Source: Haliea sp. E1-2-M8 (GTDB lineage Bacteria > Pseudomonadota > Gammaproteobacteria > Pseudomonadales > Halieaceae). Taken from it: a stretch of DNA of 64,000 nt. The position numbers were made by a program, and so were the translations under genes. Below the pieces are notes generated by a model, which saw nothing but the letters and a program-made list of their open reading frames with translations, had not been told where the DNA came from and made no database searches. The stretch lies in contig NZ_JAUTDR010000005.1 in assembly GCF_030649675.1 (NCBI RefSeq), forward strand, positions 124,001-188,000, given 5' to 3'. Positions 1 to 64,000 of this stretch are shown piece by piece (the first letter of the stretch is position 1; each line of letters starts with the position of its first letter).

Positions 1-1140
<1,140 letters not shown>

Positions 1141-1248
1141 GGGTGGATCTCCGCCGCAAGCGCAGGCGCAGGCGGAGCAGCACCGTGGCCCTGCTTGCGC
1201 CCGGATGCCCTTTTTCCTACCCTTTGTGTTTTTTCCGAGGACAATGCC

Positions 1249-2436
1249 ATGAGCAATAACAAGATCCCGCGCAGCAACGACAACGATTACGGCCGCGACA
1301 TCATCGCCGAACGCCAGGCCTTTATCGAAGAGAAAACGCCGGCGAAGCTGCACCATACCCGCGAGTTCTCCTTCGAACCCGAGGTGATGGCGGGCAACAT
1401 CGAAAACATGTTTGGCGCAGTCCAGGTCCCCGTCGGCCTGGCCGGCCCCCTGCTGATTGACGGCGAGCACGCCAAGGGAGAATTCTACGTACCCATGGCC
1501 ACCGTCGAGGGCACCATGCTGGCCAGCTACAACCGCGGCATGAAAGTGATCCGCGAAAGTGGCGGGGTAAAAACCACGGTCTGCGGCGAGGCCATGCAGC
1601 GTGCGCCCTGCTTCGTATTCAAGGACGCCCGCGATGCCCGGGATTTCAACGAATGGCTGGTTGAGAACTTCACCGCCATCAAGGAAGTGGCCGAGAGCAC
1701 AACCTCGATAGGCAAGCTCAACGAGGTCGAACACTATATCGCCCACAACATGGTGTTCACCCGCTTTGACTACAGCACCGGCGACGCCGCCGGCCAGAAT
1801 ATGACCAGCAAGGCGACCTTCGTCGCCTGCGAGTGGATACGCGAGCAGTTCCCGAAAATGCGCCACTACCTGCTGTCCGGCAACTTCGACACCGAGAAAC
1901 GCACCTCCTCGGTGAATTCGCTGAAGGGCCGCGGGCGCCGGGTCACTGCGGAAATCACCGTCCCCCGCGACGTACTGCAGGCCCATCTGCGCATTACCCC
2001 GGAAGCCATGCACTATGGCTGGGGCATTACCACGATTGCCTCTTTCCTCACCCACTCATCCAACAACGCCGCCCACCCCGCCAACGGTCTCGCCGCCCTG
2101 TACCTGGCCACCGGTCAGGATATCGCCAACATCGGCGAATCCAATCAGTGCACCGTCTACACCCGGGTGACCCGGGACGGCGACTATTTCTTCTCCATCA
2201 CCCTGCCCGCCCTGATCCTCGCCACCTACGGCGGCGGCACCAACCTGCCCACCCAGCGCGAATGCCTGGAAATCATGGACTGCCACGGCAAGGGCAAGGC
2301 CCTGAAGCTGGCGGAAATTGCCGCCGGACTGGTGGTCGCCGGAGAGCTGTCGCTGGGTGCCGCCACCCGCGTCGACAAGGAGACTCGGCAGAATGAGTGG
2401 GTCAACGCCCACGAGCGCCTGGGCCGCAACCGTTGA
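1249..2436 (+). CDS. Hydroxymethylglutaryl-CoA reductase (class I type)
   Basis: This enzyme reduces HMG-CoA to mevalonate with two NADPH, or runs the reverse reaction. The 395-residue protein is the soluble catalytic domain only, without the membrane anchor of eukaryotic forms. The catalytic Glu lies in ATVEGTMLASYNRG (about residue 87), the Lys in SGNFDTEKRTSS (about 217), the Asp in TGQDIANIGESN (about 291) and a terminal His in NAHERLGRNR (about 388). LAEIAAGLVVAGELSLGAA is typical of class I. The ATG at 1249 has a GAGG site 8 bases upstream; an in-frame codon at 1195 would add 18 unlikely residues. The same window encodes IspD and IspF of the MEP pathway, so a role in bulk isoprenoid synthesis is not obvious. 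Confidence 0.9.
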   Translation: MSNNKIPRSNDNDYGRDIIAERQAFIEEKTPAKLHHTREFSFEPEVMAGNIENMFGAVQVPVGLAGPLLIDGEHAKGEFYVPMATVEGTMLASYNRGMKVIRESGGVKTTVCGEAMQRAPCFVFKDARDARDFNEWLVENFTAIKEVAESTTSIGKLNEVEHYIAHNMVFTRFDYSTGDAAGQNMTSKATFVACEWIREQFPKMRHYLLSGNFDTEKRTSSVNSLKGRGRRVTAEITVPRDVLQAHLRITPEAMHYGWGITTIASFLTHSSNNAAHPANGLAALYLATGQDIANIGESNQCTVYTRVTRDGDYFFSITLPALILATYGGGTNLPTQRECLEIMDCHGKGKALKLAEIAAGLVVAGELSLGAATRVDKETRQNEWVNAHERLGRNR

Positions 2437-2608
2437 TACCGCTCCCAGCCCTGCAGCCAGTTATCGAATAGTTAAACCAGCGCCCGCCCACTGCATTGCC
2501 GCGGCAGAGCTGGATTGAAATGCTGTACCGGCAACATGGCGCAGCCCACAGCGGCGTCTAAGATAGGGGCATGGCGCCGCCCGGCGCTCCTTCGCTTGAG
2601 TAACGGCC

Positions 2609-3031
2609 ATGACGACAGAGACAGACAACAAGGCAAGGGCCCGCCAGTTCCTGGCAGACCTGAGCGCCGGCAATGTAGACGGGGCCCTTGCTGCCTACGC
2701 GAAGAACGGCTGCGTTGAAACCATGGGTTCGACGCTGATTTCCGGTGTCAGCGAGTATCCCGAGCTGCCCGGCGCCATCGCCAGCATCATGGAAGTCTTC
2801 CCCAAGGGCATCACCTTCACCGTACGCGGCATGGTGGCAGAGGGGGAAAAAGTGGCGGTGGAAGCCTCCAGCGAAGGCGAACACGTCTCCGGCCAGACCT
2901 ACAGCAACGACTACCACTTCCTGTTCGAATTCGACAAGGGCAAGCTGGTCAAGCTGACGGAGTACATGGATACCGAGCAGGTGACCGACGTGCTCTGCCG
3001 CGGGCAGCGGCCGCCCTACCCGCTCGACTGA
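2609..3031 (+). CDS. SnoaL/NTF2-like fold protein
   Basis: A 140-residue single-domain protein of the NTF2/SnoaL-like superfamily. These small cone-shaped proteins act as isomerases, cyclases or ligand binders, and the sequence does not tell which. The family pattern is visible: an N-terminal helix (KARARQFLADLSAGNVDGAL), then alternating strands ending in a YHFLFEFDKGKLVKLTEYMD hairpin. No signal peptide or membrane segment is present. It stands alone, with a 172-bp gap upstream, and is followed by the long repeat-bearing intergenic stretch. No specific substrate can be assigned. Confidence 0.75.
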   Translation: MTTETDNKARARQFLADLSAGNVDGALAAYAKNGCVETMGSTLISGVSEYPELPGAIASIMEVFPKGITFTVRGMVAEGEKVAVEASSEGEHVSGQTYSNDYHFLFEFDKGKLVKLTEYMDTEQVTDVLCRGQRPPYPLD

Positions 3032-3080
3032 GGCTTCGTATCCTGCCATCCAGGGCAGGCGCTGTTGGTGCGGGGACTTC

Positions 3081-3182
3081 GAGAGCGGGGATGGGGCTGA
3101 CGGACACGCCGTCAATACGTCCGTGTAGGCTTGTTTGAAACATCCATGTTTCATACAGTCCGTCAGCCCCCTTCCCGCCCTC
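3081..3182 (+). repeat. Cruciform repeat module A
   Basis: A roughly 55-nt core (3104-3158) starting ACACGCCGTCAATAC is flanked by arms that are inverted repeats of each other: 3081-3105 pairs with 3158-3182 at 22 of 25 positions, 13 of them contiguous (GGGGCTGACGGAC with GTCCGTCAGCCCC). Inside the core is a second perfect hairpin, TGAAACAT-CC-ATGTTTCA (8 bp, 2-nt loop). The core recurs inverted at module B at 47 of 55 positions. No transposase or coding sequence is present. Confidence 0.85.
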
Positions 3183-3375
3183 AAAGTCCTTCAGACTCAG
3201 TGGTGGCTGCAAGCCTATGCAACCTGCAAGCCACGAGCGGATTCTGCAGCCCCGGAGTGCTCCCGAAGTTAGGCAGACCCAGTGCGTGGATCTGCGAGCC
3301 TGGTGCTGAGCTGTGCGCTTCGAGCCTTGTAAAGTGCCGAGTATTTCGAGTCTTGTGCCGTAAGAGGCATAGGGA

Positions 3376-3469
3376 GCCCCGCCCCCCATCTCGGACTGTT
3401 GAAAACATGGATGTTTTCACCAAGCCTACAGGGATGTATTGACGGCGTGTCCGAGATGGGGGGCGGGGC
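3376..3469 (-). repeat. Cruciform repeat module B (inverted copy)
   Basis: The reverse complement of 3396-3450 matches the core of module A. The flanking arms are a different sequence from those of A, yet form a perfect 20-bp inverted repeat (3376-3395 with 3450-3469). The inner hairpin is TGAAAACAT-CC-ATGTTTTCA, one pair longer than in A with matching changes on both sides. Conserved core plus diverged but self-complementary arms implies that base pairing, not arm sequence, is maintained. Confidence 0.85.
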
Positions 3470-3513
3470 TACCGATGCCGGCGACGTTGCGAAAACAAGC
3501 CTAAACTGCCGCG

Positions 3514-3597
3514 CCTGGGCGGCCCCACCTGGGCGGCCCCACCTAGCCGGCCGCACCTGGGCGGCCGCACCTAGGCGGCCCCACCTAGGCGGCCCCA
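3514..3597. repeat. 14-bp tandem repeat array, six units
   Basis: Six head-to-tail 14-bp units: CCTGGGCGGCCCCA twice, CCTAGCCGGCCGCA, CCTGGGCGGCCGCA, then CCTAGGCGGCCCCA twice. The last unit overlaps the 3' end of the minus-strand gene that ends at 3585 and supplies its final codons and TAG stop. A related single unit occurs at 25328-25342, and a three-unit 14-bp array that also carries CACCT lies at 40299-40340. Confidence 0.9.
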
Positions 3598-4712
3598 TCA
3601 AACCAGTCGTTAAAGCCGTAGCTGCGCGACGGCCCGATGTGCATCTGCTCGAGGACGCCGTGGCCGACGCGGTCGCCGCAGGTGGCGCGCACGACCTGTT
3701 GGACATGCAGGTTCTCCAGCGCCAGTGGGTCGAGGTCGCTGTCGCGCCAGCTCTCCCCGGCAATCACCAGCTCGCCGTGCCACTTGCCGTGGCCCCACTG
3801 CGGATGCTGGTAGCCCAGGCCCTTCATGTGGTGCACCAGTAGCGGTTCCAGGGTGACGGTCATGGCCTCCCCGGCGCGATCACGCATGGTCACGGTGGCG
3901 CTGGCGGCGCGGCGGGTGCCGGGTAGCATGGTGATGTCGTGCTCGACCGCGCCCTGCCAGACAGTGGCCGCGGGGTCGCTGGTACCGGGAATAGCCTCGA
4001 CGTTTTCGTAGCGTGGCAGAAACCCCTGGTCGCAGTGCCACTGGTGGCCGCTGTCGTCCTCGAACCAGCCCGCCAGGCTGCACTGGTCTTGCCAGTGGAT
4101 CGGCATCCAGCAGAAATGCACGGCCTGGAAGTTGCTGATCGGGGCGCCACCCGGCCAGGGCTCACCCACGGGGCGGATGCCCCAGGAACGGTCCTTGAGG
4201 CCAAAGGTGGTGGCACCGTCGACCCGCAGTTCACGGCCATCATAGCGAATCCAGCCATGCCAGCTGCCAAACTGATCGAGGCGTGTCGCATCCATCACCA
4301 GATGCCGCTCGTTGCGCAGAGTTTGCCTGCCCTCCTCCATACACGCTGTGTAAGACGTAAACACCAGGTCGCACTCAATGCCCGTATCGTTGGCTGCGAT
4401 GGTCAGCTGATGGCGGCCCATCGGTTCGAGGATATGCAGGACAAAGGGTCCGACGCTGGTATCGGTGGGCTCGGACGGCGCCCGGCGCGAGCCGTGGAAA
4501 GCGTATTGTTGGCCGTCCAGCGCCAGGCTCAGGCTGCAGTCCATGATGCCCAGGTTGGGATAGCGGCAGAGACCGATCCCGAAATAAAAGCCGCCGTCGC
4601 GGTCGTGGGCGTTGTACCAATAGCGGTCATAGGTACAGCGATCACTGCTGGCGGTCAGCGCGATGGGTTCGGCGGTCTGGTGAATGGGGTAGTCGTCGAA
4701 TCTGGAAAGCAT
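3585..4712 (-). CDS. Uncharacterised beta-rich protein (CrtC/AttH-like, DUF7064/DUF7065 type)
   Basis: A 375-residue soluble protein. The many Trp/Tyr/Asp-rich strands and the motif GLKDRSWGIRP near the middle resemble the two-lobed lipocalin-like fold of hydroxyneurosporene-synthase/AttH relatives and the uncharacterised DUF7064/DUF7065 proteins; this is a pattern judgement. Members are often found in bacteria that degrade steroids or aromatics, but nothing nearby supports that here. The start was set at the ATG at 4712 (MLSRFDDYPIH); an in-frame codon at 4772 would add 20 residues of non-conserved look. No signal peptide or membrane segment is seen. The stop codon lies inside the 14-bp tandem array. 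No function is assigned. Confidence 0.6.
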   Translation of the reverse strand: MLSRFDDYPIHQTAEPIALTASSDRCTYDRYWYNAHDRDGGFYFGIGLCRYPNLGIMDCSLSLALDGQQYAFHGSRRAPSEPTDTSVGPFVLHILEPMGRHQLTIAANDTGIECDLVFTSYTACMEEGRQTLRNERHLVMDATRLDQFGSWHGWIRYDGRELRVDGATTFGLKDRSWGIRPVGEPWPGGAPISNFQAVHFCWMPIHWQDQCSLAGWFEDDSGHQWHCDQGFLPRYENVEAIPGTSDPAATVWQGAVEHDITMLPGTRRAASATVTMRDRAGEAMTVTLEPLLVHHMKGLGYQHPQWGHGKWHGELVIAGESWRDSDLDPLALENLHVQQVVRATCGDRVGHGVLEQMHIGPSRSYGFNDWFDGAA

Positions 4713-4916
4713 TGTGGCGGCCCATTTGTTATTGGAGTTGGCTCGAGCATGACCGAGCGCGATGCCCCGCACAAGCGCAACACGGCTACGGCCGCACCCC
4801 GTTCAGCAAATCAAACCAATAGTGGGGCGAGGCGCTGATGCCTGTGAAATTGCCTGTGGGTTTGTCTCCCGCGCCGGGTCGAATTACACTGCGCTTTTCC
4901 CCGGGAAGCGTCCGGC

Positions 4917-6452
4917 ATGAACCAGGCACCACTCTCCTCCACCCGCACCCAGAAAGTCCTTGCCAGTATCGAACGCGCCGGTAACAAGCTGCCCGACCCG
5001 GCGGTCCTGTTCATTGCCCTGCTGTTTGTTACCTGGGGTCTGTCGCTGCTGTTCTCACTGTTCGAGTACGATTCGATCGACCCCCGCAATGGCGAGCCGC
5101 TGGTGGTGGTAAACCAGCTCTCGGCGGGCGCAATGACCCAGTTCCTGTCTGAGATGGTCACCACCTTCGCCCACTTCCACCCGATTGGTGTGGTGCTGGT
5201 CGCAATGCTGGGGATTGGTGTTGCCGAGCACACCGGCTTTATCAATTCCACCTTGCGGGCCATGCTGGGTGTCACTGCCCGCTGGCTGCTGACGCCCATG
5301 GTGATCATGGTCGGCATCGTCAGCCACACCGCGGCTGACGCCGGCTATGTGCTGGTTATTCCCCTGGGCGGGATCATCTTTCACGCTGCGGGGCGGCATC
5401 CGCTTGCAGGGATTGCCGCCGCCTTTGCCGGCGTTTCCGGTGGCTATTCCGCCAACTTTGTTCCCTCCGCAGTGGACCCGATGCTGCAGGGAATCTCGCA
5501 ATCCGCGGCCCAGATCATTGATCCGTCGGTGGTGCTGAACCCGCTGAACAACTATTTTTTCACCGCGGCCTCTTCGCTGCTGATCATTCTCGTAGGCTGG
5601 CTGATCACCGACAAATTTGTCGAACCGCGGCTGCAGCACAGTCCGCTGGATAAGGGCGTGGCGGATGAGACCGGGATGCAGGAACTCGGCGACAAAGAGC
5701 GTCGCGCCCTGCGCCTGGCCCTCTGGGGCATGCTGGCGGCGGTTGTCCTGCTGGTACTGAGCGCACTGCCCGCAGATTCGGCCTGGCGTGGGCCCACTGG
5801 CTCATTGACCGAAGCGGGGGCGCCCCTGATGGCGTCGATCGTACCGCTGATCTTCCTGCTGTTTCTGCTGCCCGGGGTGGTCTACGGCATTGCCGCCGGC
5901 ACCGTGACCAGCAGCCGCGACGTTATCGAGGGCATGACCAAGACCATGCAGACCATGGGCTACTACCTGGTCATCATGTTTTTCATTGCCCAGTTCATCT
6001 ACGCCTTTGGCGCTTCCAACCTGGGCATTCTGCTGGCGGTCAAGGGCGCCGCCGGCCTGCAGGCGCTGGGTTTGCCCGGCGCACTCACCATCTCCGGCAT
6101 TGTGCTGCTGACCGGCCTGCTGAACCTGTTCGTGGGCTCCGCATCCGCCAAGTGGGCACTGCTGGCGCCGATCCTGGTACCGATGCTGATGAAACTGGGC
6201 GCCTCGCCGGACCTGACCCAGGCCGCCTACCGGATCGGCGACTCCACCACCAACATCATTACTCCGCTGATGCCCTACTTCCCGCTGGTAGTGGTGTACT
6301 GTCAGCGCTATATCCGCGGTGCCGGTATCGGCACGGTAACGGCCCTGATGCTGCCCTACTCCGTGACCTTCATCATTCTCTGGACCCTGTTTTTGCTGGG
6401 CTACTGGGCGCTGGACCTGCCGCTGGGACTGCAGTCCAGTTATACCTACTGA
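4917..6452 (+). CDS. AbgT-family transporter
   Basis: An inner-membrane protein of 511 residues with about 12 hydrophobic segments and the AbgT signatures ERAGNKLPDPAVLF (N-terminus), GIVSHTAADAGYVLV and the late GDSTTNIITPLMPYFP. Family members import p-aminobenzoyl-glutamate (E. coli AbgT) or export sulfonamides (MtrF, YdaH), driven by the proton gradient. The sequence alone does not choose between these roles. The folate enzyme FolE is 50 kb away, so context gives no help. The start ATG follows a GGAAG-like site. The 3' end overlaps the convergent ABC exporter gene by 7 bp, and no terminator is visible between them. Confidence 0.9.
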   Translation: MNQAPLSSTRTQKVLASIERAGNKLPDPAVLFIALLFVTWGLSLLFSLFEYDSIDPRNGEPLVVVNQLSAGAMTQFLSEMVTTFAHFHPIGVVLVAMLGIGVAEHTGFINSTLRAMLGVTARWLLTPMVIMVGIVSHTAADAGYVLVIPLGGIIFHAAGRHPLAGIAAAFAGVSGGYSANFVPSAVDPMLQGISQSAAQIIDPSVVLNPLNNYFFTAASSLLIILVGWLITDKFVEPRLQHSPLDKGVADETGMQELGDKERRALRLALWGMLAAVVLLVLSALPADSAWRGPTGSLTEAGAPLMASIVPLIFLLFLLPGVVYGIAAGTVTSSRDVIEGMTKTMQTMGYYLVIMFFIAQFIYAFGASNLGILLAVKGAAGLQALGLPGALTISGIVLLTGLLNLFVGSASAKWALLAPILVPMLMKLGASPDLTQAAYRIGDSTTNIITPLMPYFPLVVVYCQRYIRGAGIGTVTALMLPYSVTFIILWTLFLLGYWALDLPLGLQSSYTY

Positions 6453-8251
6453 GCGGGAGCCACCAGCGGAGTCTGCTCATCCTGCTGGGCGCGCCACAGC
6501 GCCGCGTAGTGCGCGTCCCGCGCCAGCAGTTCCCGGTGGCCACCCTGCTCGACAATGCGGCCCTGGTGCAGCACCAGAATGCGGTCCGCATCGACCAAGG
6601 TGGACAGGCGGTGCGCAATCACCAGGCTGGTGTGGTGCTGGGCTATCTCCCGCAGCGCTGCCAGAATCGACTGCTCTGAGCGGCTGTCCAGGCTTGAGGT
6701 GGCCTCGTCGAACACCAGGATCGGCGGCCGCTTCAGTACCGTCCGGGCGATAGACACCCGCTGCTTCTCGCCCCCGGACAGTTTCAGGCCGCGCTCTCCC
6801 ACCCGGGTCTCGCCACCCTCGGGAAGCTGGGCCAGGAATTCCTCCAGGTGCGCCATGCGGATTGCCTGGGCGACCTCCGCGTCGGAGGCACCGGGCTTGC
6901 CGTAACGCACATTCTCCAGCAACGTATCGTTGAACAGCACCGTGTCCTGGGGCACGATCCCGATCGCCCGACGCAGAGACTGCTGGGTCACCGTCGCAAT
7001 ATCCTGGCCGTCGATGGTGATACCGCCGGCGGTAGGGTCATAGAAACGGAACAACAGCTTTACCAGGGTGGATTTGCCGGCACCGCTGGCACCGACCACT
7101 GCTACCTTCTGGCCCGGCAGCACCTCGAAACTGACGCCCTGCAGAATCGGCCGTTCCGGCTGGTAATAAAAACCCACGTTGTCGAAACAGATCGCCGCCT
7201 CCCGCACTGCCAGCGCCGGCGCGCCGCGCTGGTCGACAACCATGGGGCGCACATCCAGCAGGGCGAACAGTTTCTCGATATTGGCCATCGCGCCCTTCAT
7301 CTCCCGGTAGACAAAGCCCAGGAACCCCAGTGGCATGAACAGCTGGATCATGTACTGGCTGATCAGGATGAAGTCGCCGAGGGTGAGCACGCCTGCGCGC
7401 ACCTGATAGACCGCCAGCCCGATCATCGCGGTCTGAGACAGGGCGATAATCAGCGCCTGGCCGCCATTGAGCCCAAACAGTGACAGCCGGTTCTTGCGTC
7501 GGGCCATCTCCCAACGCTCCAGGTCTTCGTCGTAGCGGTGTGCTTCGAAATCTTCGTTACCGAAATACTTGACCGTTTCGAAGTTCAGCAGACTGTCCAC
7601 GGCCCGGGTATTGCTGGCCGAATCCGCCTCATTCATTTCCCGGACGAAGCGCGTCCGCCACTCGGTGGCACCGAAGGAAAACCAGCCATAGGCAAGCACG
7701 GACAGCAGCGTGAGCAGCGCATAGCTGGCGCCATACGCGACCAGAAACACCGTGACCACGGCGGCGATCTCGAACAGGGTGGGCACGATATTGAACACCA
7801 TGAACCGGAGCAGGAAGCTGACCCCACTGGTGCCGCGCTCAATATCCCGGGCCAGACCACCCGTGCGCCGCTGCAGGTGAAAATCCAGATCCAGGGCGTG
7901 CACGTGGCGGAATACCTTGAGACCGAGGTTGCGCATCGCCCGCTCGGTCACGCGGCCGAACAGGGTGTCGCGCAACTCGCCGAAGAGGACACTGGATAAC
8001 CGCGCCAGGCCGTAGGCCAATACCAGACCCAGAGCCACCATACCCGCCAGTTGCGCACCGGCTTCCAGGTTCATGCCATCCACCAGATATTTCATGATGA
8101 AGGGAATCACCAGCATCGCACCCTTGGCCAGCAGCAAGCACACCAGCGCGAGGGCAATACGGCGCCGGTGGTCGCGCAGGTAGGGCCACAGGCGCGGCAG
8201 GATGGACCAGTTCAGGGTCTGGCCAGGCTCCGCGGAGTTAGTCGGCCGCAT
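6446..8251 (-). CDS. Atm1/HMT1-type ABC exporter (fused membrane and ATPase domains)
   Basis: A 601-residue half-transporter that works as a homodimer. Six membrane helices lie within about residues 30-320. They are followed by an ATPase domain with Walker A (GASGAGKST, 387-396), signature LSGGEKQR (491-498) and Walker B with catalytic Glu (ILVFDEATSSLD, 511-522). The stretch from NEAD (207-210) to NFETVKYFGNE is characteristic of the Atm1/ABCB7 subfamily. Those proteins export glutathione-linked sulfur/iron-sulfur species or heavy-metal-glutathione conjugates. The substrate here is inferred from the subfamily. ATG at 8251; the gene is separated from recX by 137 bp. Confidence 0.9.
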   Translation of the reverse strand: MRPTNSAEPGQTLNWSILPRLWPYLRDHRRRIALALVCLLLAKGAMLVIPFIMKYLVDGMNLEAGAQLAGMVALGLVLAYGLARLSSVLFGELRDTLFGRVTERAMRNLGLKVFRHVHALDLDFHLQRRTGGLARDIERGTSGVSFLLRFMVFNIVPTLFEIAAVVTVFLVAYGASYALLTLLSVLAYGWFSFGATEWRTRFVREMNEADSASNTRAVDSLLNFETVKYFGNEDFEAHRYDEDLERWEMARRKNRLSLFGLNGGQALIIALSQTAMIGLAVYQVRAGVLTLGDFILISQYMIQLFMPLGFLGFVYREMKGAMANIEKLFALLDVRPMVVDQRGAPALAVREAAICFDNVGFYYQPERPILQGVSFEVLPGQKVAVVGASGAGKSTLVKLLFRFYDPTAGGITIDGQDIATVTQQSLRRAIGIVPQDTVLFNDTLLENVRYGKPGASDAEVAQAIRMAHLEEFLAQLPEGGETRVGERGLKLSGGEKQRVSIARTVLKRPPILVFDEATSSLDSRSEQSILAALREIAQHHTSLVIAHRLSTLVDADRILVLHQGRIVEQGGHRELLARDAHYAALWRAQQDEQTPLVAPAQ

Positions 8252-8388
8252 ACGTCTTGGGCCTGGGCAGATGGGGTGTGAGGGTCATTGCTGCAGCTCG
8301 TTACTCGGGCAGCGGAGGATAGCAAAGATTAAGGGCTCAAGGTTCCCAGCGCGTGCTGAATCACTGTTCACCGGGTCGACAGCTGCCC

Positions 8389-8967
8389 TCATTCATCCAG
8401 CAAATGCCGGAAGTGCTCCGGGGCAAAGCCGCGATACTGCATGAAACGCATACGGCGGGCCTTTTCCTTGAACGCCGCCTGTTGCGCTTGCCGGCGCGCG
8501 ACAGGGTCGAGAGCATTGTCGTCACGCCCGAATGATTCGCTGGCAGGTGGAGCATCGAAAGCACCACCGAACTTGCGGGAAAACACGTCCTCGGCGGCGG
8601 CAAACCAGTCCGGTTCGACGGCGGCGTGGGCGGCCGCTATCGCCGCATCATCCAGACCCCGTTCACGCATGTCCTGCCGAACGCGGGCCGGGCCATAGCC
8701 CCTTCGCAGGCGCTGGCGCAGCAGGCTTTCCCCATAGCGCTCGTCGCTCTGCAGATTTTCCCGCTGTAATTCCTGCAATACGGAAGAAACCAGGTCGGGG
8801 GCATCGAAGCGACGACACAACTTGCTTTGTAATTCGGACTGGGAGTGTTCGCGGCGTGCGAGCAGGTTCATGGCGGCAACGCGGACATCGGCGAGCCGGA
8901 TGCCTTGATCGTCAGCGCCGGTAACGCCGTCAGGGCGGTTGGCTTGATTCCTGGTGTCAACTTGCAC
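8389..8967 (-). CDS. recX: Regulatory protein RecX
   Basis: RecX caps or inhibits RecA filaments and tunes the SOS response. The protein has the three-helix RecX repeats, beginning with MNLLARREHSQSELQSKL (about residues 33-50) and including the ERYGESLLRQRLRRGYGP segment. The first in-frame ATG (8871) would cut into the first repeat, so an upstream start is needed. GTG 8967 is chosen; TTG 8970 is equally possible, and a GGGAG site lies 9 or 6 bases upstream respectively. It is downstream of recA on the same strand, separated by a stem-loop terminator, so its expression probably depends on read-through. Confidence 0.9.
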   Translation of the reverse strand: MQVDTRNQANRPDGVTGADDQGIRLADVRVAAMNLLARREHSQSELQSKLCRRFDAPDLVSSVLQELQRENLQSDERYGESLLRQRLRRGYGPARVRQDMRERGLDDAAIAAAHAAVEPDWFAAAEDVFSRKFGGAFDAPPASESFGRDDNALDPVARRQAQQAAFKEKARRMRFMQYRGFAPEHFRHLLDE

Positions 8968-8992
8968 CAATAGTCACTCCCGGAGTTGACTG

Positions 8993-9041
8993 AAAAAAAG
9001 CGCCGGGGATGTGAGAGTGGGGTCAGTGGGTGCCCCGGCGC
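8993..9041 (-). terminator. Intrinsic terminator between recA and recX
   Basis: On the minus strand a 9-bp stem (GCGCCGGGG with CCCCGGCGC; arms 9033-9041 and 9000-9008) encloses a 24-nt loop and is followed at once by seven T (8999-8993). It sits 43 bp after the recA stop and before recX. This matches the partial terminator known between recA and recX in E. coli, which keeps RecX low relative to RecA. Confidence 0.85.
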
Positions 9042-9083
9042 CGAAAACCACCGGTGACCCTGGAGGGCCACCGGGCTCTGTGG

Positions 9084-10136
9084 TCATTCGTCAGCGAGGT
9101 CGTCTTCCGCGGCGATGGCTTCCTTGCCATCTTTCTTCGCCGGCACCACCGCCACCATCATCTGCTTGCGAATCTCGGTCTCAATCTCACTGGCGACCGC
9201 AGGGTTGTCCTCCAGGAACTTGGCCGCGTTGGCCTTGCCCTGGCCGATCTTGTCGCCCTTGTAGGCGTACCAGGCACCGGATTTGTCGACCAGGCTGAGC
9301 TTGACGCCCCAGTCGATAACCTCGCCCATGTGGTAGATGCCCTTGCCGTACATGATCTGGAACTCGGCCTGTTTGAACGGAGGCGACACCTTGTTCTTGA
9401 CTACCTTCACCCGGGTTTCGTTGCCGATGACCTCGTCACCGTCCTTGACCGCGCCAATACGGCGGATGTCCAGGCGCACCGACGCATAAAACTTCAGCGC
9501 GTTGCCGCCGGTGGTGGTCTCCGGGTTGCCGAACATCACCCCGATCTTCATCCGGATCTGGTTGATGAAGATGACAAGGCAGTTGCTGTGCTTGATGGCG
9601 CCGGTCAGCTTGCGCATGGCCTGGCTCAGCAGGCGGGCCTGCAGGCCCACGTGGGAGTCGCCCATCTCTCCCTCAATCTCGGCTTTCGGCGTCAGTGCCG
9701 CGACGGAGTCGATTACCAGCACATCCACCGCACCGGAGCGCACCAGCATCTCGGCGACTTCCAGAGCCTGCTCGCCGGTGTCGGGCTGGGACAGAATGAG
9801 GTCGTCCACCTGCACCCCGAGCTTCTCGGCATAGGAGGGGTCCAGGGCGTGCTCGGCGTCGATAAAGGCCGCGGTGCCGCCCAGCTTCTGGGACTCGGCG
9901 ATCACCTGCAGGGTCAGCGTGGTCTTGCCCGATGACTCCGGGCCGTAGATTTCGCAGATACGTCCCTTGGGCAGGCCGCCGATGCCCAGGGCGATGTCCA
10001 GCCCCAGGGAGCCGGTCGAGATGGCGGGCATGGCTACGCGCTCGTTGTCGCCCATGCGCATGACTGTGCCTTTGCCGAACTGGCGTTCAATCTGGCTGAG
10101 GGCTGCGTCCAGTGCTTTTTGCTTGTTGGCGTCCAT
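9084..10136 (-). CDS. recA: Recombinase RecA
   Basis: RecA is the ATP-dependent strand-exchange protein and SOS co-protease. It has 350 residues, the usual length. Visible features are Walker [10 protein letters not shown] (65-73), the Walker B region [20 protein letters not shown], loop L2 around [20 protein letters not shown], and an acidic C-terminal tail (EDDLADE). The ATG has an AGGAG site 8 bases upstream. Regulation is visible: a LexA box overlaps the likely -10 region about 90-105 bp upstream. The downstream terminator separates it from recX. Confidence 0.98.
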
Positions 10137-10221
10137 AATCGACTGCTCCTGTCGTTGTTGCGGCTCTGCTGTGTGATTTTCTGGCCTGGTTGCCTATTGG
10201 CGTGGTGGCACCCGGCCTGAC

Positions 10222-10260
10222 TACTGTATATATACTCAGTGCATTGACCGGTAAATGCAA
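10222..10260 (-). promoter_or_regulatory. recA promoter with LexA (SOS) box
   Basis: Reading toward recA, CTGAGTATATATACAG (10239-10224) keeps the LexA core CTG-N10-CAG, with one departure from CTGT-N8-ACAG in the left half. It overlaps candidate -10 hexamers (TATATA/TATACA). TTTACC/TTACCG lies about 17-18 bases upstream as a -35. An SOS operator at this place is expected for recA. Confidence 0.8.
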
Positions 10261-10405
10261 GCCCCAAATCCAGACAAATACGGGCAAATCCGACCAGCAC
10301 TGGAACACCTGCCTGTTCAGGCGACAGGTCTGCAGCAAAGGAGATGCAGGCTGCCCGTTTTGGTGTAAGCTCGGATCCTCAAGCCCGAGTGCCGGGAGAC
10401 CTGCC

Positions 10406-10963
10406 ATGCGACCGATTGCCTTTCTGCTGACCCTGCTGCTGGCGGGTTCTGCCCAGGCCAACCCCACTGCAGACTACTGGCAGGCACTGACCACGCTCTG
10501 TGGCAGGGCCTTCGCCGGCCAGCTGATCGATGCCCCGGCAGGCGACGACTTCGCCGGCAAGTCGCTGGTGATGCATGTGCGGGACTGCTCCGAAAACCGC
10601 ATTCGCATTCCCTTCGTGGTCGGCGACGACCTGTCCCGTACCTGGGTACTGACCCGCAGCGAGGACCGCATCACACTCAAGCACGATCACCGCCACGCCG
10701 ACGGCAGCCCCGACGTCATCACCATGTACGGCGGTACCAGCAGCAACGCCGGCCGTGCGGGGGAACAGCTGTTTCCCGCCGATGAGGAAACCCGCGAGAT
10801 CATAGAGCCCGCCTTCGCCAATGTCTGGACCATGCGGGTCACGCCGGGGGAAGTCTTCACCTACGGTCTCTGGCGGTTGGGCACAGCGCGCGTCTTCCGG
10901 GTGGATTTTGACCTCAGCCAACCGGTAGAGCCACCGCCGGCGCCCTGGGGCTGGGAAGATTGA
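10406..10963 (+). CDS. Secreted protein of unknown function
   Basis: A 185-residue protein beginning with a clear Sec signal peptide (MRPIAFLLTLLLAGSAQA, cleavage expected after AQA), so it is probably periplasmic or exported. The mature part is polar, with a conserved-looking HDHRHADGSPDVITMYGG segment and a proline-rich end. Two cysteines (one in the ALTTLCGRAF segment and one in HVRDCSEN) could form a disulfide. The start ATG has GGGAGA 6-7 bases upstream; an in-frame codon at 10190 would place the signal peptide internally. It is transcribed away from recA and converges on the next gene with an 18-bp gap. I do not recognise a characterised family. Confidence 0.7.
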   Translation: MRPIAFLLTLLLAGSAQANPTADYWQALTTLCGRAFAGQLIDAPAGDDFAGKSLVMHVRDCSENRIRIPFVVGDDLSRTWVLTRSEDRITLKHDHRHADGSPDVITMYGGTSSNAGRAGEQLFPADEETREIIEPAFANVWTMRVTPGEVFTYGLWRLGTARVFRVDFDLSQPVEPPPAPWGWED

Positions 10964-10981
10964 TCCTGTCGAACAGCCGCC

Positions 10982-12016
10982 TCAGGTGACGTCAGCCGCC
11001 TCGTTCTGCTCGATGGCATAGAACAGGCAATCGCTGCGCGCGATGGCGGCGTTGGTGGTGATCATGAACAGCTTGAGCGGCGCGGCCGGAAACAGGCGTC
11101 CCGCTGCCACCCGCAGCAAGCGGCTGACCGCGCAGCGGCCGCTCGCGTCCTGGGCCCAGAACAGTGAGCGCAACTCACCATTGACCCAGCCCAGGGGCAC
11201 GTCCGGTTGCACCACGCCGAAGTTGAGCTGCTCGATATCGGGCCGCAGAACCACCGGAAACGCGGGGTCCGCCTGCTCCGCATAGGCCAGCCCAATACCC
11301 GGGTTGAGCTCGAGCCGGATGGGGTTGCGCAATAGCTCCAGCCCCCATTCTGTTACCTCCCCGGCCAGCACCTGCGGCCTCTGCAGATACTCGCACAGCC
11401 CCGACCAGGCCAGCTCATGGGCGCAGTCATCCAGGCGCCCGCCCACCTCCACCGTCACGGTAGGGTAACTGTGTTCGCTGATCTCCATCAGCGCGCCCAG
11501 GTTGAGCCGGGTTACGATCATGCGCCGGGTGAACAGCGATACCAGGGCATCGTGCTGCCGATCCATGTGGGTACAGACCCCAAAGGCGGGGCCGGTGCCG
11601 GAAGTGTTGTGCATGTCCACCACCGCCTCGGGGTGATGCAGGCGCAGGATCTCCAGGATCTCCTCCGCCAGGCGGCCCTGCTCGTCGTCAAAGGGGGGCC
11701 GGAAGCAGCGGTTGAGGTCCCGTTCTCCAGGCAACATCCGGTGGCTGAAGCAGGGCGTCGTCAGGGCCGCCTGCACCGAAGCGACAATACACACCGTATT
11801 GACCGCGGGCTGGCGACCGGATTTAAGCCAGCGAAACAGGGCCATCGCGCCGGAGGGTTCATTGCCGTGCAGCAGAGTGACGATAGCGCGGGTGCGGCTA
11901 TTGTCGAGGCCCTCCAGGAAAATACTCGCAGGGCCGCCGAGATAGCGCAGGAAGGACTCCACACTGGTGCCGATTTCGGTGGCGAGGGGGTTGCGGAGAA
12001 ACCGGAAGCGCTTCAT
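10982..12016 (-). CDS. AstE/AspA-family zinc deacylase (M14-like)
   Basis: A 344-residue member of the succinylglutamate desuccinylase/aspartoacylase family, which hydrolyses N-acyl amino acids. Zinc-binding HGNE (His50, Glu53) and VDMHNTSGTG (His136) are present. So are the substrate-binding GERDLNRCF segment and the catalytic Glu190 in TVEVGG. A C-terminal beta-domain follows. The substrate is unknown; no arginine-catabolism (ast) genes are nearby. The ATG at 12016 overlaps the stop of the upstream GCS2-type ligase gene by ATGA, implying translational coupling and a shared pathway. A GGAG site precedes it. Confidence 0.85.
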   Translation of the reverse strand: MKRFRFLRNPLATEIGTSVESFLRYLGGPASIFLEGLDNSRTRAIVTLLHGNEPSGAMALFRWLKSGRQPAVNTVCIVASVQAALTTPCFSHRMLPGERDLNRCFRPPFDDEQGRLAEEILEILRLHHPEAVVDMHNTSGTGPAFGVCTHMDRQHDALVSLFTRRMIVTRLNLGALMEISEHSYPTVTVEVGGRLDDCAHELAWSGLCEYLQRPQVLAGEVTEWGLELLRNPIRLELNPGIGLAYAEQADPAFPVVLRPDIEQLNFGVVQPDVPLGWVNGELRSLFWAQDASGRCAVSRLLRVAAGRLFPAAPLKLFMITTNAAIARSDCLFYAIEQNEAADVT

Positions 12017-13494
12017 AGAGGCCACTCCGCCACCGGGTCGTTGCCAGCAGTACAATCCATGTATGCCTCCAGCATTGCCTGTAAATCAGCCGCATCCGGC
12101 CGCTTGTCCGCCCCGGTCTGCGCCAGCCGCCCCAGCTGCCAGCGGGCACCGGTCTGGCCGTTCGCCAGGCGCCGCTCGATAATACCGAGATAGTGCGAAA
12201 TCGAGTGCTCGTCAATACCTATCGCAAGCAGGCCGCGCCGCGCCACCGGCAGCATATCGGCAATTATCGCAGCCGCGGTCTGCTCCTCACAGGCGCACTG
12301 CCTGTCCCGCGGCCAGACCAGGCGTGCATCCAGACCGTACTGGGCCGCCCGGTAAAAATTGTGTTCCGCAAAATTGAACGGCAGTGCCGGCAGCCAGGTG
12401 TTGATTGTGGGCCGCAACCCCTCGGCCATGCCAATCAGAAAGGCGGCATTGGCGACCATGTCCGCTGCGGTAGGGCCTGCCGGCAGTGCCCGCATCTCGA
12501 TGCGCAGGTGCCCGCCTTCTGTAGCGTCATAGACCGGCCGGTTCCAGAGCCAGACGGTACTCTGGTGCAGCTGCAACTCGGGGAGCTGCGGCGGCTGCGC
12601 CGCCTCATCGGTATCTGCAAGCTCCTCGGCGCAGACCGGCAAAAGCGGCCGATAGAGGCGCACCGCCTCCACGAACAGCTCGGCTGCCTCGCGCCGTACC
12701 CAACCCTGGCCAAAGTTGACCCGCGCCGGCTCGTTCCAACTGTAACGGTCGGGCAGGCGAGTATCGATCGATTGCTTGAACAGGGGAATCCGCGTCTCCT
12801 GCCACAGGCAGTGACCAAACAGGGTAGGAGAATTACCCGCAACGGCCACCACCAGCGGCGTTACCGCCTGGACGGCATTGAAGGTGTCGGCAAAATGCCG
12901 GGGGTCGACCCGGTAGTGGACCTGGAAGGAGGTATTGGCGCCCTCGAGCGTAACGTCATCCATTTCCAGCCGCAGCGGGTGCCTGCCGTTGAGATCAATC
13001 CGGAACTGTCGGCCACGGCGCTCAATGAGCTGTTCCACCAGGGCCGCGAAGCGCTGCTTGCCGGTCAGGCACGCCGGCCCGAAATCCGTCAGCTGCAAGG
13101 TAGGCAGAATCCCGATAGGCACGATCCGGGCATCGCGCTCCGCTGCCAGGCTGCGCAGGCACTGGAGCTTGCCCAGAATTTCCTGTTCCAGCGCCCGCAG
13201 CGGATTGTCAGCGATAGCAACCGGTGTCAGGTTGTATTCCAGATTATAGCGGTTCAACTCCAGGGTGAGCTGTGGGTCACTCGCCGCCGCCTGCAGCTCT
13301 TCATTGAGCAGCGCGGGGCGCCCCTGCCGGTCGACGATATACAGCTCCAGCTCGGCACCAAGCGAGCCAGGGCCCTGGCCGAACCCGGGCACAGCCAGCG
13401 TCTGCCGCAGCCGCTCCAGGTTGCGTTCCAGGCGCTCACCAAAACGGAGATAATCCCCGGAGGTGAACTGCGTATGCTGAATATCCATGCCCAT
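12013..13494 (-). CDS. GCS2-type carboxylate-amine ligase
   Basis: A 493-residue enzyme of the glutamate-cysteine ligase family 2 (GCS2) type. These enzymes join a carboxylate to an amine with ATP. The motif SLGAELELYIVD near residue 43, the LNRYNLEYNLTP strand, the HPLRLEMDDVTLEGANTSFQ region and the late RIEMRALPAGPTAADM segment fit the fold. It is longer than E. coli YbdK (about 370 residues) and nearer the longer uncharacterised GCS2 members. True gamma-glutamylcysteine synthesis is not shown. It is the first gene of a two-gene unit with the AstE/AspA-like deacylase. Confidence 0.8.
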   Translation of the reverse strand: MGMDIQHTQFTSGDYLRFGERLERNLERLRQTLAVPGFGQGPGSLGAELELYIVDRQGRPALLNEELQAAASDPQLTLELNRYNLEYNLTPVAIADNPLRALEQEILGKLQCLRSLAAERDARIVPIGILPTLQLTDFGPACLTGKQRFAALVEQLIERRGRQFRIDLNGRHPLRLEMDDVTLEGANTSFQVHYRVDPRHFADTFNAVQAVTPLVVAVAGNSPTLFGHCLWQETRIPLFKQSIDTRLPDRYSWNEPARVNFGQGWVRREAAELFVEAVRLYRPLLPVCAEELADTDEAAQPPQLPELQLHQSTVWLWNRPVYDATEGGHLRIEMRALPAGPTAADMVANAAFLIGMAEGLRPTINTWLPALPFNFAEHNFYRAAQYGLDARLVWPRDRQCACEEQTAAAIIADMLPVARRGLLAIGIDEHSISHYLGIIERRLANGQTGARWQLGRLAQTGADKRPDAADLQAMLEAYMDCTAGNDPVAEWPL

Positions 13495-13610
13495 TGCTGT
13501 TTTATAGCACAGTTGGTCTCCAGGCCAAGAGCGCCGACGACAGAAGGCGGTAGAGGATCGCGGCCCCTTGGCGTAAAATCTCCCCCACGTTTATCGGAAA
13601 TACTGTTGTC

Positions 13611-14081
13611 ATGCCCACACCCGTCACCCCCGATCGCTCCCTGCTGGAAAGCTGGCTCAACGCCACCGCTGTCGAAAGCTACGTGTGCGAACATTGCGAA
13701 AACCTGCACCTGAGCGAGCTCCGCGCCCAGGAAGGGGTGCTGGACAGCCGTCTGATTCAGGAGTCCTTTGGCCTGCTGTTCACCACCGAGCTGGAAATCC
13801 GGCCCATGGCCCTGCTCGCCCTGTCGGCGGACCTGGGGCGCCTGAACATGGAGTACCCGACCCTGAAAATCTTTCTCGACATCGTCGACGATGCCACCCC
13901 GCAACTGGTGGCTGCCAGCATCTTCCCCGGCAATGAGGGCCTGACCCAGGGGCAGTTCAACCACTTTGTCGCCATCGCCATGCAGGCCACCCTGCTGTTG
14001 GCGGAAGAGTGCCTGCGGCTGGACTACCTGTTCTCCGAGGACGGCGCCACCCGCCAGCAGCCGCGTTCCGTGCTGCATTGA
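13611..14081 (+). CDS. YbjN-domain protein
   Basis: A 156-residue soluble protein with the YbjN/CesT-chaperone-like pattern: a C-terminal half built as two strands (LNMEYPTLKIFLDIVDD), then a GLTQGQFNHFVAIAMQATLL helix. Members are small adaptor or chaperone-like proteins without a fixed biochemical role. The N-terminal third carries a CEHC pair that might bind metal. It lies 30 bp upstream of jetA on the same strand with no terminator between, so it is likely co-transcribed with the Wadjet-type genes. Confidence 0.65.
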   Translation: MPTPVTPDRSLLESWLNATAVESYVCEHCENLHLSELRAQEGVLDSRLIQESFGLLFTTELEIRPMALLALSADLGRLNMEYPTLKIFLDIVDDATPQLVAASIFPGNEGLTQGQFNHFVAIAMQATLLLAEECLRLDYLFSEDGATRQQPRSVLH

Positions 14082-14111
14082 GTGGCGGCTGTGAGCCATT
14101 AGCTAAAGGCC

Positions 14112-15551
14112 ATGTTTTTTACCGACGAGCGCACGCAGTTCTTCAGGCCACTTACCGGCAAGTACCGGGAGCAAATCGCCGAATGCCTGCGCCTGCTACA
14201 TGAGCGGCTGTACAGTTCGCACGCCGACTATGGCGAGTCACTGCGCCGGGAACAGATCCTGGACCTGTTTTCCGAAGCACTGGAACGTGCCCCGCTGCTC
14301 GAGGGCGAGGAAGAGGGACGCTTCAACAGTAACCGCGAGCAGGCCGGCTGGATTCTCAACCAATTGGTGGAGAACGGCTGGCTCAAGCGCGACAAGGATG
14401 AAGCCTCTTTCCAGTCCACTTACCCCTTCAGTCGCAGCGGGCGCCTGTTCACCCAGACGCTGGCGGAAGTGGACGGCCGCAGCGTGCGCACCCGCCACCG
14501 CAATACGCGCAACACGCTCAATGCGCTTTCCGCGTTCCTCGAGCGCGGCGAAGTCTACGACCTGCTGGACGCCTACGAACACTCCGAGCGCATCATCGCC
14601 GACTTTACCGACATCATCGCCGAGCTTGAGGAGCGCAAACGGGAGCTGGTTCGCGAAGTTGAAGCGCAGCAACTGGTGCAGCAGGCGTCGGACCAGTTTT
14701 TCGATTTCATGGAGAAGCGGTTCCAGCCGGACGTAGCCATCCGTCTTTCGGCCGACAGTGTCGAGAAACATCGCGAGCGCATCCAGCGCACCATCGAAAA
14801 AATTCGCCGCAAGCAAAACAAGTGGAAGGCCAGCGCAGAACGCGAACTGCGCCGGCTGGCTCCGGAACTGGTGGTGAGCGACGAGGGCTCGGTGCTCTGG
14901 CACCTGCTGGACAGCATCGACAGCCGCATGCGCAATGCATCCGAGATAATGCTGCCGTCTCTGCGCCGCACCCTGCAGGGGTTTACCCGCCGCGCCGACA
15001 TCATCATCCGCCAACTCAGCTATGTACACAGCCAGAAGCACAATGACATTGTCGGCCTGTGCCGCGAATTGTCCGAGCTGGACGATGCCAGTTTCAACCA
15101 GCGCCTGGCCGCCGCCGGTGACGCCATGGCGGGCCTGAAGCTGGGCCTGGTAGACCCGGCGCACAATCGCCTGCGGGAACAACGGCAAAAACGCCCGGTG
15201 CGCAGCCGCATCACCGAGCTTTCTGCACCGGACGCGGCCACGCGCCACGAGCTGTTGCTCCAGCAGTTACTGGAGAAAGCCTTCAATATCAACAACCGCG
15301 CACTGCGCGACTACCTGCGCGAGGCGCTCGGCGCCAGCCGCCGCATCGACAGCCGCGACCTGCCTGTCAACAACGCCGGCGACCTGCTGGCTCTGAGCCA
15401 TGTGATCGAACTCGGTAGCGCCGACCACGCCGAGACGGGTTTCCGTCTGCGCCTGGAGCGCACCGAGCCGATCACCGGGGAACACTATTTCACCCGCAGG
15501 GACGGCTTCCTGCTGGAACTGGAGCACGATGACGATACGAACAGCCCTTGA
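14112..15551 (+). CDS. jetA: Wadjet/MksBEFG kleisin-like subunit JetA (MksF)
   Basis: The first gene of a four-gene SMC system. JetA is the kleisin that links the two heads of the JetC dimer. The 479-residue protein has an N-terminal winged-helix region (FFRPLTGKYREQIAECL), a long helical stretch with heptad character (about residues 155-250: EELEERKRELVREVEAQQ), and a basic middle region. The N-terminus looks more like the DUF5716 JetA group than DUF3375, but I cannot fix the subtype by eye. The assignment rests mainly on gene order and size with unmistakable jetC and jetD. It overlaps jetB by 23 bp. Confidence 0.75.
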   Translation: MFFTDERTQFFRPLTGKYREQIAECLRLLHERLYSSHADYGESLRREQILDLFSEALERAPLLEGEEEGRFNSNREQAGWILNQLVENGWLKRDKDEASFQSTYPFSRSGRLFTQTLAEVDGRSVRTRHRNTRNTLNALSAFLERGEVYDLLDAYEHSERIIADFTDIIAELEERKRELVREVEAQQLVQQASDQFFDFMEKRFQPDVAIRLSADSVEKHRERIQRTIEKIRRKQNKWKASAERELRRLAPELVVSDEGSVLWHLLDSIDSRMRNASEIMLPSLRRTLQGFTRRADIIIRQLSYVHSQKHNDIVGLCRELSELDDASFNQRLAAAGDAMAGLKLGLVDPAHNRLREQRQKRPVRSRITELSAPDAATRHELLLQQLLEKAFNINNRALRDYLREALGASRRIDSRDLPVNNAGDLLALSHVIELGSADHAETGFRLRLERTEPITGEHYFTRRDGFLLELEHDDDTNSP

Positions 15552-16203
15552 AGACGCGCTGGAAGCACGCGGCGTCAGCGCGGAGCAATTCTCCGAACTG
15601 ATGATCCGCTTGCTCGACCACGGCGTGCTGTGCCGCGACGAGAATAAGCGCGAGGCAGAGTTCTACGATCGTTACCTGCAGGTGGCGGACCTGGTGGAGG
15701 ACTATCTCAATGTCCTGCGGATTCGCCTGCTGCACGAACCCCGCTTCCATTCCCTGCGCCTGTTCCCGCCCGGCGCCGAGGTGCCGGGCCTGGCCGACAT
15801 CGACGACGCATTCAACAGCGGCCTGCGAGAACGCCTCAGCCAGCCGGAAGTGGCGCTGATTCTGGTGCTGCGCGCGGAATACGACAAGACGCTACGCGAA
15901 GGACAGATCGACGAGAACGGCCAGGTGACGCTGCCGCTGGAAGCCCTGAGTCTCGCCCACAAGAACCTGCTCGGCCGTCCGATGCCGGAGGGGCTGGTGG
16001 ACCGCCGCAACCTGTTCCGCCGCTTGCGTCAGCTGCGGCTCATCCGCTACGCCGGCGACGAGGCGCTGGAGGACAGCGAATCCTGGCTCACCATCCGCCC
16101 CGACATTACCAGTCTGGTCAGCGACACTGTGCTTGCGGAGCTGGCAGACGCTGGCGAGCCAGCCAGCAACGATACACCGTCATCTGATGAGGACGCGCCG
16201 TGA
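15529..16203 (+). CDS. jetB: Wadjet/MksBEFG KITE subunit JetB (MksE)
   Basis: A 224-residue subunit of the winged-helix KITE type (DUF4194-like by eye), which binds the kleisin and DNA. The segments RLLDHGVLCRDENKREAEFY and NLFRRLRQLRLIRYAG look like the two winged-helix wings. Its start lies 23 bp inside the end of jetA, and jetC begins right after, so the subunits are translationally linked. The acidic tail (SNDTPSSDEDAP) is probably disordered. The sequence itself is weakly diagnostic; position between jetA and jetC carries the call. Confidence 0.75.
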   Translation: MTIRTALEDALEARGVSAEQFSELMIRLLDHGVLCRDENKREAEFYDRYLQVADLVEDYLNVLRIRLLHEPRFHSLRLFPPGAEVPGLADIDDAFNSGLRERLSQPEVALILVLRAEYDKTLREGQIDENGQVTLPLEALSLAHKNLLGRPMPEGLVDRRNLFRRLRQLRLIRYAGDEALEDSESWLTIRPDITSLVSDTVLAELADAGEPASNDTPSSDEDAP

Positions 16204-16249
16204 CTATGAAAAGCCGCGCCGCCGCCAGCCACAGGGATCCCCTCACTCC

Positions 16250-19200
16250 ATGTACCTGAAACACGCCATTACCGTGAACTGGGGCAACCTGCCCCCGGAA
16301 GAACTGGAATTCGGCCCGGTGAACCTGTTTTCCGGCGGCAACGGCTCGGGCAAGACCACCGCCGCCGACGCCCTCCAGACCCTGATGACCGCGGCCCACG
16401 ACAACCTGTTCACCTACAACCCGGGGCAGGATGAAACCACCCAACGCGGCCGCGGCGGCAAGCAGGTGCGCACCCTCGCCTCCTACGTGCTGGGTTGTGA
16501 CGACGGCGCCTTCGCCCGGCCCTGGGACTGCGATGGCTACATCGCCGGCATCTTCCATCCCACCAGGGGAGAAACCGCGGAGCCTTTTACCGCAGTAATC
16601 GGCGTGCGCGCCCACCTCGACCGCGCCGGGGTCCAGCCGCAGGCGCGGCAGGACGAACTGCTGATGATGATCGTGCCTGGCGAGATGCTCAGACTCTCCC
16701 ACTTCGTGCGTGAATACCCCGATGGCCGCCACGCTGTGCCGATCACCGAATTGCCCAACCTGCTGCGCCAGGAGTTTGGCAAAAAGGCGGTGGAAACCTA
16801 CGAACGCAAGGGCGCCTATCTGTCGCGACTGTTCGGCGCGCTGCGTGGCAAGCGCGACGCGGTGTCCCAGCGCGAGGGTACCAACGCCGCGCGTACTTTC
16901 GCCCGCTTCATGGCCTACAAGCCGGTGGATTCCATCGACCAGTTTGTCGCGGGCGAAGTGCTGGAGGCGCGCGACCTGGGCGACACCATCCGCCGTATTC
17001 GCGAGCTGCTGCGGACCGTGCACGGCATGGAGCAGGAAGCCCGGCAGCTGCGCGACAGTGTCGAGCTGCTGGGGCGGTCCCGCGACCAGGCGGAGCGCTA
17101 CCTGGAGAGCTGGCTGCAGCGTACCACTGTGACCTACGGCGCCGCCGCCCAGCAGCAGCGGCGCAATCAGGCGCTGTATAACGCGGAGAAAGATCAGCAG
17201 CTCGCCCTGCGCCAACAGCAGGCGACACTGAAAACCGAGCGGCAGGAAATACAGCGACGCAAAACTCACGCCCTCAACGAGTTGACCGAGCTCAAGGCCC
17301 GCATCCAGGGCATCCCCGCCCTGCGCAGCAAAGAGGAACTGGAAACCCGGCGGAGCACCCTTACCGGCAAACTGCACGAGGGAGCCCGCCCTCTGCTGGA
17401 ACAGGACCAGCAGCGGAGCGCGAATATCACCGCCCTGCGCAACATCCGCGACATTCTCAGCCGCCACAGTCTGGAACTACTGTTGCCGGAACTGGCCGCG
17501 CGCGGTTGGCGCAACACGGCGAAAGAACTGCTGGCCCGCGCCGACCGACCGGTGCCCGACCTGAACCAGCTACTGGCACGAGACTGGATCGACCTCAGCC
17601 CGCTGGAGGCCGGACTGGACCTGAGCCGCGAAGAACAGCCCCTGCACAACGCACTGGCGGATATCCTGCACACCACCGACAACGCCAGGAGCGAGCGGGA
17701 AGCCGTATCGCTGTCCCAGCGTCTGGACCGGCTGCTTGCCGACCGCGAACGCGAACTGCGCGGCGTCGAGCAGGAACAGCAGCGCATCGAGCAGCAAATC
17801 AAGACCCTGCAGTCCCACCAGGTCAGCTACCCCCGGGATGTAGATGAAGCGCTGGCGGCTATACGCAAGGAGTGCCCCAAAGCCGACCCGCGGGTGCTCT
17901 GCGACCACGTGGAAGTCACCGACCCGGACTGGCAGATGGCCATCGAGGGCTATCTCGGCGGCGCCCGTTTCGGCATCCTGGTGGAGCCGGAGTTCGAGGC
18001 CGAGGCAATCCGTATCGTGCGCCGGCTGACGGGCGCGCGCCGCAATCGCACCCGGGTAATCCAGGGCGAGCAGGCACGCCGGGACGCCGAGCGCCAGTCC
18101 CTGCCGGAAGACTCCATTTTCCATGTACTGCGTTTTTCCCACGGCATAGCCGAACACTACCTCAAGGCCTCCTACGGCAGCGTGGTACGAGTGCCGGCTG
18201 CCGACACCCTGCGCCTCACCCGGCGCGGCATTACAGCGGACGGTCTCGCCTCCGGCAACTACGCCATGTTCCGCTGCGATGTGAGCGACAGCGAACTGGT
18301 ATTCGGCGCGGCCGCCCGGGAGCGCAACCTGCTCGCCCAACAACAGGCCCTGCAGGATGTACAAGTCCAGCACCAAAATGCCAACGACGCCTACCAGGCG
18401 GTGCGACAACTACATCAACAGGTACACCATTTCCGGCCGCTGAACTGGGTGGAAGCTGTTACCAGCCTGCTCGACAGCCAGCGCCAGCTGCGGGAAGTGG
18501 ATACCGCGCTGGAGAACCTCGATCTCAGCGACCACCGGGATCTGGAACAGGAGTGTGAACAGGCGCAGCAACGCTATCAGTCCCTGGACGAAGAGCAGCG
18601 CGAGCAGGATAAACGCGAGGGACAGCTGGATGAACAGCTCACTACCTGCGGTAATAAACTGCGCGACTTCGCCGACAACAGCGAAGCTCTGGAGCAGGCC
18701 CGCGACGATGCCGAAGCCGCGCTACTTGCCAGCGAACGCCACTGGCCGGGGCTCGACGTCCAACCGCGTATCGAATGGATGGACCAGCGCCTCGACGCGG
18801 TCCATGAGGCCATCGACTTCGTCGCCGAGGAGAAAGCGCTCGACGACAGCTTGATGAAGCAGGCGGTGGGATTGCAGCAGTCCATCAACCAGTACAACCA
18901 GCAGGCCCAGCCGGCAGACCATGTCCTCGCCGACACTGCCGAGGAACTGCACAGCGCACCTTTCTTCGGCCATGTGCGGACGCTGCAGCAACAACTCGAT
19001 AACCTGCACAACCGCCTGCGCAACAACGTATTGCTGGCGAGACAGGAAGAACTCGGCAGATTGCGTGACACTTTCAACACCACCTTCGTCAGCGACCTGT
19101 GCCACGAGATCCACCAGGCGGTGCGCGACGGCGAGCGTACCCTCAAAAGCCTCAACAAGGAGCTCGAACACCACCGCTTCGGCGCCGACCGGGAGCGCTT

Positions 19201-19897
19201 CGCTTTCGACTGGAGCTGGCTGCCTGAATTCAAGGAGTACTGGGACTTCTTCCGCGAGATTATCGACATCCCCAACCTCGGCGACGGCAGCAGCCTGTTC
19301 GATGCCAATCTCTCGGAAAAGGCGGGCGGGGTGCGCGACCGCCTGCTGACCCTGCTGCTGGACGGCGACGAACAACAGGCCCTGCGCGAGCTGGAGCGCA
19401 TCAGCGACTACCGCAAGTACCGCCGCTACGACATCCTCAAGTACCCCGAGAACAAAACACCGATCCGTCTCAGCCAGTACGGCACTGGCTCCGGCGGCCA
19501 ATTGGAAACGCCCGCCTACATCATCCGCGCCGCCGCCATCACCAGCGCCTTCCGCTTCAACGAAGGCGACAGCCACCTGCGCATGGTGATCGTCGACGAA
19601 GCCTTCATGCACATGGACGAGACCCGCTCCCGGGAGGTCATTGGCTACCTGACCAAAACACTCGGCCTGCAGTTGATCTTTATCATGCCCAGCAGCAAGT
19701 CCGGTCCCTTCCTCGACCTGGTGAGCAACCAGTTCGTGTTCAGCAAGGTGCCCAGCACCGTACCGATGGGTGAACTGAATACACGCGTATTGCTGGATCG
19801 CCAGCAGCTCAACGTGGAACGGGTGGCGGAACTGTGGGCGCAGCACCGCCGGGTGATCCGCCAGCAGGGAGCGCTGGATTTTATGGATGAGGTGTAG
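16250..19897 (+). CDS. jetC: Wadjet/MksBEFG SMC ATPase JetC (MksB)
   Basis: The motor of the complex: a 1215-residue SMC-like ATPase expected to extrude DNA loops. Walker A SGGNGSGKTT lies at 28-37. Long coiled coils flank a globular hinge at about 520-690. The C-terminal head carries the signature GTGSGGQLETP and Walker B with catalytic Glu (LRMVIVDEAFMHMDE). The start ATG 16250 (MYLKHAITVNW) puts Walker A at the position usual for the family. An in-frame ATG at 16187 would add 21 basic residues overlapping jetB. The next gene begins at the base after the stop codon. Confidence 0.92.
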   Translation: MYLKHAITVNWGNLPPEELEFGPVNLFSGGNGSGKTTAADALQTLMTAAHDNLFTYNPGQDETTQRGRGGKQVRTLASYVLGCDDGAFARPWDCDGYIAGIFHPTRGETAEPFTAVIGVRAHLDRAGVQPQARQDELLMMIVPGEMLRLSHFVREYPDGRHAVPITELPNLLRQEFGKKAVETYERKGAYLSRLFGALRGKRDAVSQREGTNAARTFARFMAYKPVDSIDQFVAGEVLEARDLGDTIRRIRELLRTVHGMEQEARQLRDSVELLGRSRDQAERYLESWLQRTTVTYGAAAQQQRRNQALYNAEKDQQLALRQQQATLKTERQEIQRRKTHALNELTELKARIQGIPALRSKEELETRRSTLTGKLHEGARPLLEQDQQRSANITALRNIRDILSRHSLELLLPELAARGWRNTAKELLARADRPVPDLNQLLARDWIDLSPLEAGLDLSREEQPLHNALADILHTTDNARSEREAVSLSQRLDRLLADRERELRGVEQEQQRIEQQIKTLQSHQVSYPRDVDEALAAIRKECPKADPRVLCDHVEVTDPDWQMAIEGYLGGARFGILVEPEFEAEAIRIVRRLTGARRNRTRVIQGEQARRDAERQSLPEDSIFHVLRFSHGIAEHYLKASYGSVVRVPAADTLRLTRRGITADGLASGNYAMFRCDVSDSELVFGAAARERNLLAQQQALQDVQVQHQNANDAYQAVRQLHQQVHHFRPLNWVEAVTSLLDSQRQLREVDTALENLDLSDHRDLEQECEQAQQRYQSLDEEQREQDKREGQLDEQLTTCGNKLRDFADNSEALEQARDDAEAALLASERHWPGLDVQPRIEWMDQRLDAVHEAIDFVAEEKALDDSLMKQAVGLQQSINQYNQQAQPADHVLADTAEELHSAPFFGHVRTLQQQLDNLHNRLRNNVLLARQEELGRLRDTFNTTFVSDLCHEIHQAVRDGERTLKSLNKELEHHRFGADRERFAFDWSWLPEFKEYWDFFREIIDIPNLGDGSSLFDANLSEKAGGVRDRLLTLLLDGDEQQALRELERISDYRKYRRYDILKYPENKTPIRLSQYGTGSGGQLETPAYIIRAAAITSAFRFNEGDSHLRMVIVDEAFMHMDETRSREVIGYLTKTLGLQLIFIMPSSKSGPFLDLVSNQFVFSKVPSTVPMGELNTRVLLDRQQLNVERVAELWAQHRRVIRQQGALDFMDEV

Positions 19898-21028
19898 ATG
19901 GCCGACGGCGACGGCAACCGTCAGGGCGACCCTCCCGGCTGGCTGGCAGAGGAAGGCTGGCTGCGGGAGCTGCTCGGCTGGTTCCTCGACCGTTTGGATG
20001 GGCCACGGCAGCGGGACGTAACCCGCCGGATCAAAAAATCCACGGTGCCCGCCCTGTTCCGGTTTTCCGAGAATACCGGCTACCGCTGGCGGCTGGTTGA
20101 ACAACTAGCCACCGTGTACGGTATTTTCAGCATCGGCTACGATCACCGCATCGAAGGCCACCAGGAACGCTACGAGAACGCGCAGTTACGGCTGAACCCG
20201 GACAGCGAGGCGGTGTTACGGGACTGGCTCCAGCGCCCGCGCCTCGACCCGACTTTGCTGGTCTGGCAAAGTGTGCTTGCTCAATATAGTGAACACTTCA
20301 CTGACAGCGGCGCCGCGCTGCTCGCCAGCCCGCCCCGGTACCCCGACTGGGAAATCAGCGAACTGGCCGCGGCCTTCGCCACTATTGGAGAGCACCTGGA
20401 CAGCGGCCTGAGCCTGCGCGAAATCGCCGCCCGATGCTTTCGCGGCGACTCCAAGTTTCTCGATAATCGCCAGGAACTGCTGAGCAAACTCTACGGCGAA
20501 CGTGTCGCGGCCATCGCGCCTCGCCCCCTGCTATTGACAGCCTGGGCTCCGCCGGGTTTCCAGCGCTTGCTGGTTGTGGAAAACCAGGACAGCTTCCTGC
20601 GCCTGGTGGAGCGGCCTCCGCCCGCTTACGCCCTCTTGTACAGTGGAGGCTTTCGTGCCAGCGCGCAGCGGTTGAGTAGCCTGCATACACGCTTTGCCTT
20701 TCTACCCGGCAGCAACAGCGAAGGCTTTCAGGAGCGCTGGCTGGATACAGCACTCCCCACGTACTTCTGGGGGGACCTGGATTTTGCCGGCTTTGGAATT
20801 CTCAAAGGGCTACGCCAAAGCCTGCCGACACTGCGAGCCTGGGAGCCGGGCTACCGGCCAATGCTGCAATCACTGGAAAACGGCGGAGGCCACAGCGCCG
20901 GGCAGGCCTACAAGACCGGACAAATTGACCCGGTACAGACCGGGTGCGCCTACAGCGATACCGCGCTGCTGCCAGCCTTGCGCCAGCACCAACGCTTTGT
21001 GGATCAGGAAGCAGTCGCTCTGGGATAA
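19898..21028 (+). CDS. jetD: Wadjet/MksBEFG TOPRIM nuclease JetD (MksG)
   Basis: A 376-residue subunit that cleaves circular DNA once the SMC motor has recognised it. The C-terminal DUF2220-type TOPRIM domain shows the acidic residues in LLVVENQDSF (Glu) and YFWGDLDFAGF (Asp-Leu-Asp). The N-terminal half (RIKKSTVPALFRFSENTGYRW, then the ISELAAAF arm region) matches the arm/CAP-like domain. The ending RFVDQEAVALG resembles the family terminus, so the nuclease looks intact. Its ATG directly follows the jetC TAG with GAGG upstream. An active TOPRIM subunit separates this set from nuclease-free MksBEF condensins. Confidence 0.88.
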   Translation: MADGDGNRQGDPPGWLAEEGWLRELLGWFLDRLDGPRQRDVTRRIKKSTVPALFRFSENTGYRWRLVEQLATVYGIFSIGYDHRIEGHQERYENAQLRLNPDSEAVLRDWLQRPRLDPTLLVWQSVLAQYSEHFTDSGAALLASPPRYPDWEISELAAAFATIGEHLDSGLSLREIAARCFRGDSKFLDNRQELLSKLYGERVAAIAPRPLLLTAWAPPGFQRLLVVENQDSFLRLVERPPPAYALLYSGGFRASAQRLSSLHTRFAFLPGSNSEGFQERWLDTALPTYFWGDLDFAGFGILKGLRQSLPTLRAWEPGYRPMLQSLENGGGHSAGQAYKTGQIDPVQTGCAYSDTALLPALRQHQRFVDQEAVALG

Positions 21029-21141
21029 TGCACTATCGGACGGCTTGATATTGTGGGGGATCACCGCCTTCTGTTGCTGAAGGTTCCGCAACCCCGCCGC
21101 CATCGCGTAGAATCGCGCCTTTAAGCGCAGCAAGGTTTTCC

Positions 21142-23706
21142 ATGTCCGCCCGGGAACAGCCCATCGAAACCCACACTCCCATGATGCAGCAGTTCCTGCG
21201 GATCAAGGCCCAGCATCCGCGGGAGCTGCTGTTCTATCGCATGGGCGACTTCTACGAGCTGTTCTTTGACGATGCCAAACGGGCGGCAGAGCTGCTGGAC
21301 ATCACCCTGACTGCCCGCGGCAAGTCCGGCGGCGAACCCATCCCCATGGCCGGGGTGCCCTACCACGCGGCCGAGGGCTACCTGGCGCGGCTGGTGAAAG
21401 CCGGAGTCTCGGTGGCGATCTGCGAGCAGATCGGCGACCCGGCGACCAGCAAGGGGCCGGTGGAACGCAAGGTCGTGCGCATCGTCACCCCGGGCACGCT
21501 CAGCGACGAGGCCCTGCTGGAGGAGCGGGCGGACAACCTGCTGCTGGCAGTGGCACAGCACCGGGATCAGTTCGGGCTGGCCTGGCTGGACCTGGCCAGC
21601 GGCCGCTTCCGGGTGCTGGAGGTGGCCGGCGAGGAGGCCCTGGCCAGCGAACTGCAGCGCCTGAACCCGGCGGAAACACTGTATCAGGACAGCCTTGCCT
21701 ACCCGGTCGTGACCGGGCGCCGCGGCGCCCGCGCCCAGCCGGTCTGGGAGTTCGACCAGGACAGCGCGCGCCGGGCCCTGAACCTGCAGTTCCAGACCCA
21801 CGATCTACAGGGGTTTGGCTGCGACGGGCTGGGCCTGGCGCTGGGCGCCGCCGGCTGCCTGCTGCAGTATGTAAAAGACACCCAGCGCAGCAACCTGCCC
21901 CACATCCGCGGTATCGGCCACGAAAGCCGGGCGGAGAGCGTGATCCTCGATGCCGCCACCCGCCGCAACCTGGAGATCGACCGCAATCTGGCCGGAGGGG
22001 AAAGCAACACCCTGCTGTCGGTGATGGACCGCTGTGCCACCGCCATGGGCAGCCGCCTGCTGCGGCGCTGGCTGCATCGCCCGCTCACGGACATCGGCGT
22101 CCTGCGCCAGCGCCACAAGGCGATTCAGATCCTGTGTACAGAGTACGTATACGAGCCCGTGCGGGCAGCACTCAAGCCCATCGGCGACATGGAGCGCATC
22201 CTCAGCCGGGTGGCCCTGCGCTCCGCCCGCCCCCGGGACCTGACCCGCCTGCGCAGCTCGCTGCAAGCCCTGCCGGCGCTACACTCGGCACTGGGCAACT
22301 GCGCTGCGGAGCGGCTCGGCGCCCTGTCGCAGCAAGCGGCGGAATTTCCGGAGCTCTGTGACCTGCTGGCAAGTGCAATTGGTGACAACCCCCCGGTGGT
22401 CATTCGCGACGGCGGGGTGATCGCCACAGGCTTCGACGCAGAGCTGGACGAGCTGCGCCGCATCAGCAGCAACGCCGGCGACTACCTGCTGGAGATCGAG
22501 CAGCGCGAGCGCGAAGCAACCGGCATCAACTCTTTAAAGGTGGGCTACAACCGGGTCCACGGCTACTACATCGAGATCAGCCGCGGCCAGTCAGACCGGG
22601 CCCCGGACACGTACCAGCGGCGTCAGACCCTGAAAAACGCCGAACGCTTCATCACCCCGGAACTGAAAACCTTCGAGGACAAGGCCCTGTCGGCCAAAAG
22701 CCGGGCCCTGGCGCGCGAGAAAGGCCTGTACGATGCCTTGCTGGAACGCCTGAACGAGGATCTGGCCCCGCTACAGGACAGTGCCGCCGCGGTGGCGGAG
22801 CTGGACGTGCTGGCCAACCTGGCCGAGCGCGCCGAGACCCTGCGCCTGTGCCAGCCCGAGTTCAGCGACGAATTGCTGTTCGAGATCAGCGGTGGCCGCC
22901 ACCTGGTGGTGGAACAGGTGCTGGAGGAGCCCTTCATCGCCAATGACGCCCTGCTCAACCAGCACCGCCGCATGCTGCTGATCACGGGCCCCAACATGGG
23001 CGGCAAGTCGACCTATATGCGGCAGAATGCAATTATCGCCCTGCTTGCCCACAGCGGCAGCTTTGTCCCGGCGAGCAGCGCCCGCCTGTCGCCCATCGAC
23101 CGCATTTTCACCCGCATCGGCTCTTCGGATGACCTCGCCAGCGGCCGCTCCACTTTCATGGTGGAGATGACGGAGACCGCCAATATCCTGCACAACGCCA
23201 CCGAGCGCAGCCTGGTCCTGATGGACGAGGTCGGCCGCGGCACCAGCACCTTCGACGGCCTCAGCCTGGCCTGGGCAGCGGCGATCCAGCTGGCGCAGCA
23301 GGTCCGCGCCTTCACCCTGTTCGCCACCCACTATTTCGAGCTCACCGCCCTGCCCGAGCTGTGCCCGACCATGGCCAATGTGCACCTGGATGCCACGGAA
23401 CACCAGGACCACGTGGTGTTCCTGCACAACATTCAGGACGGCCCCGCCAACCGCAGCTTCGGCCTGCAGGTGGCGAAGCTGGCAGGGATTCCGGACCCGG
23501 TGTTGCGCGCCGCCCGGGACAAGCTGCGGGAGCTGGAACTGGGCCGGGACCGCGCCGGGACCGCACCGGCGCCCGCTCAGGCCGAGTTGTTTACCGAACC
23601 CGCCACGCACCCGGTGCTGAAGGAGCTTGAAGCACTGGACGTGGACAGCCTGAGCCCGCGCCAGGCGCTGGAGCTGCTCTACCGAATGCGCGCCCGACTG
23701 GACTAG
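21142..23706 (+). CDS. mutS: DNA mismatch repair protein MutS
   Basis: MutS recognises mismatches and small loops and starts MutL-dependent repair. The 854-residue protein has the mismatch-binding Phe in [13 protein letters not shown] (about residues 33-45), connector and lever domains, and an ATPase with Walker [14 protein letters not shown] (about 616-628). Further on are [17 protein letters not shown] and the ATHYFEL switch. The C-terminal dimerisation tail is present ([14 protein letters not shown]). ATG at 21142, with an AAGG site upstream. It sits 113 bp downstream of jetD and before fdxA, as in Pseudomonas (mutS-fdxA-rpoS). Confidence 0.97.
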
Positions 23707-23799
23707 CCTGAAACGAGGCCAACCACTTTAAAACTCACCCCGCAGCGGTTAAACTTCCCCACCTTCGAACCGGCCCACGGGCAGATGAGGCAAAGTGGC

Positions 23800-24123
23800 A
23801 TGACTTTCGTTGTAGGTGAACAGTGTATCAAGTGCAAGCACACGGATTGTGTGGAGGTCTGCCCGGTGGACTGCTTCTACGAGGGCCCAAATTTTCTGGT
23901 CATTCACCCCGACGAGTGTATCGACTGTGCCCTGTGCGAGCCCGAGTGCCCGGTGGATGCGATTTACTCCGAGGATGAGCTGCCGGAAGACCAGCAGGTT
24001 TTCCTGGAACTCAATGCCGAGCTGGCGGAAATCTGGCCCAACATTACCGAGATGAAGCCGGCGCTGCCCGACGCCGAGGAGTGGGCCCACAAACCCAACA
24101 AGCTGGCCCTGCTGGAGCGGTAG
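23800..24123 (+). CDS. fdxA: Seven-iron ferredoxin FdxA
   Basis: A small electron carrier with one [3Fe-4S] and one [4Fe-4S] cluster. The 107-residue protein has [18 protein letters not shown] at its start and [16 protein letters not shown] in the middle, the classical dicluster pattern, with a C-terminal extension typical of Azotobacter FdI-type proteins. ATG 23800 has GAGG 9 bases upstream; the frame opens 15 bases earlier but lacks a site. It converges on rpoS with a 31-bp gap. Confidence 0.95.
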
Positions 24124-24154
24124 TACCCCGCCTCCTGGAGGCAGGGTGCCAGGC

Positions 24155-25225
24155 CTAGCTGAACAGGGACTCCCCGGTCAGGCCCTCGGTCTCCATGATC
24201 TGACGCAGGCGCCGCAGGGCCTCGACCTGGATCTGGCGCACCCGCTCCCGGGTCAGGCCGATCTCCCGACCGACCTCTTCCAGGGTACTGCTTTCGTGCC
24301 CACGGAGCCCGAAACGCCGGGACACCACCTCCCGCTGCTTCTCCGACAGCTCGTCCAGCCAGTGGCTGATACTGTCGCGAATATCGTTGTCCTGCAGCAA
24401 TTGGGAAGGGTCATTGCCGCCCAGATCGGCAATGGTCTCCAGCACTGCCTTGTCCGATTCCGGTCCCACCGGCACATCAATGGAGGTGATCCGCTCGTTT
24501 AGCCCCAGCAGTCGCTTCACATCCTCTGCCGGCTTGTCCAGCATCTGGGCAATTTCTTCCGCGCTGGGCTCATGGTCCAGCTTCTGGGTGAGTTCGCGCG
24601 CGGCGCGCAGGTAGACATTCAGTTCCTTGACCACATGAATGGGCAGACGAATCGTGCGGGTCTGGTTCATGATCGCCCGCTCAACGGTCTGGCGGATCCA
24701 CCAGGTGGCGTAGGTGGAAAAGCGGAAACCGCGCTCCGGGTCGAACTTTTCCACCGCGCGGATCAGGCCCAGATTACCCTCTTCAATCAGGTCCAGCAGG
24801 GTCAGGCCGCGATTGATGTAGCGCCGGGAAATTTTCACCACCAGGCGCAGGTTGCTTTCGATCATCCGGGCCCTGGCAGCCTTGTCGCCCTTGCGGGCCA
24901 GACGGGCATAGTATTTCTCTTCGTCAGCTGTCAGCAGGGGAGAAAAGCCTATTTCATTCAGGTAGAGCTGGGTCGCGTCCAGAGACTTTTCCGCGCAACG
25001 GGCGGACCGGGCGCGATCAAACGCCTGTTGCTCGGCATCGTCACCGCTATCTTCGGGGGGGAGCTCGTCGGCATCGCGGTCAGCCAGCGACTGCCCGGCT
25101 TCTGCGTCTTCGTTCGGGGGCACTTCAGGTTTCTGTCGTGACAGGGCGCTACGCGGATTCCCGGAGCAGGTCTTGCTCGCTGCGGCCCTCCGTTTGGGGC
25201 GTGTTTTTCTGGTGTCCACATCCAT
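24155..25225 (-). CDS. rpoS: RNA polymerase sigma factor RpoS
   Basis: The stationary-phase and general-stress sigma factor. The 356-residue protein has region 1.2 ([21 protein letters not shown]), region 2 with the -10 recognition segment ([20 protein letters not shown]), region 3 ([14 protein letters not shown]) and region 4 with the helix-turn-helix [20 protein letters not shown]. The N-terminal 70 residues are acidic and variable. The ATG has GAGG 7 bases upstream. The main rpoS promoter is known to lie within nlpD in related bacteria; none is identified by eye in the 121-bp gap. Confidence 0.97.
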
Positions 25226-25327
25226 GGCTATACCTCATTTAATGCGCGCTGATTGCTGAGCGTATACGGGCCGTTCTTGCAGATTACCCCAAGGGGAATG
25301 TTCAGCACAAGACATACGGCATGCAGA

Positions 25328-25349
25328 CACCTGGGCGGCCCCCCACCTA
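25328..25349. repeat. Single copy related to the 14-bp tandem unit
   Basis: CACCTGGGCGGCCCC followed by a second CACCTA lies between nlpD and rpoS, just past and overlapping the nlpD stop. It is identical over 15 bases to units of the array at 3514-3597. That array also abuts a gene's 3' end. Confidence 0.6.
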
Positions 25350-26228
25350 CCTCCGAGGCAGCAGCCCCAGAGGATCAGCCGGCCTGCCTTCCTGGCGGAT
25401 CTCGAAATGCAGTTTCACCGTATCAGTGCCGCTGCTGCCCTTCTCCGCGATCTGCTGCCCGGCGCTGACCCGTTCACCCTCGGCAACCAGCAGGCGGTCA
25501 TTGTGGCCGTAGGCGCTCAGGTACACGTCATCGTGCTTGATGATCAGCAGTTCGCCAAAGCCAACAATCCCGGTACCGGCGTACACCACCTCGCCGGCCG
25601 CCGCCGCGACAACTGCCTCGCCGCGCTTGCCGCTGATATCAATGCCCTTGTGTACTGTCGCCGAATAACCCCGGCTGACCGGTCCGGATGCGGGCCAGCG
25701 CCAGGCTGACACCGCTGCCAGAGGAGGCTTGGGAGCAGGTGTCGCAGGTACGGGCGCCGCCGGCAACACTGTTCTAGCAGCGGTCGATGACGGTGGCGTT
25801 ACCACGGGAGCCTGGGAGGGCTCGGGGCGCACAACCGTGGCTGGAGGTGGCGCAGACGCCCGCGCCCTCGGTGCAGGCGTGGCTCGGGCCACCGGTTGCG
25901 GGCTGGCGCTATAGCCTGCCGCCCGGCCACCAATCAGGGTCAGCCGTTGGCCGGGATAAATAGTGTAGGGAGCTCCGATGCCGTTGGCGGCCGCCATATC
26001 GCGATAGTCCAGACCAAAGCGAAATGCGATCGAATACAGGGTGTCGCCCCGCTTTACCAGATAGGCATTGGCCGCGGGCAGTGCGCTCGCGGCGCGGGTC
26101 TGGCGATCCTCGATCGGGGCCTTGGGTCCGCTGGCACAGCCCGCCAACAGCAGGGCCAGGGTAATTAGCAGTGCCACGGGCATGCACCTGTTTCCCTCGG
26201 CCCGCCAGGCTACGGGGTATTCAGCCAT
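25347..26228 (-). CDS. nlpD: Murein hydrolase activator lipoprotein NlpD
   Basis: An outer-membrane lipoprotein that activates amidase AmiC at the division site. It has a lipoprotein signal peptide with lipobox LLLAGC (Cys at about 31), a LysM domain (YLVKRGDTLYSIAFRFGLDY, about 56-75), a long Ala/Pro linker and a C-terminal LytM/M23 domain. The usual M23 zinc residues look incomplete (HKGIDISGKRGE, HFEIRQ), as expected for non-hydrolytic NlpD. The ATG at 26228 has GGAGG 7 bases upstream and overlaps the stop of the DUF368 gene by 8 bp. ATG 26183 is a weaker alternative start. Confidence 0.93.
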   Translation of the reverse strand: MAEYPVAWRAEGNRCMPVALLITLALLLAGCASGPKAPIEDRQTRAASALPAANAYLVKRGDTLYSIAFRFGLDYRDMAAANGIGAPYTIYPGQRLTLIGGRAAGYSASPQPVARATPAPRARASAPPPATVVRPEPSQAPVVTPPSSTAARTVLPAAPVPATPAPKPPLAAVSAWRWPASGPVSRGYSATVHKGIDISGKRGEAVVAAAAGEVVYAGTGIVGFGELLIIKHDDVYLSAYGHNDRLLVAEGERVSAGQQIAEKGSSGTDTVKLHFEIRQEGRPADPLGLLPRR

Positions 26229-27123
26229 CACCCCACCTCCGGTCCACCAGCCATACCAGAGCGAAGCCGACGACCATCAGTGCCACACAGATGGAGAGCA
26301 GGGGCTCGCCGGCGAAATTCCAGGGCAATACCGGCACCTGTTGGGCGGGACGCAGCTCACCGTCGCTGCCGAGCACCCAGTCGAGGGCGTGCTTCCAGGG
26401 CCACACCACCAGCAGCGAGCCAAACAGAAAGCCCGTCAGCAGGGCCATGGTGGCCGCGTGGTAGTGATGCAGCAGCCAGTGCAGAAGCCGCGAGAAACAC
26501 ATCAAGCCCAATCCGGCGCCGAGCGCAAATACCGCCATCACGTCCAGTTCCAGATTCTTTACCGCATTGAGGATCGGGCCATACATGCCGAGCAAAATGA
26601 GAATGAAGCTGCCGGAAATTCCGGGCAGAATCATCGCACAAATGGCGATAAAGCCGGCCAGGAAAATACCGGGCAGCCCCGGAGCCATGGCCACAGCCGG
26701 GGACAGCGCAATGCCCGCGGCCAGCACCAGGCCGACGAGCAGGCAGGCCACCCGGGACGCTGTCCAGTGGGGAACGTGGCGCACCAGCACCAGCGCCGAC
26801 GCCAGGATCAAGCCAAAGAAGAACGCCCACAGGGGGACCGGATACTCTGCCAGCAGCCACGACACCAGCCGGGCCAGGGAGAGAATGCTGGTGAGGATAC
26901 CCAGCACCAGGGCGAGCAGGAAACCGCCGTCGACATGCTCCCAGGCATCCCGAACCCGCCCCTGCCAGAGCAGCCGCAGGCAGCGCAGGTCAAAGGCGCG
27001 GATACTGCCCAGCAGGCGATCGTAAATACCGGTAATGAATGCCATGGTGCCACCGGAAACACCGGGGACAATGTCCGCCGCGCCCATGAGTACACCCCGC
27101 AGGTAAACACCCAGTGGCGTCAC
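26221..27123 (-). CDS. DUF368 polyprenyl-phosphate translocase (PopT type)
   Basis: An inner-membrane protein of 300 residues with about eight hydrophobic segments and the family signature MGAADIVPGVSGGTMAFI at its start; a second related motif, AICAMILPGISGSFIL, lies in the middle. DUF368 proteins have been shown to recycle undecaprenyl phosphate across the membrane (PopT in Vibrio), serving peptidoglycan and other envelope polymers. The GTG at 27123 overlaps the pcm stop (TAGTG). The long open frame further upstream is in the shadow of pcm. It sits between pcm and nlpD in a cell-wall and stress context. Confidence 0.88.
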   Translation of the reverse strand: MTPLGVYLRGVLMGAADIVPGVSGGTMAFITGIYDRLLGSIRAFDLRCLRLLWQGRVRDAWEHVDGGFLLALVLGILTSILSLARLVSWLLAEYPVPLWAFFFGLILASALVLVRHVPHWTASRVACLLVGLVLAAGIALSPAVAMAPGLPGIFLAGFIAICAMILPGISGSFILILLGMYGPILNAVKNLELDVMAVFALGAGLGLMCFSRLLHWLLHHYHAATMALLTGFLFGSLLVVWPWKHALDWVLGSDGELRPAQQVPVLPWNFAGEPLLSICVALMVVGFALVWLVDRRWGDG

Positions 27124-27755
27124 TACTTCACCGTGCCCGGACGCAGGGGCACAAAACGCACGGCTTCCACAATTCGGGTATCGAAACCCTCGCTGGTACG
27201 GGTTACCACTTGCAGGTGCTGGCTGGTGCCGCCCACCGGAATAACCAGGCAGCCACCGGGCGCGAGCTGCCGCAGCAACTCCTCGGGTATGCGCTCGGGT
27301 GCCGCGGTGCTGAGGATCCCGTCGAAGGGGCCCGCATCTTCCCAGCCAAAACTGCCGTCGGCATGGCGCAGGGTGACATTGCGCAGCTTCAACTGCCGCA
27401 GGCGCTGGCGAGCCTTGTCCAACAAAGGTTTGATCCGCTCCACGCTCCATACCTGTTCCACCAGCCGGGCGAGCACCGCTGTCTGGTAGCCGGAGCCGGT
27501 GCCGACTTCCAGCACCCGGCTGCGAGGGCCCTGTTCCAGCAACAGCTCGGTCATGCGGGCGACGATATAGGGCTGGGAAAGTGTCTGCTGAAAACCGATG
27601 GGCAGGGCTGTGTCCTCGTAGGCGCGGTGCGCCATGGCCTCATCCAGGAACAGATGCCGGGGCGTGGTGCGCATGACATCGAGCACGCGCTGGTTGCCGA
27701 TCCCCTGCTCCACCATGCGCTGAACCAACCTCTCACGGGTGCGCTGGGAGGTCAT
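27123..27755 (-). CDS. pcm: Protein-L-isoaspartate O-methyltransferase
   Basis: Pcm repairs isoaspartyl damage in ageing proteins using S-adenosylmethionine. The 210-residue protein starts [14 protein letters not shown], as in Pseudomonas. It shows [18 protein letters not shown], the substrate loop [16 protein letters not shown], and the SAM motif [16 protein letters not shown]. In-frame GTG codons at 27785 and 27776 would extend it into the end of truD and lack conserved residues. It lies 22 bp after truD; surE, usually found between them, is absent. Confidence 0.95.
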
Positions 27756-27777
27756 GCCGATGCCGTTGAGATCCACA

Positions 27778-28833
27778 CTATTCACTGCTGTTACCACTCT
27801 CCCCTTGCTCTTCCCGGTAATCTGCCAGTTCCGCCAGCACTGCGGTCGCATAGCTCCCGGGGGGCAAACTGAACCCCAGCAGCAGCGCGCCATCATCACA
27901 AAACCGCCAGGAAAAGTCATCCGGCAGCAGCCGCGCCGGGCGGTAAGTCAGACTTAACCCGGCATCCTCCAGGAACCGGCACAGCGCCGCCTCGGGAGCC
28001 AGGATTGCCGCCTGCTCCGATAACTGCCCTGCACCCTGCAATGTCTCGCCCCGGCCCCACAGGGGCAGGCCCGGGTGTACGTCCCCCGCCGCGGCTCTCG
28101 CCGCCAGCTCCGCATCCACTGTGGTGCAGGGGAACAGGCTGCGGGACCCCTGCAGCATGCAGACGTCGCCCGGCAACAGGCGGTTCCAGCTGCCCGCTGC
28201 CACCCGCTGTGCCAGCAGCAGATTGAACAGATGCCCGCGCAGTGCTGACAACAACAGGCCGCGTTTGCTGTGGGACAGCTTGCGTGCGCCGCGCTGCTGC
28301 CAGAGCCGGGCCTGCGCCAGGGTGGCGCCACCGCGGCCGAAACGCTGTTCGCCAAAGTAATTCGGCACACCCTGGTGGGAGAGCAGCTGCAGACGCACCT
28401 GCAGGGCATCGCTGTCGCCTTCCAGCTCACGCAGCCGCAGCTCGAAGCGGTTGCTGCGGTGCACTCCACGCTTCAGTTTGCGTGAGTGGCGCCGGCAGTC
28501 CAGCAGCTCTACCTCACCCGCCACTGCCAGTTGCTGCCAGTCCGGCTCCGGCTTGCCCGCCATGCGCACGCTGACCCACTGGCTGGTTACGGCGCGGCGG
28601 TCCTTGAGGCCGCTATAGCCGATGTCGCGCAAGTGAATGCCACTCAGGGCCGAAACCCGCTGCAACAGGTCCTGGGTGTTGAGGCCGCGCTTCTGCAGGT
28701 GCAGGAACACATGTTCGCCACTGCCGTCCGGTTCGAAGCCGAGCTGCTCCCTGACCACAAAGTCTTCCGGCACACTGCGAATCAATGCCCTGACCGGCAG
28801 ATCCGCTGTTGCGCGAGGCCGCGGTGCGATCAC
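27778..28833 (-). CDS. truD: tRNA pseudouridine(13) synthase TruD
   Basis: TruD makes pseudouridine at position 13 of tRNA-Glu. The 351-residue protein has the catalytic Asp motif [15 protein letters not shown], the [14 protein letters not shown] strand, and the inserted TRUD domain with [16 protein letters not shown]. The start is GTG 28833, which overlaps the ispF stop by four bases (GTGA). The frame remains open further upstream only because it shadows ispF. Confidence 0.95.
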
Positions 28834-29318
28834 GGTGCGGCGGCGACCAGCAGAACCACCGCATGCGCGGCAATGCCTTCGCCGCGACCGGTGAATCCCA
28901 GCTTTTCCGTCGTGGTCGCTTTCACGTTGATCTGACCCTCCGTCACCAGCAGGTCCTGCGCCAGATTGGCACGCATGGCGTCGACGTGCGGCGCCATGCG
29001 TGGAGTCTCGGCGACCAGGGTGGCATCCATGTTCGCCAGCACCCAACCCTCGGCGTGTACCTGCTCTACCACCTTGCGCAGCAACTGGCGGCTGTCGACG
29101 CCGGCCAGGGCCGGGTCCGTGTCGGGAAAGTGGCGGCCGATATCACCGCGGCCGATGGCGCCGAGCAAGGCGTCGCAGAGGGCGTGCACCAGCACGTCGC
29201 CATCAGAGTGCGCCACCAGGCCCCGGGTGTGGGCAATGGCCACACCGCCCAGGGTGACCTCTAGCCCGGGGCCAAACCGGTGTACGTCAAACCCGTATCC
29301 AATGCGCATACCCGTCAT
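28830..29318 (-). CDS. ispF: 2-C-methyl-D-erythritol 2,4-cyclodiphosphate synthase
   Basis: IspF catalyses the fifth step of the MEP isoprenoid pathway. The 162-residue protein has the zinc ligands in GYGFDVHRF and [19 protein letters not shown], and the CMP-binding region [20 protein letters not shown]. The ATG at 29318 overlaps the ispD stop (ATGA). A second ATG three codons on (29309) would also give a complete enzyme. Confidence 0.95.
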
Positions 29319-30016
29319 CCTGTTATCGACTCGCTGAGGTAAAAGGCCGCCAGCGCCAGATCCTGCGGCACCGTCACCTTGAGATTGCGGGATGATCCGG
29401 GCACCACCGCCACCGGGTGGCCGGCCCACTCCATGGCTGAAGCTTCGTCCGTGATGGCGGCTCCCGCCCACAGCGCCCCCTCGAGAGCGCCCACGAGTTC
29501 CCCCAGGCGGAACATCTGTGGGGTCTGGGCGCGCCAGAGCTGGCTGCGGTCGAGGGTGCCCAGCACCCGCCCATCGGCGGCAACCCGCTTGATGGTATCC
29601 ACTACCGGCTCCGCCAGCAGGGCTCCGGTGCCACTCGCCAGCACCGCTGCCACCAGGCGCTCGCCGTCCGCCGGCAACAGGCAGGGACGGGCCGCATCGT
29701 GCACCAGGACCCAGTCGTCTTCATGTGCAAATTCTTGCAGAACCCGCAGCGCCGCCAGTACCGAATCCGCGCGGCGGGCACCGCCCACTGCCAGCCGCAC
29801 CCGGGAGTTCGCGACCAGGGCGGGCGCCCGGGCGTCGCCCTCACCCAGGGCGACCACGACAGCCTCGACCGCGGCAATGGCCAACAGGGCGTCGAGACTG
29901 TGTTGCAACAGACTCTTGCCGGCGACCTCGAGATATTGCTTGGGCTGAGCCGCCGCCATTCTGGCGCCGATACCGGCCGCGGGTATGACGCCCCAGCAGC
30001 GCGCCTCGGACTTCAT
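29315..30016 (-). CDS. ispD: 2-C-methyl-D-erythritol 4-phosphate cytidylyltransferase
   Basis: IspD makes CDP-methylerythritol in the MEP pathway. The 233-residue protein has the nucleotide-binding [19 protein letters not shown] (residues 11-29), [11 protein letters not shown], the VVDTIKRV loop and the late [11 protein letters not shown]. The ATG overlaps the ftsB stop (ATGA). Separate ispD and ispF genes are adjacent, not fused. Confidence 0.95.
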
Positions 30017-30390
30017 TCAGCCACGGTCTGCGTGTCGGGCGCGGTGGGAACTGCGCTCGCCTTTGCGGTGCCCACCGCGCGGCTGTGGTCGCTGCCTACC
30101 GAGGCCGCGGGGCGCTCCGACTCGGGGACAAACTGGTAGAAAATCTCGCCTTCGCGCACCAGCCCCAGCTGTTCCCGGGCCCGCTGCTCCAGCCCGTCGT
30201 TACCGGTCTGCAGGTCCAATACCTCACGCTCCAGCACCGCATTGCGTGCCTCCAGCTCGCGGTTGACGGCCTGCTGCGCCTCCACCTCCCGCTGCAGCCG
30301 GTGCTTTTCCGCCAGGCTGCCCTCGGCAATCCACAGGCGATACTGCAGCACGCCCAGCAAGGCGACGAGCGCGACCAGGAGGTATTTCAT
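30013..30390 (-). CDS. ftsB: Cell division protein FtsB
   Basis: FtsB is a single-pass inner-membrane protein that forms the FtsQLB divisome complex. The 125-residue protein has a short cytoplasmic start, one membrane helix (YLLVALVALLGVLQYRLWIA), a periplasmic leucine-zipper coiled coil (about residues 25-70) and the family motif EQRAREQLGLVREGEIFYQF. The tail of about 30 residues beyond this is Ser/Ala/Thr-rich and longer than in E. coli (103 residues total). It is 31 bp downstream of eno, the usual arrangement. Confidence 0.9.
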   Translation of the reverse strand: MKYLLVALVALLGVLQYRLWIAEGSLAEKHRLQREVEAQQAVNRELEARNAVLEREVLDLQTGNDGLEQRAREQLGLVREGEIFYQFVPESERPAASVGSDHSRAVGTAKASAVPTAPDTQTVAE

Positions 30391-30421
30391 CGCCGCGGCG
30401 GCCAGTTTACCGGCGCCAACT

Positions 30422-34250
<3,829 letters not shown>

Positions 34251-34365
34251 TTATGTACGCTGTGAATATGGACACCCAGGAGCGGCGCAGAGCGGCAAAC
34301 GAGCTGCCGGAGACTGGCGCATTTCCTGCGAAAAGATGGGAAATCAGGTTACCAGAAAGGGGGTG

Positions 34366-35715
34366 TCAGCTCAATCCACGGAAGCGGAAGTTATTTCGCT
34401 GCCAGAGCGGTCGCCAGGCAGCTGCACCGCCTTTGGCGAGTGTCCTCGGGGAGGCGCACAACCACAGGTCGGCCACGGCCACCAGCTCGTCGCCCAGGTA
34501 CAGCAGCGGCAGCCGATCGCGCCACCAGGGTGGCACTCCGCCTTCCTGCAGCAATTTCTTCAGGCGCTGGCTGCGGGCTTTCCCCTGCGGTTGACAGCGC
34601 TCGCCGCCGCTGCGGTTGCGCACCGCGAGGAATTCTCCCGGCCCCAGCGCAATACCCGGCCCCGTGCCCGCCGGCACCAGTTCCAGCCTGTCGGCCCCGG
34701 GCAGCTCCAGCGGCGCGCCGGGCGCAAGCGCGCCCGCATCGGCCCAGAGAGCGGCCTCTTCTATTGGCAGCAGGTAGACCCCGTCGCCGAAGCGCCGCAA
34801 ACGCTGCCCGCTCCAGGCCAGCTCCGGACTGCCGCCCCCGGACCGCAACTGGCGCAGGAATTCGCCGACCGGCGCCCGCGGCGGTGCCGGCAGGCCCTGC
34901 CCCGCCAGCCACTCCTGCAGGACCAGCCAACCGGCATCGGCCGGGTCCCGCAGCAGGCTGGATACCGGAATACCGGGGTCACCCAGCAGCGTGGCGCAGG
35001 GTGGCGGCGTGGGCAGCAGCTGTTCCAGCACCGCTGCCGCGGAACCCAATTGTCGCGCCGAACGCACTACGCTGCCGCGGTATTCCGGCCAGCGCCGGGC
35101 CAGCAGGGGCAGCACTTCATGGCGCAGATAATTGCGGTCGAACCCGGTGTCGGTGTTGGAGGGGTCATCGACCCACTGCAGTCGATGCCGCCGGGCACAG
35201 GCTTCCAGCGCCGCACGGGGCCACGGCAGTAACGGCCGTGACAGCAGGCCCGCGCCCAGCGGCCGCAACGCCGGCATACCCTGCAGGCCGCGCAGACCGG
35301 CACCGCGCAACCAGCGCAGCAGCAGCGTCTCCACCTGGTCGTCCTGATGGTGGGCAAAAAACATCACATCAGCCGCTTCCAAGGTGTCTGCCAAAGCCCG
35401 GTAGCGGGCATCGCGGGCAGCCGCTTCCGTACCCCTGCCGTCGGCGTCCACCGCAACCTTGCGCAACAGCAGCGGTACCCCGAGAGCGGCGCAGACTCGC
35501 TCACAATGCCGCTCCCAATCCGCGGCCGCTGGCTGCAGGTTGTGGTTGACGTGGACCGCGGTGAGAGGCGGCGCCCCGGGATGGGTCTGCCGATAATCGT
35601 GCAGCAGATGCAACAGGACGGTGGAATCCAGGCCGCCGCTGAAGGCCAGCAGCCAGTGCCCCGCGCCCGCGTGGGGCTCCAGCGCAGACGCCAGGCTTGA
35701 GGTGTCGAGGATCAT
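34366..35715 (-). CDS. tilS: tRNA(Ile)-lysidine synthase
   Basis: TilS modifies C34 of the CAU-anticodon tRNA-Ile to lysidine so that it reads AUA; it is essential. The 449-residue protein has the PP-loop LLAFSGGLDSTVLL (residues 22-35), FFAHHQDDQVETLLLRWLRG, and the substrate-binding DDPSNTDTGFDRNYLRHEVL. A C-terminal domain (LKKLLQEGGVPPWWRDRLPL) binds the tRNA. ATG 35715 is 25 bp past the accA stop; the longer open frame upstream overlaps accA and is not coding. Confidence 0.95.
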   Translation of the reverse strand: MILDTSSLASALEPHAGAGHWLLAFSGGLDSTVLLHLLHDYRQTHPGAPPLTAVHVNHNLQPAAADWERHCERVCAALGVPLLLRKVAVDADGRGTEAAARDARYRALADTLEAADVMFFAHHQDDQVETLLLRWLRGAGLRGLQGMPALRPLGAGLLSRPLLPWPRAALEACARRHRLQWVDDPSNTDTGFDRNYLRHEVLPLLARRWPEYRGSVVRSARQLGSAAAVLEQLLPTPPPCATLLGDPGIPVSSLLRDPADAGWLVLQEWLAGQGLPAPPRAPVGEFLRQLRSGGGSPELAWSGQRLRRFGDGVYLLPIEEAALWADAGALAPGAPLELPGADRLELVPAGTGPGIALGPGEFLAVRNRSGGERCQPQGKARSQRLKKLLQEGGVPPWWRDRLPLLYLGDELVAVADLWLCASPRTLAKGGAAAWRPLWQRNNFRFRGLS

Positions 35716-35740
35716 TCCACCGCCCGCCGGTGGCGCGAGC

Positions 35741-36688
35741 TCAGTTGCCGTAGGACATGAGGCGCTGGTAGCGCTGCTCGAGCATGTCCTCGAGCGGAAT
35801 CTGCTGCAGCCGCTCCAACTGCGTGACCAGGTGAGCCTGGATGCGCTCGGCCATCTGCTCGACGTTGCGATGGGCGCCGCCCATGGGCTCCGGGATGGTG
35901 GCATCAACAATACCCAGATCCTGCAGGACCTTGGAGGTTACGCCCATGGCCGCCGCCGCATCCGGCGCATGGGCCGTACTTTTCCAGATGATATTGGCGC
36001 AACCCTCGGGGGAGATGACGAAATAGGTGGCGTACTGGAGCATGGCCAGGTGGTCGCCCACCCCGATACCCAGCGCGCCACCGGAACTGCCCTCGCCGAT
36101 CACCACGCAGACAATAGGGGTCGCCAAGCGCGACATCACCGCCAGGTTCTGTGCAATGGCTTCGCTGATACCGCGCTCCTCGGAATCGATCCCGGGATAG
36201 GCTCCGGGGGTATCGATCAGGGTGATGACCGGCATCCGGAAGCGCTCGGCCATCTGCATCAGGCGCAGCGCCTTGCGGTAGCCCTCGGGCTTGGGCATGC
36301 CAAAATTGCGCAGTACCTTGTCCTTTACCGCGCGCCCCTTCTCCTGACCGATAACCATGACCGGGCGCCCGCAGAGACGGGCGGTGCCGCCGACGATCGC
36401 GTGATCATCGCCGAAGTGGCGGTCACCGTGTAGTTCGTCAAAGTCGGTAAAAACGCGGTTGATATAATCCAGCGTGTAGGGGCGCCGGGGGTGGCGGGCT
36501 ACCTTGACGATCTCCCAGGCACTCAGGTTGGAATAGATTTTCTCGGTGAGTTTGGCGCTCTTCTCCCGCAGGGTGCGGATTTCCTCGCTGATGTTGATAT
36601 CCGCGTCGGTTCCCACCAGCTGCAGTTCTTCGATCTTGACTTCAAGCTCGGCGATGGGCTGTTCAAAATCAAGGTAGTTGGGATTCAT
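35741..36688 (-). CDS. accA: Acetyl-CoA carboxylase carboxyltransferase subunit alpha
   Basis: AccA with AccD forms the carboxyltransferase that makes malonyl-CoA for fatty acid synthesis. The 315-residue protein has an N-terminal helical hairpin ([12 protein letters not shown]) and a crotonase-like core. Characteristic are the [13 protein letters not shown] strand, [18 protein letters not shown], and the oxyanion-hole [18 protein letters not shown] 36688. The usual neighbour dnaE is not upstream; instead the oad operon ends 102 bp away on the same strand. Confidence 0.97.
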
Positions 36689-36790
36689 GCGGACTCTGGC
36701 TCAGCGGTTGTTGTCAGCGCCACAGTGTACAAAATTAATGCCTCAGGCACCAATCGGCGCCTGCCGCAACCACCCCGGGAGAGCCAGACT

Positions 36791-38095
36791 TCAGCCGCCG
36801 ACCAGGCTGATCATTACCCCTGCGGCAACCGCCGAACCGACCACCCCCGCCACGTTGGGACCCATGGCGTGCATCAGCAGATAGTTGTGGGGGTTGGCTT
36901 CCAGGCCGACCTTGTTGCTGACCCGGGCAGCCATGGGCACCGCGGAAACCCCCGCGGAGCCGATCAAGGGATTCAGCGGGTTGCTGCCAAACCGGTTCAT
37001 GAGTTTGGCGATCAGCACCCCGGAGGCGGTGCCAATGGCAAACGCGATGATACCCAGACCCATGATGCCCAGGGTGTTGATGTCGAGGAACTCGTCCGCC
37101 ACCAGCTTGGAGCCGACCGAAAGCCCGAGGAAAATCGTGGTGATATTGATCAGCGCATTCTGCGCCGTGTCACTCAGGCGCCCGACGACACCGCACTCTT
37201 TCATCAGGTTGCCGAAACAGAACATGCCCAGCAGCGGTGCCGCGGCGGGCAGCAGCAGCGCCACCAGAATCAACAGCACCAGTGGGAACACTATCTTTTC
37301 CCGCCGCGACACTACCCGCAGCTGGGTCATGACGATTTCGCGCTCGGCCTGGGTGGTCAGCGCCCGCATGATGGGCGGCTGGATCAAGGGTACCAGCGCC
37401 ATGTAGGAATAGGCGGCGACTGCGATCGGGCCGAGCAGGTCGGGTGCCAGTATGCTGGCCACGTAGATCGCTGTGGGGCCGTCGGCGCCGCCGATGATGC
37501 CTATAGCCGCGGCGTCCGCCAGGCTGAAGTCCATGATCCCCAGAGAGGCGAGGCCCACCGCGCCCAGCACCGTGGCAAAGATCCCGAACTGGGCTGCTGC
37601 CCCCAGGAACAGGGTACGCGGATTGGCCAATAGCGGACCGAAATCCGTCATCGCCCCCACCCCCATGAAAATCACCAGTGGCGCCACACCGCTGGCGATT
37701 GCCACCATGTAGAAGTTGTACAGCATGCCGTTGCCGTAGCCGGCCTGCTCGGCGATACGAGTGGCGGCCAGTTGCTGCGTCAGGTCGGCACTGGCGAGGG
37801 TATCCAGCAGGGCCCTGGCATCGGCGATCGCGCTACTGCCGAGCGCCGCCGCCATATCCGCGAACACCACGGGGTCGGCGCCGTGCAGAGCGTTCTCCGC
37901 GGCCGAGTAGGCCAGCCCGGCGCCGGGGATATTGGCCAATATGCCGCCAAAACCGATGGGCACCAGCAGCAGGGGCTCGAAGCCCTTGCGGATCGCCAGG
38001 AACAGTAAAACGATCCCGATCAGAATCATTGCCGCCTGACCCGGCTCGAACTGGGCCAGGCCCGTGGATTCCCAGAGCCGTAGAAGATTGTCCAT
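36791..38095 (-). CDS. oadB: Oxaloacetate decarboxylase Na+ pump, beta subunit
   Basis: The membrane subunit that decarboxylates carboxybiotin and exports Na+. The 434-residue protein has about nine membrane segments and the conserved Asp-bearing motifs [15 protein letters not shown] and [13 protein letters not shown], plus [17 protein letters not shown] near the end. ATG 38095 is used; the in-frame TTG at 38104 overlaps the oadA stop. It forms an operon with oadA and oadG. Confidence 0.95.
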
Positions 38096-38100
38096 GGCCG

Positions 38101-39915
38101 TCAATCCAGCATGATCAGGGTGTCACCCACGCCGACCGTGTCGCCGGCCTTGACCTCAACGCTGACCACCCGGCCATCCCGGGGCGAGCGCACTTCGGTT
38201 TCCATTTTCATGGCCTCGAGCAGGACGATCACCTGCCCCGATTTCACCGTGTCCCCGGGTTTCACGCCCACTTTGAATATATTGCCCGCCAGCGGGGCCG
38301 GCAGCGGCTCGCCCGGGCCAGCGGAGGTGGGTTCTTCAGGCGGCGCTGCCGGCTGGACCGCGGCCACGTCGCCACCCTCGGCCACTTCAACCACATAGGA
38401 CTGGCCATTGACCTTCACTGTGTAGACGCCGGCGTCCGCAGCCGTCGTCGGAACCTTGCCGGCCGGCTTGTCCGCCGCCTTGGCGCCGGTGGCCGCGGCG
38501 GGTTCCACTGCCGCATCCGGTGCCGGCTCGAAGGCGCTGGCATCGCCGCGGTGCTTGAGGAACTTGAGGCCAATCTGCGGGAACAGCGCGTAGGTGAGGA
38601 CGTCGTCCACCTGCTGCTCCCCCTCCTCCAGGGCAATGTCCTGCTCCCGGGCAAGGCTGTGCAGCTCCGCGGTCAGGGCTTCCAGCTCGGGCTCCAGCAG
38701 ATCCGCCGGGCGACAGGTTATCACCTCGCCGCCCTCCAGCACCCGCTCCTGCAGCTCCTTGTTGACCGGTGCCGGAGTGACCCCGTATTCCCCTTTCAGC
38801 ACCCCCGCGGTCTCCCGGGAAATGGACTTGTAGCGCTCTCCGGTGAGCACGTTGATAACAGCCTGGGTGCCGACAATCTGTGAGGTCGGGGTAACCAGGG
38901 GAATGAAGCCGAGATCCTCCCGTACCCGGGGAATTTCCTGCAGCACCTCGTCCATGCGGTCGGCGGCACCCTGCTCCCGCAGCTGGCTCTCCATGTTGGT
39001 CAGCATACCGCCCGGAACCTGCGCCACGAGAATGCGTGCATCCACGCCGCGCAGGGAGCCCTCGAACTGCGCGTACTTCTTGCGCACCTCGCGGAAGTAG
39101 GCCGCGATCGACGCCAGTTTTTCAATATCGAGCCCGGTGTCGCGGTCGCCGCCGGCGAAAATGGCTACCACCGATTCCGTCGGCGAGTGGCCGTAGGTCA
39201 TCGACATCGAGGAAATGGAGGTGTCGACATTATCGATGCCGGCCTCGACACATTTCAGGATCGTCGCCGTCGAGAGACCGGTGGTGGCGTGGCACTGCAT
39301 GTGGATGGGAATGGCGCAGGACTCTTTCAAACGCCGCACCAGCTCGTAACCCTCATAGGGTCGCAGCAGGCCCGCCATATCCTTGATCGCAATCGAGTCC
39401 GCGCCCATGTCCTCGATGCGCTTGCCCTGCTCCACCCACGTCTCAATGGTGTGCACCGGGCTCAGGGTGTAGGAAATGGTGCCCTGAGCGTGTTTGCCCA
39501 CATCCTTGACCGCCTGCAGCGCCACCTCGATGTTGCGCATGTCGTTCATGGCGTCGAACACCCGGAATACATCGATGCCGTTGTGGGCGGCACGCTCGAC
39601 GAACTTGCGCACCACATCGTCCGCGTAATGGCGATAGCCAAGGATATTCTGGCCCCGCAACAGCATTTGCTGAGGCGTTTTGGGCATGGCCTTCTTCAAT
39701 TGGCGGATGCGGTCCCAGGGGTCCTCACCGAGGTAGCGGATGCAGGCATCAAAGGTCGCGCCACCCCAGGACTCCAGGGACCAGAAGCCGACCCCGTCGA
39801 GCTCTGCGGCAATGGGCAGCATATCGTCCAGGCGCATGCGCGTTGCCAGCAGGGACTGGTGCGCGTCGCGCAGAACCACGTCGGTAATGCCCAGTGGGCG
39901 CCTCTCGTCTTGCAT
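38101..39915 (-). CDS. oadA: Oxaloacetate decarboxylase Na+ pump, alpha subunit
   Basis: The biotin-carrying carboxyltransferase of the sodium pump. The 604-residue protein has a TIM-barrel carboxyltransferase domain ([18 protein letters not shown], metal-binding [10 protein letters not shown]), a conserved PYC_OADA domain, and an Ala/Pro-rich linker. A biotinyl domain follows with Lys570 in [14 protein letters not shown] 39915 is preferred to the TTG just upstream. The enzyme converts oxaloacetate to pyruvate while exporting Na+, or may run backwards as an anaplerotic step; PEP carboxylase is encoded elsewhere in the window. Confidence 0.96.
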
Positions 39916-39940
39916 CAACTAAACCTCTTTGGTTAGAGCG

Positions 39941-40180
39941 TCAGTGCCGCTGTTTTCTGTGCTGGTGGATAGCGGCGGTAATTACGGCTACAAGTTCAGC
40001 CTGGCCGGGACCGGTGGCGGATATGGGCGCCGGACCTGCAGGCGCTGCCACAGAGGACTCAACCTGCTCCGGGAAAAAGCGGGACATGAACCTCGAGGTC
40101 AGCGAGGTGACCAGCACCAGCAGGGACAGGAAGATACCCACGGCGCCGACGCCGAAGAGCATCAGCTCCACTCCCTGCAT
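39941..40180 (-). CDS. oadG: Oxaloacetate decarboxylase Na+ pump, gamma subunit
   Basis: The small subunit that anchors the alpha subunit to the membrane and binds Zn2+ through its C-terminus. From ATG 40180 it has 79 residues: one membrane helix (MLFGVGAVGIFLSLLVLVTSL), then a Pro/Ala linker and an end rich in His (HQHRKQRH) that could bind metal. An AGGA lies 10 bases upstream. An in-frame ATG pair at 40243 would add 21 residues without a ribosome site. It heads the operon oadG-oadA-oadB. Confidence 0.85.
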   Translation of the reverse strand: MQGVELMLFGVGAVGIFLSLLVLVTSLTSRFMSRFFPEQVESSVAAPAGPAPISATGPGQAELVAVITAAIHQHRKQRH

Positions 40181-40298
40181 GAAAATATCGTCCTGCTGGC
40201 CCACTCTCCCCCCTCCCGGCTGGTTCAAATTACCGACCATCATAAATCAGGAACGGCGCCAGGCGCCAATGGCGGATGTCAGGCTGCCGGATTTTGGG

Positions 40299-40345
40299 CA
40301 CCTCGCCGGTAGCACCTCGCCGGTAGCACCTCGCCGGTAACACCT
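40299..40345. repeat. 14-bp tandem repeat array, three units
   Basis: CACCTCGCCGGTAG twice, then CACCTCGCCGGTAA, followed by a partial CACCT. It sits in the 217-bp divergent region between oadG and dusC, about 55 bp before the dusC start. The period and the CACCT start are the same as in the array at 3514-3597, while the rest of the unit differs. Confidence 0.85.
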
Positions 40346-40397
40346 AAACATGGGGGGCTGACATCGTTATACTGGCGGATTGAAATGGAGACCTGCC

Positions 40398-42175
<1,778 letters not shown>

Positions 42176-42196
42176 GCGACACCCCGGGGCGCCCGG

Positions 42197-43855
42197 TTAC
42201 GGCTGCAGCGAGGCGTCGCGGGCGCGCTTGAACTCCACCCCATCGTGCCAGTCGGGGAAATCCCGGTTGGCAGCGAGCTCGCGCCCCATCTGCAGCAGCA
42301 ACATGACTTCTTGGGCGGCACCGCTCAAGTCCCAGGCAGGATCGTATTCGTCCGACGGCTTGTGGTAATGATTGGCGGTATAGTCCCGCAGGCGCTCGTC
42401 CCCCCAGGCCTTGCCATGTTCGATACTGTCCGTGGCATTGGTCAGGTACAGGGCGGGGATACCGACCCGGGCCAGGGAGAAATGGTCAGAGCGGTAGTAG
42501 GAACCTTTCTCGGGGTAGGGTTCCTGTACCACCACCCTGCCCTGGGCTTCCGCCGCCCGGGCCAGGTAGTCCTCCAGCTCGCTGTTGCCATAACCCACCA
42601 CCGCCACGTCCCGGGTCCGGCCGAGGTTGCCGGCGGCGATATTGTCCATATTGAAATTGGCCACGGTTTTCGCGGCGGGAAAGATGGGGTTTTCACTGTA
42701 GAACTTCGACCCCAGCAGTCCCGACTCCTCGGCGGTTACTGCCAAAAACAGGATCGAGCGTTCCGGCGGTGTCTCCTGGGCCAGGAACTGGCGGGCAATC
42801 GCGAGCAGGCCTGCAACCCCCGAGGCATTGTCGCTGGCGCCGTTGTAGATGTTGTCACCCTCGTCGTCCGGGCGCACCCCGAGGTGATCCCAGTGCGCGG
42901 TGTAGATGATCACCTCGTCCGGATGGGTGGACCCCGGGATCAGCGCGACCACGTTGCGTGACAGGCTGTCAGCCAGGCTGTTTTCCAGCTGCACGGATGC
43001 GCTGAAGCCGGTCAGGGGCCGGGCCTTGAAGCCCGGCTTCTGCGCAGCCTGCTTGCTGGCCTGGTAATCCAGGCCGGCGGCCGTAAACAGGGCTTCCGCC
43101 TGGGCCAGGGGCAGCCAGCCCTCGATTGCCAGCTTGTCCCGGTGACCGTCGTCCGCGGTCAGGCCTATATTGGCGCCGGACCAGCTGTTGCGTACGACCT
43201 CCCAGGGGTAGGACGCGGCGTCGGTCTCGTGCACGATCAGGGCGGCGGCGGCGCCCTGCCTCACCGCCTCAGCGTATTTGTAATCCCAGCGCCCGTAATA
43301 GGTCATGCTATTGCCGTTGAACAACGCCGGATCCTGGGTGCCATAGCCGGGGTCGTTGACCAGGACGACAACCGTTTTGCCGGTGACGTCAACGCCGGCG
43401 TAGTCGTTCCAGCCGCGCTCGGGTGCATTGATACCGTAACCAACAAACACCAGTTCGGAATCTTCAATGCCGGTCGTGGCCACCTGCTGCTGGGTGGCCA
43501 CCATCATCTCGCTGCCATAGGCCAGATCCGCGCTGAATTCGGGACCCCGGATCGCCAGCACCGCGGTGGGTGCGCTGGTAACCGCAGTGATCGGCACCTC
43601 CTGGACCCAGCTGCCGCGGTTACCTGGCTGCGCGCCCAGCGCGGCGAAATGCCGTTGCAGCCAGGTGATGGTCTTGTCTTCCCCGGGGGTGCCGGGCTCG
43701 CGACCCTGGTAGGAATCATCGGCGAGTTCGTCAATATGAAAGTGCAGGTCGCGCTGGATCTGCGCGTCGGTGTCTGCAGCGGGGGGTTGCCCGGCGTGGA
43801 CCAGGGCGACGCTGAAGGCGATACTGGCGGTCAGCAGGGTCAGGATCTTGCTCAT
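42197..43855 (-). CDS. Secreted M28-family zinc aminopeptidase
   Basis: A 552-residue exported peptidase. It has a signal peptide (MSKILTLLTASIAFSVALVHA), a PA-like inserted domain (SELVFVGYGINAPERGW to IVHETD), and an M28 catalytic domain. The two-zinc ligands are visible in TAHWDHLG, GASDNASGVAG, TAEESGLLGS, NFNMDNIAAG and YYRSDHFSLA. It probably removes N-terminal residues from peptides in the periplasm or medium. The neighbouring divergent gene encodes a proton-coupled peptide importer, so the two could serve peptide scavenging. ATG 43855 has GGAG 5 bases upstream. Confidence 0.92.
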   Translation of the reverse strand: MSKILTLLTASIAFSVALVHAGQPPAADTDAQIQRDLHFHIDELADDSYQGREPGTPGEDKTITWLQRHFAALGAQPGNRGSWVQEVPITAVTSAPTAVLAIRGPEFSADLAYGSEMMVATQQQVATTGIEDSELVFVGYGINAPERGWNDYAGVDVTGKTVVVLVNDPGYGTQDPALFNGNSMTYYGRWDYKYAEAVRQGAAAALIVHETDAASYPWEVVRNSWSGANIGLTADDGHRDKLAIEGWLPLAQAEALFTAAGLDYQASKQAAQKPGFKARPLTGFSASVQLENSLADSLSRNVVALIPGSTHPDEVIIYTAHWDHLGVRPDDEGDNIYNGASDNASGVAGLLAIARQFLAQETPPERSILFLAVTAEESGLLGSKFYSENPIFPAAKTVANFNMDNIAAGNLGRTRDVAVVGYGNSELEDYLARAAEAQGRVVVQEPYPEKGSYYRSDHFSLARVGIPALYLTNATDSIEHGKAWGDERLRDYTANHYHKPSDEYDPAWDLSGAAQEVMLLLQMGRELAANRDFPDWHDGVEFKRARDASLQP

Positions 43856-44012
43856 GTAGTCTCCGCGAAGGTAGAAGCAGTGGCGTTCATGGTACCCGCA
43901 TCGCGACGGGCGCGCACCTTGCGCGCGAGCGAGGGCAAATGCAGACCATGAGTGGTACTCTTGCCGGCCGTGCCGGGGGCCTCTGCCCCGCTCTAATAAA
44001 GGACCCTGAATA

Positions 44013-45560
44013 ATGACAAGCAGCAGCACAGTTGATCCGGCCACCGATACCGCTTTTTTCGGCCACCCCCGGGGTCTCTACGTGTGCTTTTCCACAGAGC
44101 TGTGGGAGCGTTTTTCCTTTTACGGCATGAAGTACCTGCTGTTGCTGTACCTCACCAAGTATCACCTGTTCTCCGATGCCAATGGCCTGGAAGTTCTCGG
44201 CGGCTATGCCGCTCTGGTTTACGCCATGCCGGTCATCGGCGGGCTGCTCGCGGACCGCTACCTGGGCATGCGCAAGTCGGTCATCTTTGGCGGCCTGCTG
44301 CTGGTGCTGGGGCACATGGGGATGGCGGTCGAGGGCGAGCAGGCCCGGCTGGTCGGGGATACCGTGGTGCGGGATGACCGGGCATTGCAGGTATTCTACT
44401 TCTCACTCGCCCTGATCGTCGTTGGCGTGGGTTTTCTCAAGCCCAATATCTCCACCATCGTCGGGCGCCTGTATGCGGTGAACGACCCGCGCCGGGATGC
44501 GGGTTTCACCATTTTCTACATGGGCATCAACCTGGGCGCGCTGCTCGCCACCCTGATCTGCGGCTATCTGGGTGTGACCTACGGCTGGGGCTACGGCTTC
44601 GGCGTCGCCGGCATCGGCATGCTTATTGGCCTGGCCACTTTCCTGCTCGGCCAGAAACACCTGCGCGGGCTTGCCGAACCGACGCAGCCGGAGAAACTGC
44701 GGGAGCGGTCGCTGCTGGGCGTCAGCAAGGAGTTGACGATCTATCTCGCAGGCCTGGCCGGTGTCTTCGCCGCCTGGCAAATGCTGCAATTCCATGGCGC
44801 TGTCGGCGTGCTGCTGAATGTGCTGGCCCTGATCGTGGCGCTGGGTCTGGCCTGGTTTATCACCTTCCGTTGCAACAAGGTGGAGCGCCAGCGGATGATT
44901 GTGCTGGTGGTGCTCACCGTTTCCAGCGTGGTGTTCTGGTCCCTGTTCGAGCAGAGCGCCGCCTCGATGACCCTGTATGCCGACCGGGTCATGGACCGCC
45001 GCGTGTTTGGCATCAACTTCACTGCTGCCCAGTACGGATTCTTCAATTCCTTTTTCATCTTCATCCTGGCGCCGGTCTTTGCCTGGCTCTGGACCAGCCT
45101 CGGCCGCCGCGGCCTGGAGCCCAGCACACCGGTTAAATTCGCCATGGGCGTGGCCTTCGCCGGCCTGGGGTTTGGGTCGCTGGTCCTGGGCGCCGCCAAC
45201 CTCAACGAAGCGGGGCTGGTTGTTGGCTACTGGATGGTTCTCGCCTACCTGCTGCATACTGCCGGCGAACTGTGCCTGTCCCCGGTCGGCCTTTCCGCCG
45301 TGACCAAACTGGCGGTGCCCAGTATCGTGGGGGTCATGATGGGCGCCTGGTTCCTGGCCACCGCCTACTCCCAGCATGTCGCGGCCCAGCTATCCAAGCT
45401 CGCTGCACTGGATGCCGACACAGGCCTCGCCGATGTCGGCACGGCACTGGCGAGCTACACTGATCTGTTTACCACCCTGTTTTATGTCGGGTTGGGGATC
45501 GCGGCACTGCAATTTCTGATCGCGCCGCTGCTGCGGAAAATGATGCACGGAATCCACTGA
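44013..45560 (+). CDS. Proton-dependent oligopeptide transporter (POT/PTR2 family)
   Basis: An inner-membrane symporter of 515 residues with 14 expected helices, importing di- and tripeptides with protons. The family motif STELWERFSFYGMKYLL (ExxERFxxYG, residues 28-44) is intact, as are GGLLADRYLGMRKSV and the PTR2 signature FYMGINLGALLATLICGYLG. The start has AAGGA 9 bases upstream. It is divergently arranged with the M28 peptidase gene across a 157-bp shared upstream region. Confidence 0.94.
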   Translation: MTSSSTVDPATDTAFFGHPRGLYVCFSTELWERFSFYGMKYLLLLYLTKYHLFSDANGLEVLGGYAALVYAMPVIGGLLADRYLGMRKSVIFGGLLLVLGHMGMAVEGEQARLVGDTVVRDDRALQVFYFSLALIVVGVGFLKPNISTIVGRLYAVNDPRRDAGFTIFYMGINLGALLATLICGYLGVTYGWGYGFGVAGIGMLIGLATFLLGQKHLRGLAEPTQPEKLRERSLLGVSKELTIYLAGLAGVFAAWQMLQFHGAVGVLLNVLALIVALGLAWFITFRCNKVERQRMIVLVVLTVSSVVFWSLFEQSAASMTLYADRVMDRRVFGINFTAAQYGFFNSFFIFILAPVFAWLWTSLGRRGLEPSTPVKFAMGVAFAGLGFGSLVLGAANLNEAGLVVGYWMVLAYLLHTAGELCLSPVGLSAVTKLAVPSIVGVMMGAWFLATAYSQHVAAQLSKLAALDADTGLADVGTALASYTDLFTTLFYVGLGIAALQFLIAPLLRKMMHGIH

Positions 45561-45589
45561 GCGCGCCTGTCACCAGAGGAGTTGCCACC

Positions 45590-46822
45590 ATGGCTGAACA
45601 ACAGCGGGAATTCGACCTGATCATCTGGGGCGCCACCGGCTTCACCGGGGCGCTGGTGGCGGAGTACCTGGCCCAGACCTACGGCACCGGGGGCCCACTG
45701 CGCTGGGCACTGGGGGGGCGCAGCGAGGAGAAGCTGCATTTGTTACAGAACACGCTGCAGGCTCAGTACCCGGGCGAGCCTCTGCCCATTGTCCTGGCCG
45801 ACAGCGATGACCCCGCCTCACTGCAGGAGATGGTGCAGCGTACCGCTGTGGTCTGCACGACCGTTGGACCCTACGCCCGCTACGGCACCCCCCTGGTGGC
45901 CGCCTGCGCCACCAGCGGCACCCACTATTGCGACCTCACTGGTGAGGTGCAGTGGATGGCACGGGTGATCCCCGAGTACCAGGCCGCCGCCGAGGCCAGC
46001 GGCGCACGGCTGGTCCATACCTGCGGCTTCGACTCCATCCCCTCCGACATGGGCACCTGGTTTCTGCAGCAGCGCATGCTGGAACGCCACGGGATGCCGG
46101 CGCACTACGTCAAGGCCAGGGTCGGGCGCAACAAGGGCAGCGCCAGCGGCGGCACCATCGCCAGTATGCTGCAAGTGCTGGACGAGGCCAAACGTGACCG
46201 CAGCGTGCGCAAACTGCTGACCAATCCTTACGCTCTCTGCCCTCCCGGCACCACTGGCCTGGACGGTCCCGACCAGGCCAGTGCCCGCTATGACAGCGAC
46301 TTCAAGCGCTGGACCTGTCCCTTTATCATGGCGGCCATCAACGGCCGGGTGGTGCGGCGTACTCACTGCCTGCTCGGCAAACCCTGGGGTGAGGACTTCC
46401 AGTACGACGAATCGCAACTCTGCAGTTCCCGTGCCCAGGCCCTGCGCAACACCATTGCGATGGGCGCCGCCATGGCCGGGCTCGCGACCGGCCCCGGCCG
46501 CAAGTTGCTGGCGCGCTTCCTGCCCAAGCCCGGGGAGGGGCCGAGCCGCGAGCAGCGCGAGGCCGGGCACTACGAATTGTTCTTCCACGGCGCCCATCCC
46601 CGGGACCGGGCGCTGGATTTGCGCGTGCGGGTGGCGGGTCAGCTGGACCCGGGCTACGGTTCCACATCGCGCATGCTGGCAGAAGCGGCGGTCTGTCTGG
46701 CGCAGGACCCGCTGCAGGTCGGTGGTGGCTTCTGGACCCCCGCATCGGGCCTGGGCGAACATGTGCTCAAGCGGTTGCTGGACAATGCCGGTTTGACCTT
46801 CGAGGAAGTGCCCCTTGACTAG
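45590..46822 (+). CDS. Saccharopine dehydrogenase-like oxidoreductase
   Basis: A 410-residue protein with an N-terminal Rossmann domain (LIIWGATGFTGALVAEYLA, residues 10-28) and the conserved TVGPYARYGTPLVAACA and GTHYCDLTGE segments. It belongs to the SCCPDH/trans-acting enoyl reductase branch, not true lysine-pathway saccharopine dehydrogenases. In mycobacteria, relatives reduce lipid intermediates; the substrate here is unknown. A GAGGAG site precedes the ATG. It lies 29 bp after the POT gene and may be co-transcribed. Confidence 0.85.
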   Translation: MAEQQREFDLIIWGATGFTGALVAEYLAQTYGTGGPLRWALGGRSEEKLHLLQNTLQAQYPGEPLPIVLADSDDPASLQEMVQRTAVVCTTVGPYARYGTPLVAACATSGTHYCDLTGEVQWMARVIPEYQAAAEASGARLVHTCGFDSIPSDMGTWFLQQRMLERHGMPAHYVKARVGRNKGSASGGTIASMLQVLDEAKRDRSVRKLLTNPYALCPPGTTGLDGPDQASARYDSDFKRWTCPFIMAAINGRVVRRTHCLLGKPWGEDFQYDESQLCSSRAQALRNTIAMGAAMAGLATGPGRKLLARFLPKPGEGPSREQREAGHYELFFHGAHPRDRALDLRVRVAGQLDPGYGSTSRMLAEAAVCLAQDPLQVGGGFWTPASGLGEHVLKRLLDNAGLTFEEVPLD

Positions 46823-46863
46823 GGCGCGACGATGGCTGGAAAACTGCAGGCAAAGGCCGCAAA

Positions 46864-48858
46864 TTGCCGGTAGATAATCTCAGCGGAAAGGGGCGCAGAC
46901 GCGGGGTGAATCGCTTCAACCTCTCGTTCCGCGGAGAGATCCTGCAGGGCGTGGACCCGGCCACCGCGAAACTCAACTTTGCGCGGCTGTTCGCTATCCA
47001 CGACCCCCTGCGCACCGAGCAGTTTTTCTCCGGCAAACCGGTAGTGCTGCGCCGGAACCTGGACCCGAAACGAGCGGCATCCTGGCAACTGCAGATGCGC
47101 GGCCTCGGTTTGCAGGCAGAGCTGACCAAGCAGACCGACAACACTGAAGCACCTGCCGCGGAATCCCGGCCTGCACCGCCGCCCGCAACCCCGGCCCCAG
47201 TGCCGCCTACGGCGCCAGCGAATCCGCCACCTGCGGCTCCAGCCACAGCGCGCGCCGCGGCCACCGCGCCAGCAGCGCCCGTGCGCGGCCCCGCACGCTG
47301 GGCGCCAAATCCCTACACCCTGCGCCCCTACCAGGCGGGCGCGGCCCAACGCCAGCGGGCAGTGCACGCAGCGCGGCTGAAACAGGCCGGGGCAGTGGTC
47401 GCGGTTGTGGCCACCATAGCCCTGGCACTGCTTGTGGCGGGCCTGCGGATGCTGCCAGCTCCGGCAGCCGTACCGCCGCTGCGTGCCGCCGCCAGCTCCA
47501 GCGGCGGCGAACTCCTGCTTGGCACCGGCAAATTCCTGCTCCACCACGACCGCTCGGGCGCCGAATTGGAAACCCTGGTGCTGCGCAATTTCGGCGTCAC
47601 CGGTCGCCTGGCGGGGCTGGTGTGGGAGGGGCCACAAAGCCTGCTGCTCCTGGCCGACAATAAATCCGGCGGCAACCTCTACCGCTGCCAGCTTGAGGAA
47701 CGGCAGTGCCGATTGCTGGCGGATGAATCGGGGCCGTTGCAGGCTGATGCGGTGACCGTGATCGAGGCCAGCGGCCAACTGATAATCGCCGACAGCGCCC
47801 GCTCGCTGCTCTCGCTGCACGATGCCCGTGGCTACCGACTTGCCAGCAGTGAGCGACCCCTGCCGGCACGCCCGGTGCTGCGAACGCACGGCGGCCTGCT
47901 GCTGTTAAACAGCACGGAAGGCCCGGGGATCAGTGTGCTGCGCTACGAGGCCGGGGCTTTTGCCCAACAGCTGGACGAGATCCTGCTGCTGCCGCCCGCC
48001 GCCCTGGACGCGGGCCTGGTGGCAACCCGGGATTTTGCCTGGAGCGGTGAACAGTGGTGGGCCACCCTGGAGGACCCGGAAACCGGAGCTGCTGGCGTGT
48101 TCCGGTTCGATGCCCTGTGGAACACGCTGGGGCAAGTCGCGGTGCCAACCGAGTACAACCCGTATGCGCTGGTGCCCTGGGGCACGCGCATGCTGGTGCT
48201 CGACCAGGATCAACGCCATCTGCTGCGGTTCAGTGCCCGGGGCGAACCAGGGGTTGCCCTGGTATCACCCCATTTACAGGGATTGGCGGATTCCCGCTCC
48301 CGAGCGCTGGGGCTGCGCCAGAGCCTCGGGGAGCTGGCACTGGGACTACTGGCACTGCTGGCGCTGGCCGCCACCTGCTTTACCCTTTGGCAGCACCTGC
48401 GACAGCGGGTTTTTGCCGCTGACCGCCAGCGTTCGGCGCCGCCGCTGGAAAACCGGACCGCCGATATCTTCTGGCTGCCACCGCAGCCCCGGCGGCCCGG
48501 GCGCTTGACGGCGCTGCTGCGGCGCCTGGGCGCAAGCCAGGGACACCTCGGGGTGCTGGGAAAACAGCTTATCCTGGTGGACCACCGCGGCGTCTATCAC
48601 GTGGGCAACGGTATTCAGCTGCAACGACATCCGCTGTTCCTGCGGACAGAGGAGGTCGTCCTCTACACCGGTCCCGGCCGCCGCCGCGCGTTCGCTGCCG
48701 ATGCCTGGCCACTGGTTCAGCCTGCCCTGACAGCAGCGGGCAAGGCGGATACTGGTACCATTGTGGTGGCATTGCTGGAGAGTCGCCATCCGCTCGCGCT
48801 GACCGCTGCCGGGCTCCTTGCCCTGGCGCTGGCCAGCGCAGTGCTTCTGCTAATCTGA
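46864..48858 (+). CDS. Large membrane protein of unknown function
   Basis: A 664-residue protein that I do not recognise. It has an N-terminal domain of about 75 residues (NRFNLSFRGEILQGVDPATA ... FSGKPVVLRR) and a Pro/Ala linker. One membrane helix follows at about 180-200, then an extracytoplasmic region of about 250 residues with repeating strand pairs suggesting a beta-propeller. A second helix lies near 495-515, then a cytoplasmic stretch and a last hydrophobic segment at the very C-terminus. The start is uncertain: TTG 46864 has AAAGG 7 bases upstream; GTG 46906 begins right at the first domain. It stands 41 bp after the preceding gene. Confidence 0.6.
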   Translation: MPVDNLSGKGRRRGVNRFNLSFRGEILQGVDPATAKLNFARLFAIHDPLRTEQFFSGKPVVLRRNLDPKRAASWQLQMRGLGLQAELTKQTDNTEAPAAESRPAPPPATPAPVPPTAPANPPPAAPATARAAATAPAAPVRGPARWAPNPYTLRPYQAGAAQRQRAVHAARLKQAGAVVAVVATIALALLVAGLRMLPAPAAVPPLRAAASSSGGELLLGTGKFLLHHDRSGAELETLVLRNFGVTGRLAGLVWEGPQSLLLLADNKSGGNLYRCQLEERQCRLLADESGPLQADAVTVIEASGQLIIADSARSLLSLHDARGYRLASSERPLPARPVLRTHGGLLLLNSTEGPGISVLRYEAGAFAQQLDEILLLPPAALDAGLVATRDFAWSGEQWWATLEDPETGAAGVFRFDALWNTLGQVAVPTEYNPYALVPWGTRMLVLDQDQRHLLRFSARGEPGVALVSPHLQGLADSRSRALGLRQSLGELALGLLALLALAATCFTLWQHLRQRVFAADRQRSAPPLENRTADIFWLPPQPRRPGRLTALLRRLGASQGHLGVLGKQLILVDHRGVYHVGNGIQLQRHPLFLRTEEVVLYTGPGRRRAFAADAWPLVQPALTAAGKADTGTIVVALLESRHPLALTAAGLLALALASAVLLLI

Positions 48859-48951
48859 CGCGACGCCGCCGCCCCAATTTCGCTATACTCCCGGGCTTGT
48901 AGGTGCCGCAGCCTTCCTTGCGGCGCACCAGGCACGGAGCTCTCGCCCTAC

Positions 48952-49743
48952 ATGGACAATCTCAAACCCAAGCGCAAGCGCACCCGGGCCCGTCGCGATG
49001 TCGCCCTGATGGTGACCTGCCTGGCAGACCTGATGCGACCCTCAGTCGGCTTTGCCGCTGTGCGCCTGCTGGAGCGCGCCGGATGCCGGGTATCCGTGCC
49101 TGACCGGCAGACCTGCTGCGGCCAGCCCGCCTACAACAGTGGCGACGTCAATGCCGCCGTGCCAGTGGCGCAAGCGGTAATCGAATTGTTCGAGCCCTAC
49201 GACTACGTGGTGATCCCCTCCGGTTCCTGCGCCGGCATGCTGTGCCAGCATTACCCGGCCCTGTTCGAGGGAGAGTGGCGCGAACGCGCACTCGCGCTGG
49301 CAGCAAAGACCTGGGAGCTGACCCGGTTCCTCACCGAGGTGGCGCCCCTGCCGTCGCCGAAGAGGCGGCCTCTGGACGCCGCCGTCACCTACCACGACGG
49401 CTGCGCGGGCCTGCGCGAGATGGAGGTCAAGCAGCAGCCGCGGCAGCTGCTGCTGCAACAGTGCGGGGTAGAGGTCAAGGAGCTGGCGCAGACCGAGGTC
49501 TGCTGCGGCTTCGGTGGCACGTTCTGTACGAAAATGCCGGCGATTTCCAGCAAAATGGCGGACGACAAGCTGGACAATGCTGTCGCCTCCGGTGCCCGGC
49601 TGCTGCTCGGCGGCGATCTCGGCTGTCTGCTGCAGCTTGCCGGGCGCGCCAGGCGCCGGGGACTGGAGCTGGAAGTTCGTCACGTTGCGGAAGTGCTGGC
49701 GGGCACACCGACAGGGCCGGGGATCGGGGATCCCCGGCGTTGA
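48952..49743 (+). CDS. lutA: L-lactate dehydrogenase complex subunit LutA
   Basis: An iron-sulfur oxidoreductase subunit of the three-part L-lactate dehydrogenase (LutABC/LldEFG). The 263-residue protein has two cysteine-rich CCG domains: RQTCCGQPAYNSG with GSCAGML in the first half, and CCGFGGTFCTKMP in the second. The basic N-terminus (KPKRKRTRARRD) is unusual for the family. It is the first gene of lutABC, with overlapping starts throughout. Confidence 0.92.
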   Translation: MDNLKPKRKRTRARRDVALMVTCLADLMRPSVGFAAVRLLERAGCRVSVPDRQTCCGQPAYNSGDVNAAVPVAQAVIELFEPYDYVVIPSGSCAGMLCQHYPALFEGEWRERALALAAKTWELTRFLTEVAPLPSPKRRPLDAAVTYHDGCAGLREMEVKQQPRQLLLQQCGVEVKELAQTEVCCGFGGTFCTKMPAISSKMADDKLDNAVASGARLLLGGDLGCLLQLAGRARRRGLELEVRHVAEVLAGTPTGPGIGDPRR

Positions 49744-51167
49744 AGATCACCAGCGACCACTTCCTGGAGCACGCCGATGCAGCGCTGGCAGACCCGGACA
49801 AGGCCCAGCGCCGGGATCTGCTGGGGCTGTTCATGCCGCTGGCTCGCGACGCCGCGGCCGCGCGCTACGGCGACTTCGAGGCCTTGCGTGTGCACCTGAA
49901 GCAGGTGCGACGCCATACCATGGAGCATCTGGAACACTATCTCACCCGCTTTGAGGAGGAGGCGCTGCGCAACGGCAATCAGGTGCACTTTGCCGCCACA
50001 CCGGAACAGCTCAACAGCACCGTGCTGTCCATCTGCCAGGACCACGGCGCACGCCGGGTGGCCAAGGGCAAGTCCATGGTCACCGAGGAAACGGCGCTCA
50101 ATGACCATCTGCAGCAGGCGGGGCTGGATGTGATTGAAACCGACCTGGGCGAATATATCATTCAGCAGGCCGGCGAGACTCCCAGCCACATTGTCGGCCC
50201 TGCGCTGCACAAGTCCCTGGCAGAAATCCGCCAGCTGTTCCTTGACCGGCACGATCTGGGGGAGCGCCCTCTGGAGCAGGTCGCGGATATTGTGGCGGAA
50301 GCCCGGGGCATACTGCGCGAGCAGTTCCTGCAGGCCGAGGTGGGCATCATTGGCGCCAATGCCCTGGTTGCGGAGAACGGCAGCACCATGCTGGTCACCA
50401 ACGAGGGCAACGGCGACCTGTGTGCCAACCTGCCACCGGTGCTGATTGTCTGCACCACGCTCGAGCGCATTCTACCCCGGGTCGAGGACGCAATGGCCCT
50501 GCAACGTCTGCTGGTGCGCTCGGCGACCGGCCAGCCCCAGACCTCATACACCAGCTTCTATTCCGGGCCGCAGCGCGATGACGATGTCGACGGGCCGCTG
50601 GAAACCCATATCATCCTGCTCGACAACAAGCGCACGGATATTCTGGCCAGTGACTACAGCGAAATCCTCGACTGCATCCGCTGCGGCGCCTGCCTCAACC
50701 ACTGCCCGATCTATGTCGGGGTGGGTGGCCACGCCTACGGCTGGGTCTACCCCGGCCCCATGGGCTCGGTGCTGACCCCGCTGCTGACTTCGCTGGAGCA
50801 GAGCAATGACCTGCCCAATGCCTGCACCAGTTGCGGGCGCTGTGCGGAAATATGCCCGGCCAATATCCCGCTGCCGGACCTGCTGCGTGACCTGCGCCAG
50901 GAGGAGAGCCAGCGCCAGCTCAACTCACCGCGCTGGCGTCGGGGACTGCGCGTGCACGCCTGGTTCCTGCGCCACCCGGCCCTTTACCAGCGCCTGAGCG
51001 GCTGGTTGATGCCGGTTCTGGCCTGGCTGGGCAAGCGCCGTGGCAGTTTGCGCACGCTGCCCTTCGCTGCAGGCTGGACCGGAACCAGGGACTTTCCCGC
51101 GCCGGAAGGGGGCACCTTCATGCGCCAGTACCGCAAACGCGGCAAGGTGAGGAGGCGCCGTGGCTGA
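49740..51167 (+). CDS. lutB: L-lactate dehydrogenase complex subunit LutB
   Basis: The central subunit, 475 residues, with a LUD domain (TNEGNGDLCANLPPVLIVCT) and two [4Fe-4S] motifs, CIRCGACLNHCPIY and CTSCGRCAEICPANIP. A C-terminal DUF3390-like region follows. No ATG or GTG fits the conserved start, so TTG 49740 is used; it overlaps the lutA stop as TTGA. This suggests translation by coupling from lutA. Confidence 0.92.
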   Translation: MKITSDHFLEHADAALADPDKAQRRDLLGLFMPLARDAAAARYGDFEALRVHLKQVRRHTMEHLEHYLTRFEEEALRNGNQVHFAATPEQLNSTVLSICQDHGARRVAKGKSMVTEETALNDHLQQAGLDVIETDLGEYIIQQAGETPSHIVGPALHKSLAEIRQLFLDRHDLGERPLEQVADIVAEARGILREQFLQAEVGIIGANALVAENGSTMLVTNEGNGDLCANLPPVLIVCTTLERILPRVEDAMALQRLLVRSATGQPQTSYTSFYSGPQRDDDVDGPLETHIILLDNKRTDILASDYSEILDCIRCGACLNHCPIYVGVGGHAYGWVYPGPMGSVLTPLLTSLEQSNDLPNACTSCGRCAEICPANIPLPDLLRDLRQEESQRQLNSPRWRRGLRVHAWFLRHPALYQRLSGWLMPVLAWLGKRRGSLRTLPFAAGWTGTRDFPAPEGGTFMRQYRKRGKVRRRRG

Positions 51168-51879
51168 GTCCCCGAGAAGTGAGATAATGGCCCGCCTGCG
51201 CGCAGCCGCTGGCGCATCTGCCAGTGCCACAACCCCGGAACAGATCGCCCGGGAGCTGGCAGCCCTGGGGTTCGCCAGCGCCGCTGTCCTGCCCGCGGCT
51301 GACACCTGCATCGCCTTCATGGCCAATGTGCTGGCGAACAAGGGCAGTGTGGAACTGGCAGCGGATCGCGCCGAAGCAGTGCGGGTGGTCGGGCGCTACC
51401 TCTACAACCGGTTCCGCACGCACAAGCTGGTGGCGGGCAATGATCCCCGCATCGCCGCCATGCCCTGGCGTGATGCCGGCGTATTGCCGCGGTTTGGCGC
51501 AGCCGAAAACGGTGACGGCGCCGCCCTGAGCTACGCGCGCCTGGGCGTTGCCGAGACCGGCGCGGTCGTCACCTGGACCGGCCGCGCCAACCCGGGGCGC
51601 AACAACCTGCTGCCAGAAGATCATCTGGTGCTGATCAACCGCGAGGATGTGGTGGCCACACTGGAGGATGCCTGGCTGCGCATCCGGCAAGAACTGCCGG
51701 CGGGTAGCTGGCCGCGCGGGATCAACTTCATCGCCGGCCCCTCCAGCACCGCCGACGTCGAGGCGCAGCTGGTGATGGGCGCCCACGGGCCCCGGCGCTG
51801 GCATGTCATTCTGGTCGGCGCGACGCCCGCCGAGGCGCTGGCCGAGGCCAAAGTCCTGACCGCCGCAACCGGCCCCTAG
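51160..51879 (+). CDS. lutC: L-lactate dehydrogenase complex subunit LutC
   Basis: The third subunit, 239 residues, a LUD-domain protein. The C-terminal half has the family segments TWTGRANPGRNNLLPEDH and INFIAGPSSTADVEAQLVMG and the ending HGPRRWHVILV. GTG 51160 has GGAGG 4-5 bases upstream and overlaps lutB by 8 bp. It converges on ppc with a 28-bp gap. Confidence 0.92.
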   Translation: MAESPRSEIMARLRAAAGASASATTPEQIARELAALGFASAAVLPAADTCIAFMANVLANKGSVELAADRAEAVRVVGRYLYNRFRTHKLVAGNDPRIAAMPWRDAGVLPRFGAAENGDGAALSYARLGVAETGAVVTWTGRANPGRNNLLPEDHLVLINREDVVATLEDAWLRIRQELPAGSWPRGINFIAGPSSTADVEAQLVMGAHGPRRWHVILVGATPAEALAEAKVLTAATGP

Positions 51880-51907
51880 CGCAACTGGCGGGTTCAGCCG
51901 GGGGCGC

Positions 51908-54595
51908 CTAGCCGGTGTTGCGCATGCCAGCGGCGATACCCGCAATGGTGACCATGATTGCCTGCTCCAGCACTGGCTGCGCCTGTTGCCGCTGGCGCTG
52001 CAGAAGCTCGGCTTGCAGGACATTCAGCGGATCGGTATAGATATTGCGCAGCTGGATGGACTCCCGGATCCAGGGCGAATCCGCCAGCAAGGCGGGACTA
52101 CCGGCGATCTCGAGTACCGTGGCAATGTCCTGTTGCAGACCGGCGCGCAGGCTTTTCCCCAGATGCTGCAGGGGTTCCGGCACCAGGCAGGCATCGTAGT
52201 GTGCTGACAGCCCGCTGTCTGCCTTGGCGTAGACCATCTCCAGCATCGACAGGCGCGTGGCAAAGAACGGCCAGTCGGAGGCCATTTCCTGCAGCAGGTC
52301 GGCATGCCCCGCATCCAGGGCACGCTGCAACGCCGCACCCGCCCCCAGCCAGGCGGGCAGCATCAGCCGGTTCTGGGACCAGGCGAAAATCCAGGGAATA
52401 GCGCGCAGGCTTTCGATGCCGCCGCCACCGCGGCGCCGTGCCGGGCGCGAACCCAGGGGCAAACCCGCCAGCTCCTGCTCCGGGGTGGCGTGACGGAAGT
52501 AGTCGATAAAATCGGGCTCTTCGCGGATCATCTGCCGATAAACCGCGCAGGAATCCGTTGCCAGTGAGTCCATCAGGTCGCGCCAGGCCTGGCGTGGCGC
52601 CGGCGGCGTCTGCAGATTCGCGCGGGTGATGGCGCTGGTGTACAGCGCCAGGGTTTTGACCGCCAGCGAAGTCCAGCCGAGCTTGGCCCGGATCATTTCG
52701 CCCTGCTCGGTCACGCGCAGCCCCTGCTGCAGGGATCCGGGTGGCTGCGACAACAGGGCCGCCTGGGCGGGCGCGCCCCCGCGGCCGATAGTGCCACCGC
52801 GGCCGTGAAACAGGGTCAGCTTGACATTGTGCTCCTGGCACACGCCCAGCAATTCCTCCTGCGCCCGGTACTGGGCCCAGGCCGCCGCCATGACCCCGGC
52901 ATCCTTGGCGGAATCCGAGTAACCAATCATGACCATCATCTGGCCCTGGACATGCCCCCGATACCAGGGGTCTTCCAGCAGCGAGGCAACCACCTCGCGT
53001 GCGCGAGACAGGTCGTCCAGGGTTTCAAACAGGGGCGCTACCGGCAGGTCAAAGGGACAACCGGCCTCGCGCAACAGCAGGTGTACCGCCAGCACATCCG
53101 AGGCCTGGCGGGCCATGGAGATCACATAGGCGCCGAGGGATTCACGGGGCTGGCGGGCGACCACCGCGAAGGTGGCGAGCACTTCCGCCACATCCGGCGT
53201 CGGCGCCCAGCGCGGCGGAATCAGCGGCCGCCGGCTGGCCAGCTCCTGGCGCAGAAAAGCGCAGCGGGACGGCTCATCCCACTCCGCGTAGTCCCCGATG
53301 CCCAGCCAGGTGGTCAGCTCGGACAACACCTCGGTGTGGCGGGCACTATCCTGACGCACATCGTGGCGCACGAGGTGGACGCCGAAACAGCGCACCCGGC
53401 GCAGCAGATCCAGCAGGGCTCCTTCGGCAATCACCGCCATCCCGCAGTCCCGCAGGGACTGATAGCACAATTCCAGCGGCTGCCACAGATCCGCCTGTGA
53501 CAGTAGCGGCTGCTCTGCCGACAAGGTGGGGCGGCCATCCGTGGGGCGGCCCTCCAGCGCCAGCTCGATAAGCTGCAGATCCCCTTTCAGGCGATGCCTC
53601 AGTCGCCGCAGCACGGCGCGATAGGGTTCGTGGGAGCCGGCGGCGGCGCTCTCCAGGGCATCATTGCAGACGGTCATGGACAGCTCCTCGACCAGCCGCG
53701 TGACATCCTGCAGGTACAGCTCTGTCGCCTGCCAGCGGCTGAGCCACAGCACTTCTTCGGTCACCGCCGCGGTGACATTGGGATTGCCGTCGCGGTCACT
53801 GCCCATCCAGGAGCCGAAACTGACCGGGGCCGCATCCAGCGGCAGCCTGGCGCCACAGCATTCGTGCAAAGCGGCATCGAGCCGGCGCAGGAACTCGGGC
53901 ACCGCGCGCCACAGGGAGTCTTCGACCACCGCAAAACCCCACTTGGCTTCATCCACCGGCGACGGGCGTTCGCTGCGGAAGTCGTCGCCATACCAGATCT
54001 GGGCAATCAGCTCGCGCAACCGGGTCTCCAGCTGCTCCTGCTCCCGCGGCGTCAGGCCTGAAAGCTCCAGCTGGGACAGGCAGCGGCCGATTTCGGTGTG
54101 CTTGTGAATCAGGGTGCGGCGCATGATCTCGGTCGGGTGCGCGGTCAACACCAGATCGATACTGAGCTGGTTGACCGCGGCCACGATGGCATCGGCGGCA
54201 ACGCCCTCTTCCAGCAAGGCGGTGAAACCGCTGGTCAGGTTGCGGGCCGCGGAAAACAGTGGATCCATCTGCCGCGACACCGTGTGATGCTGGTCGGCGA
54301 TATTGGCGAGGCTGAGGAATTGGCTGAAAGCGCGGGCCACCGGCACCAGCTGCTCGTTGTCGAGGTTGCGCAGCACCGCGAGCAACTCGCCGTGGGCGCT
54401 GCCGTCGCTGCCCGGGTCGTCACCGGCGCGGGCGGATTTGGACAGGCGCCGGATCTTCTCCACCAACGCCAGAAAGTCCGCGCCATTGGCAGCGGAGATG
54501 GTGTCTCCCAGCAGGTGACCGAGAAAGCTGACGTCGCTGCGCAGCTGGCTGTAGTCAGAGCGCTGGCCGGTTTCCTGTGCCTCTTCACCGCTCAC
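51908..54595 (-). CDS. ppc: Phosphoenolpyruvate carboxylase
   Basis: Ppc carboxylates PEP to oxaloacetate to refill the TCA cycle. The 895-residue protein has the catalytic His in [15 protein letters not shown] (about residue 155), the [15 protein letters not shown] signature, [14 protein letters not shown], and a late [17 protein letters not shown]. The C-terminus AGMRNTG is canonical. GTG 54595 overlaps the gap1 stop (GTGA); the upstream frame extension to 54646 lies in gap1. It is the last gene of the eda-gap2-gap1-ppc run. Confidence 0.97.
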
Positions 54596-55590
54596 AACTG
54601 GCGCAGCCTGTGCAGCAGATCGCAAACCCGGGCCGAATAGCCCCACTCGTTGTCATACCAGTTCAACACCCGCAGGTAGCGCTGGTTGACCACGGCGCTG
54701 AAACCGGCGTCGTAAATGGATGAATGGGAGTTGCCGATAATATCGGTGGAGACCAGGGGTCGGTCACAGTACTCCAGGATTCCCTGCAGCTGCGGCGTCG
54801 CAGCCGCGGCCCGCACCGCCTCATGCACCTCCTCCACCGTCACCGGCTGCGACAGTTTCACGAACAGATCCACCACCGAACCGTCGGGTACCGGTACCCG
54901 GGAGGCAATGCCGTGCAGGCGCCCCTTCAGTTGCGGCAGTACTTCACCGACCGCCTTGGCGGCGCCGGTGGAGGTGGGAATGGTGTTCTCCGCCGCGGCG
55001 CGGCTGCGACGCCAGTCCGAATGCGGTACATCGGCCAGGCGCTGGTCGTTGGTATAGGCATGCACCGTGTTGATGACGCCCTCCTCGATCCCGAAGGCCC
55101 CGTCCAGCACGCTGGCCATGGGGGCCAGGCAATTGGTGGTACAGCTGGCGTTGGAGATGATCCGGTGCTCGGGCAGCAGACCCGCGTCGTTGACCCCGAG
55201 TACGATGGTATAGTCGATGCTGTCGGCAGCGGGAACGGTCAGCACAACCCGTTTCGCGCCGGCCTGCAGGTGCTGTTCCAGCTGGGCGCGCTTGCGGAAC
55301 GCGCCAGTGGCCTCGACCACCGCATCAATGCCCATCTCGGCCCAGGGCAGGGCCGAGGGGTCGCGCTCGCTGATCAGCTTGCAACGCCCCTTGGGAGTCA
55401 CGAATTCGTCCCCCTCCAGGGTCAGCGCCTTGCCAAAGGGCCCCATGACGGTGTCGTAATCGAGCAGGTAGCGCAGGGCTTCAAAATCGAACAGGTCGTT
55501 GATGACCACGACATCAATTCCCGGAGTGTCCTCCAGGATCCTGAACACCGAGCGGCCGATGCGGCCAAAACCGTTGATAGCGACTCTCAT
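54592..55590 (-). CDS. gap: Glyceraldehyde-3-phosphate dehydrogenase, active type
   Basis: A 332-residue type I GAPDH. NAD-binding INGFGRIGR lies at 5-13, catalytic Cys150 in [12 protein letters not shown] and His177 in [10 protein letters not shown]. Substrate Arg in [10 protein letters not shown] and the [10 protein letters not shown] motif near the end are all present. It therefore has the full active site. The proximity to eda suggests use in the lower Entner-Doudoroff path. Its ATG overlaps the stop of the upstream paralogue (ATGA), so the two are translationally coupled. Confidence 0.95.
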
Positions 55591-56612
55591 TGCGCGACCT
55601 CCCCTTGCTGGTCAAGGGCGCCGTAGATGCGGGCAACGTCGAGCAGGCGCCCGGCATGACCCAGGGTCTCGTACCAGCCCAGTGTCTTGATGGTATTGGC
55701 ACCAGCCTTGATGGTGCCCCTGGTGTCAAACAGCAGCGAATGCGGGTTGCCGATGACATCCGACGAGACAATCGGATCCTCGACCACGTCGACGATGCCA
55801 GGGTAGGCCGGCGCATGTTTGCGCATTGCCGCATTGATGTCCTCCGCAGCCACCGCGCTGTCGGCCAGCACCAGGTTCACATCCAGCAGGCAGCCCTCGT
55901 GGATAGGCACATTGAGTGCCGAGGTAATGACCTTGCCGGCGAAGGCCGGCAGCACATGACCGAGCCAGTCCGCGGCCTCGTGCGTGTTGGGAATAATGTT
56001 TTCGGCCGCGGAGCGGCTGCGGCGGAAGTCACTGCCGGCGTAGTCCTGCAACACCTGGTCCGAGGTGTAGGAGTGGATCGTGGTCATGCTGCCACACTCA
56101 ATCGCAAAATCCCGCGACAGCGCGTGCAGGAGCAGGCAGAGCGCCGTGGTCGTCGCCGAACCGGCGGAGACCATACGGTCCTCGCGCCGGGCCGCCTGGC
56201 CGTTGATCCCCGGCATGATAATGCGGTCGATATGATCCGCGGGCAGCGTGCGCAGCAGCACCCGCGGCGCGCCGTTGGCAATGTGCTGCTCCATGAAATG
56301 GCGCTGGCGGAACTTGCCCGTGGCATCGATAACAATGTCCACGGCAAAAATATCCCAGGGCATTTCCGCCGGTGAGTCAGTGCGCATCAGGCGCGCGCGG
56401 AACCGCGGGTTGACCAAAAAGTTCCCCTCCAGGCGGTGCCTTGCGGGGTCCTTCACCTCGGAGCACAAAAGATAGTGCAGGATGTCCGGCTGGCCGATGT
56501 CGGCAACCGCCACCACCTCGATATCATCGCTGTGGGAGGCCAGTTCATACAGCTGCCGCCCGATCTGGCCGAAGCCCATGATGCCCACCCGCAAGGGTTG
56601 CTGCTTTGCCAT
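55587..56612 (-). CDS. GAPDH paralogue lacking catalytic cysteine (probable pseudoenzyme)
   Basis: A 341-residue protein alignable with the downstream GAPDH without gaps through the active-site region. The nucleophile Cys is Ala153 (SAGSATTTALCLL, codon GCG), and the second Cys is also lost. The substrate Arg (SRVP) is Asn (SALNVP), and the nicotinamide-binding NEW motif is replaced by WYETLGHAG. His180 (TTIHSYTSDQ), the Rossmann GFGQIGR and the FRRSRSAAENIIP loop remain. The frame is intact and overlaps gap1 by ATGA, so this is not a decayed gene. A structural or regulatory partner of the active GAPDH, or another activity, is inferred. Confidence 0.85.
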   Translation of the reverse strand: MAKQQPLRVGIMGFGQIGRQLYELASHSDDIEVVAVADIGQPDILHYLLCSEVKDPARHRLEGNFLVNPRFRARLMRTDSPAEMPWDIFAVDIVIDATGKFRQRHFMEQHIANGAPRVLLRTLPADHIDRIIMPGINGQAARREDRMVSAGSATTTALCLLLHALSRDFAIECGSMTTIHSYTSDQVLQDYAGSDFRRSRSAAENIIPNTHEAADWLGHVLPAFAGKVITSALNVPIHEGCLLDVNLVLADSAVAAEDINAAMRKHAPAYPGIVDVVEDPIVSSDVIGNPHSLLFDTRGTIKAGANTIKTLGWYETLGHAGRLLDVARIYGALDQQGEVAQ

Positions 56613-56642
56613 CGTCTAGCTCCTTGATTCAGTGATCGCTGT

Positions 56643-57278
56643 CTACCGTTGCTGCGGCGCAGACCCGATCCGCATTGCCTCTGCTGCCAGGGCACCTATG
56701 GCGTCCCAGTCCCCGGCGGCGACCAGGTCCGCCGCCACCATCCACGACCCGCCACAGCAGATCACATTCGGCAGCGCCAGGAAAGTGCGGAAGTTATCCG
56801 CCCGCAGACCGCCGGTGGGGCAGAATCGAGCTTCGGGAAAGGGCCCTGCCAGGGCCTTGAGCAGACCCTGACCGCCCAGCGCTGTGGCTGGAAACAGTTT
56901 GAAGCAGTCCAGCCCCTGTTCCAGGCCCGCCATGACTTCGGACGCCGTGGCCACCCCCGGTAGCAGCGGTATCGCCCCGGTCCGGGAAGCCTGGTACAGG
57001 GCGGGGGTCGCGCCGGGGCTGACCGCAAATGCGGCTCCTGCATCCTGCACCTGATCCAGCTGGGCCGGAGTCAGTACCGTGCCGGCAGCCACCCGCAACT
57101 GCGGCACTTCCGCGACCACCGCGCGCATGGCTTCCAGCGCCGTGGGCGAGCGCAGGGTCAGCTCCACTGCCTTCATCCCCGCTGCGGCCAGTGTCCGGCA
57201 GAGCTGCACCGTGACGGCGACCTCCCCCGGGGTGATGACGGGTAACACCCTACTTTCCAGCAACCACTCTCGCAGCAT
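56643..57278 (-). CDS. eda: 2-dehydro-3-deoxy-phosphogluconate aldolase
   Basis: Eda splits KDPG into pyruvate and glyceraldehyde 3-phosphate, the last Entner-Doudoroff step. The 211-residue protein has the Glu in MKAVELTLRSP, AGTVLTPAQLDQ, and the Schiff-base Lys in CFKLFPAT, followed by FCPTGGL. ATG 57278 (MLREWLLESRVLPV) is chosen; the frame extends upstream without conserved residues. First gene of the unit with the two GAPDH-like genes and ppc, so its product glyceraldehyde 3-phosphate feeds directly to the neighbour's enzyme. Confidence 0.95.
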   Translation of the reverse strand: MLREWLLESRVLPVITPGEVAVTVQLCRTLAAAGMKAVELTLRSPTALEAMRAVVAEVPQLRVAAGTVLTPAQLDQVQDAGAAFAVSPGATPALYQASRTGAIPLLPGVATASEVMAGLEQGLDCFKLFPATALGGQGLLKALAGPFPEARFCPTGGLRADNFRTFLALPNVICCGGSWMVAADLVAAGDWDAIGALAAEAMRIGSAPQQR

Positions 57279-57330
57279 GAGTTTTACCCCGGATTTCCAC
57301 GTTCGCCACAGACGATGAACCGTCCATGTA

Positions 57331-57352
57331 TTGTCCACAAATAACAGGACAA
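57331..57352. promoter_or_regulatory. Inverted repeat in the eda/folE divergent region
   Basis: TTGTCC-N10-GGACAA lies 53 bp upstream of eda and 80 bp before folE. It is a plausible dimeric operator, but it does not match a known sugar-acid regulator consensus that I can name with confidence. Confidence 0.35.
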
Positions 57353-57431
57353 GTTGCCACCCCACCCCCTGACCGGGGAATCCGCCGACAACTCCACCCC
57401 GTAACTATCTGACCCCAACTGGAGATGCAAC

Positions 57432-58109
57432 ATGGACACTGCCCTGGCTGACAATATCGCTTTTACTACCAATATCACGCCCGAGGCGGCCCTTGTACGC
57501 AAGGCCCTGCTGGAGCGCGGACTGGAAACACCCATGGTGCACAACGGCCTTTCCCGCGATGAGAAGTTCCGCCGCATCTCACAGTCCTTCACCGACATCA
57601 CCCGCACCCTGGGCCTGGACCTGAACGACGACAGCCTGAGCGAGACTCCGCAACGCATCGCCAAGATGTACGTCGATGAAATCTTCTCCGGACTGGATTA
57701 TAGCCAGTTCCCCAAGATTTCGGTGATCGCCAACAAAATGCAGGTAGAGGAGATGGTACAGGTAGACGATATCGATGTCGTCAGCACCTGCGAACACCAC
57801 TTCGTCACCATCGACGGGCGGGCGCGCGTCGCCTACATCCCCAGGGACAAGGTCATCGGCCTGTCGAAGATCAACCGCATCGTGCGTTTCTTCGCCCAGC
57901 GGCCACAGGTGCAGGAGCGGTTGACCCAGCAGATCCTGGTGGCTCTGCAGACCCTGCTGGAGACAGACGATGTGGCGGTGACCATTGATGCCGTGCACTA
58001 CTGCGTCAAGTCCCGGGGGGTCATGGACAGCAACTCCCGCACCCGCACCACCTCACTGGGCGGCGCCTTCAAGGCGGACCCGAGCACCCGGGCTGAGTTC
58101 CTGAATTAA
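57432..58109 (+). CDS. folE: GTP cyclohydrolase I
   Basis: FolE starts folate synthesis by converting GTP to dihydroneopterin triphosphate. The 225-residue protein has the zinc ligands Cys-His in [13 protein letters not shown] and the later Cys in [31 protein letters not shown] lies between them. The C-terminal [14 protein letters not shown] is typical. The N-terminal 40 residues are a longer extension than in short FolE forms. GGAG lies 7 bases before the ATG. A strong terminator follows. Confidence 0.96.
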
Positions 58110-58135
58110 CCCCCCCTCGGAACTCAGCTTTCTTC

Positions 58136-58160
58136 GCCCGGCTCTGCCGGGCTTTTTTTT
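58136..58160 (+). terminator. Intrinsic terminator of folE
   Basis: A perfect 7-bp GC stem (GCCCGGC with GCCGGGC), 3-nt loop TCT, then eight T, beginning 26 bp after the folE stop. This is the clearest rho-independent terminator in the window and isolates folE from the MFS gene. Confidence 0.95.
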
Positions 58161-58242
58161 GGGTCATCGCGGTTTGTGGCATAGACCAAACCGTGTACCC
58201 TGCGCTCTCCTTCAGCCTCCTCCGCCAGACCCCGGTTAATTC

Positions 58243-59607
58243 ATGAGAACCCTGCTCACCCTCACCTCGCTGCTGTTTTCCACTTCGCTGCTGCTGGTGG
58301 GACAGGGCATGCAGCTCACACTGCTACCCCTGCGCGCCACCACCAACGGCCTGTCGGATTTCCTGATCGGGGTCAGCGCCTCCGCCTACTTCCTCGGCTT
58401 TGTCGCCGGCTGTTTGCTGATCCCGCGCATCATTGCCAAGGTAGGGCACATCCGCAGCTTTGCGGTGCTCACTGCGCTCATGATCAGCGCCATCCTGACC
58501 CTGGAAATGCTGGATGGGTGGCTGCCCTGGCTGACCCTGCGGTTCCTCACCGGCGCCGTCATCTGCGGGCTGTATACGGTGATCGAGAGCTGGCTCAATG
58601 ACCAGACCAGTGCTGACTCCCGGGGCCAGGTCCTGGCAATCTATACCTTTATCATCCTCGCCTCGATGGCAATTGGTCAAATGTTGATCAACGTTGGCTC
58701 CGCCGACAGCTCCACGCCCTTTACCCTGGCGGCGATTTTCATGGCGCTGGCCATCGTACCCGTGGGGCTGACCAGCCGCCTCGCGCCTGCGCCCTTGAAG
58801 GCGACCCGCTTCCGCTTCAACCTCCTCTATCGCCGCTCCCGGGCCGCCTTTGCCGGCACCGTGCTCTCGGGCCTGATAGTGGGCAGTTTCTGGGCCCTCG
58901 GCGCGGTGTTTGCCCGCCGCTACGGCAGCAGCACGGCAGACGTTACCTGGTTCATGACCGCGGGAATTGCCGGCGGGGCACTGTTCCAGTACCCCATTGG
59001 CTGGCTGTCCGATCGGATCGACCGGCGCTTTGTCATGGTATTCCTCAGTATTGCCGCGGTAGCCACCTCCGCGGCGGTCGCGCTTACGGTCACCCACGAG
59101 CTGCACCTGTTGGCCGTATTCCTGTTCGGCGCGGTTACCATGCCCCTGTACGCCATATCCCTGGCTACCGCGGCCGACAACTCTTCAGCCGAGGAATTTG
59201 TCGAGATTGGCACCTCGGTGCTGTTGCTGAACGCGCTTGGCGCGGCCAGCGCGCCGATACTTCTGGGTCAGCTCATGAGCCTGTTCGACGCCACCGCCCT
59301 GTTCTGGTCCTTTGCGGCGCTGAGCACCCTGTTCTCTGTCTATCTGGCAGTACAAACCCGGGACAAGGGGCAGGTGGTGACCTCGAAAGACCACGTTCCC
59401 TTCTCTGCAGCGGCGCCGGAAATCGCGCCCACGGGCCTCGGCATCGATCCGCGCGGCCCGGATGAAGCGGCCAGCGATCTGCAACCGGTGGATTACGTCG
59501 GCATAGATGAGTACCACCCCAGTGCGCCGGAACCTGCGCCGGAGCTGGAAACTCAGGCGCAGGATCCACAGGCAGACGAAGCTTCAGTCGGCCCAGTGCA
59601 GCAGTAG
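58243..59607 (+). CDS. MFS transporter (YcaD-like)
   Basis: A 454-residue major facilitator protein with 12 expected helices in the first 385 residues, including the SASAYFLGFVAGCLLIPRII and LTGAVICGLYTVIESWLNDQ segments that recall YcaD-type carriers. The last 70 residues form a Pro/Glu/Asp-rich hydrophilic tail (DEYHPSAPEPAPELETQAQD) not needed for transport, probably cytoplasmic. Substrate unknown. The end overlaps the convergent acyl-CoA synthetase gene by 24 bp. Confidence 0.82.
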   Translation: MRTLLTLTSLLFSTSLLLVGQGMQLTLLPLRATTNGLSDFLIGVSASAYFLGFVAGCLLIPRIIAKVGHIRSFAVLTALMISAILTLEMLDGWLPWLTLRFLTGAVICGLYTVIESWLNDQTSADSRGQVLAIYTFIILASMAIGQMLINVGSADSSTPFTLAAIFMALAIVPVGLTSRLAPAPLKATRFRFNLLYRRSRAAFAGTVLSGLIVGSFWALGAVFARRYGSSTADVTWFMTAGIAGGALFQYPIGWLSDRIDRRFVMVFLSIAAVATSAAVALTVTHELHLLAVFLFGAVTMPLYAISLATAADNSSAEEFVEIGTSVLLLNALGAASAPILLGQLMSLFDATALFWSFAALSTLFSVYLAVQTRDKGQVVTSKDHVPFSAAAPEIAPTGLGIDPRGPDEAASDLQPVDYVGIDEYHPSAPEPAPELETQAQDPQADEASVGPVQQ

Positions 59608-61257
59608 CGTCTTCTCCTCCGCAGATCGTCGCGCCAGATCTTCGGCCAGCGCGCCATAGCGCTCCTCGACTTTCTCCCGGCGAATTTTCAGAGTGGGCGT
59701 CAGCACCTCGTTATCAATGGTCCACTCTTCGCTGGCCAGAATCACCGCACCAATACGGGCGTGTTTCTCTACCGCCTCGTTGATGCTCTGTACCGCCTGG
59801 TGTATGGCTTCGGCGATTTCCTGCTCGGCACTATCGCGTGAGGCTTGCGCCAGCTGCCGGGCAGCCTCGTTCAGCACCGCAACCATCACCGTCTTGGAAT
59901 AGCCGCGACCCAGCAAGCAGTGCTGTTCAGTGTGCGGATTCCTGGCGAACTCGCTCTCTATTGGCGGCGGCGCCACAAACTTGCCCTGGATAGTCTTGAA
60001 GTAATCCTTGACCCGGCCGGTCAGATAGATGAAACCATCCTCGTCGACCCGGGCCTTGTCGCCCGTGTGCAGCCAACCGTCGCGTATCAGTTCGGCGGTC
60101 TTGTCCGGCTGCTTGTAGTAGCCCGGGGTGCAGCCCGCGGCCCGCACTGCCAGCTCGCCTTCTTCCGTAATCCGGTATTCCACCTCGCCAATGGGCTTGC
60201 CGATGGAGCCTATCCGCCGGCTGTCGTGCCCGCTGACGATAACGCCCATGGCCTCGGTCTGGCCAAATCCCTCCATCAGGGTCAGGCCCAGACGGTCCCA
60301 CCAGTGAATCAGGGCCGGCGGGGTCGGTGCCGCGGCAACCAGGCAGAATTCCACCTGATCCAGACCGAGGCCTTCCAGAACCATGTGCCCAATACCCTGC
60401 GGATCCTGCGCCAGAGCGGCCTCCAGTGCATCGCTGCCACCGAACTTGGCTGTCACCGCCTGCTTCAGCTGCTCCCACACCCGGGGCGGGCCGAAGAACA
60501 TGTGCGGCCGGGTCCGCTGCAGGTCTGCCGCGAGAGATTCCAGACTCTGGTTGAAACTGACCTCGCCGCAGCAGACCAAGGAGGAAAACTCCACGATCTG
60601 GCGCTCGGCAATGTGCGAAAGCGGCAGATAGGAAAAGTAGCGCGCTTCTTCCCGGGTGCCGAACGAGGCCCGGAAGCGATTGATGGGGATCAGGTTGCTG
60701 GCATGGGTCTGGATCACCCCTTTGGGCAGGCCGGTTGTTCCCGAGGTAAACACCAGCGACATGACGTCGTCCGGCTGACACTCCCAGGCAGGGGTCTTGC
60801 CCTGCCACGCCGCCAGCAGTGCCTCCCATTGCAGATGTGGTTGCTCGAGCTCGACACCGGGCAGGGTTATCAGGGTAATGCCCTCAGGCAACACCTCGCG
60901 CACCGCATGCCAATTGGATGTTTCACCGACCAACAGCACCCGCGCCTCGGTAAAATCCAGGATGTACTGCGCAGTGGACCCCGGCAGCGTGGTGAACATG
61001 CTCACCGTAATATTGCCCGACCTGATAATGGCGAGATCCGCCAGGAACCAGTGGGCACAATTGCGCGATAGCAGCGCCATGCGCTGCCCATGGCCAAACT
61101 GATGTTCCAACATCGCGGCCATCGCATTCACTGTGGCGGCGGCCTCGCCCCAGGTGACATCGCGGGAGCCTTCCGGCAACAAATCCTTGAGCCAGACCTT
61201 GTCCGGGCATTGCTGGGCCCAGTGATCGAGTAGTGCTGGCAACGTATCAGACTTCAT
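59584..61257 (-). CDS. Long-chain acyl-CoA synthetase (AMP-binding)
   Basis: A 557-residue adenylate-forming enzyme expected to activate a fatty acid to its CoA thioester. The AMP-binding P-loop is SLVFTSGTTGLPKGV. GFGQTEAMG and the hinge region GWLHTGDKARVDEDGFIYLTGRVKDYFKTIQGKFV are present. These, with the C-terminal TLKIRREKVEERY, place it in the eukaryote-like FAA1/COG1022 branch. ATG 61257 has GAGG 8 bases upstream; the frame opens 33 bases earlier. The exact fatty acid is unknown. Confidence 0.88.
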   Translation of the reverse strand: MKSDTLPALLDHWAQQCPDKVWLKDLLPEGSRDVTWGEAAATVNAMAAMLEHQFGHGQRMALLSRNCAHWFLADLAIIRSGNITVSMFTTLPGSTAQYILDFTEARVLLVGETSNWHAVREVLPEGITLITLPGVELEQPHLQWEALLAAWQGKTPAWECQPDDVMSLVFTSGTTGLPKGVIQTHASNLIPINRFRASFGTREEARYFSYLPLSHIAERQIVEFSSLVCCGEVSFNQSLESLAADLQRTRPHMFFGPPRVWEQLKQAVTAKFGGSDALEAALAQDPQGIGHMVLEGLGLDQVEFCLVAAAPTPPALIHWWDRLGLTLMEGFGQTEAMGVIVSGHDSRRIGSIGKPIGEVEYRITEEGELAVRAAGCTPGYYKQPDKTAELIRDGWLHTGDKARVDEDGFIYLTGRVKDYFKTIQGKFVAPPPIESEFARNPHTEQHCLLGRGYSKTVMVAVLNEAARQLAQASRDSAEQEIAEAIHQAVQSINEAVEKHARIGAVILASEEWTIDNEVLTPTLKIRREKVEERYGALAEDLARRSAEEKTLLLHWAD

Positions 61258-61332
61258 TTCGGTGGCCTCTCTTATTGTAGGATGAAACATTTGGGCTCCC
61301 CTTTGAACGCGGCCCGGGTAAAGCTGGATCAG

Positions 61333-63081
61333 TCAGGACAGCAACAGGTCCGCGCGCTGCACCACCCGCCGCTGGAATGCAGCTTCGTTCTCCGTGTACT
61401 CGGGACTTTCAATCGTGGAGACGTAGCGCCACTCCGCTGTGACCGCTTCATCTGCAAATGCCACGGTCAGGTAGCCGCGGTCAAGGAAGTTGGCATACAC
61501 CAGGTCGTCGACGAGTATGGACATCAGCGGCGCAAACAGGGCCGCTGCGTCGCTGCCGAGTATCGCATCCAGCCCCGGCGAGGTCACGCTGGCGGTGGCG
61601 AACTCCACTCCGGCGACGTCTCCGCTGCTGTTGCGCAGCTGCGATGCCCAGGCATTGTGGGTATCTCCGGCGAGCACCACCAGGCGGCTGCCGAGCTGGG
61701 CAGCAAAATCCAGTACCCGGTTGCGCTCGAAATCATAGCCATCCCAGGCATCCAGATTGTAGGGAATTGCGGAGTCAAGCAGCGCCTGCTCCTCCGCCGT
61801 GCGCTCCTCCGGAGTCTTGTTTTTGGCCGCAACCGCTGCCAGTACCGCCGCCGTGCCGCCCGCCAGTGGATCATCCGTGGCGATACTCGGCTCCAGTGCT
61901 TCCAGAATGGGTGACGGCAGCGCATAACGCCCCATCAGCACCTGCTGGCCAAGAATCTGCCAGCGCGCGGTCGAGTCGATGAGCTGCTCTTCCAGCCACG
62001 CCAGTTGCTGCGCCCCGAGCAGCGTGCGATTGCTGTCGCCGACCGCGGCCCGGGTGGCATCGACATCGATCTTGCCGCCGGTGGCAAAATCCGGGTAGAC
62101 AAACTGGCGGTCGCGACTCACCACCCGGGTGTCCAGCATGATCAAATCGAGCAGGTCACCGTAGGGCAGACGCCGGTAGATGATTTCTTCGGCGCTGGCC
62201 GGGGGCCGCACCGGCAGCCACTCGTACCAGGCCTGAATGGCCGCTGCCCTGCGTGCGGAAAACTCGCCTTCGGTTGCCGGATCGTGGTTCTCGGCACCCC
62301 CGCGCCAGGCGTCGTTGGCAATTTCGTGGTCATCCCAGACCACGATAAACGGGTGTGCAGCATGGGCAGATTGCAGGTCCGGGTCGCTCCGGTACTGGGC
62401 GTGGCGGCTGCGGTAGTCGGCGAGGGTGAGAATCTCCGTGGCTGGTTCGACCACCCTGCCCAGGGCCTCGGCGTCGGCACTGGCGTAGCCGTTCGGGCCA
62501 TATTCGTAGATGTAGTCGCCCAGGTGCAGCACCGCATCCACCGGCTGTTGCGCCACCTCGCGGTAGACGTTGAAAAAACCGGTCGGGTAGTTGGAACAGG
62601 AAACCACGGCAAAGGCCGCGGTGGCGGTTGCTCCGGCAGGCGCGGTGCGTGTGCGCGCTGCTGTGGACACGCGGTCGCGCACCCGAAAACGGTAGTAGTA
62701 GGCGGTGCCGGCAGCGAGGCCGGTGACATCGACCTTGACCGTGAAGTCCACGTTCTCATCCGTGGTTCCGGAACCGCTGGCCACGATTTCGCTGAAGTCC
62801 TGGTCGGCGGCGACTTCCCATTCCACTTCCACAAAGCCCGGTTCCTCGGGCGTGACCCGGGTCCAGAGTATGACCCGGTCGGTCAATGGATCCCCGGAAG
62901 CGACGCCGTGATTAAAGTCGGCCGCTACACCAACCGGCCCGGGCTCGGGAGTTGGATCAGGTATCTGGCGATCGCTACTGTCGGAACAACCGATCAGATT
63001 ACTGCCCAACAGGGGCAAGAGAGATGCTGCCGCCACCCCTTTTACCAGGGCACGGCGGCGCAAATCGGGTTTCTCGGACAT
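61333..63081 (-). CDS. PhoD-family alkaline phosphatase/phosphodiesterase
   Basis: A 582-residue exported phosphatase releasing phosphate from organic esters. The N-terminus has a twin-arginine-like run (DLRRRALVKG) and a hydrophobic segment ending in a lipobox-like LIGC (Cys at about 32). A fibronectin-like N-terminal PhoD domain follows (HGVASGDPLTDRVILWTRV). The catalytic metal ligands are in LHLGDYIYEYG, VWDDHEIANDAW and VLAGDTHNAW. The mature protein may be a lipoprotein. No pho box is evident in the 105-bp upstream gap by eye. Confidence 0.9.
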   Translation of the reverse strand: MSEKPDLRRRALVKGVAAASLLPLLGSNLIGCSDSSDRQIPDPTPEPGPVGVAADFNHGVASGDPLTDRVILWTRVTPEEPGFVEVEWEVAADQDFSEIVASGSGTTDENVDFTVKVDVTGLAAGTAYYYRFRVRDRVSTAARTRTAPAGATATAAFAVVSCSNYPTGFFNVYREVAQQPVDAVLHLGDYIYEYGPNGYASADAEALGRVVEPATEILTLADYRSRHAQYRSDPDLQSAHAAHPFIVVWDDHEIANDAWRGGAENHDPATEGEFSARRAAAIQAWYEWLPVRPPASAEEIIYRRLPYGDLLDLIMLDTRVVSRDRQFVYPDFATGGKIDVDATRAAVGDSNRTLLGAQQLAWLEEQLIDSTARWQILGQQVLMGRYALPSPILEALEPSIATDDPLAGGTAAVLAAVAAKNKTPEERTAEEQALLDSAIPYNLDAWDGYDFERNRVLDFAAQLGSRLVVLAGDTHNAWASQLRNSSGDVAGVEFATASVTSPGLDAILGSDAAALFAPLMSILVDDLVYANFLDRGYLTVAFADEAVTAEWRYVSTIESPEYTENEAAFQRRVVQRADLLLS

Positions 63082-63186
63082 GCTTATGCTCCAGTGAGGC
63101 CGCCAGAGGCGGGAACCGGAGCAGGATTACAGGAAGTGGTTAGCGGCGCAAGTGCTGCGCCGGATCAAGCGGAGAGGAACCCTTCT

Positions 63187-64000
63187 TCACCGAGCCGGGC
63201 GATTGCCGTTACCCGCACCGCCGCCGCTGCGGCGACGGCGCTGGCCGCGATTCGCCGCATCAGCGGCCGGCGGGCCGGCGCGGCGCGCCGGTCTCTGGCT
63301 CTGGGGGCGGCCGGTCGCACCGGGGCGCCCCTGGGGCACCGCGTGCTCGGGCTCGAAGCCCTCGATTTCCTCCCGCGGCAAGGACTTGCGAATAAGCTTT
63401 TCAATCCCGGCCAGGTAATCAGCCTCGTCCGCACTCACCAGTGAGTACGCGTGGCCGGAGGCACCGGCACGACCGGTGCGCCCGATACGGTGCACGTAGT
63501 CTTCGGCAACGTTGGGCAGGTCGAAGTTGACCACCTGCGGCAGTTGTTCAATGTCGAGACCGCGGGCAGCGATATCCGTGGCGACCAGCGCCTGAACCTT
63601 GCCCCGCTTGAAATCGCCCAGGGCCTTGGTTCGTGCATTCTGGCTCTTGTTGCCATGGATCGCGACGGCGCTGATGCCGTTCTTCTCCAGCTGCTGGCTC
63701 AGCTTGTTGGCGCCGTGCTTGGTGCGGGTGAATACCAGCACCTGGTGCCAGGCGTTGCTTTGCACCAGGTGGCTGAGCAACTCCGGTTTGCGTTTTTTGT
63801 CCACCGGATAGACCCACTGGGTCACCATGTCCGCCGTGGCATTGGGGGGAGCGACTTCCACTTTCACCGGGCTCTGCATATAACCCTGGGCGAGCTTGGT
63901 GATTTCGGCGGAAAAGGTTGCCGAGAACATCAGGGTCTGGCGCTGTGTCGGCAGTAACTTGACGATCCGCTTTATGTCGTTGATGAAGCCCATGTCCAGC
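63187..64000 (-). CDS. rhlE: DEAD-box RNA helicase, RhlE type (5' end outside window)
   Basis: The C-terminal 270 residues or so of an ATP-dependent RNA helicase; the start lies beyond the right edge, since the frame stays open to the last base. Visible are the LDMGF segment after the DEAD box, motif III FSATFS, the second lobe with [13 protein letters not shown], and motif [14 protein letters not shown]. The low-complexity Arg/Gly/Pro-rich tail ([23 protein letters not shown]) is typical of RhlE-like helicases for RNA contact. The symbol is chosen by similarity of these segments. Confidence 0.88.

Follow-up and report, generated by a model that had tools for sequence, protein, structure and literature searches.

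Introduction

The decoys of the Csr/Rsm system are each one small RNA gene with many binding sites, and among mobile repeats the MITEs of the DNA-transposon type offer a comparison through IS630-, Correia- and RUP-like elements. A described system close to the locus reported here is TwoAYGGAY (RF01731), which is tabulated as a probable RNA of the human gut, gammaproteobacteria and Clostridiales (PMC2864571). Its outer stem has been described as poorly conserved, and the binding of TwoAYGGAY by CsrA has already been proposed from motif matches (PMC4333381). A high-affinity Csr/Rsm site is given as a hexaloop, ANGGAX, that sits directly on a stem and in which N and X are variable; in RsmZ this stem is closed by a C-G pair (PMC4005645). 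REP sequences are palindromes of 20-40 bp that carry an unpaired tag, GTAG or CGTC (PMC3733652). Further sources drawn on for comparison were PMC4383904, PMC2267715 and PMC2817692.

Layout of the window locus

The window is a 64,000-nt stretch of DNA (contig C45, positions 124001-188000) from a 4.84-Mb draft genome of 94 contigs. It contains two inverted modules, A and B, located between convergent genes. In the following list, gene calls come from a codon-usage script made for this analysis and are not an annotation, and R2 is the covariance model described in the next section.

2609-3031, plus strand: gene for a SnoaL-like protein; flanks the modules and is convergent with the gene at 3585-4772
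3074-3189, minus strand (the AYGGAY, or selected, strand): module A, core and both arms; R2 88.2 bits at 3094-3169, minus
3074-3105: module A, left outer arm, 32 nt; pairs with 3158-3189, 88% complementary
3102-3161, minus strand: module A core, 60 nt, GGAC...GTCC
3116-3127, minus strand: module A hairpin 1, with ACGGAC as its loop on this strand
3136-3153, minus strand: module A hairpin 2, with ATGGAT as its loop on this strand
3158-3189: module A, right outer arm, 32 nt; partner of 3074-3105
3190-3365: spacer between A and B; no gene called; homologous spacer without modules in the sister species G006
3366-3479, plus strand (AYGGAY strand): module B, core and both arms; R2 89.1 bits at 3385-3460, plus
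3366-3396: module B, left outer arm, 31 nt; pairs with 3449-3479, 94% complementary
3393-3452, plus strand: module B core, 60 nt
3400-3419, plus strand: module B hairpin 2, loop ATGGAT
3427-3438, plus strand: module B hairpin 1, loop AGGGAT
3449-3479: module B, right outer arm, 31 nt; partner of 3366-3396
3585-4772, minus strand: gene for a 395-aa protein with no Pfam match; flanks the modules on the other side

The initial annotation had placed an element with two inverted core copies at 3081-3469. The element is real, but it reaches 7-10 bases further, and the count of 47 of 55 matching core positions over 3104-3158 was exact on recount. Across 3101-3162 and 3392-3453 (62 nt), the inverted copies are complementary at 54 of 62 positions (87%). 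A and B have unrelated arms, yet each arm pair is self-complementary (88% over 32 nt in A and 94% over 31 nt in B), and the inner hairpin differs between A and B on both sides together, both as had been noted from the letters. When three mismatches were tolerated, a pattern of 32 core bases was found twice in the window against 0.00 expected from 100 shuffles. The predicted stabilities of the folds are -71.5 kcal/mol for A and -75.7 kcal/mol for B. A plasmid search with the modules' region gave no match at an E value of 1e-5, and no theme was seen among 10 neighbor proteins of modules in this genome.

Fold and family of the modules

BLAST with the modules' region against its own genome gave 29 matches, and 23 distinct copies were drawn from their loci. 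The R2 model consists of these 23 copies together with a structure that we supplied, and it finds 39 copies in the genome (E <= 0.001); the further copies that had been predicted were thus found, and relatives have them too. The fold is a three-way junction at which the arm stem meets two hairpins: in hairpin 1 the ANGGAN loop is flanked by TAC or CCC, and in hairpin 2 it is flanked by about seven variable pairs. On the 23 copies the supplied structure gave 94.1% standard pairs compared to 70.4% in shuffles, and a covariation score of 0.591 compared to 0.158, a score that 0 of 500 shuffles reached. When the structure was slid along the same alignment the score was at most 0.086, and 17 of the 25 pairs had changed on both sides. 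The pairing and covariation values uphold the earlier suggestion of a structured element.

Most copies in this genome have private arms, while three at unlinked sites share arms (identity 0.81-0.93). At one locus (L097 4266-4429; C3:160865-161028) two modules point the same way and lie only 12 nt apart, measured between model ends, and their cores and inner arms are near-identical.

Length and divergence of the arms

Arm length, with GGAC included, has its mode at 31 (67 of 379 modules) and its quartiles at 28.5 and 33; 10 of the 391 profile hits lay too near sequence ends for arm measurement, and L109 and one L070 module were excluded from the arm counts. Beyond the arms, the columns of 105 modules are near-random; the exceptions are the 5′ foot, which reads purine-GG, and the 3′ foot, which reads CC-GG. 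Further out, CGAAG forms a weak motif that occurs in 37 of 175 modules compared to 9 in a control stretch.

In comparison with the same-genus species G006, identity was 77% in the arms, 87% in the cores, 86% in genes and 69% in other intergenic DNA, over 11 clusters of which one (L116/L096) was mis-oriented. Because the identity of the arms is close to that of other intergenic DNA, the arm sequence is nearly free. Among place-matched modules with an arm identity of at least 0.7 (11 of 18), 26 arm positions had changed on both sides compared to 7.3 expected, and 17 of the 26 are Watson-Crick pairs in both species. This excess agrees with the earlier proposal that pairing is kept during arm drift. 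All 18 place-matched pairs together gave 117 such positions against 46.9 expected, a kind of excess that unrelated arms also give (583 against 425.7 in 39 random pairs). In four of the seven dropped module pairs, the arms at the same site are 28-43% identical and the cores 76-88% alike.

Two comparisons at gene junctions common to two species, L111 (3709 and 4059) with L093 (4051 and 4294) and L120 (4043) with L094 (4038), show cores that are kept and arms that are unrelated (28-31% identity). Unrelated arms at common junctions may be the result of replacement, or of repeated insertion at one place.

Order, genomic place, gain and loss

Among 116 neighboring module pairs at the loci chosen, the order was -,+ in 100, ++ in 5, -- in 4 and +- in 7; outside the named set (83 pairs) these counts were 80, 1, 2 and 0, respectively. 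The -,+ order means that the AYGGAY strands point outward. Some of the +- cases come from -+-+ arrays at the Xanthomonas loci L186, L216 and L240. Of 159 single modules, 11 had a further long hairpin on the side predicted for a partner and none had one on the other side. By eye, seven of these 11 cryptic hairpins keep recognizable pieces of the core, and those at L063, L064, L095 and L227 do not. At L095, L063 and L064 a larger imperfect hairpin with 45-nt arms lies 5′ of the module, on the expected partner side, and encloses a GGCACATCC(A/C)TGTGCC hairpin. Arrays of three to four modules in one orientation, spaced by about 180-235 bp, were seen in L147 (a Saccharophagus MAG) and in G034 (C27 and C22); these depart from the -,+ rule.

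Clear neighbors were present at 196 of 254 clusters, which lie between tandem (118), convergent (64) or divergent (14) genes. No gene was called inside any of the 24 clusters of this genome, none of the 24 lies between divergent genes, and the modules mostly face a gene end. A role as a terminator of the upstream gene or as an antisense barrier fitted these 24 clusters, but it failed in the 196 clusters and in the comparison of sense and antisense modules given below.

Many of the sites are old, since 12 G006 loci, chosen from the 29 copies of that genome, all match element-bearing loci here. Gain and loss between species was compared at 4 of the 24 clusters. At the window locus, G006 has both flanks and the homologous spacer, lacks both modules, and retains a short arm remnant with no core. 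At the L092 locus the genes of five relatives are separated by only about 13-45 bases, and those of G006 by a coreless remnant; at L098 the module is absent in five relatives; and at L091 the species have two modules, one, a remnant or none. In addition, a whole unit of about 335 bp is inverted relative to its flanks (L121 compared with L103), and four units at different loci of G022 have both arm types in common. We considered L116/L096 as a flipped module, but the leftover arm in G006 makes the loss of different partners likelier.

These bounded units, the gain and loss between species and the arms shared across loci support the earlier idea of a mobile palindrome family. The accompanying idea that the arms were copied from the insertion flank lacks support, since arms have a typical length of 31 bp, move with the core to other sites and then diverge pairwise. 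At the window locus, the G006 remnant fits deletion equally well as insertion, so there flank copying is no more than unlikely.

Distribution and MITE-like units

Matches to R2 were found in 25 of 38 genomes of relatives, this one included (E <= 0.001), and in 25 of 114 genomes of the class, again including this one (E <= 1e-5; 42 candidates per genome were scored). A scan of named sequences gave at least 118 stretches, each of which the core profile also hit at E <= 0.01; among the matches listed these were gammaproteobacterial or unclassified proteobacterial, and those from Yersinia were weak (19-30 bits).

Terminal inverted repeats and near-identical bounded copies, by which MITEs are recognized, are present in G072 and G104, where copies are numerous and some lie at contig ends. 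The G072 unit (19 units, 206-210 bp, with two longer rows that span neighboring units) ends in CTAAATACGTGTTCCGAAT and its complement, and folds back with the three-way junction at its tip; no target duplication was evident at its flanks. Of eight complete G104 units, six measure 361-364 bp, one measures 314 bp and one, located away from the module, 162 bp, and they end in CAGG(A/C)TGTTGAAAAA; three of the eight have 4-bp duplications, CTAG or CTAA. An additional GTGCANGGANGCAC hairpin is present on the same strand in 11 of 23 G104 copies. The ends of the G072 and G104 units are unrelated to each other. In G120 the repeat is 117-148 bp long, little beyond the module itself, and in the Halieaceae units, that of the window included, the weak outer motif was seen but no terminal repeat or target duplication. 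The same module is thus carried by at least two distinct kinds of MITE-like unit, and it also occurs paired or alone. The mobility of bounded units in G022, G072 and G104, together with gain and loss in this genus, is well supported. In four of 22 G104 copies (L350-L369), the core was seen by eye to be flipped against the body of the unit of about 363 bp, which indicates that the core can invert inside its arms.

Protection of one strand

A symmetric cruciform, or correction against a template, predicts equal numbers of G.T and A.C mismatches. On the AYGGAY strand the G.T:A.C counts were 65:11 in the copies of this genome and 121:22 in relatives, and 51:8 and 112:18, respectively, when restricted to the outer arm beyond the model. 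Modules found with a sequence-only profile gave 591:117, or 613:133 with four more genomes. By genome or contig, 96 were for the asymmetry and 11 against, with 28 ties; G104 has no G.T excess (1:1) and G072 has the reverse (3:9), both with few mismatches. The ratio was alike for modules sense (67:12) and antisense (79:17) to genes. Since ratios are alike and pairs mostly place one module on each strand, replication direction and neighboring transcription are not the cause. The transition mismatches are mostly G.T, and less often A.C, on the AYGGAY strand, and the fold of this one strand therefore seems to be selected in most genomes examined, a result that is well supported. The locus had been described as a structured element of DNA or RNA: the structure stands, a symmetric DNA cruciform is disfavored by the asymmetry, and it is mostly the fold of one strand that is protected.

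Loops and possible Csr/Rsm sites

In the relatives' set (227 modules), CANGGANG forms the loop of hairpin 2 in 142 of 169 parsed modules and of hairpin 1 in 157 of 163. In the named set (152 modules, among the matches listed) it forms the hairpin 2 loop in 106 of 121 parsed modules; hairpin 1 of this set was fixed by the search pattern. Both sites are present in 162 of the 227 relatives' cores, with a single site in 60 and none in five; among the matches listed, 121 of the 152 named cores have both and 31 have one. The opposite strand carries the motif in 6 of 227 relatives' cores and, among the matches listed, in 14 of 152 named cores. In G104, G072, G120 and G126, both sites occur in 67 of 68 cores scoring above 25 bits.

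The hexaloops of the modules mostly follow the rule of ANGGAX on a stem closed by C-G, and their free positions are identical to published ones. Because both loops match the published high-affinity Csr/Rsm site, we read the protected strand as a possible working RNA, and we infer from the loop sequences that RNA of the AYGGAY strand may be bound by CsrA. This reading is weakened by two results: no promoter signal was found beside 374 modules, and constraint on sense and antisense modules is equal. In 47 units between tandem genes, conservation of the module sense to the upstream gene did not exceed that of the antisense module (score p = 0.96), and single modules were sense in 27 cases and antisense in 41 (p = 0.11). 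The presence of CsrA does not discriminate, since 27 of 29 genomes have it with or without the element.

Comparison with known systems

The curated cut-off of RF01731 is 43 bits. One copy in this genome (C1:155773-155900) scored 44.7 bits in an alignment that covers the two hairpins and the outer stem in their proper order, and is the only one of three reported RF01731 matches in this genome above the cut-off. Module A scored 32 bits, below the cut-off, and module B gave no hit at E values up to 5. At least 7 of 38 genomes have an RF01731 hit over the cut-off, in a search that scored 54 candidates per genome and missed the 44.7-bit copy. At the Rfam gathering threshold no match was found in the window or in L095, L096 and L104; the 44.7-bit copy lies in L095 and came up only under laxer filters, which gave 13 rows, 12 of them sub-cut-off microRNA models, as long hairpins attract such models. 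The modules resemble TwoAYGGAY in the order of their two AYGGAY-loop hairpins and in an outer stem of poorly conserved sequence, and add to the descriptions drawn on here the -,+ pairing, the fixed arm length, the dispersal and the MITE setting. We regard the modules as divergent TwoAYGGAY relatives and not as certified members. In the literature searched, which was mostly outside subscription papers, no description of TwoAYGGAY as mobile DNA was found.

The likeness to the Csr/Rsm decoys RsmZ and CsrB, as far as the cited account goes, lies in ANGGAX hexaloops on C-G-closed stems (PMC4005645). In contrast to these decoys, the modules have two putative sites each, are scattered in dozens of copies and show no promoter signal. 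With MITEs they share short units in which no gene is called, near-identical copies and, in G072 and G104, terminal inverted repeats, and 4-bp duplications were seen at three of eight G104 units; they differ in arms of free sequence and in carrying as cargo a conserved three-way junction that is common to units with unrelated ends.

REP, REPIN and BIME repeats are likewise extragenic palindromes that form inverted dimers, and the alternating -+-+ arrays of Xanthomonas recall them. However, a module is 114 nt long with stems of about 27-31 bp, compared to REPs of 20-40 bp with stems of 5-13 bp, and its boundaries are purine-GG and CC-GG with no GTAG or CGTC tag. The link to a Y1 or TnpA-REP transposase that had been suggested was not borne out, as neither of the two PF01797 loci in this genome has an element within about 1.5 kb on either side, which also separates the modules from REPIN/RAYT systems. 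Size, the missing tag and the finding that copies flank no Y1 gene of this genome led us to reject a REP/TnpA-REP identity. The modules also lack the T-run of an intrinsic terminator, since no run of T-rich columns follows the arm in 105 modules.

Possible function and alternative explanations

Our preferred reading, which we hold with a little less than even confidence, is that A and B are the halves of a dispersed, non-autonomous unit of the MITE kind that carries an RNA fold of the Csr/Rsm type. The units would be moved in trans by transposases. The sole task of the long arms, whose sequence is nearly free, would be to keep the junction closed, and the protected strand would work as RNA through its two ANGGAX hexaloops closed by C-G. 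Because of the -,+ order, any transcript that runs through a unit, whichever its direction, would carry one sense module, and this module could bind CsrA/RsmA and so titrate the protein or mark that transcript. The -,+ order may just as well reflect the layout of a transposon that has modules close to its ends. It is doubtful, in our judgment, that gammaproteobacterial MITEs repeatedly took up a two-site CsrA/RsmA decoy, with bursts that rewire Csr/Rsm and copies selected for their fold.

Single-stranded DNA hairpins are recognized in REPIN and IS200/IS605 systems, and the hairpins of the AYGGAY strand could similarly be a DNA signal for a transposase or host protein, with RNA uninvolved and the -,+ order set by transposon ends. 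Bounded mobile units, the fixed relative orientation of the modules, constraint that is the same for sense as for antisense modules and the absence of a promoter signal would all be expected if this were so. We nevertheless consider it somewhat unlikely, because the loops fit the Csr/Rsm rule position by position, because two MITEs with unrelated ends share the module, which is odd for the recognition end of one transposase, and because no Y1 gene lies beside copies in this genome. Less probable is an orientation-independent element at transcript ends, in which the long stem would block exonucleases or mark RNase III cleavage without CsrA, roles that have been proposed for REP/BIME repeats. 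The 196 clusters are mostly tandem or convergent and the fold is very stable, as such a role would have it, but any mobile DNA would likewise avoid divergent regions, no U-tract follows the arms, and the loop conservation and strand asymmetry are left unexplained. That the modules have no function, their arms being kept complementary by template switching during replication (quasipalindrome correction), is highly improbable: it predicts equal G.T and A.C counts where 613:133 was observed, and core and loops are conserved beyond pairing, even though copies are often lost and arms diverge at near the intergenic rate (77% against 69% identity, with cores at 87% and one locus mis-oriented).

If the preferred reading, a mobile unit carrying a Csr/Rsm-type fold, is true, an Rfam RNA of unknown function would sit at the tip of mobile elements, and structure-based RNA screens could pick up mobile DNA. 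Transposition would then deliver ready-made binding sites for a global regulator, making regulatory RNA out of mobile DNA. With numerous natural copies, a single loop rule and a known protein, the CsrA reading can be tested directly. Even without an RNA role, the modules offer an unusual and measurable example of structure that is conserved without its sequence: the long arms are fixed in length and free in sequence, and their pairing is protected on one strand.

A tandem repeat beside the modules

To the right of module B, at 3508-3599 of the window, is a tandem array with a 14-nt unit (CCTGGGCGGCCCCA and variants). The array unit CCTGGGCGGCCCC occurs 17 times in the genome, compared to 0 for a backward control. 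Fourteen array-like bases lie inside hairpin 2 of two other modules of this genome (C2:132153-132242 and C89:36478-36567), and bases similar to the array unit are also inserted in one G006 module (L112).
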